Origin: an uncultured Rhodospirillales bacterium
Lineage (GTDB): Bacteria > Pseudomonadota > Alphaproteobacteria > Acetobacterales > Acetobacteraceae
Length of the DNA: 42,980 nucleotides
Assembly: GCA_903845065.1 (NCBI GenBank)
Contig: CAIMWH010000134.1
Coordinates: 1-42,980 of the forward strand
Direction: 5' to 3'
The stretch's first letter is position 1, and every line of letters begins with the position of its first letter. Positions 1 to 42,980 of the stretch are shown one piece after another. The position numbers and the translations under genes are program-made. A model generated the notes under the pieces. It did no database searches, had not been told where the DNA came from, and was given only the letters and a program-made list of their open reading frames with translations.

Positions 1-19
1 CCTTGCCTAAGTGGGTGAG

Positions 20-68
20 GTCCAGGGGCTCGGCCCCTGGTGGGGTCGAGGGGCAAAGCCCCCGCCTT
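20..68. repeat. GC-rich hairpin repeat, family B, copy 1
   Basis: Two adjacent hairpins lie just beyond the 3' end of the SelA-like gene. The first pairs CCAGGGGC (22-29) with GCCCCTGG (33-40) around a TCG loop. The second pairs GGGGC (50-54) with GCCCC (58-62). The stretch 42-68 recurs at 33935-33961 with one mismatch in 27 bases, and the first hairpin has a relative at 33736-33752. It could act as a terminator for the minus-strand operon, but there is no clear T run. Bases 1-19 show nothing else. Confidence 0.7.
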
Positions 69-87
69 GCTTCTCCCACCGCCTCCC

Positions 88-1557
88 CTACGCCACCCGG
101 TTGGCGTGCCAGTGGCCCGTGCCGAATTGGCCGAGGTTGACGATGCCTTGGTGGTGGTCGTTGTAGGTTCCCAGCGCGAGGGTGCCGCTCATTTGGTTGT
201 TGCTGATTTTGCCGTCGAAGTTGTAGCGGATGGTGCTGCCTTCGTAGCGGGTATCGAAATGGAAGGAGACGCCATCGGGGGTGAGTTTGCCTTCGATGGG
301 GCCGGATATCTCGGGGCTTTGGTGGGCGCCGGCGAGGGTGGCGCCGGACTGGGTGAGGTGGAGGCGGTGGGTGCGGTGGCCGTGCAGGAAGTTGACCGCG
401 AGGTCCCATTCGCCGGCGATGGCGGTCTGGACCGGTGTAGCGGGTTGGATAGCGGCGTTGACCGAGAGCGCGACGGCGATGGCATCGCCGACCTGGGCCG
501 CCTCTCCCGGTTGCAGGCCGAAGGGGTCGATGGCGATGGAGTTGGCGGTGGCGGACATGTCATCGAGCATGACGCGGGGGGAGCCGTTGAGGAGTTTTTC
601 GCGCAGCGCGTTGCCATCCATCCCGGTGCGCTCGGCATCCCAGGTGATGCGCAGGCGGGGCACGCGTTCGACGCCTTCGGGGGCGAGCACGGCGCCTTTG
701 GCGACGCCGGCGATCTTGGCGGCGATGACGTCGATGTCGCCCTGCCAGCGGCGGCGCTCGGCCGCGACGTCGCGGGATTTGAACCAGTATTCCACGGCGG
801 TGACGAGGCCGACGATGTCTTCCTTGGACACCTTCATCGGCCGCCCCAGCGCCTGGTGGGGCGAGGCGTTGCGCCAGGCGGCCTGCACCAGGTCCTTGCG
901 GCCGAGCAGCAGGCCGGAGGTTTGCGGCCCGCGCAGGAACTTGCCGCCTGAATAGACAACGAGGTCGGCCCCACGCACCAGCCACGGCGACGGGTTTTCC
1001 AGATGCTCGGAGGCGGCATCAACCAGGATGGGGATGCCGAGCGGCTTCACCACCGAGACGATTTCCTCCATCCGGATGGCGGACTGGTGCTCATGGGTGC
1101 CAAGCAGGCACACCATCGCCACGGGCTCCTTGAGGGCTGCGTCGAGTCCGGCACGGTCATCGATCTCGATGATATGGGTGCCGATCATCCGCACCGCCTG
1201 GTCGTAGGCGAAGCGCTGGTTGCGCGGCATGATGACGCGGTTGGGCATGCCCTCGGTGAACGGCAGCCGCAGCATTTTCACCGGATCGTTGCCGGCCACG
1301 CAGGCCGCGGTGCCGAGCGCCACGGCGGCAGCACTGCCGCAGGTCACGATGCCCCACTCGGCCCCGGTGAGTTCGGCGAGGCGGGCGGAGGCGGCCTCCA
1401 TGAGTTCGTCGAGATTGACGAACATCTGCGAGGCGGCGGCCACCGCCGCGCGCACCTCGGGCAGCATCAGGCTGCCGCCATGCACGGTGCGCACCGAGCA
1501 GCAGTTGATGAAAGGACGAACTCCGAGAGCGGCATAGGGGTCGGTGCTGCGTGTCAT
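88..1557 (-). CDS. SelA-like PLP-dependent enzyme with extra C-terminal domain
   Basis: This 489-residue protein looks like the selenocysteine-synthase/aminotransferase class V branch of fold-type I PLP enzymes. The likely Schiff-base lysine is K206 in YSGGKFLRGP, with D180 in ILVDAASE as the pyridine-nitrogen acidic residue and a phosphate-binding turn near TCGSAAAV (72-79). Residues about 1-370 form the PLP body. Residues about 381-489 add a separate Gly/His-rich module that looks all-beta. Catabolic relatives of SelA act on amino acids or amino sugars as lyases or racemases; true SelA function is unlikely because no selA/selB context is present. It is the last gene of the minus-strand run from 6639, 39 bp after the D-threonine-aldolase-like gene. 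The exact substrate cannot be read from sequence. Confidence 0.85.
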   Translation of the reverse strand: MTRSTDPYAALGVRPFINCCSVRTVHGGSLMLPEVRAAVAAASQMFVNLDELMEAASARLAELTGAEWGIVTCGSAAAVALGTAACVAGNDPVKMLRLPFTEGMPNRVIMPRNQRFAYDQAVRMIGTHIIEIDDRAGLDAALKEPVAMVCLLGTHEHQSAIRMEEIVSVVKPLGIPILVDAASEHLENPSPWLVRGADLVVYSGGKFLRGPQTSGLLLGRKDLVQAAWRNASPHQALGRPMKVSKEDIVGLVTAVEYWFKSRDVAAERRRWQGDIDVIAAKIAGVAKGAVLAPEGVERVPRLRITWDAERTGMDGNALREKLLNGSPRVMLDDMSATANSIAIDPFGLQPGEAAQVGDAIAVALSVNAAIQPATPVQTAIAGEWDLAVNFLHGHRTHRLHLTQSGATLAGAHQSPEISGPIEGKLTPDGVSFHFDTRYEGSTIRYNFDGKISNNQMSGTLALGTYNDHHQGIVNLGQFGTGHWHANRVA

Positions 1558-1596
1558 GGCGGCCTCGCGCTGGGGGAGAGTGATGCTAGACGGAAA

Positions 1597-2679
1597 TCAG
1601 GACAGCCGGCCACGCCCGAGCAACGGCCACACGATCTCGACGCGGCCGTTGCGGGTGCCGACCAGGGTTTCGTGCAGATGCACCGTGGTATCGCCGTAAC
1701 CCACGATGAGGTGCAGGCGGTCTCCCACGGTGGGGGTGTCGGCGGCAGCGGCAAGCTCGAACTGGCCGTGCTCGGCGGATAGCCGCAACGCCGAGGCGTC
1801 CGCCAGGTCACGCGGGCGGGGCGCGGTCTGGTCGGAGGACATGGTTTTCTTGCCGATATCCACCACCACGCGGGTGGGGGTGGGCCGGCTGATCACGGTC
1901 GCCAGCACGGTCAGCGCGAATTCGTGGTCGAGCCCCCAGGAGGCGTAGGTGAGGTCATGGAAAATCGCCCCGCCGGCCTGGATCTCGGTCACCCCGGGCA
2001 GCCCGGCGGTGATGGGATGGGTGCCGGTGCCGCCGCAACTCACGATGTCGATGGGGAACCCGGCGGCGCGGCAGGCGTCCGCGCTGGCGGTGAGCAACCC
2101 CACGGCGGCGGCGGTGGCGGCCCGCTTCTGCTCCCCGGCCGGCATTCCGGCGAGATGGCCCTCCCAACCCATCACCCCGCGCAGCCGTAGCCCTGGCGTG
2201 GCGGCCACCAGGCGGGCCATGGCGACGGTTTCGGCGCCGGGCGACACGCCGCAGCGGTTCATCCCGGTATCCACCTCGATCAGCACCGGCTGCTCCACAC
2301 CGGCGCGCAGCGCGGCGGCTGCGATTTCGGCAATGTTGCCGGCGCTGTCGACGCAGGCGATCACCTCGGCGTGGTGCTGCAGATGCACCAGGCGCTCGAT
2401 TTTCTCCGCCCCCACGATCTGATTGGCGATCAGGATCGAGCCGATCCCCGCCGCCGCCATCACCTCGGCCTCGCCGAGTTTCGCGCACGTCACCCCGATG
2501 GCCCCGGCGCGGATCAGCTTGTGGGCAACAGCCGGCACCTTGATGCCCTTGGTATGCGGCCGCCACGACACCCCATGGCGCGCCACCGAAGCCATCATCC
2601 GCCCGACATTGCGTTCGAGCACATCGAGGTCAACCAGCAGGCGCGGGGTATCGAGGGCGGCAATCGGGGCACCGATCAT
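1597..2679 (-). CDS. D-threonine aldolase / D-serine dehydratase-like PLP enzyme
   Basis: This 360-residue protein is of the DSD1/alanine-racemase-like fold-type III PLP family. The N-terminus DTPRLLVDLDVLERNV and the lysine motif PHTKG (K44) are diagnostic, and CGGTGTHP (about 217-224) resembles the phosphate-binding site. The family cleaves or dehydrates D-beta-hydroxy amino acids with a divalent metal. The segment aligned with the metal-ligand motif (HCD in D-threonine aldolases, HSC in D-serine dehydratases) reads YGD at 328-330, so the usual histidine is a tyrosine here. The start has an AAGGACC ribosome site and lies 10 bp after the propeller gene, so the two are co-transcribed. It probably handles a D-amino acid released by the neighbouring peptidases, but the substrate is unknown. 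Confidence 0.85.
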   Translation of the reverse strand: MIGAPIAALDTPRLLVDLDVLERNVGRMMASVARHGVSWRPHTKGIKVPAVAHKLIRAGAIGVTCAKLGEAEVMAAAGIGSILIANQIVGAEKIERLVHLQHHAEVIACVDSAGNIAEIAAAALRAGVEQPVLIEVDTGMNRCGVSPGAETVAMARLVAATPGLRLRGVMGWEGHLAGMPAGEQKRAATAAAVGLLTASADACRAAGFPIDIVSCGGTGTHPITAGLPGVTEIQAGGAIFHDLTYASWGLDHEFALTVLATVISRPTPTRVVVDIGKKTMSSDQTAPRPRDLADASALRLSAEHGQFELAAAADTPTVGDRLHLIVGYGDTTVHLHETLVGTRNGRVEIVWPLLGRGRLS

Positions 2680-2689
2680 GGCGGGTCCT

Positions 2690-3580
2690 TCAGGAAATAC
2701 GGGTCAGCTTGCTGACGGTGCGATCGAACATGGCGAGGTAGATGTTCTCCGCGGCATCGAGCCAGACGCCGTGGATATTGAGCGAATCGGCTCCCGCCAC
2801 ATCGCGCGGAAATTGCGCCAACAGCGCGCGATCGAGCGACCATATCGTTAGCCCGTCCTGCGCCCCCACCACGATGCTGTCCGCGCCGAACGCAAGGTCG
2901 CTCGGCGCGAGGAACCCGGTCCAGTCGGCGAGGTGGCTGCCGGCGAGGTCGAAAATCTGGATGCGCTGGTTCTCGCGGTCGCAGATGTAGATACGGTCTT
3001 TCGCATCGATCTCGATGTAGTGCACCAGCGCGAATTCGCCCGGACCCGTTCCGGGGCCGCCCCACGAATGCCGCCGCGCCAGGTCGGGGGCGAAGCAATG
3101 AACGCGCCGGTTGCCATAGCCGTCGCTGACGTAGAGGTCCCCGTTGGAGGCGAACGCCACCCCGGTTGGCATGTTGAACGGATTGCCGGCCAGCGTTGGC
3201 GCCGGGAAATCCGGCGTGCCCAGCACCCGGAGCACCCGGCCATCGGGCGTGTGCTCGGTCAGGGTGTGGTTGCCCGCATCGGTGATCCAGATTGCCCCGT
3301 CCGGCGCAATCCGGATGCCGTGCACGAAGGGGGTGAAGCGGCCCTCGCCCCAGGACGAGACGAAGTTGCCCGCGCCGTCGAACACCGTCACCGGATGGGG
3401 CGCGCGGGCCAGCACATACACATCGCCGTTGGCCGCCACCGCACCCTGCACCGCGGTTTGCGGCGGGCGCGGCCCGGGGGCGTCGGTGCCGAAACCCCAC
3501 CAGCGCGGCAGGCGGGCCCAGTCACGGCGGAAGCCGTAGCGGTGCGTGCCGGCGGCGATGATAGGGTCCGTCTGGCTCAT
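2690..3580 (-). CDS. NHL-type beta-propeller protein
   Basis: The product is 296 residues from the ATG at 3580 (MSQTDPIIAAG). An upstream in-frame extension into the M81 gene is possible but unlikely, because GGACGAG lies just before this ATG. It shows repeated NHL-like blades with phrases such as GIRIAPDGAIWITDAGNHTL, VAFASNGDLYVSDGYGN and IEIDAKDRIYICDRENQRI, consistent with a five- or six-bladed propeller. There is no obvious signal peptide. Relatives range from lactonase-like enzymes to binding scaffolds, so function is open. One base separates the M81 stop from this ATG, placing it in the operon between the peptidase and the D-threonine-aldolase-like enzyme. Confidence 0.8.
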   Translation of the reverse strand: MSQTDPIIAAGTHRYGFRRDWARLPRWWGFGTDAPGPRPPQTAVQGAVAANGDVYVLARAPHPVTVFDGAGNFVSSWGEGRFTPFVHGIRIAPDGAIWITDAGNHTLTEHTPDGRVLRVLGTPDFPAPTLAGNPFNMPTGVAFASNGDLYVSDGYGNRRVHCFAPDLARRHSWGGPGTGPGEFALVHYIEIDAKDRIYICDRENQRIQIFDLAGSHLADWTGFLAPSDLAFGADSIVVGAQDGLTIWSLDRALLAQFPRDVAGADSLNIHGVWLDAAENIYLAMFDRTVSKLTRIS

Positions 3581-3581
3581 G

Positions 3582-5033
3582 TCATCTCGTCCAAGGGTTG
3601 GGGTCGAGCGGCGCGATGGGGCGGCGGATCTTGGTGTAGGCGATCCGCGCCGGATCGGGCGGGTAGGGGCCGCCGCAATCCACATAGATGATGCCGGCCG
3701 CGATGGGGGCGAAGGCGGCGTGGAAGTGGTTGGAGGATTTCACCACCACCACCTTCTTCTTCGACAAATCGACGCCGAGGTTGGTGAACACCGCCGGATT
3801 GAACGTCTGCGCCCGTCCGGACGCCAGCACCACATCGAGCCCGCCGATGGTCACGCAGGCCGCCGCGCCAAGGGACACGGTGGACTGCTCGAAGGGAATC
3901 ACCAGGTCCTCCGTGGTCGCCCGCACCCGCACCACCGCATCGATCGGCACGCCCGAGGTCGCCGCCGCCTTGCCGCCGAAGCGCAGCGGCATCTCGGCGC
4001 CCGGCCCGGCCGCGATGCAGAACTGCACCGCCACCGGGTCCCACAGCGCGCCCACGGCGGCCGGCACTTCGGGGAACTTCAGCAACTCCTCGATGAGGAA
4101 CGTGCTGTCGCCCGCCACGCCGCCGCCCGGATTATCCCACCGATCGGCCAGCACCACCGGCCCGCCCGCCATGGCGATCGCCTCGGCCACCGCCTCGGCG
4201 GTTTTGAGATGAACCGGCACGCCCGCGTTGCCCCAGCCGATAAGCTCGCGGCCAAGCGCCTCGGCCACCCCCTCGGCGGTCGCCGCGTCGCCATCGGTGT
4301 AGACCAGCACCTTGGTGCCCACGTCATACACATCCGCCGCCTGGAACCCATGGATCACCGAGATCGACAGGATGCCGTGGGTGCCCTCCAACGCCATCAG
4401 CCGATCGACAAACGCCCGCCCCGGCTCGCGCGAGGTCATGTAGCCGCCGATCATCCGGCAATCGAACAACCCGATGGAGGGCGCAATCTCGCCCTCCGCG
4501 GCGCGCAGGCACAGCGATGTCAGGTCCTCCGCGCGGGCGAGGAAATCGGTGTGGGGGAATTCCTTGAACGCCACGATGAAGTCCGCGTTGTCCACCATCC
4601 GGTCGGAGAGGTGGGCATGCAGATCAAGCTCGGCGCCGATGATCGCCTCGGGGGCAATCTCGCGCGCCTTCTCGATCAGGTCGCCCTCGCAGTCATCGTA
4701 GCCGTGCGCCACCATGGCGCCGTGCAGTCCGAACAGGATGACGTCGAGCGGCATGGCGGCCTGCAACTGCCCGAGGATTTCGTCGCGCAGTTCCTCGTAG
4801 GTGGCCCGCCCCACCAGCCCGGCCGGTTCGGCCCAGGTGGCGGTGCCCTCGATCAACGTATGGCCCCCCGCCGCGGCCGCCTTGCGCGCGGCGATCAGCG
4901 GCGCGCTGCACAATGTCGGCGTGTCCGGATGGGTGCCAGGCGGGTAGTACGATTTCGCAAAGGCACGGCGATCGGTCGGGATGGGGGCGAAGGTGTTGGT
5001 CTCCGTCCCCAGGCTCGCGGCAAAAATACGCAA
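3582..5033 (-). CDS. M81 family metallopeptidase (MlrC-like)
   Basis: From the chosen TTG at 5033 the protein has 483 residues and begins LRIFAASLGTETNTF, the canonical N-terminus of the family. Another TTG at 5069 would overlap the preceding gene and add 12 atypical residues. AAAGGG lies upstream of 5033, and only four bases separate the preceding stop from it. Zinc-site-like segments are seen in ELDLHAHLSDRM and FKEFPHTD, and the M81 C-terminal domain carries GGYMTSREPGR and DRWDNPGGG. MlrC, the founding member, hydrolyses linearised microcystin and its tetrapeptide, so the expected role is cleavage of small, often non-standard, peptides in the cytoplasm. The substrate here is unproven. Confidence 0.88.
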   Translation of the reverse strand: MRIFAASLGTETNTFAPIPTDRRAFAKSYYPPGTHPDTPTLCSAPLIAARKAAAAGGHTLIEGTATWAEPAGLVGRATYEELRDEILGQLQAAMPLDVILFGLHGAMVAHGYDDCEGDLIEKAREIAPEAIIGAELDLHAHLSDRMVDNADFIVAFKEFPHTDFLARAEDLTSLCLRAAEGEIAPSIGLFDCRMIGGYMTSREPGRAFVDRLMALEGTHGILSISVIHGFQAADVYDVGTKVLVYTDGDAATAEGVAEALGRELIGWGNAGVPVHLKTAEAVAEAIAMAGGPVVLADRWDNPGGGVAGDSTFLIEELLKFPEVPAAVGALWDPVAVQFCIAAGPGAEMPLRFGGKAAATSGVPIDAVVRVRATTEDLVIPFEQSTVSLGAAACVTIGGLDVVLASGRAQTFNPAVFTNLGVDLSKKKVVVVKSSNHFHAAFAPIAAGIIYVDCGGPYPPDPARIAYTKIRRPIAPLDPNPWTR

Positions 5034-5037
5034 GAAA

Positions 5038-6639
5038 TCAGCCCTTTCGTCGAATATTCCAGAATACAACCGTTTCCGGCACCTTCAGCAATCCCTCAAG
5101 GTTGTCGCGCCACGCCGACGGCGTCAAATATTGGCCGAACGGGATGTAGATGACGATCTGCGCGCCGCGCAGTTGGATCTGCTCCACCAACCAACGCGCC
5201 TTGATCGGATCGGTCTCGCGGATCCACGCAGCCCGCAGCCGCTCCATCTCCGCATCGCACGGCCAGCCGAACCAGGCCTTGTCGCAGGAGGCCGACATCT
5301 GCACGTGGAACACCGGATTGGCCGGGCCGAGCGGGCCGCCGAGGGTCTGGAACAGGTGCCAGGAATTCGCCCCCGGCCCCTTCACCGCGCGCCGCGAAAT
5401 CAACGTCGCCCAGTCCATCGTCTGCATCTCGACGTTGACGCCGGCCTTCTTCATCGCGCCGTACAGCACCTGGGTGGCGCCATGCATCACCGGCTGGTCC
5501 TGCGGATCGAGGATGACGATCTTCTCGCCCTTGTAGCCGCCCTCGCGCAGCATCTCCATGCCGCGCTTGAGCCGCACGTCCTCCGGGTCCTTGGAGATCA
5601 GCAGTTCAGACCCGTATTCGCTGCCGTTGGGCGAGCCGCAGATCAACAGCGCGCCGCACACCTGGCCCAGCGCCGGATCGCCCAGCACGGCCTGGATCAT
5701 GTCGGGCTGGCTGACGAAGTTGTAGATGGCGCGCCGGGCAATGGGGTTGTCGAACGGCGGATTGGTCCAGTTGATCCGCATGGTGCCTTCGCTGCCGGTG
5801 GGCCACAGGGCCGCCACCTGCACGCCCTTGGCCGCCTTCAGCATCGGCACCAGATCGAGCGTCGGGGTCTCGATGAAGTCCACCTCGTTGTTGCGCAGGG
5901 CGGCCGCCTGGGTGGCCGGATCGGGGATCGCCAGCCACTCCACCCGCTCGAACATCGCCCGCTTGCCCCCGGCGATGCCCGAGGCCGGCTCGGCGCGCGG
6001 CACGTAGTTGGGGTTGCGCGCATACACCACTTTGGAGCCGGCAACCCACTGGTCCTTCAGCATGATGTAGGGGCCGGAGCCGAGCGGATCGGTGAACTGG
6101 GTGCGCGCCGGCAACCCCTTCACCACCTTGGCCGGCTTGACGAACATCGGCATCGCCATCGGCTTGGCCAGCACGTAGGTGAGTTGCGCGAACGGCTCCT
6201 TCAGGCGCACGCGGAACGTATGCGCATCCACCGCATCCAGCCCGGCGAGGAACCCGTTGATCATCTGCCCGGCGCCATCGGTCTCGGCCCAGCGGGTCCA
6301 GGAGGCCACCACGTCCTCGGCGGTTACCGGCGAGCCGTCCGAGAAGGCCAGCTTGTCGCGCAGCTTGAAGGTGTAGGTGAGGTGGTCGTCGCTCTCGGTC
6401 CAGCTATCGGCCATCTGCGGCTTGATGTTCTGTTCGGCATCGAGGCCGAGCAGCGTGTCGTAGACCATGAAGGCGTGGTAGCGGGTCAGCGCGGCGGCGG
6501 TCCAATCCGGGTCGATGCTGCGCAACTCGCCGGCCAGGACGAGGCGGAGCGGTTTGGGATCTATTTGCGCCCTGGCCTGCTGCGGCCCCCCCGCCGCCAG
6601 CAGAACCAGCACGCCAAGCACACGGAAGATCGATCGCAT
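5038..6639 (-). CDS. ABC transporter substrate-binding protein, family 5 (peptide/nickel type)
   Basis: The 533-residue product starts at the ATG at 6639, preceded by AAAGGGGG. A signal peptide follows (MRSIFRVLGVLVLLAAG, likely cut after QARAQ). An in-frame upstream ATG at 6687 would bury the signal and is rejected. Family signatures are RSIDPDWTAAAL near the N-terminus, LAFSDGSPVTAEDVVASW, and GSGPYIM in the middle. The protein should capture an oligopeptide or similar ligand in the periplasm. No permease or ATPase gene adjoins it; the only permeases in the window are at 19570-21347. As first gene of the minus-strand run its ligand is probably the substrate of the enzymes behind it. Confidence 0.93.
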   Translation of the reverse strand: MRSIFRVLGVLVLLAAGGPQQARAQIDPKPLRLVLAGELRSIDPDWTAAALTRYHAFMVYDTLLGLDAEQNIKPQMADSWTESDDHLTYTFKLRDKLAFSDGSPVTAEDVVASWTRWAETDGAGQMINGFLAGLDAVDAHTFRVRLKEPFAQLTYVLAKPMAMPMFVKPAKVVKGLPARTQFTDPLGSGPYIMLKDQWVAGSKVVYARNPNYVPRAEPASGIAGGKRAMFERVEWLAIPDPATQAAALRNNEVDFIETPTLDLVPMLKAAKGVQVAALWPTGSEGTMRINWTNPPFDNPIARRAIYNFVSQPDMIQAVLGDPALGQVCGALLICGSPNGSEYGSELLISKDPEDVRLKRGMEMLREGGYKGEKIVILDPQDQPVMHGATQVLYGAMKKAGVNVEMQTMDWATLISRRAVKGPGANSWHLFQTLGGPLGPANPVFHVQMSASCDKAWFGWPCDAEMERLRAAWIRETDPIKARWLVEQIQLRGAQIVIYIPFGQYLTPSAWRDNLEGLLKVPETVVFWNIRRKG

Positions 6640-6796
6640 GGAGCCCCCTTTGTTGGCGCCTTCGCGCCTCGCCGGTGATTGTCTCATCGATGAGCGGAGT
6701 GAACGCCGCCGCGCGCCGCGGAGTCAATCGGCGGGGTTGCCGCCATCGCGCCCACGGTGCAGAAACCTCCCAGCTTTCACGCCCGCAAGAGAAGAA

Positions 6797-7987
6797 ATGA
6801 CCATGTTGAGCTCCGGTTTTGAACTGTCCGTCGACGTGCTGCGCCAGCGCCAGAACGTGAAATGGGGCAAGTACGGCGCCGATGTGCTGCCGGCCTGGGT
6901 GGCCGAGATGGATTTCGCCGTCGCCCATCCGATTCAGCGCACCATGGAGCGCATGGTGGCCGACCATGACTACGGCTATCCCAATCGCGGTGGCAACCAC
7001 GGCGACGGCACCCTGGTGGAGGCGTTCTCCAATCGCATGAAGTCCCGCTTCGGCTGGGAGGTTGACCCCTCGCTGATCCTGCCGCTGTCGGACCTGGTGC
7101 AAGGCACCTTCTCCACCATCCTCGCGCTGTCCGATCCCGGCGATGGCGTGATCCTGCAACTGCCGGCCTACCCGCCGTTCCACGAGGCGATCAACAGCAC
7201 CGGCCGCCGCCTGCTCGCCCACCGCCTGCACCCCACCGAGGACGGCTGGCGCCATGAGCCTGGCTCCCTCGCCAAGCTGGTCGACGCCACCACCAAGATC
7301 ATCCTGCTGTGCAACCCGCAGAACCCCACCGGGCGCGTGTTCGAGCAGGCCGAGCTTGAGGAAATCGGCCGCGTCGCCATCGAGCGGGACCTGGTGATCC
7401 TCTCCGACGAAATCCACGCCGACCTGATCTATGGCGGGGCGAAGCACATCCCCATCGCCACCCTGAGCCCGGAAATCGCGGCGCGCACCATCACCATCAC
7501 CTCGGCCACCAAGGGCTTCAACATCCCCGGCCTGCGCTGCGGCGTGCTGTATTTCGGCTCGGCCGAACTCAAGGCGCGCTTCCACGCCCGCTTCCCCGCC
7601 CGCGTGCTGGGCTCCCCCGGCATCACCGGCATCGACACCACGGTGGCAGCCTGGAACCACGGCCAGGATTGGCTGGAAGCGGTGCTGGAGCAGCTCGACG
7701 CCAACCGTCACCGCATGGTGAATTTCATCAACGCCGAACTGCCCGCCATCCGCACCAGCCTGCCCGAGGCCACCTATCTCGGTTGGCTCGACTGCTCCCG
7801 CCTCGGCCTGAGCGGCACCGCGCATGACTTCTTCCTCGAACACGCGAAAATCGGCTTCAGCGCCGGCGAGGCGTTCGATCCCAACGGCCACCAGTTCGTG
7901 CGCTTCAATTTCGCCACCTCCGGGCGCATTCTCGACCAGATCCTCGGCCGCATGGCCGATGCGGTGCGGAGCAACGCCCGGGGCTGA
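6797..7987 (+). CDS. PatB/MalY-type PLP C-S lyase (cystathionine beta-lyase family)
   Basis: This is a 396-residue fold-type I PLP enzyme. The Schiff-base lysine is K239 in SATKGFNIPG, preceded by the conserved NPQNPTGR (173-180) and SDEIHADLIY (203-212). The N-terminal RQNVKWGKYG and LPAWVAEMDF are typical of the MalY/PatB branch, which cleaves cystathionine or cysteine conjugates to a thiol, pyruvate and ammonia. The start is the ATG at 6797 after AAGAGAAG; an ATG two codons later is an alternative. It diverges from the binding-protein operon across 157 bp and heads a three-gene plus-strand run, with 18 bp to the PhyH gene. The family is promiscuous and also contains aminotransferases. Confidence 0.9.
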   Translation: MTMLSSGFELSVDVLRQRQNVKWGKYGADVLPAWVAEMDFAVAHPIQRTMERMVADHDYGYPNRGGNHGDGTLVEAFSNRMKSRFGWEVDPSLILPLSDLVQGTFSTILALSDPGDGVILQLPAYPPFHEAINSTGRRLLAHRLHPTEDGWRHEPGSLAKLVDATTKIILLCNPQNPTGRVFEQAELEEIGRVAIERDLVILSDEIHADLIYGGAKHIPIATLSPEIAARTITITSATKGFNIPGLRCGVLYFGSAELKARFHARFPARVLGSPGITGIDTTVAAWNHGQDWLEAVLEQLDANRHRMVNFINAELPAIRTSLPEATYLGWLDCSRLGLSGTAHDFFLEHAKIGFSAGEAFDPNGHQFVRFNFATSGRILDQILGRMADAVRSNARG

Positions 7988-8005
7988 ACCCGGCAAGGGG
8001 GAACG

Positions 8006-9010
8006 ATGCAGCCGTTCGTCGACTCGACGGATATCGCGGCGGACGGCGCGGCACTTGCCGCCCGCATGCGCCGCGATGGCTACCTGTTCATCCGCGGCCT
8101 GCTGCCGCGGCAGGCCATCGCCAATGTGCAACGCCAGATCGGCGACATCGTGCGCGCCGCCGGCTGGCTCGCGCGCGATCGCCCGGTGGCCGAGGCCATC
8201 GCCGACCAGTCCGGCTTCTGCGTCGATCCCGAGCCGGCCTATCTCGCCACGCTGCGCCAGATCAACCGGCTGGAGGACTATCACGCCCTCAAGCACCACC
8301 CGGCCCTGATCGGATTCCTCGAACGGCTGCTCGGCGGGGCGATGCTGCCCCATCCGCGCGTGCTGATGCGCAACATCTTCCCCGATCGCGCCGCCTTCAC
8401 CACCAAGTCCCACCAGGACTATCCCAACGTCCAGGGCACCACCGAGGTCTACACCGCCTGGATGCCGCTGATCGATTGCCCGATGGAGGTCGGCCCCCTG
8501 CAGGTCGCCGCCGGCACCCACGGCGGCGATATCTACGATTTCCAGATCGGCGCCGGGGCAGGGGGGATCGAAATCACCGAACCTTTCGAGGGGCGTTGGG
8601 TGAGCGGCCCCTTCCAGCAGGGGGACGTACTGTTCTTCCACAGCCTCGCCGTCCACAAGGGCGTGCCGAACCGCAGCGACAAGCTGCGCATGTCGATGGA
8701 TGTGCGCTACCAGCTCCTCTCCGAGCCCTTCAACATCGACAACGCCAACGCCGACGGCCAGCCCCTGGCCTGGGATGACATCTACGCCGGCTGGCGCTCC
8801 GACGATCTCAAATACTACTGGCAGCGGCTCCCCCTGAACCTCCTGCCGTTTGACCGCGTGTGGTTCGACAAGCGTGATGCCCTCGCCTTCGCCCACGGCG
8901 AGGCCGGCGATCCGCGCGCCATCTCCGTGCTGCAACGCATCGTCGCCCGCGATGCCGACCCCGCCAAGCGCGCCCGCGCCCAGAAGCTGCTCGACACATT
9001 GGAGACCTGA
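8006..9010 (+). CDS. Phytanoyl-CoA dioxygenase (PhyH) family oxygenase
   Basis: This 334-residue protein is a probable non-haem Fe(II)/2-oxoglutarate dioxygenase. The facial triad is visible as H136-x-D138 (SHQDYPN) and the distal H217 (LAVHKG), with R228 or R234 as candidate 2-oxoglutarate anchors. The double-stranded beta-helix context (MPLIDCPMEVGPLQVAAGTH, GDVLFFHSL) fits PhyH. Such enzymes hydroxylate unactivated carbons of acyl-CoAs, amino acids or small natural products. The strong site AAGGGGGAACG precedes the ATG. It sits 18 bp after the C-S lyase and 3 bp before the dehydratase gene, so the three are almost certainly one transcript. Confidence 0.9.
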   Translation: MQPFVDSTDIAADGAALAARMRRDGYLFIRGLLPRQAIANVQRQIGDIVRAAGWLARDRPVAEAIADQSGFCVDPEPAYLATLRQINRLEDYHALKHHPALIGFLERLLGGAMLPHPRVLMRNIFPDRAAFTTKSHQDYPNVQGTTEVYTAWMPLIDCPMEVGPLQVAAGTHGGDIYDFQIGAGAGGIEITEPFEGRWVSGPFQQGDVLFFHSLAVHKGVPNRSDKLRMSMDVRYQLLSEPFNIDNANADGQPLAWDDIYAGWRSDDLKYYWQRLPLNLLPFDRVWFDKRDALAFAHGEAGDPRAISVLQRIVARDADPAKRARAQKLLDTLET

Positions 9011-9013
9011 GGC

Positions 9014-10534
9014 ATGGCCCAGCCGCGCGCCATCAAGCTGCACGATGCCGACAACGTCGCCATCGTCGCCAACGCGGGCGGCCTGCCGGCGGGGAGCATC
9101 TTCGCCGACGGCATCGAACTGCGCGACCGCGTGCCGATGGGCCACAAGTTTGCCCTCGCCGACATCCCCGCCGGCGCTCCCATCCGCCGCTACGGCGCGG
9201 TGATCGGCCACGCCCGCGCCGATATCCCGCGCGGCGCCTGGGTGGCCGAAAAACTGGTGATCATGCCCGAGGCGCCCGATCTCGCCGCCCTCACCAAGGG
9301 CACCCCGCCCGCCGCGCTGCCGCCGCTGGAGGGCTATTCGTTCGAGGGTTTCCGCAACCCCGATGGCTCCGTCGGCACCCGCAACGTGCTGGCGGTCAGC
9401 ACCTCCGTCCAATGCGTGGCCGGCACCCTCGATTTCGCCTTGCAGCGGGTCCGCACCGAACTCCTGCCGCGCTACCCCAACGTCAGCGGCGTCGTCGGCC
9501 TCACCCACACCTACGGCTGCGGCGTGGCGATCGACGCGCCTGACGCCGTGATCCCCATCCGCACCCTGCACAACCTCGCCCGCAACCCCAATTTCGGTGG
9601 CCAGGCCATGGTGGTCGGCCTCGGCTGCGAAAAGCTGATCCCCGAACGCCTGCTGCCCGATGGCGCGCCCGCCGCCGACGTGATGCGCCTCCAGGACGAG
9701 GCCTTCCTCGGCTTCGGCCCCATGGTGGAGGCCATCGTGGAAATGTGCCGCCAGCGCCTGGAAGTCCTCGACCGCCGCCGCCGCGAGACCTGCCCGATCA
9801 GCGATCTCGTCGTCGGCCTGCAATGCGGCGGCAGCGATGCGTTCTCCGGCGTCACCGCCAACCCCGCCCTCGGCTTCGCCGCCGACCTGCTGGTGCGCGC
9901 CGGCGGCACCGTGATGTTCTCCGAGGTGACCGAGGTGCGGGACGCCATCCACCTCCTCACCGCCCGCGCCGCCGATGAACAGGTCGCCGCTGATCTGGTG
10001 CGCGAAATGGCCTGGTATGACGCCTACCTCGCGCGCGGCGGCGCCGATCGCAGCGCCAACACCACGCCGGGCAACAAGTCGGGCGGGCTGGTCAACATCG
10101 TCGAAAAGGCGCTCGGCTCCATTGTGAAATCCGGCACCGGCCCCATCGTCGAAGTCCTCGCCCCCGGCGCCCGCCCCACCAAACGCGGCATGATCTTCGC
10201 CGCCACCCCGGCGAGCGATTTCATCTGCGGCACCCTGCAACTCGCCTCCGGCATCGGCCTGCAAGTGTTCACCACCGGTCGCGGCACCCCCTACGGCCTG
10301 GCCGCCGCCCCGGTGATCAAGGTCGCCACCAACTCGGCGCTGGCCAAACGCTGGCACGACCTGATCGACTTCGACGCGGGGCCCATCGCGACGGGGGAGC
10401 AGACCATCGAGGAGGCCGGGTGGGATCTGTTCCGGCTGATCCTTGATACCGCGTCGGGGCGTAGTATTCCGTGGTCGGATCGGTGGGGGATTGCCAATGC
10501 GCTGGCTTTGTTCAATCCGGCGCCGGTGACGTGA
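9014..10534 (+). CDS. UxaA/GarD family dehydratase (altronate/galactarate type)
   Basis: This 506-residue protein has the layout of galactarate and altronate dehydratases. An N-terminal SAF-like domain (about 1-95) is followed by the catalytic body starting at [17 protein letters not shown]. Cysteines at likely metal positions occur in [16 protein letters not shown] and LQCGGSDAF. Members remove water from hexarates or hexonates to give 2-keto-3-deoxy acids with an Fe-type centre; other members act on related sugar acids. Length is close to GarD (about 520). It ends the plus-strand run and is followed by the hairpin repeat at 10539. Substrate specificity is not deducible. Confidence 0.87.
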
Positions 10535-10538
10535 AGGT

Positions 10539-10664
10539 AAGCAGTTCTTTTTTGAAAAAAAGAACCAAAAAACTTCTATCCGATGGCTTCGCCCCTCTTC
10601 CCAGGGAGAGCGGCGAAGCCATCGGATAAAAAGTTTTTGCTTCTTTTTTCAAAAAGAAGCGCTT
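10539..10664. repeat. Nested-hairpin repeat, family A, copy 1
   Basis: This 126-bp element fills the junction between two convergent genes. A central perfect 14-bp stem pairs CCGATGGCTTCGCC (10580-10593) with its complement at 10612-10625. It is flanked by AAAAAACTT/AAGTTTTT and, at each edge, by a small A/T hairpin (10544-10565 and about 10640-10661). A second copy lies at 24116-24238. The T and A runs around the stems could make it a bidirectional terminator. It contains no protein-coding signal. Confidence 0.85.
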
Positions 10665-10666
10665 GC

Positions 10667-11803
10667 TTAAGCTGACCTCACCGCCCGCGTAAACGCCGCC
10701 ACCTCCGCCCGCCCCCGCTCATCCGCCCCCGCGATAAACTGCGGCTGCGGAAACGCCGCCAGCGTCACCACCGCCAGCCGTTCGCCACGAAACACATCGA
10801 TGCGCTGCCCGGCGAACCCGAGCGCGCTCATCACCCCGTCCCCCAGCCACCAGCTATACCCATAGCCAGACACGCCGGGCGCCCGCGGATTGGCCGGCAC
10901 GGTGAAGCGCGGCGTCGCGGCGGCCTCGATATATCCCTCCGCCACCACCCGCCGCCCGGCAATCACCCCGTCATCCAGCACGAACTGCGCGAAGCGGCCG
11001 AAATCGCGCAGCGCCATCCCGGCCCGGCTGCCGCCGATCTCCTGGCCGGCCTCGCTCTCCAGGGTGTAGAACGCGTCGAACTCCATGCCCGCCGGCTGCC
11101 ACACCCGCTCCGCCATGTAGTCCGCCAGCGGCCGGCCGATGGCGGCGCGCAGGCAGGTGCCGAGGAGGTAGGTATCGCCGGTGTTGTAGTTGAACACCGT
11201 GCCCGGCGGATGCGCCCGCTTGAGTCCGGCGAGGATTTCCAGCACCCCGCCCGGCACCCGGTTGCCGAGCGAGCGGCTGTAAAGGTTCACGTGCGAATTG
11301 GGGTCGGTATATGTCTCGTCCCACGCCACCCCCGAGGCCATCGTCATCACATCGCGGATCGACACCCCGTCATAGGCGGTGCCGAGCAGGCGCGGCACGT
11401 AGCGCGTCACCGCGTCATCCAGCGAGGCGATGGCGCCATCGTGCAGGGCGGCACCCACCAGGATGGCGGTCATGGATTTCACGGTGGACATCGTGCTCCA
11501 CCGATCCGCCTCGGTCAGCCCGAGCCCATAGCGCTCCAGCACGATCACCCCGTCCCGCACCACCAGCAGCCCGGCGATGCAGTTGCGCTCCATGAAATCC
11601 TCGACCCCGTGCTCGGCGCCATCGGCCATGTAACGCGGTGCGATCTCCGCCCCGCGCGGCCACACGGCGGGGGCGCCGTGCGGGATCACCCGATGGGCGA
11701 ACAACTTGTCGACGATGCGGTAACCCCAGGGCTGGATCGTCGGCGGCCACAGCAGGAACTCGGTGCCGCGCGGCAGGTGGGTGGTGGGGGCAGCGACACT
11801 CAT
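10667..11803 (-). CDS. Serine hydrolase, beta-lactamase/S12 family (NylB-like)
   Basis: This 378-residue protein has the class C beta-lactamase/DD-peptidase fold motifs: SxxK at S106-TV-K109, and a Tyr motif in VFNYNTGDT. The phrases YGLGLTEADRW and SVKSM-like context resemble 6-aminohexanoate-oligomer hydrolases and related esterases or amidases. No signal peptide is evident, so it probably works in the cytoplasm. The ATG at 11803 overlaps the stop of the M20 gene (ATGA), so translation is coupled; an upstream ATG at 11824 would overlap more and is less likely. Possible substrates are short amides, D-residue peptides or esters. Confidence 0.87.
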   Translation of the reverse strand: MSVAAPTTHLPRGTEFLLWPPTIQPWGYRIVDKLFAHRVIPHGAPAVWPRGAEIAPRYMADGAEHGVEDFMERNCIAGLLVVRDGVIVLERYGLGLTEADRWSTMSTVKSMTAILVGAALHDGAIASLDDAVTRYVPRLLGTAYDGVSIRDVMTMASGVAWDETYTDPNSHVNLYSRSLGNRVPGGVLEILAGLKRAHPPGTVFNYNTGDTYLLGTCLRAAIGRPLADYMAERVWQPAGMEFDAFYTLESEAGQEIGGSRAGMALRDFGRFAQFVLDDGVIAGRRVVAEGYIEAAATPRFTVPANPRAPGVSGYGYSWWLGDGVMSALGFAGQRIDVFRGERLAVVTLAAFPQPQFIAGADERGRAEVAAFTRAVRSA

Positions 11804-13083
11804 ACCGGCCGCGTGCCGCACCATTCGGCGATGAAGGCGGCGATGGCGAGGGTGTTCTTCTTCAGGCTCGGCAAATGGGCCGCCTCGTCATACGCGTGCC
11901 CGCCCTTGCCGGTGGGGCCGTAGCAGATGCCGGGGATGCCGTAGTAGAGCCCATACATCCGGCTGTCCGCCACGCCGGTGCTGCTGTGTTCCTTGAGCGG
12001 TTCGCCATAGACCTGCTGGTGGGTCTGCCGCAGCACTGCCTCGGCGTCCGAGCCGGGTTCGAGGATGTAGCCATCGGCCTGGAAGCCGTTCCAGATCACC
12101 TCGGGCGGGTTGTTGGCCATGAACGCGTCATTGCGCGCCGCCTCGGCAACGGTATCCAGGATCTGCTGCCGCGCGGTGGCGAGATCGGTGCCAGGCAGCA
12201 GCCCGATCCGGCAATCCACCTCGCACCACGCCGGGGTGGAACTGCCCCAGTCCCCGCCGCGGATGATGCCGGGATTGAAGTTGATCGGGTGGTTCACATG
12301 CTTGAACCACGGATGGGTCTTGGCATCCTCGTTGATGCGCTCGGTCAGGGCGTAGATGTCCTTGATGAGCGCGTAGGCGGACATGATGGCGTTGGTCCCG
12401 GTGCCGGCCACCGCGACATGCACCGGCACGCCGCGCACCCGCAGGCGGAACCACATCACGCCGACATAGGCGCGGCTCAACTGCCCTCCGGTGGGCTCGG
12501 GCACCAGCGCCGCATCCGCCCGATAGCCGCGCGCCAGGGTGGAGAGGGCGCCGTTGCCGGTGCATTCCTCCTCCGTCACGGTCTGCACATACACATCCGC
12601 CGCCGGCGCCAGGCCCGCCGCGCGCAGCGCGTCCATGGCGAACACCATCGCCGAAACGCCCTGCTTCATGTCATGCGCGCCGCGCCCGTTCATCCATTCG
12701 CCGGTGATCACCGGATCGAACGGCTTGTGGGTCCACATCTCCACCGGCCCCTCCGGCACCACGTCCACATGCCCCTGCAGAATGAGCGAGCGCCCCTTCT
12801 GCTCCGGCGCCCGCACGGTGGCGACCACCTGCACGGCCTGGTTGTAGTCGGTGTCCAGCACCGGGGAATGCCCGGGCAGGTGGTCCATCGAGACCTCGGA
12901 CAGCGTGTAGCGATCCACGCTCCAGCCCCGCCCGGCGAATTCGCGGGCGATCCAATCCTGGCACGGCCCTTCCTTGCCGCGCCGCGAAGGGAAGCGCACC
13001 AGGTTCTGCAACCAGGCAACCTGCCGCTCCCAATTCGCGTCGACGGCTTTTTCCAGGGCGGCGAGCAGAGCGGGATCGGGCAT
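11800..13083 (-). CDS. M20 family metallo-deacylase/peptidase (ArgE/DapE type)
   Basis: This 427-residue dizinc hydrolase shows the family pattern: H105-x-D107 in QGHVDVVPEG, the bridging Asp in RGAHDMKQG, the Glu-Glu pair in TEEECTG, and the C-terminal His in GKGGHAYDE. The dimerisation insert lies between. Members hydrolyse N-acyl amino acids or dipeptides. The start at 13083 follows a GAGGAG site; an ATG 22 codons further upstream lacks one. It diverges from the D-aminopeptidase-like gene across 155 bp and is coupled to the S12 hydrolase behind it. Confidence 0.92.
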   Translation of the reverse strand: MPDPALLAALEKAVDANWERQVAWLQNLVRFPSRRGKEGPCQDWIAREFAGRGWSVDRYTLSEVSMDHLPGHSPVLDTDYNQAVQVVATVRAPEQKGRSLILQGHVDVVPEGPVEMWTHKPFDPVITGEWMNGRGAHDMKQGVSAMVFAMDALRAAGLAPAADVYVQTVTEEECTGNGALSTLARGYRADAALVPEPTGGQLSRAYVGVMWFRLRVRGVPVHVAVAGTGTNAIMSAYALIKDIYALTERINEDAKTHPWFKHVNHPINFNPGIIRGGDWGSSTPAWCEVDCRIGLLPGTDLATARQQILDTVAEAARNDAFMANNPPEVIWNGFQADGYILEPGSDAEAVLRQTHQQVYGEPLKEHSSTGVADSRMYGLYYGIPGICYGPTGKGGHAYDEAAHLPSLKKNTLAIAAFIAEWCGTRPV

Positions 13084-13238
13084 CGGGGGAGTCTCCTCGG
13101 GACGTTCACCGGGATGGTAACCCGGATCGCGATTGGTGCAATGCGGCATGCGGTCGGAAAAGCGGTGGGAGAACGGGTGGGATTGACGCCGCGCGGCGCA
13201 CCGCGTCTCGTTCGTCCATCAGTACGGGAGAAACCACC

Positions 13239-14789
13239 ATGTCCGTCTCCACCGCCATCGATCGCCTGTTCGCCCAGTGGGCCAAGCCCGACAGCCCTGG
13301 CGCTGTCGTCGCCGTCACCCGCAATGGCGCGCTGATCCATGAGGGCGCCTACGGGATGGCGAACCTGGCGCATGGCATCCCGCTGTCGCGCAAATCGTTG
13401 ATCCGCATCGGCTCGCAGTCCAAGCAGTTCACCGTGCTGCTGGCCCTGCTGCTGGAAGCCGAGGGCAAACTGTCGATGGACGATGACGTCCACAAATACT
13501 GCCCCTGGCTGCCGCCCTTCCCGCACAAGGTCACGCTGCATCACCTCGCCACCAACACCAGCGGGCTGCGCGACTTCCTCGAAATGATGGTGTGGAACGG
13601 CCTGCCGCTGGCCTCGGTGTCCGATCGCGCGCTGGCCCGCTCCATCCTCGCCCGCCACCGTGAGGTGAACTACGTGCCGGGCAGCCAGATGCTGTATTCC
13701 AACACCGGCTTCTTCCTGCTGTCGGAAATCATCGAGGAAGTGTCCGGCCGCAGCTTCAACGAACTGCTGGCCCACTACATCACCGGGCCGGTCGGCATGC
13801 CCGACACGCTGCTGCTGAAGCGCGATGCCGAGATCCATCCCAATCTGGTGTCCCAGCACATGCGCGGCCCGACGGGGTGGGAGACCACCAGCTGGGGCTT
13901 CCCCCTCGGCGGCGAGGGCGGCATGGCCTCGACCCTCACCGACATGCTGGCCTGGCAGGCCGCCCTCGCCGCACCGCCCGCCGCCTGGCAGCCGCTGCTG
14001 GCGCGGATGACGGCGCCGCTGCACTACACCAACGGCACCGAGACGCTGTACCGGATGGGCCTGGTGGTGGATCGCTACCGCGGCGCCCTCGGCATCGGCC
14101 ATGGCGGCGGCGTGGCCGGCGGCAAATCGGAGTCGATCCGGTTTCCCGAGCACCGCCTCGGCGTGGTGATCCTCGGCAACCTGTCCGAAATGGCGCCCTT
14201 CGCCCTGGCCCGCCGCATCGCGGACGCCGCCCTGGCCGGCGAACTCACCCCCCACGCCCCTCCCGCCGCGGCCGAGCGCCTGGCCGCCGCCGCCGGCATG
14301 TACCGCGAGGCAGGCACCGGCGAGGTCTTCACCATCACCGCCCCTGACGGTGCGCCGGTCTTCACCTCCGCCGGCGGCGCAACCTCCCTCAACGAGGAAT
14401 ACCCCGGCCACTTCGCCCCCGAACGCCCCACCCAGCATCTGGTGTTCACCCAGGGCGCGGCGAACACGCTCGACGCGGTTTTCTGCGGCGAAACCACCCG
14501 CTACCACCGCATCACCCCGCCCACCGCCGCCGTGCGGGACCTGTCGGGCAGCTACGCCAACGCCGCCCTCGGCCTGGACATGCGCATCACCGGCGACAGC
14601 ATGCTGATCCGCTCTGACATCGGCGCCCTGCGCACCACCCTGTCCTGGGCGGCGGATGACCTGCTGCTGGTCCATGCCGGCACCGGTCCCTCCGAGGCCC
14701 GCCCGTTCATCGCTACCCTGGGCGTAAGCGCGGATGGGCTGACGCTGACCACCGACCGGACCAAGGGGCTGACGTTCCGGCCGAAATGA
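13239..14789 (+). CDS. D-aminopeptidase-like serine hydrolase (DAP/S12 family)
   Basis: The 516-residue product matches the architecture of Ochrobactrum D-aminopeptidase (about 520 residues). The N-terminal penicillin-recognising domain carries S59-QS-K62 and Y153-S-N155, and GHGGGVAGGKSE occupies the KTG-like position. Residues about 335-516 form extra barrel-like domains as in DAP. DAP removes N-terminal D-residues, chiefly D-Ala, from peptides and amides. No signal peptide is visible, consistent with a cytoplasmic enzyme. The ATG follows a GGGAG site. Other S12 members with similar C-terminal domains exist, so the D-specificity is an inference from length and motif positions. Confidence 0.85.
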   Translation: MSVSTAIDRLFAQWAKPDSPGAVVAVTRNGALIHEGAYGMANLAHGIPLSRKSLIRIGSQSKQFTVLLALLLEAEGKLSMDDDVHKYCPWLPPFPHKVTLHHLATNTSGLRDFLEMMVWNGLPLASVSDRALARSILARHREVNYVPGSQMLYSNTGFFLLSEIIEEVSGRSFNELLAHYITGPVGMPDTLLLKRDAEIHPNLVSQHMRGPTGWETTSWGFPLGGEGGMASTLTDMLAWQAALAAPPAAWQPLLARMTAPLHYTNGTETLYRMGLVVDRYRGALGIGHGGGVAGGKSESIRFPEHRLGVVILGNLSEMAPFALARRIADAALAGELTPHAPPAAAERLAAAAGMYREAGTGEVFTITAPDGAPVFTSAGGATSLNEEYPGHFAPERPTQHLVFTQGAANTLDAVFCGETTRYHRITPPTAAVRDLSGSYANAALGLDMRITGDSMLIRSDIGALRTTLSWAADDLLLVHAGTGPSEARPFIATLGVSADGLTLTTDRTKGLTFRPK

Positions 14790-14817
14790 TCGCCAGCGTA
14801 CCCGCCACAACGGGATT

Positions 14818-14866
14818 CGCGGCCGCCGCGGGATTGCTGTATCTGCAACAGTCCGCGGCGGCCGTC
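14818..14866. other. Long GC-rich hairpin between hydrolase and flippase genes
   Basis: GGCCGCCGCGG (14821-14831) pairs perfectly with CCGCGGCGGCC (14853-14863), and the loop contains further complementarity (GGATTGCTG against CAACAGTCC with G-U pairs). There is no T run on the 3' side, so a simple intrinsic terminator is doubtful. It could serve as an RNA stability element for the D-aminopeptidase-like transcript. Confidence 0.6.
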
Positions 14867-14884
14867 CGCCATTGTGTGACGACG

Positions 14885-14911
14885 GGTGTGTGAACACTGG
14901 TGTATGAACAC
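14885..14911. repeat. Two tandem 13-mers upstream of the flippase gene
   Basis: GGTGTGTGAACAC (14885-14897) is followed after one base by GGTGTATGAACAC (14899-14911), a 14-bp period with one difference. Each unit has GTGT...ACAC dyad symmetry. They sit 33 bases before the GTG at 14944, so an operator role is possible. No function is known to me. Confidence 0.55.
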
Positions 14912-14943
14912 GGGGCGGTTGGCGTCGACGGAGAACGATTTCA

Positions 14944-16443
14944 GTGCGGCGGATTGAGCGGGACGAACATGCAAACACGGCGTCGCGCGTGAGCCTTCGG
15001 CATAGCCTCGCCATGGCGGTTTCCGGCCGTTTTGCCTCCATGGTGCTGCAATTCACCAGCGCGCTGGTGATCGCCCGCCTGCTTGCCCCGGCCGAATTCG
15101 GCCTCTTCGGCATCGCCACCTCGGTGGTCGCGATCTCCGCCAGCCTGCGCGAATTCGGCATCACCGGCTTCCTCGTCCGCCTCGAAGTGCTGGACCGGGA
15201 GGCGCTCGGCCGGGCGTTCGCCTTCACCATGTCGATTTCGTTCACCTGCGGCATCGCAATATTCTTGGCCCGTGGCGAGATCGCCGAATATTTCCACGAC
15301 CCGCGGCTGGCCAACCTGATCGGCATCCAGTGCGCAACCTTCGTGCTGAATCCGCCCACCGTGGGGGCGAACGCGGTGCTGTCGCGGCAGATGCGTTTCG
15401 GGCTGATCAACCTGATCCAGGTGAGCATCACCCTCGCGGCCCTCCTGCTCACCCTCACCCTGGCCACCCTCGGCTTCGGTGCCACCAGCCTCGCGGCCGG
15501 GCAGGTGTTCCAGTCCACCCTGCTGCTGATCTGCCTCACCGTGGTCGATTGGCGCAACGTGCTGGTGTGGCCGGTGTTTTCCGGCCTCGGCGCGATGTTC
15601 CGCTTCGGCTCCTTCGCCGCCATGTCGGGCGCCGTGGGCCAGATCGGCAACTACGTCACCTCCCTCGTGCTCGGCCGCCTGCTCGGCCCGGCCGCGGTGG
15701 GCTATTACGATCGCGGCAATGGCCTGTTCGTCGCCATCACTGACCTGGTGACCGCCGTCGGCAACGTCCTGTTCGTCGGCATCGCCAAGGCCCGCACCGA
15801 CAGCGCCGAGATGGCCACCCTGGTGCTGCGCGCCATGCGCAACCTCACCGCGGTGATCTGGTCGGGCTTCCTGCTCCTCGCCGCGCTGTCCGGCCCGCTG
15901 ATCGAGGTGATGTTCGGCGCGAAATGGCGCCCGGCGGTGGAGGTGCTGCAAATCCTCTGCCTCAGCGGCATCATGATGTCGGGCTACGTGCTGCTGTTCC
16001 AGACTCTGGTGGCGATGGGCGCCACCGGGCGGATTTTCGCCATCGAAGCCACCGGGCAGGGCACCAGGGTGCTCGCGGTGCTGGGGCTGGCGCGGCTCGG
16101 GGTGCTGGGCGCGGCGGCCGCCTCGGTGGTGTCCACCTCGCTGCTGTTCGCCCTCTACCTCTCGGTCGCCCACCGCTACATCCGGGCCCACCGCCGCGAT
16201 GTCACCGCCACGCTGATACAGTCGCTCGGCATCGCGGTGTTCACCGCCCTGCCGCCCGCCCTGCTCGTTCGCTATGATCCCTTGGTGCTGCCGGCCTTCG
16301 CCCACCTGGTGGTCGGCGGTCTGCTCGGCGTGGCGCTATGGCTGTGCGCCATATTCGCCCTGCGGCATGACATGTCGCGTGAACTGCGCGCCGCCGCCGC
16401 CCAGGCATGGGCGAAATTCGGCGGCGCGCAGCAGTCGGATTAA
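14944..16443 (+). CDS. Oligosaccharide flippase family membrane protein (Wzx-like)
   Basis: This 499-residue protein is almost entirely hydrophobic, with about 12-14 membrane segments and conserved phrases of the MOP superfamily polysaccharide branch: VIARLLAPAEFGLFGIA near the N-terminus, LGRLLGPAAVGYYDRGN in the middle, and IEVMFGAKWRPAVEVLQIL in the second half. The family flips lipid-linked glycans across the inner membrane. The start is a GTG at 14944 with GGAGA upstream; GTG at 14989 is an alternative with no ribosome site. No glycosyltransferase neighbours are present, so its glycan is unknown. Its stop overlaps that of the convergent binding-protein gene. Confidence 0.9.
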   Translation: MRRIERDEHANTASRVSLRHSLAMAVSGRFASMVLQFTSALVIARLLAPAEFGLFGIATSVVAISASLREFGITGFLVRLEVLDREALGRAFAFTMSISFTCGIAIFLARGEIAEYFHDPRLANLIGIQCATFVLNPPTVGANAVLSRQMRFGLINLIQVSITLAALLLTLTLATLGFGATSLAAGQVFQSTLLLICLTVVDWRNVLVWPVFSGLGAMFRFGSFAAMSGAVGQIGNYVTSLVLGRLLGPAAVGYYDRGNGLFVAITDLVTAVGNVLFVGIAKARTDSAEMATLVLRAMRNLTAVIWSGFLLLAALSGPLIEVMFGAKWRPAVEVLQILCLSGIMMSGYVLLFQTLVAMGATGRIFAIEATGQGTRVLAVLGLARLGVLGAAAASVVSTSLLFALYLSVAHRYIRAHRRDVTATLIQSLGIAVFTALPPALLVRYDPLVLPAFAHLVVGGLLGVALWLCAIFALRHDMSRELRAAAAQAWAKFGGAQQSD

Positions 16444-17930
16444 GGCGTCCAGGTCATGTCCATCAGGAAGAACGCCTCGTTCGGCGTCGGCTGCCACTTC
16501 ACCTCCTTGCGAGCGGCGAACATCATCACGTCCTGGTAGAGCGGCACGCCCTGCACGTCGTCATGGATGAGGGTGAGCGCCGTCTTGTAGGAGGCGAGGC
16601 GCGCGGCCTCGTCGAGCGTGTTGCGACCGGCCACGATGGCGGCATCGAGCGCCGGCAGGTTGGTCTTCGACCACTGGCTGGACGAATGGTAGAGCGGGAA
16701 CAGCACGCCATCGGCATCCTGGCAGCCGCAGGACCAGCGGAAGAAGCTGACATCGCCGGCCTCCTCCGGGCGGCCCTGGCGCAGGCGCAGATAGGTGCCG
16801 ATATCCACCATCTGGATCTGCGCATCGAGCCCGACATCGGCCAGCATCTGGTGGATCGCTTGCACCACGCGCTGATCGAAGGAGGGCGCGGTGGGGAAGG
16901 TGATCTTGGTGCCTGGCGCCACGCCGGCTTCCTTCAGCAGCGCCTTGGCCCTGGCCGGATCATACTTGAAGCCAGGCAGCCCTGCGATGTAGCCGAAATT
17001 GGCCGCCGGCATCATCTCGTCCACCGCCTTGCCGTAGCCCTTCAGCAGCGCCTCCACGATGAGGTCGCGATCGATCGCATAGGCCACCGCCTCGCGCACC
17101 TTGCGCTCCTTCATCGGCCCGGTCAGCCCGTTCAGCGCCAGCATCGCCACCCGCTCCACCGGCGTCCACAGCACGCGCAACTGCGCATCCCCCTTCAACG
17201 CATCGGCATCATCGGTCAGCAGGATGCGCGTGATGTCGGACCGGCCGGAGCGCAGATTGGCCAGCCGGGTGCTCTCGTCGGGCACCGGGCGGAACTCAAC
17301 CCGCGCGAACGGGGCGGCGCCGCGCCAGTAGCCCGGCTGGGCGGCGAGTTCGGTGCGCACGCCACGGGTGAAATTGGTCAGCTTGTAAGGCCCGCTGCCC
17401 ACCGGGGCGGCATTGAACGCCTCGTTGCCCACCTTCTCCACCACCGCCTTCGGCACCACCGAGAGCTTGGTCAACTGCGCCAGCAGCACCGGATACGGCA
17501 CCTTGGTGGTCAGCTTCACGCTGTCCGGCCCCACCACTTCGGCGCCGATGATGCTGTCGTACTGGCTCAACTGCGGGCTCTTGAACGCCGGATCGGTGAC
17601 GCGCTTGATGCTGAACACCACATCTTCCGGCGTCAGCTTGCTGCCGTCATGGAACACCACGTCGGTGCGCAGCTTGAGGATCACCACCGTGTCGGACTGG
17701 TAGGTCCAGGAGGTGGCGATCTGCGGGATGATCTTGCCCGTCGCGTCACGGGTGACAAGGTTGTCGAACACATTGCGGTAGACGAAATAGCTGTCCGGGT
17801 CCCACTGCACATGCGGATCGAGGGAGGCCGGGCTGCCCACGGTATCGACCACGAACAGGTCCCGGTTGGCGTGGGCGGGCTGGATGGTGAACAGCAACGC
17901 TGCTGCGGCAAGCGCGTGGCGGAGGGACAT
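16440..17930 (-). CDS. ABC transporter substrate-binding protein, family 5
   Basis: This 496-residue protein has a clear signal peptide (MSLRHALAAAALLFTIQ, cut near PAHA). Family-5 signatures are GSPASLDPHVQWD, VFHDGSKLTPEDVVFSIK and GSGPYKLTNF. The ATG at 17930 follows GAGGCG; a longer in-frame start at 18038 would hide the signal peptide. It should bind a peptide-like ligand in the periplasm. It is divergent from a second family-5 protein at 18072 and has no transporter subunits of its own nearby, so it may share the DppBC pair at 19570-21347 or feed another transporter. Confidence 0.93.
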   Translation of the reverse strand: MSLRHALAAAALLFTIQPAHANRDLFVVDTVGSPASLDPHVQWDPDSYFVYRNVFDNLVTRDATGKIIPQIATSWTYQSDTVVILKLRTDVVFHDGSKLTPEDVVFSIKRVTDPAFKSPQLSQYDSIIGAEVVGPDSVKLTTKVPYPVLLAQLTKLSVVPKAVVEKVGNEAFNAAPVGSGPYKLTNFTRGVRTELAAQPGYWRGAAPFARVEFRPVPDESTRLANLRSGRSDITRILLTDDADALKGDAQLRVLWTPVERVAMLALNGLTGPMKERKVREAVAYAIDRDLIVEALLKGYGKAVDEMMPAANFGYIAGLPGFKYDPARAKALLKEAGVAPGTKITFPTAPSFDQRVVQAIHQMLADVGLDAQIQMVDIGTYLRLRQGRPEEAGDVSFFRWSCGCQDADGVLFPLYHSSSQWSKTNLPALDAAIVAGRNTLDEAARLASYKTALTLIHDDVQGVPLYQDVMMFAARKEVKWQPTPNEAFFLMDMTWTP

Positions 17931-17948
17931 TGGGCGCCTCGAATGTGT

Positions 17949-18008
17949 GATGAAACGGGAGTGTGTCGCCCGTCCGCCGCCCGCGCAAGCAGGTTTCATC
18001 GCGCAAGC
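17949..18008. promoter_or_regulatory. Divergent intergenic region with dyad and direct repeats
   Basis: Between the two divergent binding-protein genes, GATGAAAC (17949-17956) is mirrored by GTTTCATC (17993-18000), and CGCGCAAGC occurs twice (17982-17990 and 18000-18008). This arrangement could be an operator serving both genes. A TTGACC at 18011-18016 is a possible -35 element with no convincing -10. Function is inferred only from symmetry and location. Confidence 0.35.
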
Positions 18009-18071
18009 TATTGACCCGAGGGCGCCACGCTGTTGCACTCCGCCCGATCACTTTTCCTGGAGGCCCATCGC

Positions 18072-19556
18072 ATGAACCGTTTCCTGGCAACCCTGCTCGC
18101 CAGTACCGTCGCCGGGGTCACCCTGCTCGCGGGAACGGCGCAGGCGGCGAAGGACAGCATCATCCTCGGCATGCCGCTCGAACCGCCGATGCTCGATCCC
18201 ACGGCCGGCGCCGCGGCGGCGATCAAGGAAGTCACCTACGCCAACATCTTCCAGGGCCTGACGCGCATCACCGACAAGGGCGAGGTCGCGCCGCAACTGG
18301 CGAAAAGCTGGACCATCAGCCCGGACAGCCTCACCTACACCTTCGCCCTGCAAACCGGGGTGAAGTTCCATGACGGCGCGCCGTTCGACTGCTCCGTGGT
18401 GCAGTTCACCTACGCCCGCGCGGTCGCCGCCGACAGCACCAATTCACAGAAGGGCTTCTTCGAGCCCATCGCTAGCACCGCCTGCCCCGACGCCGCCACC
18501 GCGGTGATCACCCTCAAGCGCCCCACCGGCTCGTTCCTCAACAACATGGGCTCGGGCGACGCGGTGATGATCTCGCCGGCGAGTGCCGCCAACAACAAGA
18601 CCAACCCAGTCGGCACCGGCCCCTTCGTCTTCAAGCGCTGGGTCAAGGGTGACCGCGTCGAGATTGAGCGCAACGCGAGCTACTGGGGCCCGGCGCCGAA
18701 AATCGCCACCGCCACCTTCCGCTTCATCTCCGACCCCTCGGCCGCCACGGCGGCCATCATGGCCGGGGACCTCGATGCCTTCCCGCTGTTCCCGGCGGCC
18801 GAATCGCTCGACCAGATCCGCAAGGACAAGCGCTTCGCCGTGGTGATCGGCTCCACCCAGGGCAAGACCATCATGTCGGTCAACAACGAGCGCCCGCCGT
18901 TCAGTGACGTGCGGGTGCGCCGCGCCCTGGCCCACGCCATCGACCGTGACGCCCTGATCAGCGCCCTGAACGGCTTCGGCAAGCCGATCGGCTCGCACTA
19001 CGTGCCGGGCAACCCGGGCTTCGTCGATCTCACCGGCGCCTATCCCTACAACCCGGCCAAGGCGCGCGCCCTGCTCGCCGAGGCGGGCGTGAAGCCCGGC
19101 ACCGAGATGACCATCAAGCTGCCGCCGCCGGTCTATGCGCGCCGTGGCGGCGAGGTGATCGCGGCCATGCTCGAGGAAATCGGCATCAAGGCCAAGCTGG
19201 TGCCGGTCGAATGGGCGCAATGGCTCGACGGGGTGTTCAAGCAGTCCGACTTCGACCTGACGATCATCGCCCATGTCGAACCGAACGACCTCGATATCTA
19301 TGCGCGCGACAAATACTACTTCAACTACAAGGACGCCGGGTATCGCGCCCTCTACCAGAAATGGGTCGAAACCACCGATCCCGCCGCGCGGATTGATCTG
19401 GTGCAGCAACTCCAGCGCAAGCTCTCCGAGGACGAGGCCAACGTGTTCCTCTTCAGCCTGGCCAAAACCGGCGTGTGGAACGCCAAGCTAACCGGGCTGT
19501 GGGAGAACCAGCCGATCTTCGCCAACGACCTCTCCGGCGTGGCCTGGACGGACTGA
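18072..19556 (+). CDS. ABC transporter substrate-binding protein, family 5 (first gene of dpp-type operon)
   Basis: The 494-residue product has a signal peptide (MNRFLATLLASTVAGVTLLAG, cut after TAQA). Core motifs are LEPPMLDPTAGAAA, VKFHDGAPFDCSVVQFTYAR, and GTGPFVFKRWVKGD. The ATG at 18072 is preceded by TGGAGG. It lies 13 bp before a DppB-type permease, so it is the cognate periplasmic receptor of that transporter. Peptides or similar amide compounds are likely ligands; family members also bind nickel chelates or glycosides. Confidence 0.94.
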   Translation: MNRFLATLLASTVAGVTLLAGTAQAAKDSIILGMPLEPPMLDPTAGAAAAIKEVTYANIFQGLTRITDKGEVAPQLAKSWTISPDSLTYTFALQTGVKFHDGAPFDCSVVQFTYARAVAADSTNSQKGFFEPIASTACPDAATAVITLKRPTGSFLNNMGSGDAVMISPASAANNKTNPVGTGPFVFKRWVKGDRVEIERNASYWGPAPKIATATFRFISDPSAATAAIMAGDLDAFPLFPAAESLDQIRKDKRFAVVIGSTQGKTIMSVNNERPPFSDVRVRRALAHAIDRDALISALNGFGKPIGSHYVPGNPGFVDLTGAYPYNPAKARALLAEAGVKPGTEMTIKLPPPVYARRGGEVIAAMLEEIGIKAKLVPVEWAQWLDGVFKQSDFDLTIIAHVEPNDLDIYARDKYYFNYKDAGYRALYQKWVETTDPAARIDLVQQLQRKLSEDEANVFLFSLAKTGVWNAKLTGLWENQPIFANDLSGVAWTD

Positions 19557-19569
19557 TCACGACCAGGCA

Positions 19570-20523
19570 ATGCGCGGTTTCCTGATCCGGCGGCTGGCGG
19601 GGTTGCTTCTCACCCTGCTGGCCGCCTCTCTCGTTGTGTTCCTGGTGCTCCAGGTGCTCCCCGGCGATCCGGCCACCCTGATGCTGGACACCTCGGCGCG
19701 CGAGGACACCCTGGCCGCCCTGCGCCACCAGCTCGGCCTCGATCAGCCCGCCTGGCTGCGTTATTTCCAGTGGATCGGCGGGCTGCTGCGCGGCGATTTC
19801 GGCGTGTCCTACACCTACTCGGTGCCGGTGGCCGAACTCATCGCCGAGCGCGCGGTGGTCAGCCTGCCCTTGGCGCTGATGTCGATCTGCCTGTCCACCG
19901 GCATCGCCATCCCGGTGGGCGTGCTGGCGGCGGCGAAACGTGGGCGGGCGGCCGATGCCACGGTGATGGGACTCGCCCAGTTCGGCGTGGCGCTGCCGAA
20001 TTTCTGGCTCGGCATCCTGCTCATCCTGGTGTTCGCGGTGGCCTACCCCATCCTTCCCGCCGGCGGTTTCGTCGGCTGGGAGAAGGGCGTGTGGCCGGCC
20101 CTGCGCTGCCTCATCCTGCCCGCCTTCGCCCTCGCCCTGCCGCAATCCGCCATCCTGGCGCGGGTGACGCGCTCGGCGGTGCTGGAGACCCTTGGGCAGG
20201 ACTATGTGCGCACCGCGCTCGCCAAGGGCCTCACCGGCATCGCCGCCCTGTGGCGCCACGCGGTGCCCAACGCGCTGATCCCGGTGGTCACCATCATCGG
20301 CCTGCAATTCTCCTTCCTCCTCGCCGGTACCGTCATCATCGAGAACGTGTTCGCCCTTCCCGGCCTCGGCCGCCTGGTCTTCCAGGCCATCGCCCAGCGT
20401 GACCTCATCGTGGTGCAGGACCTTGTGGTGCTGCTCGCCGGCTCGGTGATCACGGTGAACTTCCTGGTCGACATCGCCTATCTCGGCCTCGACCCGCGCA
20501 TCAGCCACGAAGGTGCGAAATGA
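19570..20523 (+). CDS. ABC transporter permease, DppB type
   Basis: This 317-residue inner-membrane protein has about six membrane helices and the BPD-transp-1 domain. The EAA loop that contacts the ATPase is seen in YVRTALAKGLTGIAALWRHA, with the ending FALPGLGRLVFQAIAQRD typical of DppB. The N-terminus LIRRLAGLLLTLLAAS is the usual first helix. It overlaps the DppC gene by ATGA, giving coupled translation. No ATPase gene follows, unlike most dpp operons. Confidence 0.94.
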   Translation: MRGFLIRRLAGLLLTLLAASLVVFLVLQVLPGDPATLMLDTSAREDTLAALRHQLGLDQPAWLRYFQWIGGLLRGDFGVSYTYSVPVAELIAERAVVSLPLALMSICLSTGIAIPVGVLAAAKRGRAADATVMGLAQFGVALPNFWLGILLILVFAVAYPILPAGGFVGWEKGVWPALRCLILPAFALALPQSAILARVTRSAVLETLGQDYVRTALAKGLTGIAALWRHAVPNALIPVVTIIGLQFSFLLAGTVIIENVFALPGLGRLVFQAIAQRDLIVVQDLVVLLAGSVITVNFLVDIAYLGLDPRISHEGAK

Positions 20524-21347
20524 GCCGCTTCCGGGCCAGCGGCAGCCTGCTCATCGGCGCCACCATCACTCTCATCATCCTGGCGATGGCGCTGGTCTCC
20601 CTGTTCTGGACGCCGTATCCGCCGACCAAGATCGACATCATCCACAAGCTCGCCACCCCGTCGGGCATCCACTGGCTCGGCACTGACCCCTTCGGGCGGG
20701 ATGTGTTCTCGATGATCATGGCCGGCGCCCGCTCCTCGCTCTCGGTGGCGCTGATCGCCGTGGTGGTGGGCGCCGGCATCGGCATCCCGCTCGGCGCCCT
20801 GGCCTCCTCCCTCGGCGGCTGGGTGGACAACTTGGTGATGCGCTTCACTGACCTCGCCTTCGCCTTCCCCGCGCTGCTGACGGCGGTGATGATCACCGCG
20901 CTCGCCGGCCCCGGCGCCGGCAACGCCATGCTGGCCATCGGCATCTTCAACATCCCGGTCTTCGCCCGCGTCACCCGCGGCGCCGCGATGGCGGTGCGCG
21001 AGTTGGACTTCGTGATGGCCGCCCGCGCCACCGGCCGCCGCGAAATCGGCATCATGCTGTTGCACGTGCTGCCCAACATCTCCGCTGTGCTGCTGGTGCA
21101 AATCACCATCCAGTTCGCGCTGGCCATCATCGCCGACGCCGGCCTCGCCTATGTCGGCCTCGGCACCCAGCCGCCGTTCCCAAGCTGGGGCCGCATGCTG
21201 AACGACGCGCAGACCTACATCTTCCGCGCCCCCCTCCTCGCCGTCTTCCCCGGCATCGCCATCACCTCGGCGGTGCTCGGCCTGAACCTCCTCGGCGACG
21301 GCCTGCGTGACCTGCTTGACCCCCGCCTGAACGCATCGCGCCGATGA
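20520..21347 (+). CDS. ABC transporter permease, DppC type
   Basis: This 275-residue permease partner has about six helices. The EAA loop is FVMAARATGRREIGIMLLHV, and the periplasmic HWLGTDPFGRDVFSMIMAGA segment is diagnostic of DppC. The C-terminal LGLNLLGDGLRDLLDPR is also conserved. Its ATG overlaps the dppB stop. Usual DppD/DppF ATPase genes are missing downstream; instead a strong hairpin and an amidase gene follow, so ATPases must be supplied from elsewhere in the genome. Confidence 0.94.
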   Translation: MSRFRASGSLLIGATITLIILAMALVSLFWTPYPPTKIDIIHKLATPSGIHWLGTDPFGRDVFSMIMAGARSSLSVALIAVVVGAGIGIPLGALASSLGGWVDNLVMRFTDLAFAFPALLTAVMITALAGPGAGNAMLAIGIFNIPVFARVTRGAAMAVRELDFVMAARATGRREIGIMLLHVLPNISAVLLVQITIQFALAIIADAGLAYVGLGTQPPFPSWGRMLNDAQTYIFRAPLLAVFPGIAITSAVLGLNLLGDGLRDLLDPRLNASRR

Positions 21348-21356
21348 AGGAAGGAT

Positions 21357-21421
21357 CACAACGAGACAGCGAGACCGCGAGAAGCAATGATTCCTTCTCG
21401 CCGTCTCGCTGTCTCGTTGTG
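21357..21421. repeat. 28-bp near-perfect inverted repeat (intra-operon hairpin)
   Basis: The left arm 21357-21384 and right arm 21394-21421 are complementary at 27 of 28 positions, with a 9-base loop. The arms are themselves built of short periodic units (GAGACAGC, GAGACCGC, GAGAAG). The element lies 9 bp after the dppC stop and 37 bp before the amidase ATG. There is no T run after the 3' arm, so it is better seen as an mRNA processing or stability element, or a dispersed repeat, than a classic terminator. Confidence 0.85.
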
Positions 21422-21458
21422 AATTCTACCCACGCTTCTCCACACAGGGTCCCCGCCC

Positions 21459-22841
21459 ATGACCGACCTCGCCGACCTCTCCGCCACTGACCTCCTCCAC
21501 GCCTTCCGCGGCAAGGCACTCTCCCCGGTCGAAGTCACCGAGGCGGTGCTCGCCCGCATCGCCGCGCGCGACACCGTGCTGAACGCCACCTGGGCGCTCG
21601 ATCCCGAAGGCGCCATGGCCGCCGCCCGCCAGTCCGAGGCGCGCTGGATGGTGGGTGCGCCGATGGGCGCGCTGGACGGCGTGCCGATCACCATCAAGGA
21701 AAACATCGCCACCAAGGGCGTGCCCATCCCCCTCGGCACCGCGGCGACCGACCTGCATCCCGCCGCCGCCGACGCGCCGCCCGCCGCCCGAGTGCGCGAG
21801 GCCGGCGCGGTGATTCTCGGCAAGACCACCATGCCGGACTACGGCATGCTCTCCTCCGGCCTGTCGAGCTTCCACAAGCTGGCGCGCAATCCGTGGAACC
21901 CCAACTGCAACCCCGGCGGCTCGTCCGCCGGCGCAGGAGCCGCCGCCGCCGCCGGCTACGGCCCGCTGCATCTCGGCACCGATATCGGCGGCTCCGTCCG
22001 CCTGCCCGCCGGCTGGTGCGGCATCGTCGGCCTCAAGCCCACCGCCGGGCGCATCCCCATCGACCCGCCCTATATCGGCCGCGTCGCCGGCCCGATGACC
22101 CGTAGCGTGGCCGACAATGCACTGCTCATGGAGGTGCTCTCCCAGCCCGACTGGCGCGACCACATGAGCCTCCCCCCCGCCGAGATCGCCTGGCGTGACC
22201 TCGACCGGGACCTGCGCGGCCTGCGCATCGGCCTGCTCCTGCACCCCGGCATCGGTGCCGCGCCCGAACCCGACGTCGCCGCCGCCATCACCGATGCCGC
22301 CCGCCGCTTCGAAGCCGCCGGCTGCATCGTCGAACCGCTCGACCCCTTCCTGACGCCCGAGATGATGGCCGGCCTCGACCAGTTCTGGCGCACCCGCTCC
22401 TGGTCGGACTTCCTCCTGCTGCCCGAGGCCCGCCGCGCCAAGGTGCTCCCCTTCATCCGCGCCTGGATCGAAACCGCCGACGGGCTGGACGGCGTCACCG
22501 TGCTGCGCGGCTTCAACCGCATCATCGAGATGAGTGCCGCCTGCGTCCACGCCACCCATCGCTTCGACTACGTGATTTCCCCCACCGCCCCGATGCCCGC
22601 CTACCAGGCCGACTGGCCCTGCCCAACCAATGACCCGGCCCGCCCGTTCGAGCACATCGGCTTCACCGTCGGCTTCAACATGTCCGGCCAGCCCGCCGTG
22701 TCGGTGAACGCGGATTACACCTCGGGCGGCCTGCCCATCGGCCTGCAAATCATCGGCCACCGCTTCGACGATATCGGCGTGCTGCGAATGGCCCGCGCCT
22801 GGGAGCAGCTTCGGCCGGCGCAGCGGGCGTGGCCCACCTGA
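21459..22841 (+). CDS. Amidase (amidase signature family)
   Basis: This 460-residue protein carries the amidase signature: the N-terminal lysine of the Ser-cisSer-Lys triad in VPITIKENIATKG, and the Gly/Ser-rich segment NPGGSSAGAGAAAAAGYG followed by GTDIGGSVRLPAG that holds both serines. Family members include GatA, aryl-acylamidases and peptide amidases. gatB/gatC are absent and the position behind a peptide-type transporter argues for a catabolic amidase. The ATG at 21459 has only a weak site (CAGGG). The gene may be co-transcribed with the transporter through the hairpin at 21357. Substrate unknown. Confidence 0.92.
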   Translation: MTDLADLSATDLLHAFRGKALSPVEVTEAVLARIAARDTVLNATWALDPEGAMAAARQSEARWMVGAPMGALDGVPITIKENIATKGVPIPLGTAATDLHPAAADAPPAARVREAGAVILGKTTMPDYGMLSSGLSSFHKLARNPWNPNCNPGGSSAGAGAAAAAGYGPLHLGTDIGGSVRLPAGWCGIVGLKPTAGRIPIDPPYIGRVAGPMTRSVADNALLMEVLSQPDWRDHMSLPPAEIAWRDLDRDLRGLRIGLLLHPGIGAAPEPDVAAAITDAARRFEAAGCIVEPLDPFLTPEMMAGLDQFWRTRSWSDFLLLPEARRAKVLPFIRAWIETADGLDGVTVLRGFNRIIEMSAACVHATHRFDYVISPTAPMPAYQADWPCPTNDPARPFEHIGFTVGFNMSGQPAVSVNADYTSGGLPIGLQIIGHRFDDIGVLRMARAWEQLRPAQRAWPT

Positions 22842-22892
22842 CCGGGCGGCCTTGCTTGCATCCCGCCCCGCCGCGTGGCACTGCCCGTGCGC

Positions 22893-24077
22893 ATGACCGA
22901 CCGCCCCCTCATCCGCCTCAATCCTGGCCAGGAACGCCGCCTCAAGGCCGGCCACCCCTGGGCCTTCAGCAACGAGATCCGCATGTCGCCGGACTATCGG
23001 GCGATGGAGAAGGGCCTCCCGGTGCGCCTCGAAAGTGCGGAAGGCTGGCGCCTCGGCACCTTCATGTTCAACGCCCACAGCCTCATCGCCGCCCGCCTGC
23101 TCGACCGCGACCCCGCCGCCGTGATCGACGCCGCCTGGGTCCGCAAACGCCTCGATGACGCCATCGCACTGCGCGCCCGCCTCGGCCTCGGCACCTTCCA
23201 CCGCCTGGTCCACGCCGAGGCCGATCGCCTCCCCGGCCTCATCGTCGATCGCTACGGCGACGTCGCCGTCATTCAGGCCAATACCGCCGGCATGGACCGC
23301 CTGCTGCCCGACATCACCGCCGGCCTGGTCGACGCCCTCGGCCTGCGCGCCGTGGTCGCCCGCAACGACAGCGGCGCCCGCGCCCAGGAGGGCCTGGCGC
23401 CCGACGTATCCCTGCTCCACGGCATCGACGCCGCCGTGCTGGTGGAGGAGGGCGGCGTGCGCTTCCCGATAGACCCGATGTCAGGCCAGAAAACCGGCTG
23501 GTTTTTTGACCAACGCCCCAACCGGGACCGCGTGGCCGCCCTCGCCCGCGGTGCCAAAGTGCTCGACGTATTCTGCCACGTCGGCGCCTTCGGCCTGCGC
23601 TGTGCCGCCGCCGGCGCCGCCGAGGTCACGCTCGTCGACAGCAGCGCCCCCGCCCTCACCCACGCCATGGAAGGCGCCGCCCTCAACGGCTTCGCCTCCC
23701 GCGTATCCACCCGCCGGGGCGATGCGTTCGACGTGATGGGAGACCTGGCCGCCGAGGGCGCGAAATTCGACATCGTGGTGGTCGACCCGCCCGCCTTCGC
23801 CAAATCCAAGAAGGACCATGACGCCGGCCTGCGCGCCTATGGCCGCATGGCGCGCCTCGCCGCCCCCCTGGTCGCCCCCGGCGGCTTCCTGTTCGCCGCC
23901 TCGTGCAGCCACCACGCGCCCCTGCTCGAATTCGCCGCGGTCATCGCTGAAGGCATCACCCGCGCCCGCCGCGAAGGCCGCATCCTGCTCACCGGCGGCG
24001 CCGGGCCGGATCATCCCGTCCATCCGCTGCTGCCCGAGAGCGCGTATCTGAAGGGGCAGCTTATCCAGTTGATTTGA
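22893..24077 (+). CDS. rlmI: 23S rRNA (cytosine-5) methyltransferase, RlmI-like
   Basis: The 394-residue product has an N-terminal PUA domain (RLNPGQERRLKAGHPWAFSNEI), a middle RlmI-specific region (LVHAEADRLPGLIVDRYG) and a Rossmann SAM-binding domain (VLDVFCHVGAFGLRCAAAGA). The catalytic-site motif is VVVDPPAFAKSKKD. E. coli RlmI makes m5C1962 in 23S rRNA. The ATG at 22893 is preferred; a GTG six codons earlier is possible and neither has a good ribosome site. It begins 51 bp after the amidase stop. The ortholog assignment is likely but a close paralog cannot be excluded. Confidence 0.88.
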   Translation: MTDRPLIRLNPGQERRLKAGHPWAFSNEIRMSPDYRAMEKGLPVRLESAEGWRLGTFMFNAHSLIAARLLDRDPAAVIDAAWVRKRLDDAIALRARLGLGTFHRLVHAEADRLPGLIVDRYGDVAVIQANTAGMDRLLPDITAGLVDALGLRAVVARNDSGARAQEGLAPDVSLLHGIDAAVLVEEGGVRFPIDPMSGQKTGWFFDQRPNRDRVAALARGAKVLDVFCHVGAFGLRCAAAGAAEVTLVDSSAPALTHAMEGAALNGFASRVSTRRGDAFDVMGDLAAEGAKFDIVVVDPPAFAKSKKDHDAGLRAYGRMARLAAPLVAPGGFLFAASCSHHAPLLEFAAVIAEGITRARREGRILLTGGAGPDHPVHPLLPESAYLKGQLIQLI

Positions 24078-24115
24078 CGAGGGCGTAGGATTTCGGAGGG
24101 CAGGGAAGGGGGAGC

Positions 24116-24238
24116 AAGCGGTTCTTTTTTGAGAAAAAGAACCAAAAAACTTTTCCACGACGGCTTCGCCCCTCCCACGGGAGAGCGGCGAAGCCATCGG
24201 ACAAAAAGTTTTTGCTTCTTTTTCAAAAAGAAGCGCTT
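24116..24238. repeat. Nested-hairpin repeat, family A, copy 2
   Basis: This 123-bp element has the same layout as copy 1 at 10539: an A/T hairpin at 24121-24142, a central stem pairing 24158-24170 with 24187-24199 (12 of 13), AAAAAACTT/AAGTTTTT arms, and a closing A/T hairpin ending GAAGCGCTT. It separates rlmI from the Hint gene, both on the plus strand. An open frame runs through it into the Hint gene, which would tempt a false N-terminal extension. Confidence 0.85.
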
Positions 24239-24292
24239 CCTTCCCCCCGAAATAAACCCCCCAGTCACCTTCGCCGCCCAAACTCCCCCATC

Positions 24293-26494
24293 ATGGCGGA
24301 TGCGTTTCGGCTTCTCTACAGCGCGCTCGATACCAACGGCACCGTCCAGCTCTGGGCGACCGACGGCACCCCCGCGGGCACCGCCGAACTGACCGCGGTC
24401 AGCAATGACTGGGGAGGCCTCTACGCCTGCCAGATCACCAGCTTCGCCACCGGCGCAATGTTCAGCGGGATCGACGCCGCCGGCCAAACCTCCCTCTGGA
24501 CCACGGACGGCACCGCCGCCGGCACGCGCGAAATCCTCGCCGGCACCGCCTTCGCCGAGGGCCTGAACCCGCAGGGCCTGACCGCGCTGGCCACCGAAGT
24601 GCTGTTCACCGGCACGGACGCCGCCGGCCAAACCGCGCTCTGGACCACCGACGGCACCGATGCCGGCACCCAGGAACTCCTTGCGCTGGATGGCGTCGCC
24701 GCCAGCATCGTCACCCCGCAATCCCTGGTCTCCGGCGGGCTGGCCTATTTCGAGATCGCCGGCCGCCTCATCGTCAGCGACGGCACGCCGGCCGGCACCC
24801 GCATCTGCGCCACCGGGCTGGACAGCGGGGACGCCGGCCCCAGCCTGGCCCCGATCGACGGCGGTATCCTCTTTAGCGCCGCCAGCCAACTCTGGCGCAC
24901 CGACGGCACAGAACCCGGCACCCAGCGCATCACCGACATCACCGCCCGCCACACCACCTTCTCCCCGAAGGACCTCACCGCCGCGGCCGGCTTCGTGCTG
25001 TTTCGCGGCGTCGATGCCACCGGCAACACCCAGCTCTGGCGATCCGACGGCAGCGCCGACGGCACCCTCGCACTGACCGATTTCACCAACGGCCGCGCCG
25101 CCAACGCCCCGCTCGGCATCACCGCCCTCGGCCCCGGCGCCATCTTCTTCGCCACCGCGCCTGACGGCACCCTGCACCTCTGGACCACCGACGGCACCCA
25201 ATCCGGCACCACCGCCATCGCTGCGATCGACTCTGCCCACCCCGCCGCCATCAGCCTGGACGGTGATATCGCGCTCTTCAGCACCGCCACCGGCGGCCTC
25301 TGGCGCACCGACGCAACGCCGGCCGGCACGTTCCATCTCGGCACCGTCACCAGCGGCCCCGGCGTGCCCCTCCCCGGCGGCGGAACCCTCTTCGCCTCCC
25401 CCGGCGCGGACGGCGCCATCATACTGATCGACGGTGACACCCAGGGCGTCCACGTCCTGATCCAGGCCGCCTACGCCAACAATCTCAAGGTATTGACCAA
25501 CGGCCCCCTCGTCCTCGCCCAGTCCGCCCCGCCGCCCTGCTTCCTCCCCGGCACCCGCATCCTCACCGCGGAGGGCGAATGCGCGGTGGAGGCGCTGCGC
25601 TCCGGCATGCGCGTCTACACCGGCTTCGGCGGCTGGCAGGAACTGCGCTGGTGCGGCCGCGGCCAGGCCCGGATCGGAACGGCCCACGATCATCCCGCCC
25701 GCCCCGTCATCATCGCCGCCGGCGCCCTCGGCCCGGGCGTCCCGGCACGAGACCTCGCGGTCACCCAGGGCCACTGCCTGCTCTTTCCCGCCCACCCCGG
25801 CCCCGGCGTGCTGATCCCCGCCGCGCTGCTGGTCAACGGCCACTCCATCCGCCTGCACCCCGGCGAGGGCGACATCACCTACTACCATCTCGGCTTCTCC
25901 GGGCATGACGTGGTGCTCGCCGAAGGCGCCGCCTGCGAGGCCTGGCACGATGACGCCGGCGACATCGCCTTCGACACCCCCCCGCCACCAGGCGTTGGCA
26001 GCGGCCCAACCTGCGCCCCGAAATGCGGCTACGGCCCACAGTCCATCGCCATCTGGCAAGCCCTGCACGATCGCGCCGGCATCGCCCCGCCACCCCTCGC
26101 CGCCGACCCTGGCCTGCATCTCCTCGCCGACGGCCGCCCGGTACTGCCCGACTTCCGCCACGCCAACCGCTACCGCTTCACCCTGCCGCAACGGCCGCTT
26201 GACCTGCGGTTGCTCTCCCGCAGCGCCGTCCCCGCCCAGTCCGGTCTCGGGCCTGACATCCGGCGCCTCGGCGTCGGCGTCCAGTCCATCGCCTTCGCCC
26301 AGCACGGCCTCCTGCACACAATCGCCGAGGACGACCCGGCGCTCGGCGACGGCTTCCACCCCGCCGATCCCGCCTCCGCCCTGCGCTGGACCACCGGCGC
26401 CGCCCACCTCGCCAGCTCCCATCTCCGCCTCGCCCGCGGCCCGTTGCGCATGGAAGTCATCGCCATCGGCCTCGCCGGCTACCCGCCCGAATGA
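24293..26494 (+). CDS. ELWxTDGT-repeat protein with C-terminal Hint domain
   Basis: The 733-residue protein starts at the ATG at 24293 (MADAFRLLYSALDTNG); an open extension to 24212 lies in the repeat and is rejected. Residues about 1-400 contain about eight units of the ELWxTDGT type, for example LWATDGTPAGTAEL, LWTTDGTAAGTREI and LWRTDGTEPGTQRI. A Hint_2-like domain follows: Cys416 in CFLPGTRILT is the splice/cleavage nucleophile position and T491-QG-H494 is the TxxH block. About 180 further residues form a domain seen behind Hint in related proteins. No Sec signal is visible; secretion by a type I system is a guess. It is coupled by ATGA to the small gene at 26491. Confidence 0.88.
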   Translation: MADAFRLLYSALDTNGTVQLWATDGTPAGTAELTAVSNDWGGLYACQITSFATGAMFSGIDAAGQTSLWTTDGTAAGTREILAGTAFAEGLNPQGLTALATEVLFTGTDAAGQTALWTTDGTDAGTQELLALDGVAASIVTPQSLVSGGLAYFEIAGRLIVSDGTPAGTRICATGLDSGDAGPSLAPIDGGILFSAASQLWRTDGTEPGTQRITDITARHTTFSPKDLTAAAGFVLFRGVDATGNTQLWRSDGSADGTLALTDFTNGRAANAPLGITALGPGAIFFATAPDGTLHLWTTDGTQSGTTAIAAIDSAHPAAISLDGDIALFSTATGGLWRTDATPAGTFHLGTVTSGPGVPLPGGGTLFASPGADGAIILIDGDTQGVHVLIQAAYANNLKVLTNGPLVLAQSAPPPCFLPGTRILTAEGECAVEALRSGMRVYTGFGGWQELRWCGRGQARIGTAHDHPARPVIIAAGALGPGVPARDLAVTQGHCLLFPAHPGPGVLIPAALLVNGHSIRLHPGEGDITYYHLGFSGHDVVLAEGAACEAWHDDAGDIAFDTPPPPGVGSGPTCAPKCGYGPQSIAIWQALHDRAGIAPPPLAADPGLHLLADGRPVLPDFRHANRYRFTLPQRPLDLRLLSRSAVPAQSGLGPDIRRLGVGVQSIAFAQHGLLHTIAEDDPALGDGFHPADPASALRWTTGAAHLASSHLRLARGPLRMEVIAIGLAGYPPE

Positions 26495-26910
26495 ACGCCG
26501 CCGGCCATGTTGACCTCATCAGCCCCGATCTCATCGAGGGCTGGCTCTACCTGCCCGCCGCCGCCAAACCCGCCGTCATCGAGGTGTTCCTCGGCCCCCT
26601 GCGCATCGGCAGTTGCCGTGCCGATCGCCCCCGCCAGGACCTCGCAGCCGCCGGCTACGGCGATGGCTGCTGTGCGTTCAGCTTCGTCGTTCCGTTACAT
26701 CAGGCTGTAAAGAATCCTGACAGCCTCCGGTTGCGACTGTCAGGCACACCACTCCATTTGCTCCACGATGCGCAAACCCGGCTTTCCGGCCTTGAAACGC
26801 CCGCCCAACATTTTCGTGAAGTCCGGTCCGTGGCGGACACCAGCCAAACCATCCGCCAGCGGACCGTCCCTCACGCAAAATCAGTGTCTGGATCAGCCGA
26901 GGTGGCGTGA
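26491..26910 (+). CDS. Small protein with GWxxxPxxP...DLxxAGxGDG-type domain
   Basis: This 139-residue protein starts in an ATGA overlap with the Hint gene, so it is translated with it. The first ~70 residues (IEGWLYLPAAAKPAVIEVFL, RADRPRQDLAAAGYGDGCCA) resemble a beta-rich domain of unknown function that often sits next to or within glycosyltransferase and Hint-type proteins in related bacteria. The last ~60 residues are Ser/Thr-rich and lower in GC, with no recognised motif. The end overlaps the convergent dienelactone hydrolase gene by 18 bp. I cannot assign a function. Confidence 0.7.
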   Translation: MNAAGHVDLISPDLIEGWLYLPAAAKPAVIEVFLGPLRIGSCRADRPRQDLAAAGYGDGCCAFSFVVPLHQAVKNPDSLRLRLSGTPLHLLHDAQTRLSGLETPAQHFREVRSVADTSQTIRQRTVPHAKSVSGSAEVA

Positions 26911-27558
26911 GAAGAAGTCGAGCGTGCGGGCCTGCGCCACAGCCGCATCGGTCGCGCTGAAACTGCCACGCTCATCGCAGGCGAACCCGTGCTGGGCGCC
27001 GGCATAGACATGGATTTCCGCGCCGGGCTGCGCCGCCATCACCGCCTCCACGTCGCTCATCGGAATGCCGGTGTCCTTTTCGCCGAAATGCAACTGCACC
27101 GCGCAGGCCGGAACCTCGGTGCGCGTGCCCGCCACCCCGCCGCCATACCAGCCTGAGGCCGCCGAGAACCGGCGCGAGCGCGTCGCCCCCCACCAGGCCA
27201 CCGTGCCGCCGAAGCAATACCCGACGATCCCGAGCTTGCGCGGGCCAAGCGCGAGGGCGGCGGCCTCGATATCGGCGATGATGCCGGCATCCGGCACCTT
27301 GCCGCGCAGATCGCGGCCCTTGGCGATGTCATCGGCGGTATAGCCGAGTTCCACGCCGCGCTGCGCCCGGTCGAACATCGCCGGCGCAATCACCGCATAG
27401 CCGGCCGCCCCGAAGGCCGCGCACAGGTTGCGCATATGGTTGTTGACCCCGAAAATCTCCTGGATCACCACAAGCCCCGGCCCATCGCCATCCGGCCCGT
27501 CGCGCCACGCGGCCAGCTTGTGACCGTCAGCGGCGGTCAACTCGATGAATTTTCCCAT
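26893..27558 (-). CDS. Dienelactone hydrolase family protein
   Basis: This 221-residue alpha/beta hydrolase has the Cys-Asp-His triad of the family: C115 in GYCFGG, D162 in GEKDTGIP and H190 in GAQHGFAC. The N-terminal VIQEIFGVNNHMRN is diagnostic. Carboxymethylenebutenolidase converts dienelactone to maleylacetate, but no chlorocatechol genes are nearby, so a general esterase role is as likely. The ATG at 27558 follows AAGGGGAAC; longer open frames upstream are ignored. It diverges from the DUF4169 gene across 46 bp. Confidence 0.92.
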   Translation of the reverse strand: MGKFIELTAADGHKLAAWRDGPDGDGPGLVVIQEIFGVNNHMRNLCAAFGAAGYAVIAPAMFDRAQRGVELGYTADDIAKGRDLRGKVPDAGIIADIEAAALALGPRKLGIVGYCFGGTVAWWGATRSRRFSAASGWYGGGVAGTRTEVPACAVQLHFGEKDTGIPMSDVEAVMAAQPGAEIHVYAGAQHGFACDERGSFSATDAAVAQARTLDFFSRHLG

Positions 27559-27604
27559 GTCCGTTCCCCTTGCATGGCCAATACCATAGGGGGAGGATGG
27601 CACC

Positions 27605-27811
27605 ATGGCCGAGATCGTCAACCTCCGTCGGGTGAAGAAGCAGCGCGCCCGCGCCGCCGCGGCGGCCGAGGCCGCACAGATGCGCGCGCTGCACGGCCGC
27701 ACCGCCGGGCAAAAAGCCGCCGAGCAACAGGACCAGGCCCGCGCCGCCGCCCACCTCGACGGCCACCGCCAGGATACCGACCCCCCGCAGCCCGAGCCCG
27801 ACGCGCCGTGA
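27605..27811 (+). CDS. DUF4169 family small protein
   Basis: This 68-residue basic protein begins MAEIVNLRRVKKQRARAA, the conserved N-terminus of DUF4169, continues with an Ala/Arg-rich helix and GRTAGQKAAEQQ, and ends in an acidic Pro-rich tail. Found across alphaproteobacteria; function unknown. Likely a single long helix with coiled-coil character. Its stop overlaps a possible GTG of a tiny downstream frame at 27808. Confidence 0.85.
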   Translation: MAEIVNLRRVKKQRARAAAAAEAAQMRALHGRTAGQKAAEQQDQARAAAHLDGHRQDTDPPQPEPDAP

Positions 27812-27978
27812 AGCCGCCTAACCCCCGGGCCGTCACATTTCTTTACACCACCGCCCCGTCCGGCCGCCGGCCGCCGCGCGCGGACACGCAATTGGTGCGT
27901 TTGACCCGCATCTCGGTGTTCGAAATTGTCCCCTTTGCGCCCGGTATCGCCGCCCCGCCCGGCAACGAGGCGCAATGA
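27808..27978 (+). CDS. Possible tiny ORF overlapping DUF4169 stop
   Basis: A 56-codon frame begins with GTG inside GTGA, overlapping the DUF4169 stop, and ends in TGA at 27976-27978. The predicted peptide (ending FEIVPFAPGIAAPPGNEAQ) has no recognised motif. Overlap favours coupled translation, but composition is ambiguous and the strand also holds upstream elements for the PEP-CTERM gene. Low confidence; it may be non-coding. Confidence 0.25.
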   Translation: MKPPNPRAVTFLYTTAPSGRRPPRADTQLVRLTRISVFEIVPFAPGIAAPPGNEAQ

Positions 27979-27992
27979 CCCCGTTAGAGTCA

Positions 27993-28029
27993 GGAAACTT
28001 TACACAGGGCATCGATTAGCCCTGTTTCC
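27993..28029. promoter_or_regulatory. Possible activator-binding dyad upstream of sigma-54 promoter
   Basis: GGAAAC...CAGGGC (27993-28010, interrupted by TTTACA) is mirrored by GCCCTGTTTCC (28019-28029). CTTTACAC at 27998-28005 also occurs at 27841-27848. The location, about 40-75 bp before a sigma-54 site, suits an enhancer-binding activator. The assignment rests on symmetry and position only. Confidence 0.35.
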
Positions 28030-28066
28030 CGTCGACAAGTTCATGATAAACAACGATTGTGTTCTC

Positions 28067-28082
28067 TGGCACGCTGATTGCT
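28067..28082 (+). promoter_or_regulatory. Sigma-54 (RpoN) promoter, -24/-12
   Basis: TGGCACGCTGATTGCT matches the sigma-54 consensus TGGCACG-N4-TTGCW at every fixed position with correct spacing. Transcription would start near 28092, giving a leader of about 75 bases before the PEP-CTERM ATG. Sigma-54 with the PrsK/PrsR two-component system is known to drive PEP-CTERM genes in other proteobacteria, which supports the call. Confidence 0.75.
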
Positions 28083-28167
28083 ATGATGGTAGCAGACGAG
28101 CCGGATGGCCTTTCCAAGAAGCTGGGAAGGCGGCTGGCACGATGAGATTAGGTAAGGGAGTTCGACT

Positions 28168-28941
28168 ATGCGCCTCTTGGAAAAGACTGTTTCCGCTGCC
28201 TCGATGCTGGTCGGATTTGTCATGATCGGGTCCGGCACCGTCAGCGCGACACCGATCATCGCGACCACGACCACCGCCTATAGCTGCTCGGCCGGGTCCT
28301 GCACCTACGCTGCCAGCGTCACATCGCTGACCGACTTCCAGGCCGATTTCAATATCCCGCAGTGGGGCTCGGCTGGCACGCCGTCCGGGCAGACGCTGAC
28401 CGGCATGTCGTTCACCGTGACCGGCAGCTTCCACACCACGGGCTCGGTGACGGCGGGCGCCACTGGCGCGGCCGGCGTGTCAGTGATCACCGATGGCGCG
28501 GTCACGACTGGAACTGCCTTCCCGACCGGGCTTGGCGGGTTCACCGGTTATAACGGCAACAGCCCGACCTCGGTGACCTTCCAGCAGTCTGACGAAGAGA
28601 CAAAGTCTCAGACCGTCGGCACGCTGGCGGCGAACACCACCTTCAGCTCCGTCAACTTCACCAAGGCGTTTGCCTTCACGTCGCCGGTGATCGGGATCGA
28701 CACGGACCTGATCGGCGGCGGTACTTATCTGGTCGAGTTCGGCACCGGCACCTACACCCTGATCGGGACGTCGTCTGGCAACGCTTCGGGCAACGTGATT
28801 ACGAACGACACCCTCGGGATCTCGCTGACCTACACCTACACCCCGACCATCGACACCCCGGAGCCCGCTTCGATGACCCTGCTCGGCGCTGGCCTGATCG
28901 GCCTCGGTGCCATCGCCCGTCGCCGCCGCGCCGCGAAGTAA
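28168..28941 (+). CDS. PEP-CTERM sorting domain protein
   Basis: This 257-residue secreted protein has a signal peptide (to about residue 28, TVSA). The body is Thr/Ser/Gly-rich and beta-prone, resembling 'choice-of-anchor' type surface proteins. The C-terminal tripartite sorting signal is clear: DTPEPASM, a hydrophobic helix TLLGAGLIGLGAIA and RRRRAAK. Exosortase (EpsH/XrtA) is expected to process it and link it to exopolysaccharide export, but no exosortase gene lies in this window. AAGGGAG precedes the ATG. Two cysteines (YSCSAGSCTY) may pair. Confidence 0.93.
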   Translation: MRLLEKTVSAASMLVGFVMIGSGTVSATPIIATTTTAYSCSAGSCTYAASVTSLTDFQADFNIPQWGSAGTPSGQTLTGMSFTVTGSFHTTGSVTAGATGAAGVSVITDGAVTTGTAFPTGLGGFTGYNGNSPTSVTFQQSDEETKSQTVGTLAANTTFSSVNFTKAFAFTSPVIGIDTDLIGGGTYLVEFGTGTYTLIGTSSGNASGNVITNDTLGISLTYTYTPTIDTPEPASMTLLGAGLIGLGAIARRRRAAK

Positions 28942-28966
28942 GCCGGACCTAACACTCCCTACCCGG

Positions 28967-28994
28967 AAACGGCGGCCCTCGGGCCGCCGTTTTT
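28967..28994 (+). terminator. Rho-independent terminator after PEP-CTERM gene
   Basis: AAACGGCGGCCC (28967-28978) and GGGCCGCCGTTT (28981-28992) form a 12-bp perfect stem with a two-base TC gap, followed by a T run to 28994. It lies 25 bp after the stop. It may also serve creA on the other strand, which ends at 29004. Confidence 0.9.
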
Positions 28995-29003
28995 GGTTTT
29001 GGC

Positions 29004-29486
29004 CTACCGTGCGTCGAGCGGAACCGCCGTCACCGAGTTGAACGCGCTGCCCCCGGTGCCCAGGCTGATGGTGGACCACACCAGATACACCAGCACCCGC
29101 TTGTCCTGGTCATACATCCGTGAAACGCGAACTTCCTTGAACAGCGGGCTGGCCCGCTCGCCGAACACCACCTCGTTGGTGGGCAGCTTGCCGTCCTTGA
29201 TATGCACCGGCCCAACCGCCCGGCACGCGATGGAGAACCGGTTCGGGTCCGTCGCCAGCCCCAGCGAACCGGTCACCCCGCCCGTCTCGGCCCGCGAGAC
29301 ATAGCACGACACCCCATCCACCCGCGGATCGTCATACCGATCCACCACCACCCGATCATTGCGGCCGACCAGGCGGAACGTCGTATCCACCGTCCCGATC
29401 CGCGCCGGCCCGTCCGCCGCCAAGGCGGGCGGCACCAACCCCGCGGGCGCCGCGAGAACGGTGGCAAGCAGCATTATGCGCCGCAT
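29004..29486 (-). CDS. creA: CreA family periplasmic protein
   Basis: The 160-residue product has a signal peptide (MRRIMLLATVLAAPAGLV...ALA). Conserved CreA phrases are IGTVDTTFRLVGRNDRVVVD, DDPRVDGVSCYVSRAETGG and DPNRFSIACRAVGP. Two cysteines probably form a disulphide. CreA is a widespread exported protein of unknown biochemical role. The ATG at 29486 follows AAGGGAGA. It begins 43 bp after the rppH stop and may be the last gene of the gpmI–rppH run. Confidence 0.9.
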   Translation of the reverse strand: MRRIMLLATVLAAPAGLVPPALAADGPARIGTVDTTFRLVGRNDRVVVDRYDDPRVDGVSCYVSRAETGGVTGSLGLATDPNRFSIACRAVGPVHIKDGKLPTNEVVFGERASPLFKEVRVSRMYDQDKRVLVYLVWSTISLGTGGSAFNSVTAVPLDAR

Positions 29487-29529
29487 GATGATATCTCCCT
29501 TGAATGAAACCAACGCGCCGCCGGTCGCC

Positions 29530-30036
29530 CTAGGCCAGATGCGGCCGGGCAAACGGCGCGAAACTCGCGGCCAGCACAATGTAGATGTCCCGCTTGAACG
29601 GCACCGCCAGCTCTGGCAACTCCGCCAACGGCGCCCAGCGCCAGGCATCGAACTCGGGATGCGGGTCCAGATCGAGCCGGATATCGGCGTCCTCGCCCAA
29701 AAACCGCAGCGCAAACCAGCGTTGCCGCTGCCCGCGATAACGCCCCCCCAGCGCCCGCCCGATCAACTCCGCCGGCAGGTCGTAGGTCAGCCACTCCGGA
29801 TGCTCGCCGATAATCGCCGCCCGATCGGTGCCGATTTCCTCGGCCAACTCGCGCAGCACCGCCCCGCGCGGGTCCTCGTCGTCATCGATCCCGCCCTGCG
29901 GCATCTGCCACCCCCCCGGCGCCCCCTCGGCATTCGGCAGGTCCGCCCGCCGCGCCACCAGCACCTCGCCGGCACGGTTGAACAGCACGGCGCCCACATT
30001 GGGGCGGTAGGGCAGGGCGGCATGATCGGGATGCAT
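29530..30036 (-). CDS. rppH: RNA pyrophosphohydrolase (Nudix)
   Basis: This 168-residue protein carries a full Nudix box (GX5EX7REUXEEXGU) in GGIDDDEDPRGAVLRELAEE followed by IGT. The N-terminal YRPNVGAVLFNRAGEVLVAR and the WQMPQGG stretch are those of RppH, which removes pyrophosphate from 5'-triphosphate RNA to trigger decay. Start is ATG at 30036, 12 bp after the deacetylase gene. Confidence 0.93.
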   Translation of the reverse strand: MHPDHAALPYRPNVGAVLFNRAGEVLVARRADLPNAEGAPGGWQMPQGGIDDDEDPRGAVLRELAEEIGTDRAAIIGEHPEWLTYDLPAELIGRALGGRYRGQRQRWFALRFLGEDADIRLDLDPHPEFDAWRWAPLAELPELAVPFKRDIYIVLAASFAPFARPHLA

Positions 30037-30048
30037 GATGGCTCCAGT

Positions 30049-31083
30049 CTAGCGAGGGGTGGCGATAATGGCGCTCACCGGGACCAGCACATACCCGCGC
30101 ACCGGCAGCGAAGTCGCCCAGGCCGCGATCCTATCGACAATCATGGGCGCCGGACTATCGGCCAGCCCGATCGCCGCGCCGGTCTCCCGCGCGATCCGTT
30201 CGAGCTGCCCCAGCCGCTCATCCACCTCCGAGCGAACCGGCGGCGCATCGACCACCAGGTCGATCGCGCGATACGGCGGCAGATGCGCCGAACGCGGCGG
30301 CTGCCCGCCCGGCCGGGGATCGAGATACAGCAGCCCACGACGGGCCAATTCCTCCAGCATCACCGCATGCAGTTCCGGCGCATTGGCGAACCGCTCGCCA
30401 TGCATCCGCCCCAGCACGGCGGTCACCCCGGCATAACCCTCGAACCTGGACAGCGCCCATTGCAGCCGCCGGGCGTTCTCGGCGGGCGCGGCGCCGGTTA
30501 ACAGCGCCTGCGGCCCAGGGTCGTTCTGCGGATAGAGGGACGGCTCCATCGGCACCACAGCGAAAAGCTCATGCCCACGCGCCCGCGCATCCTCCAGCAA
30601 CCCGCCCGCCCGCACCCCATACGGCGGAATCGCGAACGAAACCGCCGCCGGCAACCCGCGAATGGCCTCGCCGCTATCCTGCGCATTCATCCCGACATCG
30701 GCGAGCAGAATGGCAATCCGCGGCCGCTTGTCCGCCGGGTCCCACCCGGCGGCATACCGCGCACCCGGCGTCCGGCCGTCAGGGCCGATACGGGGCAGCG
30801 TCCGATCGGGAAACGCGGGCGCGGCCTCCAGCAAGGCCGGGTCCACCGCCGCAATCGCCGCGCCAGGCGGCAGCGGCCCAACCACAACCACTGGCGCCGG
30901 CGCCTCATGCACTGCCGCCACCGGGGCCGCCACCACCAGCGGCGCCGGCTCCACATGCGCCGCCGCCGGCTTCGGCAACGGCCCGAGATATTGCAATGCG
31001 CCGGCGAGCCCGCCCACGCCCACAATCACGCAGCCCCAGAATAGCGCGAGCGCCCGAAGCACAGGGTCGCCCCCGCCCTTCAT
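30049..31083 (-). CDS. Divergent polysaccharide deacetylase family protein
   Basis: This 344-residue protein has one N-terminal membrane helix (about 9-31), an Ala/Pro/Val-rich linker to about residue 120, then the family domain: RPRIAILLADVGMN, AAVSFAIPPYG, GHELFAVVPMEP and RGLLYLDPRP. It is the conserved partner of EnvC and CtpA in many alphaproteobacteria and is thought to work in the cell envelope; activity is unproven. The linker suggests a membrane-anchored periplasmic enzyme. Confidence 0.88.
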   Translation of the reverse strand: MKGGGDPVLRALALFWGCVIVGVGGLAGALQYLGPLPKPAAAHVEPAPLVVAAPVAAVHEAPAPVVVVGPLPPGAAIAAVDPALLEAAPAFPDRTLPRIGPDGRTPGARYAAGWDPADKRPRIAILLADVGMNAQDSGEAIRGLPAAVSFAIPPYGVRAGGLLEDARARGHELFAVVPMEPSLYPQNDPGPQALLTGAAPAENARRLQWALSRFEGYAGVTAVLGRMHGERFANAPELHAVMLEELARRGLLYLDPRPGGQPPRSAHLPPYRAIDLVVDAPPVRSEVDERLGQLERIARETGAAIGLADSPAPMIVDRIAAWATSLPVRGYVLVPVSAIIATPR

Positions 31084-31105
31084 GCGTGCGGCCAGGCGGG
31101 GCGGC

Positions 31106-32488
31106 TCAGCGCGCCGCCCGCTTGCCCATCGGCATCGCCCGCACCACGGTCAACGCCTGCTGCAACACATAGTCGGTCTCCGGCTTGGCCGCATCGAACG
31201 TCGGCCAGCTCTCGGGCGGCAGCTTGACGATATCCTTCGCCACCGCCGGCAGATCGGTGCGCGGCGCCGCGGAATCGGCCGGCGCCCCGCCGGTGTTGCT
31301 GATCGCGCCCTTCAAATCCGCCTCGCGCTCCGGCCCGAAATGCGGCGGGTCGTTGCGCGTCGAATTCACCTCGATGTCCGGCGCAATGCCCAGCCCCTGG
31401 ATCGACCGGCCGGACGGCGTGTAGTACCGCGCCGTCGTCAGCCGCATCGCGCCATTGCCCGGCAGCGGGATCACCGTCTGCACGCTCCCCTTGCCGAAGC
31501 TGCGCGTCCCCATCAGCACCGCGCGGCGATGGTCCTGCAATGCGCCCGCCACAATCTCGCTCGCCGAGGCCGAACCGCCATTGATCAGCACCACCACCGG
31601 CAACCCGCCGGTGATATCGCCGTCCTTGGCGTTCCAACGCTGGCTGTCCTCGGTATGGCGCGCCCGGGTGGAAACAATCTCGCCCTGCGCGATGAAATCA
31701 TCCGACACCGCGACCGCCTGGTCCAGCAGCCCGCCCGGATTGTTGCGCAGGTCAAGCACCACGCCCTTCAGCTTGCCGCCCGACTGCTCCTTCAACGTGT
31801 TGAACGCCTTGCGCAGCCCGCTGTCGGTCTGCTCGCTGAACGAGGTCACGCGGATATAGGCGATATCGCCCTCCAGCCGAGACTTCACCACCTGGATCTT
31901 GATGATCTCGCGCTGCATCGCAAGCTCAACCGGGGTGTCCACCCCGGCCCGCTTGATGGTCAGCGAAATCTTGCTGCCCGGCGTGCCGCGCATCTTGTCG
32001 ACCGCCTCGTTCAGCGTCAGCCCCTGCACCGTCTTGCCGTCCAGCGCCACGATCAGGTCGCCCGCCTTCACCCCCGCCCGCATCGCCGGCGTATCGTCGA
32101 TCGGCGACACCACGCGGATATAGCCGGATTCCTGCGTCACCTCGATGCCAAGCCCGCCGAACTGCCCGCGCGTCTGCACCTGCATGTCGGTGAACTGCTT
32201 GGCGTTCATGTAGCTGCTGTGCGGATCAAGCCCGGTCAGCATCCCGTTGATGGCGTTCTCCACCATCTCGCGGTCATTCGCCGGCTCCACATACTCGGCC
32301 CGCACCCGCTCGAACACATCGCCGAACAACGCGAGCAGCCGATACGTCTCGGCCCGGGTGGCATCCTGCGCCAGCGCGCTCGGAAACAGCGATACGCCGA
32401 ACCGGCTCTCCAGCCTGCCCGCAACCGGGCCGGCCGCGATCCCTGCCGCGAATGCCGCCCCCAGCAACAGGCTACTGCGAAGCTTCAT
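31106..32488 (-). CDS. ctpA: Carboxy-terminal processing protease (S41)
   Basis: This 460-residue protease has a signal or anchor at residues 1-41 (ending SALAQ), a PDZ domain (about 108-180, GQFGGLGIEVTQESGYIRVV), and the S41 core with the Ser-Lys dyad S308 (NGGSASASEI) and K333 (SFGKGSVQ). Tail-specific proteases degrade or mature periplasmic proteins, including cell-wall enzymes. It lies 42 bp after envC and 22 bp before the deacetylase gene in a conserved operon. ATG at 32488 with GAGGGA. Confidence 0.94.
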   Translation of the reverse strand: MKLRSSLLLGAAFAAGIAAGPVAGRLESRFGVSLFPSALAQDATRAETYRLLALFGDVFERVRAEYVEPANDREMVENAINGMLTGLDPHSSYMNAKQFTDMQVQTRGQFGGLGIEVTQESGYIRVVSPIDDTPAMRAGVKAGDLIVALDGKTVQGLTLNEAVDKMRGTPGSKISLTIKRAGVDTPVELAMQREIIKIQVVKSRLEGDIAYIRVTSFSEQTDSGLRKAFNTLKEQSGGKLKGVVLDLRNNPGGLLDQAVAVSDDFIAQGEIVSTRARHTEDSQRWNAKDGDITGGLPVVVLINGGSASASEIVAGALQDHRRAVLMGTRSFGKGSVQTVIPLPGNGAMRLTTARYYTPSGRSIQGLGIAPDIEVNSTRNDPPHFGPEREADLKGAISNTGGAPADSAAPRTDLPAVAKDIVKLPPESWPTFDAAKPETDYVLQQALTVVRAMPMGKRAAR

Positions 32489-32530
32489 ATCCAGAATTCC
32501 CTCAATCGAATGTCGATTCTAGCGCATGTC

Positions 32531-33805
32531 TCAGCTTTTCGCACGCAGATATGGGGCCGGATTTACCGGCTGACCATCCCGCCGAAGCTCAACATAAAGC
32601 GATGGTCGCGCGCCGGCGGATCGCGGGTCCCATTGTGGCATCTGCCCAACCGGCTCGGCCGGCTGGACCGATTGGCCAACCTGCACGTCCAGATGTTCAA
32701 ATCCCGATAACACGAAGTGGTAGCCCCCGCCGCAATCCACAATCAGCAACAAGCCGAAACTGCGAAAAACCCCGGCATAAACCACCCGCCCGCCACACGG
32801 CGCCACCACCCGCGCCCCCGAAACCGGCTGATAGGACAGCCCCACCGCCGGCCCGCCATCGCTCGCCTCGCCGAAACCACGCACCACCGCGCCCGCCACC
32901 GGCGGCACCAGCGTGCCCTTCGGCGCCCCCAGACCAGGCCCCGCCACCCGGCCCAGCGCCTCCGCCCGCGCCCGCGCCGCCTCGGCCTCCGCCTCGCGCC
33001 GCAGCTTCGTCGCCGTCTCGGCCTCCGCCCGCGCCCTGGCCTCCGCCGCCTGGCGCTCCTCCTCGATCCGGGCCAGCGCCGCCCGCAAATTCGCCGCCCG
33101 AGCCCCCTCCGCCGCCGCCCGCCGCTCCGCCTCCACCGCCACGCCCTCGGCATGCCGCCGCGTGTCCCGCGCCGCCGCAATCTGCGCATCCAGCGCCAGT
33201 CCCGCCTGCGCCTGCGCCGCCTGCGCCGCCGTCAATCCCGGCAACGCCGCGTCGATCTGCGCCTGCAACCCATCCACCTCCGCCTGCTCCGCCCGCAACG
33301 CCGCGGCCTCCGCCTCCAACTGCCGCGTCATCGCCCCCAACACGATCAACCCCCGAACCGACTGCTCCGGCGCCATCGGCACCGCCAGCAACGTCTCGGT
33401 CGGAAACAACCCCAGCCGCTCGATCAACGGCAGGAACGGTGCCAACTCCGCCGCCCTGGTCGCCAGCCGGCCCTCAGCCTCCAACCGCCGCCGCGCCAAC
33501 TCCGCCACTTTCTCCGAAGCCGCCCCCGTTGCCGCTTCCAACTCGCGCAGCTTCGCCACCGTCGCCGCCCGCTCGCGCCCCAGCCGCTCCTCCTCGGCCG
33601 CCGCCGCCGCCGCCTGCCCCCGAGCCACCCGCTGCGCCTCGATCTCAGCCGCCCGCGCCCGCTCGGCCTCCTGAACCTGCTGCGGAGAGGGCGGACCGGC
33701 GGCTGGGAGGGCCAGGAGCGTGAAGAGAAGGAAGGCCAGGGCTCTGCCCTGGACCCGCCAAGGGGCAGGGGCCCCTTGGATCCCGCTACTTAAGAAAGAA
33801 TTCAT
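32531..33805 (-). CDS. EnvC-like murein hydrolase activator (LytM/M23 domain)
   Basis: This 424-residue protein has a signal-like helix (ALAFLLFTLLALPAAG, about residues 22-37), a long Ala/Glu/Arg coiled coil (about 40-285), and a C-terminal LytM domain. Zinc-binding residues are lost: GLSYQPVSG replaces the usual GxDI motif and the final HxH reads YVELRRDG, as in EnvC, so it should activate amidases rather than cut murein. The only in-frame ATG, at 33805, sits in a repeat hairpin without a visible ribosome site, so the true start is uncertain. It heads the envC–ctpA–deacetylase–rppH operon. Confidence 0.87.
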   Translation of the reverse strand: MNSFLSSGIQGAPAPWRVQGRALAFLLFTLLALPAAGPPSPQQVQEAERARAAEIEAQRVARGQAAAAAAEEERLGRERAATVAKLRELEAATGAASEKVAELARRRLEAEGRLATRAAELAPFLPLIERLGLFPTETLLAVPMAPEQSVRGLIVLGAMTRQLEAEAAALRAEQAEVDGLQAQIDAALPGLTAAQAAQAQAGLALDAQIAAARDTRRHAEGVAVEAERRAAAEGARAANLRAALARIEEERQAAEARARAEAETATKLRREAEAEAARARAEALGRVAGPGLGAPKGTLVPPVAGAVVRGFGEASDGGPAVGLSYQPVSGARVVAPCGGRVVYAGVFRSFGLLLIVDCGGGYHFVLSGFEHLDVQVGQSVQPAEPVGQMPQWDPRSAGARPSLYVELRRDGQPVNPAPYLRAKS

Positions 33806-33961
33806 GGCTGAAGAGAGGGGCCAACCGAGCGGTTGCCGCCACTCCTATGGCCCCCTCTCTTCAGCCATGAACCCCTTGAAGTCATGGGTTCCAAGGGCCC
33901 GTCCCGTCGCGCGAAGGCGCGCAACGGATTTGGCGGGGTCGAGGGGCGAAGCCCCCGCCTT
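33736..33961. repeat. Composite hairpin repeat, family B, copy 2
   Basis: Nested inverted repeats overlap the first codons of envC and the gap to gpmI. CCAGGGC/GCCCTGG pairs 33736-33742 with 33746-33752. Outer arms 33769-33784 and 33886-33900 are nearly complementary. Inner arms 33801-33822 and 33849-33871 pair over 22 bp with one bulge. The 27-base stretch 33935-33961 matches 42-68 with one mismatch. The envC ATG lies within the inner stem. Confidence 0.75.
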
Positions 33962-33968
33962 CCTTCCC

Positions 33969-35495
33969 TCACGCCCCAGGCTCTGTCAGCCGCCGCCCCG
34001 TCATCTCCGCCGGCTGGTCGAGCCCGAGCAGTCCGAGCAGCGTCGGCGCGATATCGGCGAGCCGGCCGTCATGGATTGCCGCCGCCTGGCTGCCGATCAG
34101 CATCACCGGCACCGGGTTGGTGGTGTGGGAGGTATGCGGCCCGCCGGTCACCGGGTCCCGCATCATCTCGCAGTTCCCATGATCCGCCGTCACCAGCAGC
34201 GCGCCGCCTTGCTCGGCCACCGCCGCCGCGATGCGCCCGAGCCCGGTGTCCACCGTCTCCACCGCCTTGATCGCGGCCGGCAGGCTGCCGGTATGGCCCA
34301 CCATGTCGGGGTTGGCGAAATTCAGGATGATCAGGTCATAGGTCCCGGTCCCGATCGCCGTCACTGCCTTGTCGGTGAGTTCCGGCGCCGACATTTCGGG
34401 CTGCAGGTCATAGGTGGCCACCTTGGGGGACTGCACCATGGTGCGATCCTCGCCCGGATTGGGCACCTCGATCCCCCCGTTCAGGAAGTAGGTCACGTGG
34501 GGATATTTCTCGGTCTCGGCCATGCGAAGCTGCCGCAGCCCCGCCGCCGCCACCACCTGCCCGAGCAGATGGTCCATGGTCTGCGGCGGAAACAGGATAC
34601 CGAGGCGCTCGGAAAGATGGTCGCTGTAATGCGTCATCCCGGCCATCGCGGCAAAGGCGATGCGGCGCGGACGCACAAACCCATCGAACACATCATCGAT
34701 CAGCGGCGCGAAGATTTCGCGCACCCGGTCCGCCCGGAAGTTGAAGCACAGCAGCCCGTCGCCATCCTTCATCCCGCGATACCCGGCCACCACGGCGGGA
34801 ATGACGAACTCATCGGTCACCGCATTGCCGTACGCGGCATCGATCACCGAGGCCGCATCGGCGAAACTCGGCCCCTGCGCCTCGGCCATGGCGAAATACG
34901 CCTTGGACACCCGCTCCCACCGCTTGTCGCGATCCATCGCGTAATACCGGCCGGACACGGTGGCAATCGGCGTGCCCTCGGGCAGGGCGGCCTGAAGCCG
35001 CTGGATATCATCGGCGCCGGAGCGGGGAGGGGTGTCGCGCCCATCGGTGAACGCATGCACCACGCACGGCACCCCGGCATTCGCCAGGATACGCGCCAAC
35101 GCGGCGGCATGGGTCTGGTGCGAATGAACCCCGCCCGGAGACACCAGGCCGAACAAATGGCACGTCCCGCCGCTGGCCTTCATCGCGCCGATGAACCGTC
35201 CCAGCACTGCATTAGTGGCCAGCGAGCCATCGGCCACCGCCCGCCCGATCATCGGCAGGTCCTGCATCACCACCCGCCCGGCACCGATATTCATGTGCCC
35301 GACCTCGGAATTTCCCATCTGCCCATCGGGCAGCCCGACATCGAAGCCCGAGGTATGCAGCAGCGCATGCGGATTGGCCGCCCACAGCCGATCGAAATTC
35401 GGCGTCCTGGCGAGTCGCACGGCGTTATCCGCGGTTTCCTCGCGCCATCCCCAGCCGTCGAGGATCATCAGCATGACGGGTTTCGGTGCGGGCAT
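33969..35495 (-). CDS. gpmI: 2,3-bisphosphoglycerate-independent phosphoglycerate mutase
   Basis: This 508-residue alkaline-phosphatase-superfamily enzyme interconverts 3- and 2-phosphoglycerate using two metal ions. The N-terminal metal Asp is D13 (MILDGWGW) and the phosphoserine nucleophile is S63 (GNSEVGHMN). The C-terminal metal site appears in NFANPDMVGHTG and TADHGNCE, and GGPHTSHTTNPVP closes it. Length is typical. It sits upstream of envC, as often in alphaproteobacteria, separated here by repeat family B. Confidence 0.96.
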   Translation of the reverse strand: MPAPKPVMLMILDGWGWREETADNAVRLARTPNFDRLWAANPHALLHTSGFDVGLPDGQMGNSEVGHMNIGAGRVVMQDLPMIGRAVADGSLATNAVLGRFIGAMKASGGTCHLFGLVSPGGVHSHQTHAAALARILANAGVPCVVHAFTDGRDTPPRSGADDIQRLQAALPEGTPIATVSGRYYAMDRDKRWERVSKAYFAMAEAQGPSFADAASVIDAAYGNAVTDEFVIPAVVAGYRGMKDGDGLLCFNFRADRVREIFAPLIDDVFDGFVRPRRIAFAAMAGMTHYSDHLSERLGILFPPQTMDHLLGQVVAAAGLRQLRMAETEKYPHVTYFLNGGIEVPNPGEDRTMVQSPKVATYDLQPEMSAPELTDKAVTAIGTGTYDLIILNFANPDMVGHTGSLPAAIKAVETVDTGLGRIAAAVAEQGGALLVTADHGNCEMMRDPVTGGPHTSHTTNPVPVMLIGSQAAAIHDGRLADIAPTLLGLLGLDQPAEMTGRRLTEPGA

Positions 35496-35578
35496 AGGGG
35501 GCGACTCCGTTCGAACGAGACGCTGGTTCCCTTAGCGTTCCCCCGCCCCGGGGACAACCAATCCCGGGGGGTCTCGGG

Positions 35579-35704
35579 TCAATTCGCCGGATATTGCCGT
35601 GGATAGGTCACTTTATCCGCCGGGCCGGGCGGTTCGGGGGGGCCCTTCTTGCCGCACGCGGCAAGCGTGGCGGCCAGCGCGAGTGCGAGCAGCAGTGCCC
35701 TCAT
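35579..35704 (-). CDS. lptM: LptM-like small lipoprotein
   Basis: A 41-residue lipoprotein starts in an ATGA overlap with the argH stop. [17 protein letters not shown] is a lipoprotein signal with lipobox LAAC (Cys17), followed by [11 protein letters not shown], the motif of LptM/YifL-type proteins. In E. coli LptM assists disulphide maturation of the LptD/LptE complex in the outer membrane. It is frequently found next to argH or lysA. The gene is easily missed because of its size. Confidence 0.85.
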
Positions 35705-37119
35705 GCCAGCGCCTTCAGCCAGCGCGCGGCCTGGGCGGCAACATTGGCCGGCGCCGTGCCGCCATAGCTGACCCGCGAGGCAACCGAGGCCTCCACCGTC
35801 AGCACGTTGAAGATATCGGCGGTAATCCCCGCCTCCTCGTCCTGCATCTCGGCGAGACTGAGCCCCGCGAGGTCGATCCCCTTGGCCTCCGCCTTGGCCA
35901 CCAGCCGCCCGGTCACGTGATGCGCGGTGCGGAACGGCAGCTTGAGCACCCGCACCAGCCAATCCGCCAGATCGGTCGCGGTGGCGAACCCAGACCCGGC
36001 GAATTCGCGCATCCGCACGATATCGGGCGTCATGTCGCGCACCATCCCGGCGATCGCGGCCAGTGACAGCGCCCAGGCATCGGCCGCGTCGAACGCCGGC
36101 TCCTTGTCCTCCTGCATGTCCTTGGCATAGGCCAGCGGCAGCCCCTTCATCACCGTCAGCAGCCCGACGAGCGAGCCATTGATCCGCCCGGTCTTGGCCC
36201 GCACCAACTCGGCCGCGTCCGGATTGCGCTTCTGCGGCATGATCGAACTGCCGGTGGTGAACGCGTCCGACAACCGGATGAACCGGTATGGCGCGCTGCA
36301 CCAGATCACGATCTCCTCGGCCAGGCGGGAGAGATGCATCGCCGAAATCGCCGCCGCCGACAGGAATTCGAGCGCGAAATCCCGGTCCGACACCGCATCC
36401 AGCGAATTGGCGGTCGGCCGGTCGAACCCCATCGCCCGCGCCGTCATCTCCCGATCGAGCGGGAAGGAGGTCCCGGCCAGCGCCGCACTGCCCAGCGGGC
36501 ATTCGTTGAGCCGCTTGCGGCAATCGGCCAGCCGCCCGCGGTCACGGTTGAGCATCTCCACATAGGCCAGCATGTGGTGCCCGAAGGTCACCGGCTGGGC
36601 GGTCTGCAGATGGGTAAACCCCGGCATCGGGTCCGCCGCATGCAATTCCGCCCGCTGCGCCATCGCCAGCATCACATCGGCGATCTGCGCGTCCAGCCCG
36701 TCGATCGCATCGCGCACCCACAGCCGGAAATCCGTCGCCACCTGGTCGTTGCGGCTGCGCCCGGTGTGGAGTCGCCGCCCGGCGTCCCCGATCCGCTCCG
36801 TCAGGCGCGCCTCGATATTCATGTGGATGTCTTCGAGGGTCTCCTCGAACACGAACCGCCCGGCGTCGATATCCGCCGCAATGGCGGACAACCCGGTCCG
36901 AATGTCGGTTTCGTCCTGCACCGTCAGGATGCCGAGCTTCACCAGCATCGCCGCATGGGCCAGCGAACCCCTGATGTCTTGCCGCCACATCTTGCGGTCG
37001 AAGCCGATCGAGGCATTTATCTCCTGCATCACCACGGAGGGGCCGGCGGCGAAGCGGCCGCCCCATTGCATGTTGGCGTTGGTATTGCGCAGATCGGGTG
37101 TTTCGCTCACGCGGGGCAT
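35701..37119 (-). CDS. argH: Argininosuccinate lyase
   Basis: This 472-residue enzyme catalyses the last step of arginine synthesis, splitting argininosuccinate to arginine and fumarate. It has the fumarase/aspartase signature [11 protein letters not shown] (290-300, catalytic Ser in the flexible loop), [13 protein letters not shown] (118-130) and the catalytic His H170 in [10 protein letters not shown]. The ATG at 37119 is 21 bp from the divergent TlpA-like ATG; an internal ATG (MQWGGRF, 37071) is nearer the usual family start, and neither has a good ribosome site. Confidence 0.96.
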
Positions 37120-37140
37120 ATCCGGGTTTGGAGGTTCGAG

Positions 37141-37731
37141 ATGCAGATCACCAGACGCGGTGCGTTCCTGGGAGGCGCCGCGGCACTGACCGGCGGGACC
37201 CTAGCGGCGGTGGCGCTGTGGCGCAAACCGGCCCCGGTGGTCTTCACCCTGGCCAACGCCGTCACCCCGGGCCTGAAGCCGCTCGACGGCTTCGTCGCCA
37301 AGACCCCACCCGGCCCCCCGCCGGCCGCCGGCTTCTTCGATGGCGACGGCGTTTCCCACAGCATCGCCGATTTCGCCGGGCAGGGGCTGATCATCAACCT
37401 CTGGGCCACCTGGTGCATTCCCTGCGTGGCCGAGATGCCGGAGTTGCAGGTCATGGCGAAGGTGCTGGCCGCCGAAAAGGTCGCCGTCCTGCCGCTCTCC
37501 TCCGATCGCGGCGGCGCCGCCGTGGTGCGCAAGTTCTACGCCGCCCACGAAATCCAGGGCCTCGGCGTCTGGCTCGATCCGAAAGGCGAGGCGGCCCGCG
37601 CCTGGGGCGCCCGCGGCCTGCCCACCACCCTCATCATCGACCGCCAGGGCCGCGAGGTCGCCCGCCTGGAAGGCGCCTTCGAATGGGCCAGCCCGGCCTC
37701 CCTGGCCGAAATCCGGCGCCTGGTCGGATGA
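37141..37731 (+). CDS. TlpA-like periplasmic thioredoxin-fold protein
   Basis: The 196-residue product has an exported N-terminus ([18 protein letters not shown], twin-arginine-like but with one extra residue in the motif). The thioredoxin fold shows [15 protein letters not shown] with the CxxC pair, and the cis-Pro in [10 protein letters not shown]. TlpA/ResA relatives reduce disulphides in cytochrome c or oxidase assembly. It overlaps the GNAT gene by ATGA and is divergent from argH, an arrangement often seen in alphaproteobacteria. GAGG precedes the ATG. Confidence 0.92.
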
Positions 37732-38204
37732 AAATCCGCCCCGCCACCGAGGCGGACATCGCCGCTGCCGCCCGCGTGGCGGAAGCCTCCTACCGCGTCG
37801 CGTTCGCGACCATCCTGGAACCCGAGGCGCTCGCCGGACGCACCGCGGCAGTCTTCGCCCTCCGGTTCGCCGCCGTCCTGCCCGGCCTGCGGGTGGCCGA
37901 ACGCGATGGCGCCATCCTCGGCTTCTCCCTGCTGACCGGCCAGCATATCGACATGCTGTTCATCGATCCCGCCGCCCAAGGCACCGGCGCCGGCACAATG
38001 CTGCTGGCCGAGGCGGAGGTGCGCGGCGCGGTGAGCCTGGAATGTTTCCGCGACAACCACCCCGCCCGCCGCTTCTACGAGCGCCACGGCTGGCGGGTCA
38101 CCCGCGCCTATGCCCGCGAACTGGCCGGCCGGGTGCGCGATTTCGTGTTCTATGAGAAGCAATCCGCCGAACTGGACATAGCCGCCGCCGCCCCCGCGCC
38201 CTAG
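37728..38204 (+). CDS. GNAT family N-acetyltransferase
   Basis: This 158-residue protein has the GNAT fold: [20 protein letters not shown] at strand 1/helix 1, IDMLFIDPAAQGTGAGTMLL with the acetyl-CoA loop (Q/GxGxG-like), and LECFRDNHPARRFYERHGW typical of motif B. It starts in ATGA with the TlpA-like stop. The substrate may be a small amine or a protein N-terminus; not determinable. Confidence 0.9.
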   Translation: MKIRPATEADIAAAARVAEASYRVAFATILEPEALAGRTAAVFALRFAAVLPGLRVAERDGAILGFSLLTGQHIDMLFIDPAAQGTGAGTMLLAEAEVRGAVSLECFRDNHPARRFYERHGWRVTRAYARELAGRVRDFVFYEKQSAELDIAAAAPAP

Positions 38205-38238
38205 GCTCGCCGCGGTTCAAGCTGCCGGGGCCCATTTC

Positions 38239-40512
38239 ATGCCGCGCCGTTTCCTGTTGTTTTCCTGCGTCCTCGCGGCCATGGCGGCCGGCGGCGGGGC
38301 CGTGCTCCTGGGCTGGCCGCTGCCCGCCGCCGGATTGTTCGTCCTCGGCGCCCTCCCAGTCGCCTGGCTGGTCGCGCGCGATACCCTGCGCACCCTGATC
38401 GGCGGCGCCCTCGGCGTCGATGTGGTGGCCCTGGTCGCCATCCTCGCCGCCATCGCGCTCGGCGAATACTTCACCGCCAGCCTCATCGCCCTCATGGTGG
38501 CCGGCGGCGGCGCCCTGGAGGAATTCGCCGAGGCCCGCGCCCGCCGCGAACTCACCGCCCTGGTCTCCCGCACCCCACGCATCGCCCACCGCCGCGAAGG
38601 CACCCTCCTGCGGGACGTCGCGGTCGCCGACATCGCCGCCGGCGACAGTCTGCTGGTCAAGCCCGGCGAAATCCTCCCGGTCGACGGCACCATCGAGGAC
38701 ACCCCCGCCATCCTCGACGAAGCGGCGCTGACCGGCGAACCCCTCCCCGTCACCCGCGCCGCCGGCGACATCGCCCGCAGCGGCACGGTGAACGCCGGCG
38801 GCCCCATCGCCCTGCGCGCGGCCGCCTCGGCGGAGGCCAGCACCTACGCCGCCGTCGTCCGCCTCGTGCAGGCCGCCGAGGGCGAACGCCCGCCGATGGT
38901 GCGCCTGGCCGATCGCTGGGCGCTGTATTTCCTGCCCATCACCCTGATGGCCTCCGCCGCCGCCTGGGCCATCGCCGGCACCGCCGAGCGCGCCCTGGCC
39001 GTCCTGGTTGTCGCCACCCCATGCCCCCTCATCCTCGCCGCCCCGGTGGCCCTGGTATGCGGCATCTCCCGCGCCGCCCGCCTCGGCGTCATCGTCAAGG
39101 GCGGCGGCGCGCTCGAACGCCTCGCCCGCGTGCGCACCGCGCTGTTCGACAAAACCGGCACCCTGACCACCGGAACCCCCCGCGTCACCGGCGTCGAGCC
39201 CCTGGCCGGATTCGACGGCGATACCGTGCTGCGCCTGGCCGCCTCCCTGGAGCAGGTCTCCCAGCACGTGGTCGCCGCCGCCATCGTGGCCGCCGCCCGC
39301 GCCTCCAACCTCGCTTTGGCGCTGCCGCTCGCGGTGGAGGAAGTCCCCGGCGGCGGCCTCGCCGGCGTGGTCGAGGGCCACGCCGTGATGGTGGGCAGCG
39401 CCGGCTTGCTGGAGGCGGCCGGCTTCATGCTCCCGGCCACCGGCAGCGCCGCCCGCCTCGCCGCCGCGGCCGCCTCCGCCTCCTGGGTCGGCGTCAATGG
39501 CGCGGTGGCCGGCGCCGTCCTGCTCGCTGACCGCATCCGCCCCGAAACCCCGCGCGCCATCCGGGACCTCCGCGCCGCCGGCGTCCTGCGCCTGGTCATG
39601 GTCACCGGTGACCGCGCCGCTTCCGCCGAGCCGGTCGGCGAGGCCCTCGGGCTTGACGCCGTCCACGCCGACCTCACCCCGCGCGGCAAGATCGACACCG
39701 TGCACGCCGAACGCCCCTGCCTGATGATCGGCGACGGCATCAATGACGCGCCCGCCCTCGCCGCCGCCGACGTCGGGGTGGCCATGGGCGTGCGCGGCGC
39801 CGCCGCGGCCGCCGAGGCGGCGGATGTGGTGCTGCTGGTGGACCGGATCGACCGCATCGCCGCCGCCATCGCCACCGCCAAGCGGGCGCGTGCCATCGCG
39901 GTGCAGTCCATCGCGGTCGGCATGGGCCTCTCGGTGGTGGCGATGGGCGTCGCGGCGGTCGGCTACCTGCCGCCCATCTGGGGCGCGCTGCTGCAGGAGG
40001 CGATCGACGTCGCGGTCATCCTCAACGCCCTGCGCGCCCTCGGCGGCGGCGCCACCCCCTCCGCCATACCCGCCGCCGCCGGCGTGCCCCGCGTGCTGGA
40101 GGACCATTCCCAGCTCCGCGCCCTGATGGACCGCATGCGCCGCACCGCGGACCGCATGAACAGCGGGGACGCGCCGGACACCCACGACGCCGAACTCCGC
40201 GCCATCGCCCTCGGCCTGCGCACCCTCGTGCTGCCCCACCAGCAGGCCGAGGAGCGCAACACCTTCCCCATCCTCGCCCGCCGCCTCGGCGGCCACGATC
40301 CCCTCGGCGCGATGACCCGCATGCACGAGGAAATCAGCCACCTCAGCAGCCGCTTCAACGCCCTCCTGGCCGGCGCCGACGCCGATGGCGTCTCCGCCGC
40401 CGAGGCCCGCGAACTCCGCCGCCTGCTCTACGTGCTCGATGCCGTCATCGCCCTGCACCTCGCCGCGGAGGAGGAACTGCTGGCCCAGGCCGAGGAAGCC
40501 GGCGAGCGTTGA
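38239..40512 (+). CDS. P1B-type metal ATPase with C-terminal hemerythrin-like domain
   Basis: This 757-residue inner-membrane pump has phosphorylation Asp D304 (DKTGTLT), TGE at 165-167, GDGIND at 498-503 and the transmembrane metal motif TPCP (260-263). The nucleotide-binding HP dipeptide reads HV (343-344). No N-terminal metal-binding domain is present. Residues about 620-757 form a hemerythrin-like bundle with candidate ligands H623, H667xxxE671, H696 and H740. TPCP plus hemerythrin is the layout of the P1B-5 subgroup, of which Sinorhizobium Nia is linked to Ni and Fe. Export of Fe or Ni under O2 or iron sensing is inferred. Confidence 0.9.
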   Translation: MPRRFLLFSCVLAAMAAGGGAVLLGWPLPAAGLFVLGALPVAWLVARDTLRTLIGGALGVDVVALVAILAAIALGEYFTASLIALMVAGGGALEEFAEARARRELTALVSRTPRIAHRREGTLLRDVAVADIAAGDSLLVKPGEILPVDGTIEDTPAILDEAALTGEPLPVTRAAGDIARSGTVNAGGPIALRAAASAEASTYAAVVRLVQAAEGERPPMVRLADRWALYFLPITLMASAAAWAIAGTAERALAVLVVATPCPLILAAPVALVCGISRAARLGVIVKGGGALERLARVRTALFDKTGTLTTGTPRVTGVEPLAGFDGDTVLRLAASLEQVSQHVVAAAIVAAARASNLALALPLAVEEVPGGGLAGVVEGHAVMVGSAGLLEAAGFMLPATGSAARLAAAAASASWVGVNGAVAGAVLLADRIRPETPRAIRDLRAAGVLRLVMVTGDRAASAEPVGEALGLDAVHADLTPRGKIDTVHAERPCLMIGDGINDAPALAAADVGVAMGVRGAAAAAEAADVVLLVDRIDRIAAAIATAKRARAIAVQSIAVGMGLSVVAMGVAAVGYLPPIWGALLQEAIDVAVILNALRALGGGATPSAIPAAAGVPRVLEDHSQLRALMDRMRRTADRMNSGDAPDTHDAELRAIALGLRTLVLPHQQAEERNTFPILARRLGGHDPLGAMTRMHEEISHLSSRFNALLAGADADGVSAAEARELRRLLYVLDAVIALHLAAEEELLAQAEEAGER

Positions 40513-40593
40513 TCCAGCCCTGGCGCACCGGCCGTTGCGGCGTACCGCGCCGCCGCCTAGTTTGCGCCCCTTCGAATCCTATGGAGGAATTTA

Positions 40594-41511
40594 ATGTCGC
40601 AACGCATGCTTGAAGGCAAAGTCGCCGTGGTCACCGGCGCCGGTGGCGGCATCGGCCGCGAGATCGCCCTGATGATGTCCCTCGCCGGCGCCCGGATCGT
40701 CATCAACGACCTCGGCGTCTCCGTCACCGGCGATGGCGGCTCCGCCACCCCGGCCGAGCAGACCAAGGGCATCATCGAGCAGCGCGGCGGCGAGGCGGTG
40801 ATCAACACCAACTCCGTCAGCTCCTGGAATTCCGCCCGCGGCATCGTGGAAACCGCGATGGACGCCTTCGGCCGCATCGATATCGTGGTCAACAACGCCG
40901 GCATCCTGCGGGACGTGATTTTCCACAAGATGACCGAGGATGACTGGAACAGCGTCATCAACGTCCATCTCAACGGCAGCTTCTACGTCAGCCGCGCCGC
41001 CGCCGAGCATTTCCGCAAGCAGGAAAGCGGCGCCTTCGTCCACATGAGCAGCACCTCCGGCCTGATCGGCAATTTCGGCCAGGCCAACTACTCCGCCGCC
41101 AAGCTCGGCATCACCGCACTGTCCAAGTCGATCGCGCTGGACATGGCCCGTTATAACGTGCGTTCCAACTGCATCGCCCCCTTCGCCTGGAGCCGGATGA
41201 CCGGCAGCATCCCCGCCGAAACCCCGGAGCAGAAGGCCCGTGTCGAGAAAATCAAGCAGATGACGCCCGACAAGAACGCCCCCATGGCGGTCTTCCTCGC
41301 GTCGGACGCCGCCAAGGGCGTCACCGGCCAGGTCTTCGCCACCCGCAACAACGAAATCTTCCTGATGTCCTCCCCCCGCCCGGTCCGCAGCGTCCACCGC
41401 AGCGAAGGCTGGACCCCGGAAACAATCGCCGAGCACGGCATCCACTCCCTGAAGGGCGCCTTCATGCCGCTCGATCGCTCGGGCGAAGTCTTCACCTGGG
41501 ACCCTATCTGA
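40594..41511 (+). CDS. Short-chain dehydrogenase/reductase, (3R)-hydroxyacyl-CoA dehydrogenase type
   Basis: This 305-residue SDR has TGAGGGIGR (15-23), NNAGILRD, and the catalytic SSTSGLIGNFGQANYSAAK (Ser-Tyr-Lys). The N-terminal pattern GRIVINDLG-like and the length match the dehydrogenase domain of peroxisomal multifunctional enzyme 2 (HSD17B4) and its bacterial relatives, which oxidise 3-hydroxyacyl-CoA with NAD+. No hydratase gene is adjacent. GGAGGAA precedes the ATG. The substrate is inferred only from family resemblance. Confidence 0.88.
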   Translation: MSQRMLEGKVAVVTGAGGGIGREIALMMSLAGARIVINDLGVSVTGDGGSATPAEQTKGIIEQRGGEAVINTNSVSSWNSARGIVETAMDAFGRIDIVVNNAGILRDVIFHKMTEDDWNSVINVHLNGSFYVSRAAAEHFRKQESGAFVHMSSTSGLIGNFGQANYSAAKLGITALSKSIALDMARYNVRSNCIAPFAWSRMTGSIPAETPEQKARVEKIKQMTPDKNAPMAVFLASDAAKGVTGQVFATRNNEIFLMSSPRPVRSVHRSEGWTPETIAEHGIHSLKGAFMPLDRSGEVFTWDPI

Positions 41512-41521
41512 CCCCAGGCCC

Positions 41522-41563
41522 CGATCCTGCGAGGGCGGCCCCCGGGCTGTCCTCGCAGGATCG
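41522..41563 (+). terminator. Hairpin terminator-like structure after SDR gene
   Basis: CGATCCTGCGAGG (41522-41534) pairs perfectly with CCTCGCAGGATCG (41551-41563), a 13-bp stem with a 16-base GC-rich loop, starting 11 bp after the stop. An A/T-rich run (TTAATATTTT) follows after about 7 bases, less ideal than an immediate T run. Confidence 0.65.
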
Positions 41564-41642
41564 AGACGAATTAATATTTTATAGACAAACCGCCTGCGTC
41601 CGCGCACAAGAATTCCCGTTCCCGTTAACGGTCAGTTCATCC

Positions 41643-41870
41643 ATGCGCCGTAGCCTCCTGCACATGATCGCTCCCTCCTCCCTTTCCGCCTTCTCGGCAA
41701 GCATCGCCAATGGCGGGATACCGGCCGCGGGTGGCGTGCAAAAAGCACGCGCCCAGCAGGCGCCCACCACCCAAGCCGCCCCGGCCCCGCAAACCGCGGG
41801 GCCGGTGCCGCCCGCCCGCCCCCCCGGCCAATTCATGCCCCGCGGCTCCCTCCTCGATCTGACGGCCTGA
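41643..41870 (+). CDS. Small hypothetical protein
   Basis: This 75-residue frame begins MRRSLLHMIAPSSLSAFSAS and ends PRGSLLDLTA, with an Ala/Pro/Gln-rich middle (QQAPTTQAAPAPQ). Third codon positions are mostly G or C, as in neighbouring genes, which favours coding. No known domain. No clear ribosome site. It lies between the SDR terminator and the thiC riboswitch and is not evidently linked to either. Confidence 0.5.
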   Translation: MRRSLLHMIAPSSLSAFSASIANGGIPAAGGVQKARAQQAPTTQAAPAPQTAGPVPPARPPGQFMPRGSLLDLTA

Positions 41871-41918
41871 TCCACACCACCGTTGACAGACCGCCCGCAC
41901 CGGCCCAATTCTCCGCAC

Positions 41919-42980
<1,062 letters not shown>

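Follow-up and report, generated by a model that had tools for sequence, protein, structure and literature searches.

The window analyzed here, a stretch of 42,980 nucleotides, makes up one contig (C134) of an assembly of 5.9 Mb in 380 contigs, whose contamination is estimated at 4.37%. On its plus strand, at 28168-28941, lies a gene for a PEP-CTERM protein of 257 amino acids, recognized from its ORF and from profile matches of the protein's tail. The PEP-CTERM sorting signal (28855-28929, plus strand) scored above the cut-offs of PF07589 (27.2 versus 20.7) and TIGR02595 (18.1 versus 16); it also passed that of TIGR03370, the VPLPA-CTERM profile (27.1 versus 25.35), and the exosortase found in the genome is of type A. 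By eye, we identified on the same strand a likely ribosome-binding site, AAGGGAG (28154-28160), a likely signal peptide spanning residues 1-27 (28168-28248), and, behind the gene, a terminator-like hairpin with a T run (28969-28994). The body of the protein beyond the tail matched no family above cut-off among the Pfam and NCBIfam profiles, and an AlphaFold prediction from the single sequence was uninformative (mean pLDDT of 32.3). No relatives were found in the genome-contig or viral-contig sets; a whole-genome search returned one closer relative (47%, genome G110), on a contig that stops just upstream of the gene, plus weak ones. To judge from its family, the protein presumably has a role in the matrix or envelope. 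Upstream of the promoter region, at 24212-26494 (plus strand), the window also encodes a protein of 760 residues in which a Hint_2 domain (PF13403) was detected.

An earlier note on this DNA had proposed a full consensus RpoN site about 85 bp before the ATG, and this was borne out. A sigma-54 -24/-12 promoter, TGGCACGCTGATTGCT, is located at 28067-28082 on the plus strand with zero mismatches to the consensus TGGCACGNNNNTTGCW, and its distance to the start codon is exactly 85 nt (28083-28167). It is the sole zero-mismatch match within the window, where base composition predicts ∼0.009 such sites (1.25 per genome); with two mismatches allowed, the window holds seven matches, which is chance level (shuffle mean of 7.85). 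Counting 12 nt after the GC, transcription is predicted to start at 28093 (plus strand). The two repeated words that had been reported further upstream were likewise recovered, as CTTTACAC, which occurs in the window only at 27841 and 27998 (shuffle mean of 0.08). Alignment with relatives showed that each word forms the 3′ end of a 16-nt box, GTCRGNNNNYTTTACA: a proximal box, GTCAGGAAACTTTACA, at 27989-28004 (plus strand, 0 mismatches), and a distal box, GTCACATTTCTTTACA, at 27832-27847 (plus strand, 1 mismatch), with the distal one lying 157 bp further upstream. The gap from the proximal box to the TGG of the -24 element is 62 nt.

By their sequence, these boxes match "motif 1" of Haft et al. 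2006 (PMC1569441), and the proximal box stands at the published distance. The main text of that paper describes a motif of 17 nt that has TTTACA as its last letters and is sometimes present more than once, then a spacer of 62.8 ± 10.6 nt, then a sigma-54 motif (motif 2), with the start codon on average 71 ± 38.5 nt after motif 2; the window promoter, with its gap of 62 nt and its start codon at 85 nt, falls within these values. Second boxes within the upstream 250 nt are a recurrent feature, with 23 found over 134 boxed promoters compared to 2 in a reversed-sequence control. A dyad that the earlier note had pointed out, CAGGGC-N8-GCCCTG, is indeed present at 28005-28024, between the proximal box and the promoter region, but we rejected it as an element common to PrsR promoters because comparable inverted repeats were found at its position in only 7 of 130 boxed promoters, versus 3.7 in shuffles. 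Elsewhere in the window, at 26706-26721 on the minus strand, there is a perfect PrsR box, GTCAGGATTCTTTACA, contained in a short ORF of the plus strand; a weak sigma-54-like site follows it by ∼82 nt, and by eye no PEP-CTERM gene comes after. This is probably a chance match within coding sequence.

The trans-acting genes were found on other contigs. The absence of an exosortase near the gene had been remarked upon, and the only one above cut-off in the genome, exosortase A (268.9 versus 208), is indeed encoded on another contig, C311; XrtD, the VPLPA partner, stayed below its own cut-off in the genome (99.2 versus 400). The prsK and prsR genes, which we had been advised to look for together with the exosortase, are on C311 as well: PrsK (508.1 bits, cut-off of 300), PrsR (637 bits, cut-off of 502.6), and PrsT were each above cut-off, as were a PEP-CTERM-associated outer-membrane protein, an XrtA chain-length determinant, and an EpsB-type sugar transferase. 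RpoN is encoded on contig C379 (229.9 bits versus a cut-off of 22.8), and both IHF alpha (ihfA, C20) and IHF beta (ihfB, C378) were above cut-off, in addition to three further HU/IHF-like genes. Given the 380 contigs and the contamination estimate, C311 and C134 are only taken to belong to one organism. The PrsK of the genome shares 80% identity with its counterpart from an uncultured Rhodospirillales metagenome-assembled genome, and many of its other near relatives are from Acetobacteraceae. We note that an HU/IHF-like gene on contig C307 (20075-20547, minus strand) is directly upstream of a PEP-CTERM gene with a boxed promoter, in the same direction.

The earlier note had called the window gene a single, dispersed target and had advised a promoter scan of all PEP-CTERM genes. 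With TIGR02595, we detected 48 PEP-CTERM tails above cut-off in the genome; 2 at contig ends without a start were left out, and the remaining 46 genes, three of them with only 66-100 nt of upstream sequence, were scanned for a box and promoter with at most four mismatches in all and a gap of 40-110 nt. The pair was found at 21 of the 46 genes, in 18 cases with at most two mismatches, compared to none in reversed and none in reverse-complemented regions. A 22nd target, on contig C199, was first missed because its ORF start had been placed too far upstream; it was added by hand from a strict-pair scan, without an equivalent second look at the controls, and a pair on contig C211 (5 mismatches, gap of 42) was left out of the count. 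The pair was thus absent from 24 to 25 of the 46 genes, about half. Genome-wide, 16 perfect sigma-54 sites were counted, compared to a single match of the backwards pattern, and strict box/promoter pairs numbered 17 versus 1 in the control; 5 of the 16 perfect sites have no PrsR box. As read from these promoters, some 22 PrsR/sigma-54 promoters before PEP-CTERM genes make up a dispersed regulon. The target is dispersed, as claimed, but "single" is wrong, since the pairs recur.

Two further loci of this genome deserve mention. At C375:24833-28019, three consecutive PEP-CTERM genes each have their own box and promoter, with a gap of 62. At C326:10459-10474 (minus strand), a glycosyltransferase-like gene is preceded by a perfect sigma-54 site that lacks a PrsR box; the contig also encodes an NtrC-like regulator ∼6 kb away, and the site perhaps belongs to a separate EPS circuit.

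We also inspected nine homologues of the window protein. Box and promoter were both present at five (L161 and L163-L166), a perfect sigma-54 site without the PrsR box at one (L167), and neither at the other three (L160, L162, and L168). Outside the PEP-CTERM genes, a perfect box and promoter with a gap of 62 was found on contig C150 (304-1219, L085) before a gene for an OmpR-type response regulator, whose receiver domain is weak (33.7 bits, with a cut-off of 30.2; its relative's scores 25) and, by eye, has no phospho-acceptor aspartate at the usual place. The nearest relative of this regulator, in the same genus (G020:C139, L228), has the same box and promoter. As a family-wide feature, PrsR control of this regulator was rejected, since it was seen at 2 of 30 loci and the other 28 had no such promoter; judged from the two promoters, this regulator might add a second tier to the circuit in two species of the genus.

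We then compared these promoters with those of other genomes. Among 200 genomes of the family, strict pairs were found in 65 and PrsR in 51; by a hand count from two listings, a strict pair was present in 41 of the 51 PrsR genomes versus 24 of the 149 others, and hence absent from 10 of the 51. That the circuit reaches this lineage, as had been suggested, holds insofar as PrsK, PrsR, and RpoN are present, but it is of a kind already described in 2006, and with PrsR carried by 51 of 200 family genomes its presence in the lineage is not new in kind. Two of the three other genomes of the window's genus (G111 and G165) had no PrsR at the threshold used; G165 nevertheless had three strict box/promoter pairs. 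Among 398 genomes of the phylum, the pattern matched in 115. Many of these matches are due to chance, because a full box was present in only 32 of 90 pairs from phylum loci, and a recognizable PEP-CTERM tail followed 20 of these 32 versus 0 of the 58 others.

For the analysis of spacing, we used 130 boxed pairs, 15 from the genome itself, 83 from the family, and 32 from the phylum, of which 107 precede a recognizable PEP-CTERM tail; four pairs on named contigs (L142, L145, and two at L152) fall outside this set. The 60 family stretches came from the strict-pair listing, with genomes holding several pairs favored. The first 39 of the 60 phylum stretches were taken in listing order, with one overlapping duplicate skipped, and the last 21 (four of them from G588) were chosen from other rows after inspection of spacers. 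As no-box controls, we used 70 pairs in which the first five box letters were at least two off GTCRG; this control is conservative because 6 of the 70 precede PEP-CTERM genes and are probably real.

The gaps of the 130 boxed pairs fell into three classes, 50-54 nt (32 pairs, mean of 51.4), 60-66 nt (87 pairs, mean of 62.3), and 71-75 nt (11 pairs, mean of 73.3), with steps of ∼11 bp between them. The bins of 55-59 and 66-70 nt held 1 of the 130 boxed pairs versus 16 of the 70 no-box pairs (Fisher p = 1.8e-7, although formal p-values for the gap classes are inflated by shared ancestry). The same classes were seen with 116 of the 130 spacers that are mutually less than 55% identical. The search pattern for the 130 pairs admitted gaps of 45-75 nt only; in the genome itself, where 40-110 nt were admitted, additional gaps of 83 and 84 were found.

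Alignment of the 62-nt class on the -24 element revealed a conserved block in the spacer, AA-N4-TTGAWW, which fits the reverse complement of WATCAANNNNTTR, the sequence that we take to be the IHF consensus. In the window, the IHF-like site is CAAGTTCATGATA at 28036-28048, which matches the reverse complement of WATCAANNNNTTR with 1 mismatch (consensus on the minus strand), and its core is centered 26 nt upstream of the TGG, between the PrsR box and the promoter. We scored the IHF-like 13-mer at up to two mismatches in two registers, with the core either 25-27 nt upstream of the TGG or, for sites facing the other way, 10-12 nt upstream. A site at either register was detected in 108 of the 130 promoters (11/15 in the genome itself, 72/83 in the family, and 25/32 in the phylum), compared to spacer-shuffle means of 0.55, 4.2, and 2.9, respectively. 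Among no-box pairs, it was detected in 5 of 10 from the family, 10 of 58 from the phylum, and both from the genome itself, and these last two precede PEP-CTERM genes. The registers had been fixed on the own-genome and family data and were applied to the phylum set afterwards. There, the site was found at 20 of 22 loci taken in listing order, at 4 of 4 picked later, and at 1 of 6 included automatically, a small and largely alphaproteobacterial subset of which several were seen by eye to have GTTAAC in the middle of the spacer instead; this unevenness indicates that the IHF-like element is not universal. In boxed pairs at L298-L302 and L346, from other alphaproteobacteria, we saw by eye gaps of 64-66 or 74 nt and GTTAAC or GTTAAT in the middle of the spacer, in most cases without an IHF-like site at the usual registers, which perhaps represents a variant promoter architecture.

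Alternatively, the spacer block could be contacted by something other than IHF (PrsR, HU, and RNA polymerase are examples) or simply reflect AT-richness; we regard this as possible, if rather unlikely. Its letters fit the presumed IHF consensus, and in 200 trials with permuted consensus strings, for which the two best registers were taken each time, 27 of the 130 promoters scored on average and never more than 53, which speaks against plain AT-richness. The block occurs in both orientations, with one register for each, as a bend would lead one to expect; from known IHF structures, the two mirrored registers would presumably bend the DNA within a few bp of the same spot. The genome moreover encodes ihfA and ihfB. 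In favor of some other contact are the three additional HU/IHF-like genes and the occurrence of the block in 108 of 130 promoters only, with 1 of 6 in the mostly alphaproteobacterial rows. Passages of a study that covers IHF-assisted sigma-54 promoters (PMC7962754) also report that a PEP-motif gene, GSU1943, rises about threefold in ihf mutants of Geobacter sulfurreducens. This rise may run against a simple activating role of IHF.

Taken together, the spacing and the block lead us to propose, with moderate confidence, that PrsR promoters in much of the Proteobacteria are rigid three-part devices, consisting of a PrsR box on one face of the helix, an IHF site in one of two registers, and the -24 element. 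The box would lie 50-54, 60-66, or 71-75 nt from the -24 element, and in this genome also 83-84 nt from it. The IHF core would lie ∼26 nt upstream in one orientation or ∼11 nt in the other, with the bend at nearly the same place.

A genuine sigma-54 site that answers to a different NtrC-like activator encoded in the genome, and not to PrsR, is improbable. Six more NtrC-like matches, with 137 to 357 bits and below the PrsR cut-off, are encoded on contigs C87 (two), C286, C326, C45, and C185, some of them cut by contig ends, and the five perfect sigma-54 sites without a PrsR box would fit such regulators. Against this, the box precedes 21 of 46 PEP-CTERM genes at the same distance, strict pairs in the family concentrate in PrsR genomes, and the box is Haft's motif 1, which the main text of the 2006 paper assigns to PrsR by phylogenetic profile (PMC1569441). 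A chance sigma-54 match, with the window gene using another promoter, appears highly improbable: composition predicts ∼1.25 perfect matches per genome, but 16 were found compared to 1 in the control, and box, gap, and IHF-like site are all in register at the window promoter. The reading of a lone dispersed target in a lineage without an exosortase system of its own, which the window without exosortase and the single above-cut-off enzyme on C311 might suggest, is hardly tenable with the pair at 21 of 46 PEP-CTERM genes and with exosortase A and PrsK/PrsR/PrsT encoded in the genome.

What we observed directly is a set of DNA elements that keep a fixed spacing and recur at sister genes, in a genome that also holds the trans-acting genes. 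On this basis, the window gene is very probably a member of a PEP-CTERM regulon governed by PrsK, PrsR, and RpoN, and its promoter most likely works by the known mechanism. PrsK would phosphorylate PrsR, which would then bind both the proximal (27989-28004) and the distal box (27832-27847). A bend between box and promoter, probably made by IHF at 28036-28048, would follow, and the AAA+ domain of PrsR would then open the sigma-54 holoenzyme sitting at 28067-28082. The resulting single-gene transcript would yield a secreted protein, and exosortase A (C311) would process the tail of this protein, which has the matrix or envelope as its presumed destination.

This arrangement resembles the system in the main text of Haft et al. 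2006 (PMC1569441) in its repeated, TTTACA-ending box, its sigma-54 motif and ∼62-nt spacer, its long intergenic region before a single gene, and the presence of PrsK/PrsR/PrsT and of an exosortase with EPS genes; there, PrsK, PrsR, and PrsT are given as co-occurring proteins, and the circuit is described from across Proteobacteria, including Rhodospirillum rubrum. It differs in that the spacer was given only as 62.8 ± 10.6 nt, whereas the gaps here fall into ∼11-bp classes and an IHF-like element is added; the main text of the 2006 paper makes no mention of IHF or integration host. Experimental support comes from pepA of Aquincola tertiaricarbonis RN12 (PMC9850573): according to passages on it, that gene is rpoN1 dependent and starts behind a -24/-12 site, TGGCAC/CTGCTT. 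Both are PEP-CTERM genes with a -24/-12 site and a predicted upstream enhancer, but the start was mapped in Aquincola and is predicted here, and pepA adjoins prsT, whereas the prs locus is remote from the window gene; in Aquincola, the dependence shown is on rpoN1. As at the IHF-assisted sigma-54 promoters treated in passages of PMC7962754, an IHF-like site lies between enhancer and promoter, here as judged from sequence alone. Unlike at those promoters, where the enhancer-to-promoter distance is usually 100-140 bp, the box here is 50-84 nt from the promoter, and two oppositely oriented IHF registers occur across the promoter family. In the open-licence full-text literature, we found no paper on an IHF-like element in PEP-CTERM promoters. 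As far as our searches reach, the phased spacing and the IHF-like element are new detail of a known kind of promoter, and both are predictions from sequence.

These results replace the lone target by a regulon that comprises some 22 genes for surface proteins in an Acetobacteraceae-like genome, and they sharpen the 2006 description of a box, a loose spacer, and a promoter into an architecture with cheap, sharp predictions. The control logic of PEP-CTERM genes has practical weight because PEP-CTERM proteins are reportedly needed for the flocs of Zoogloea resiniphila in activated sludge, according to passages of a paper that also summarizes the Zoogloea work on PrsK/PrsR (PMC9012009). If the three-part architecture holds, IHF as well as PrsK/PrsR would set the output of PEP-CTERM surface proteins, and in this genus the circuit would also drive an OmpR-type regulator, possibly as a second tier.
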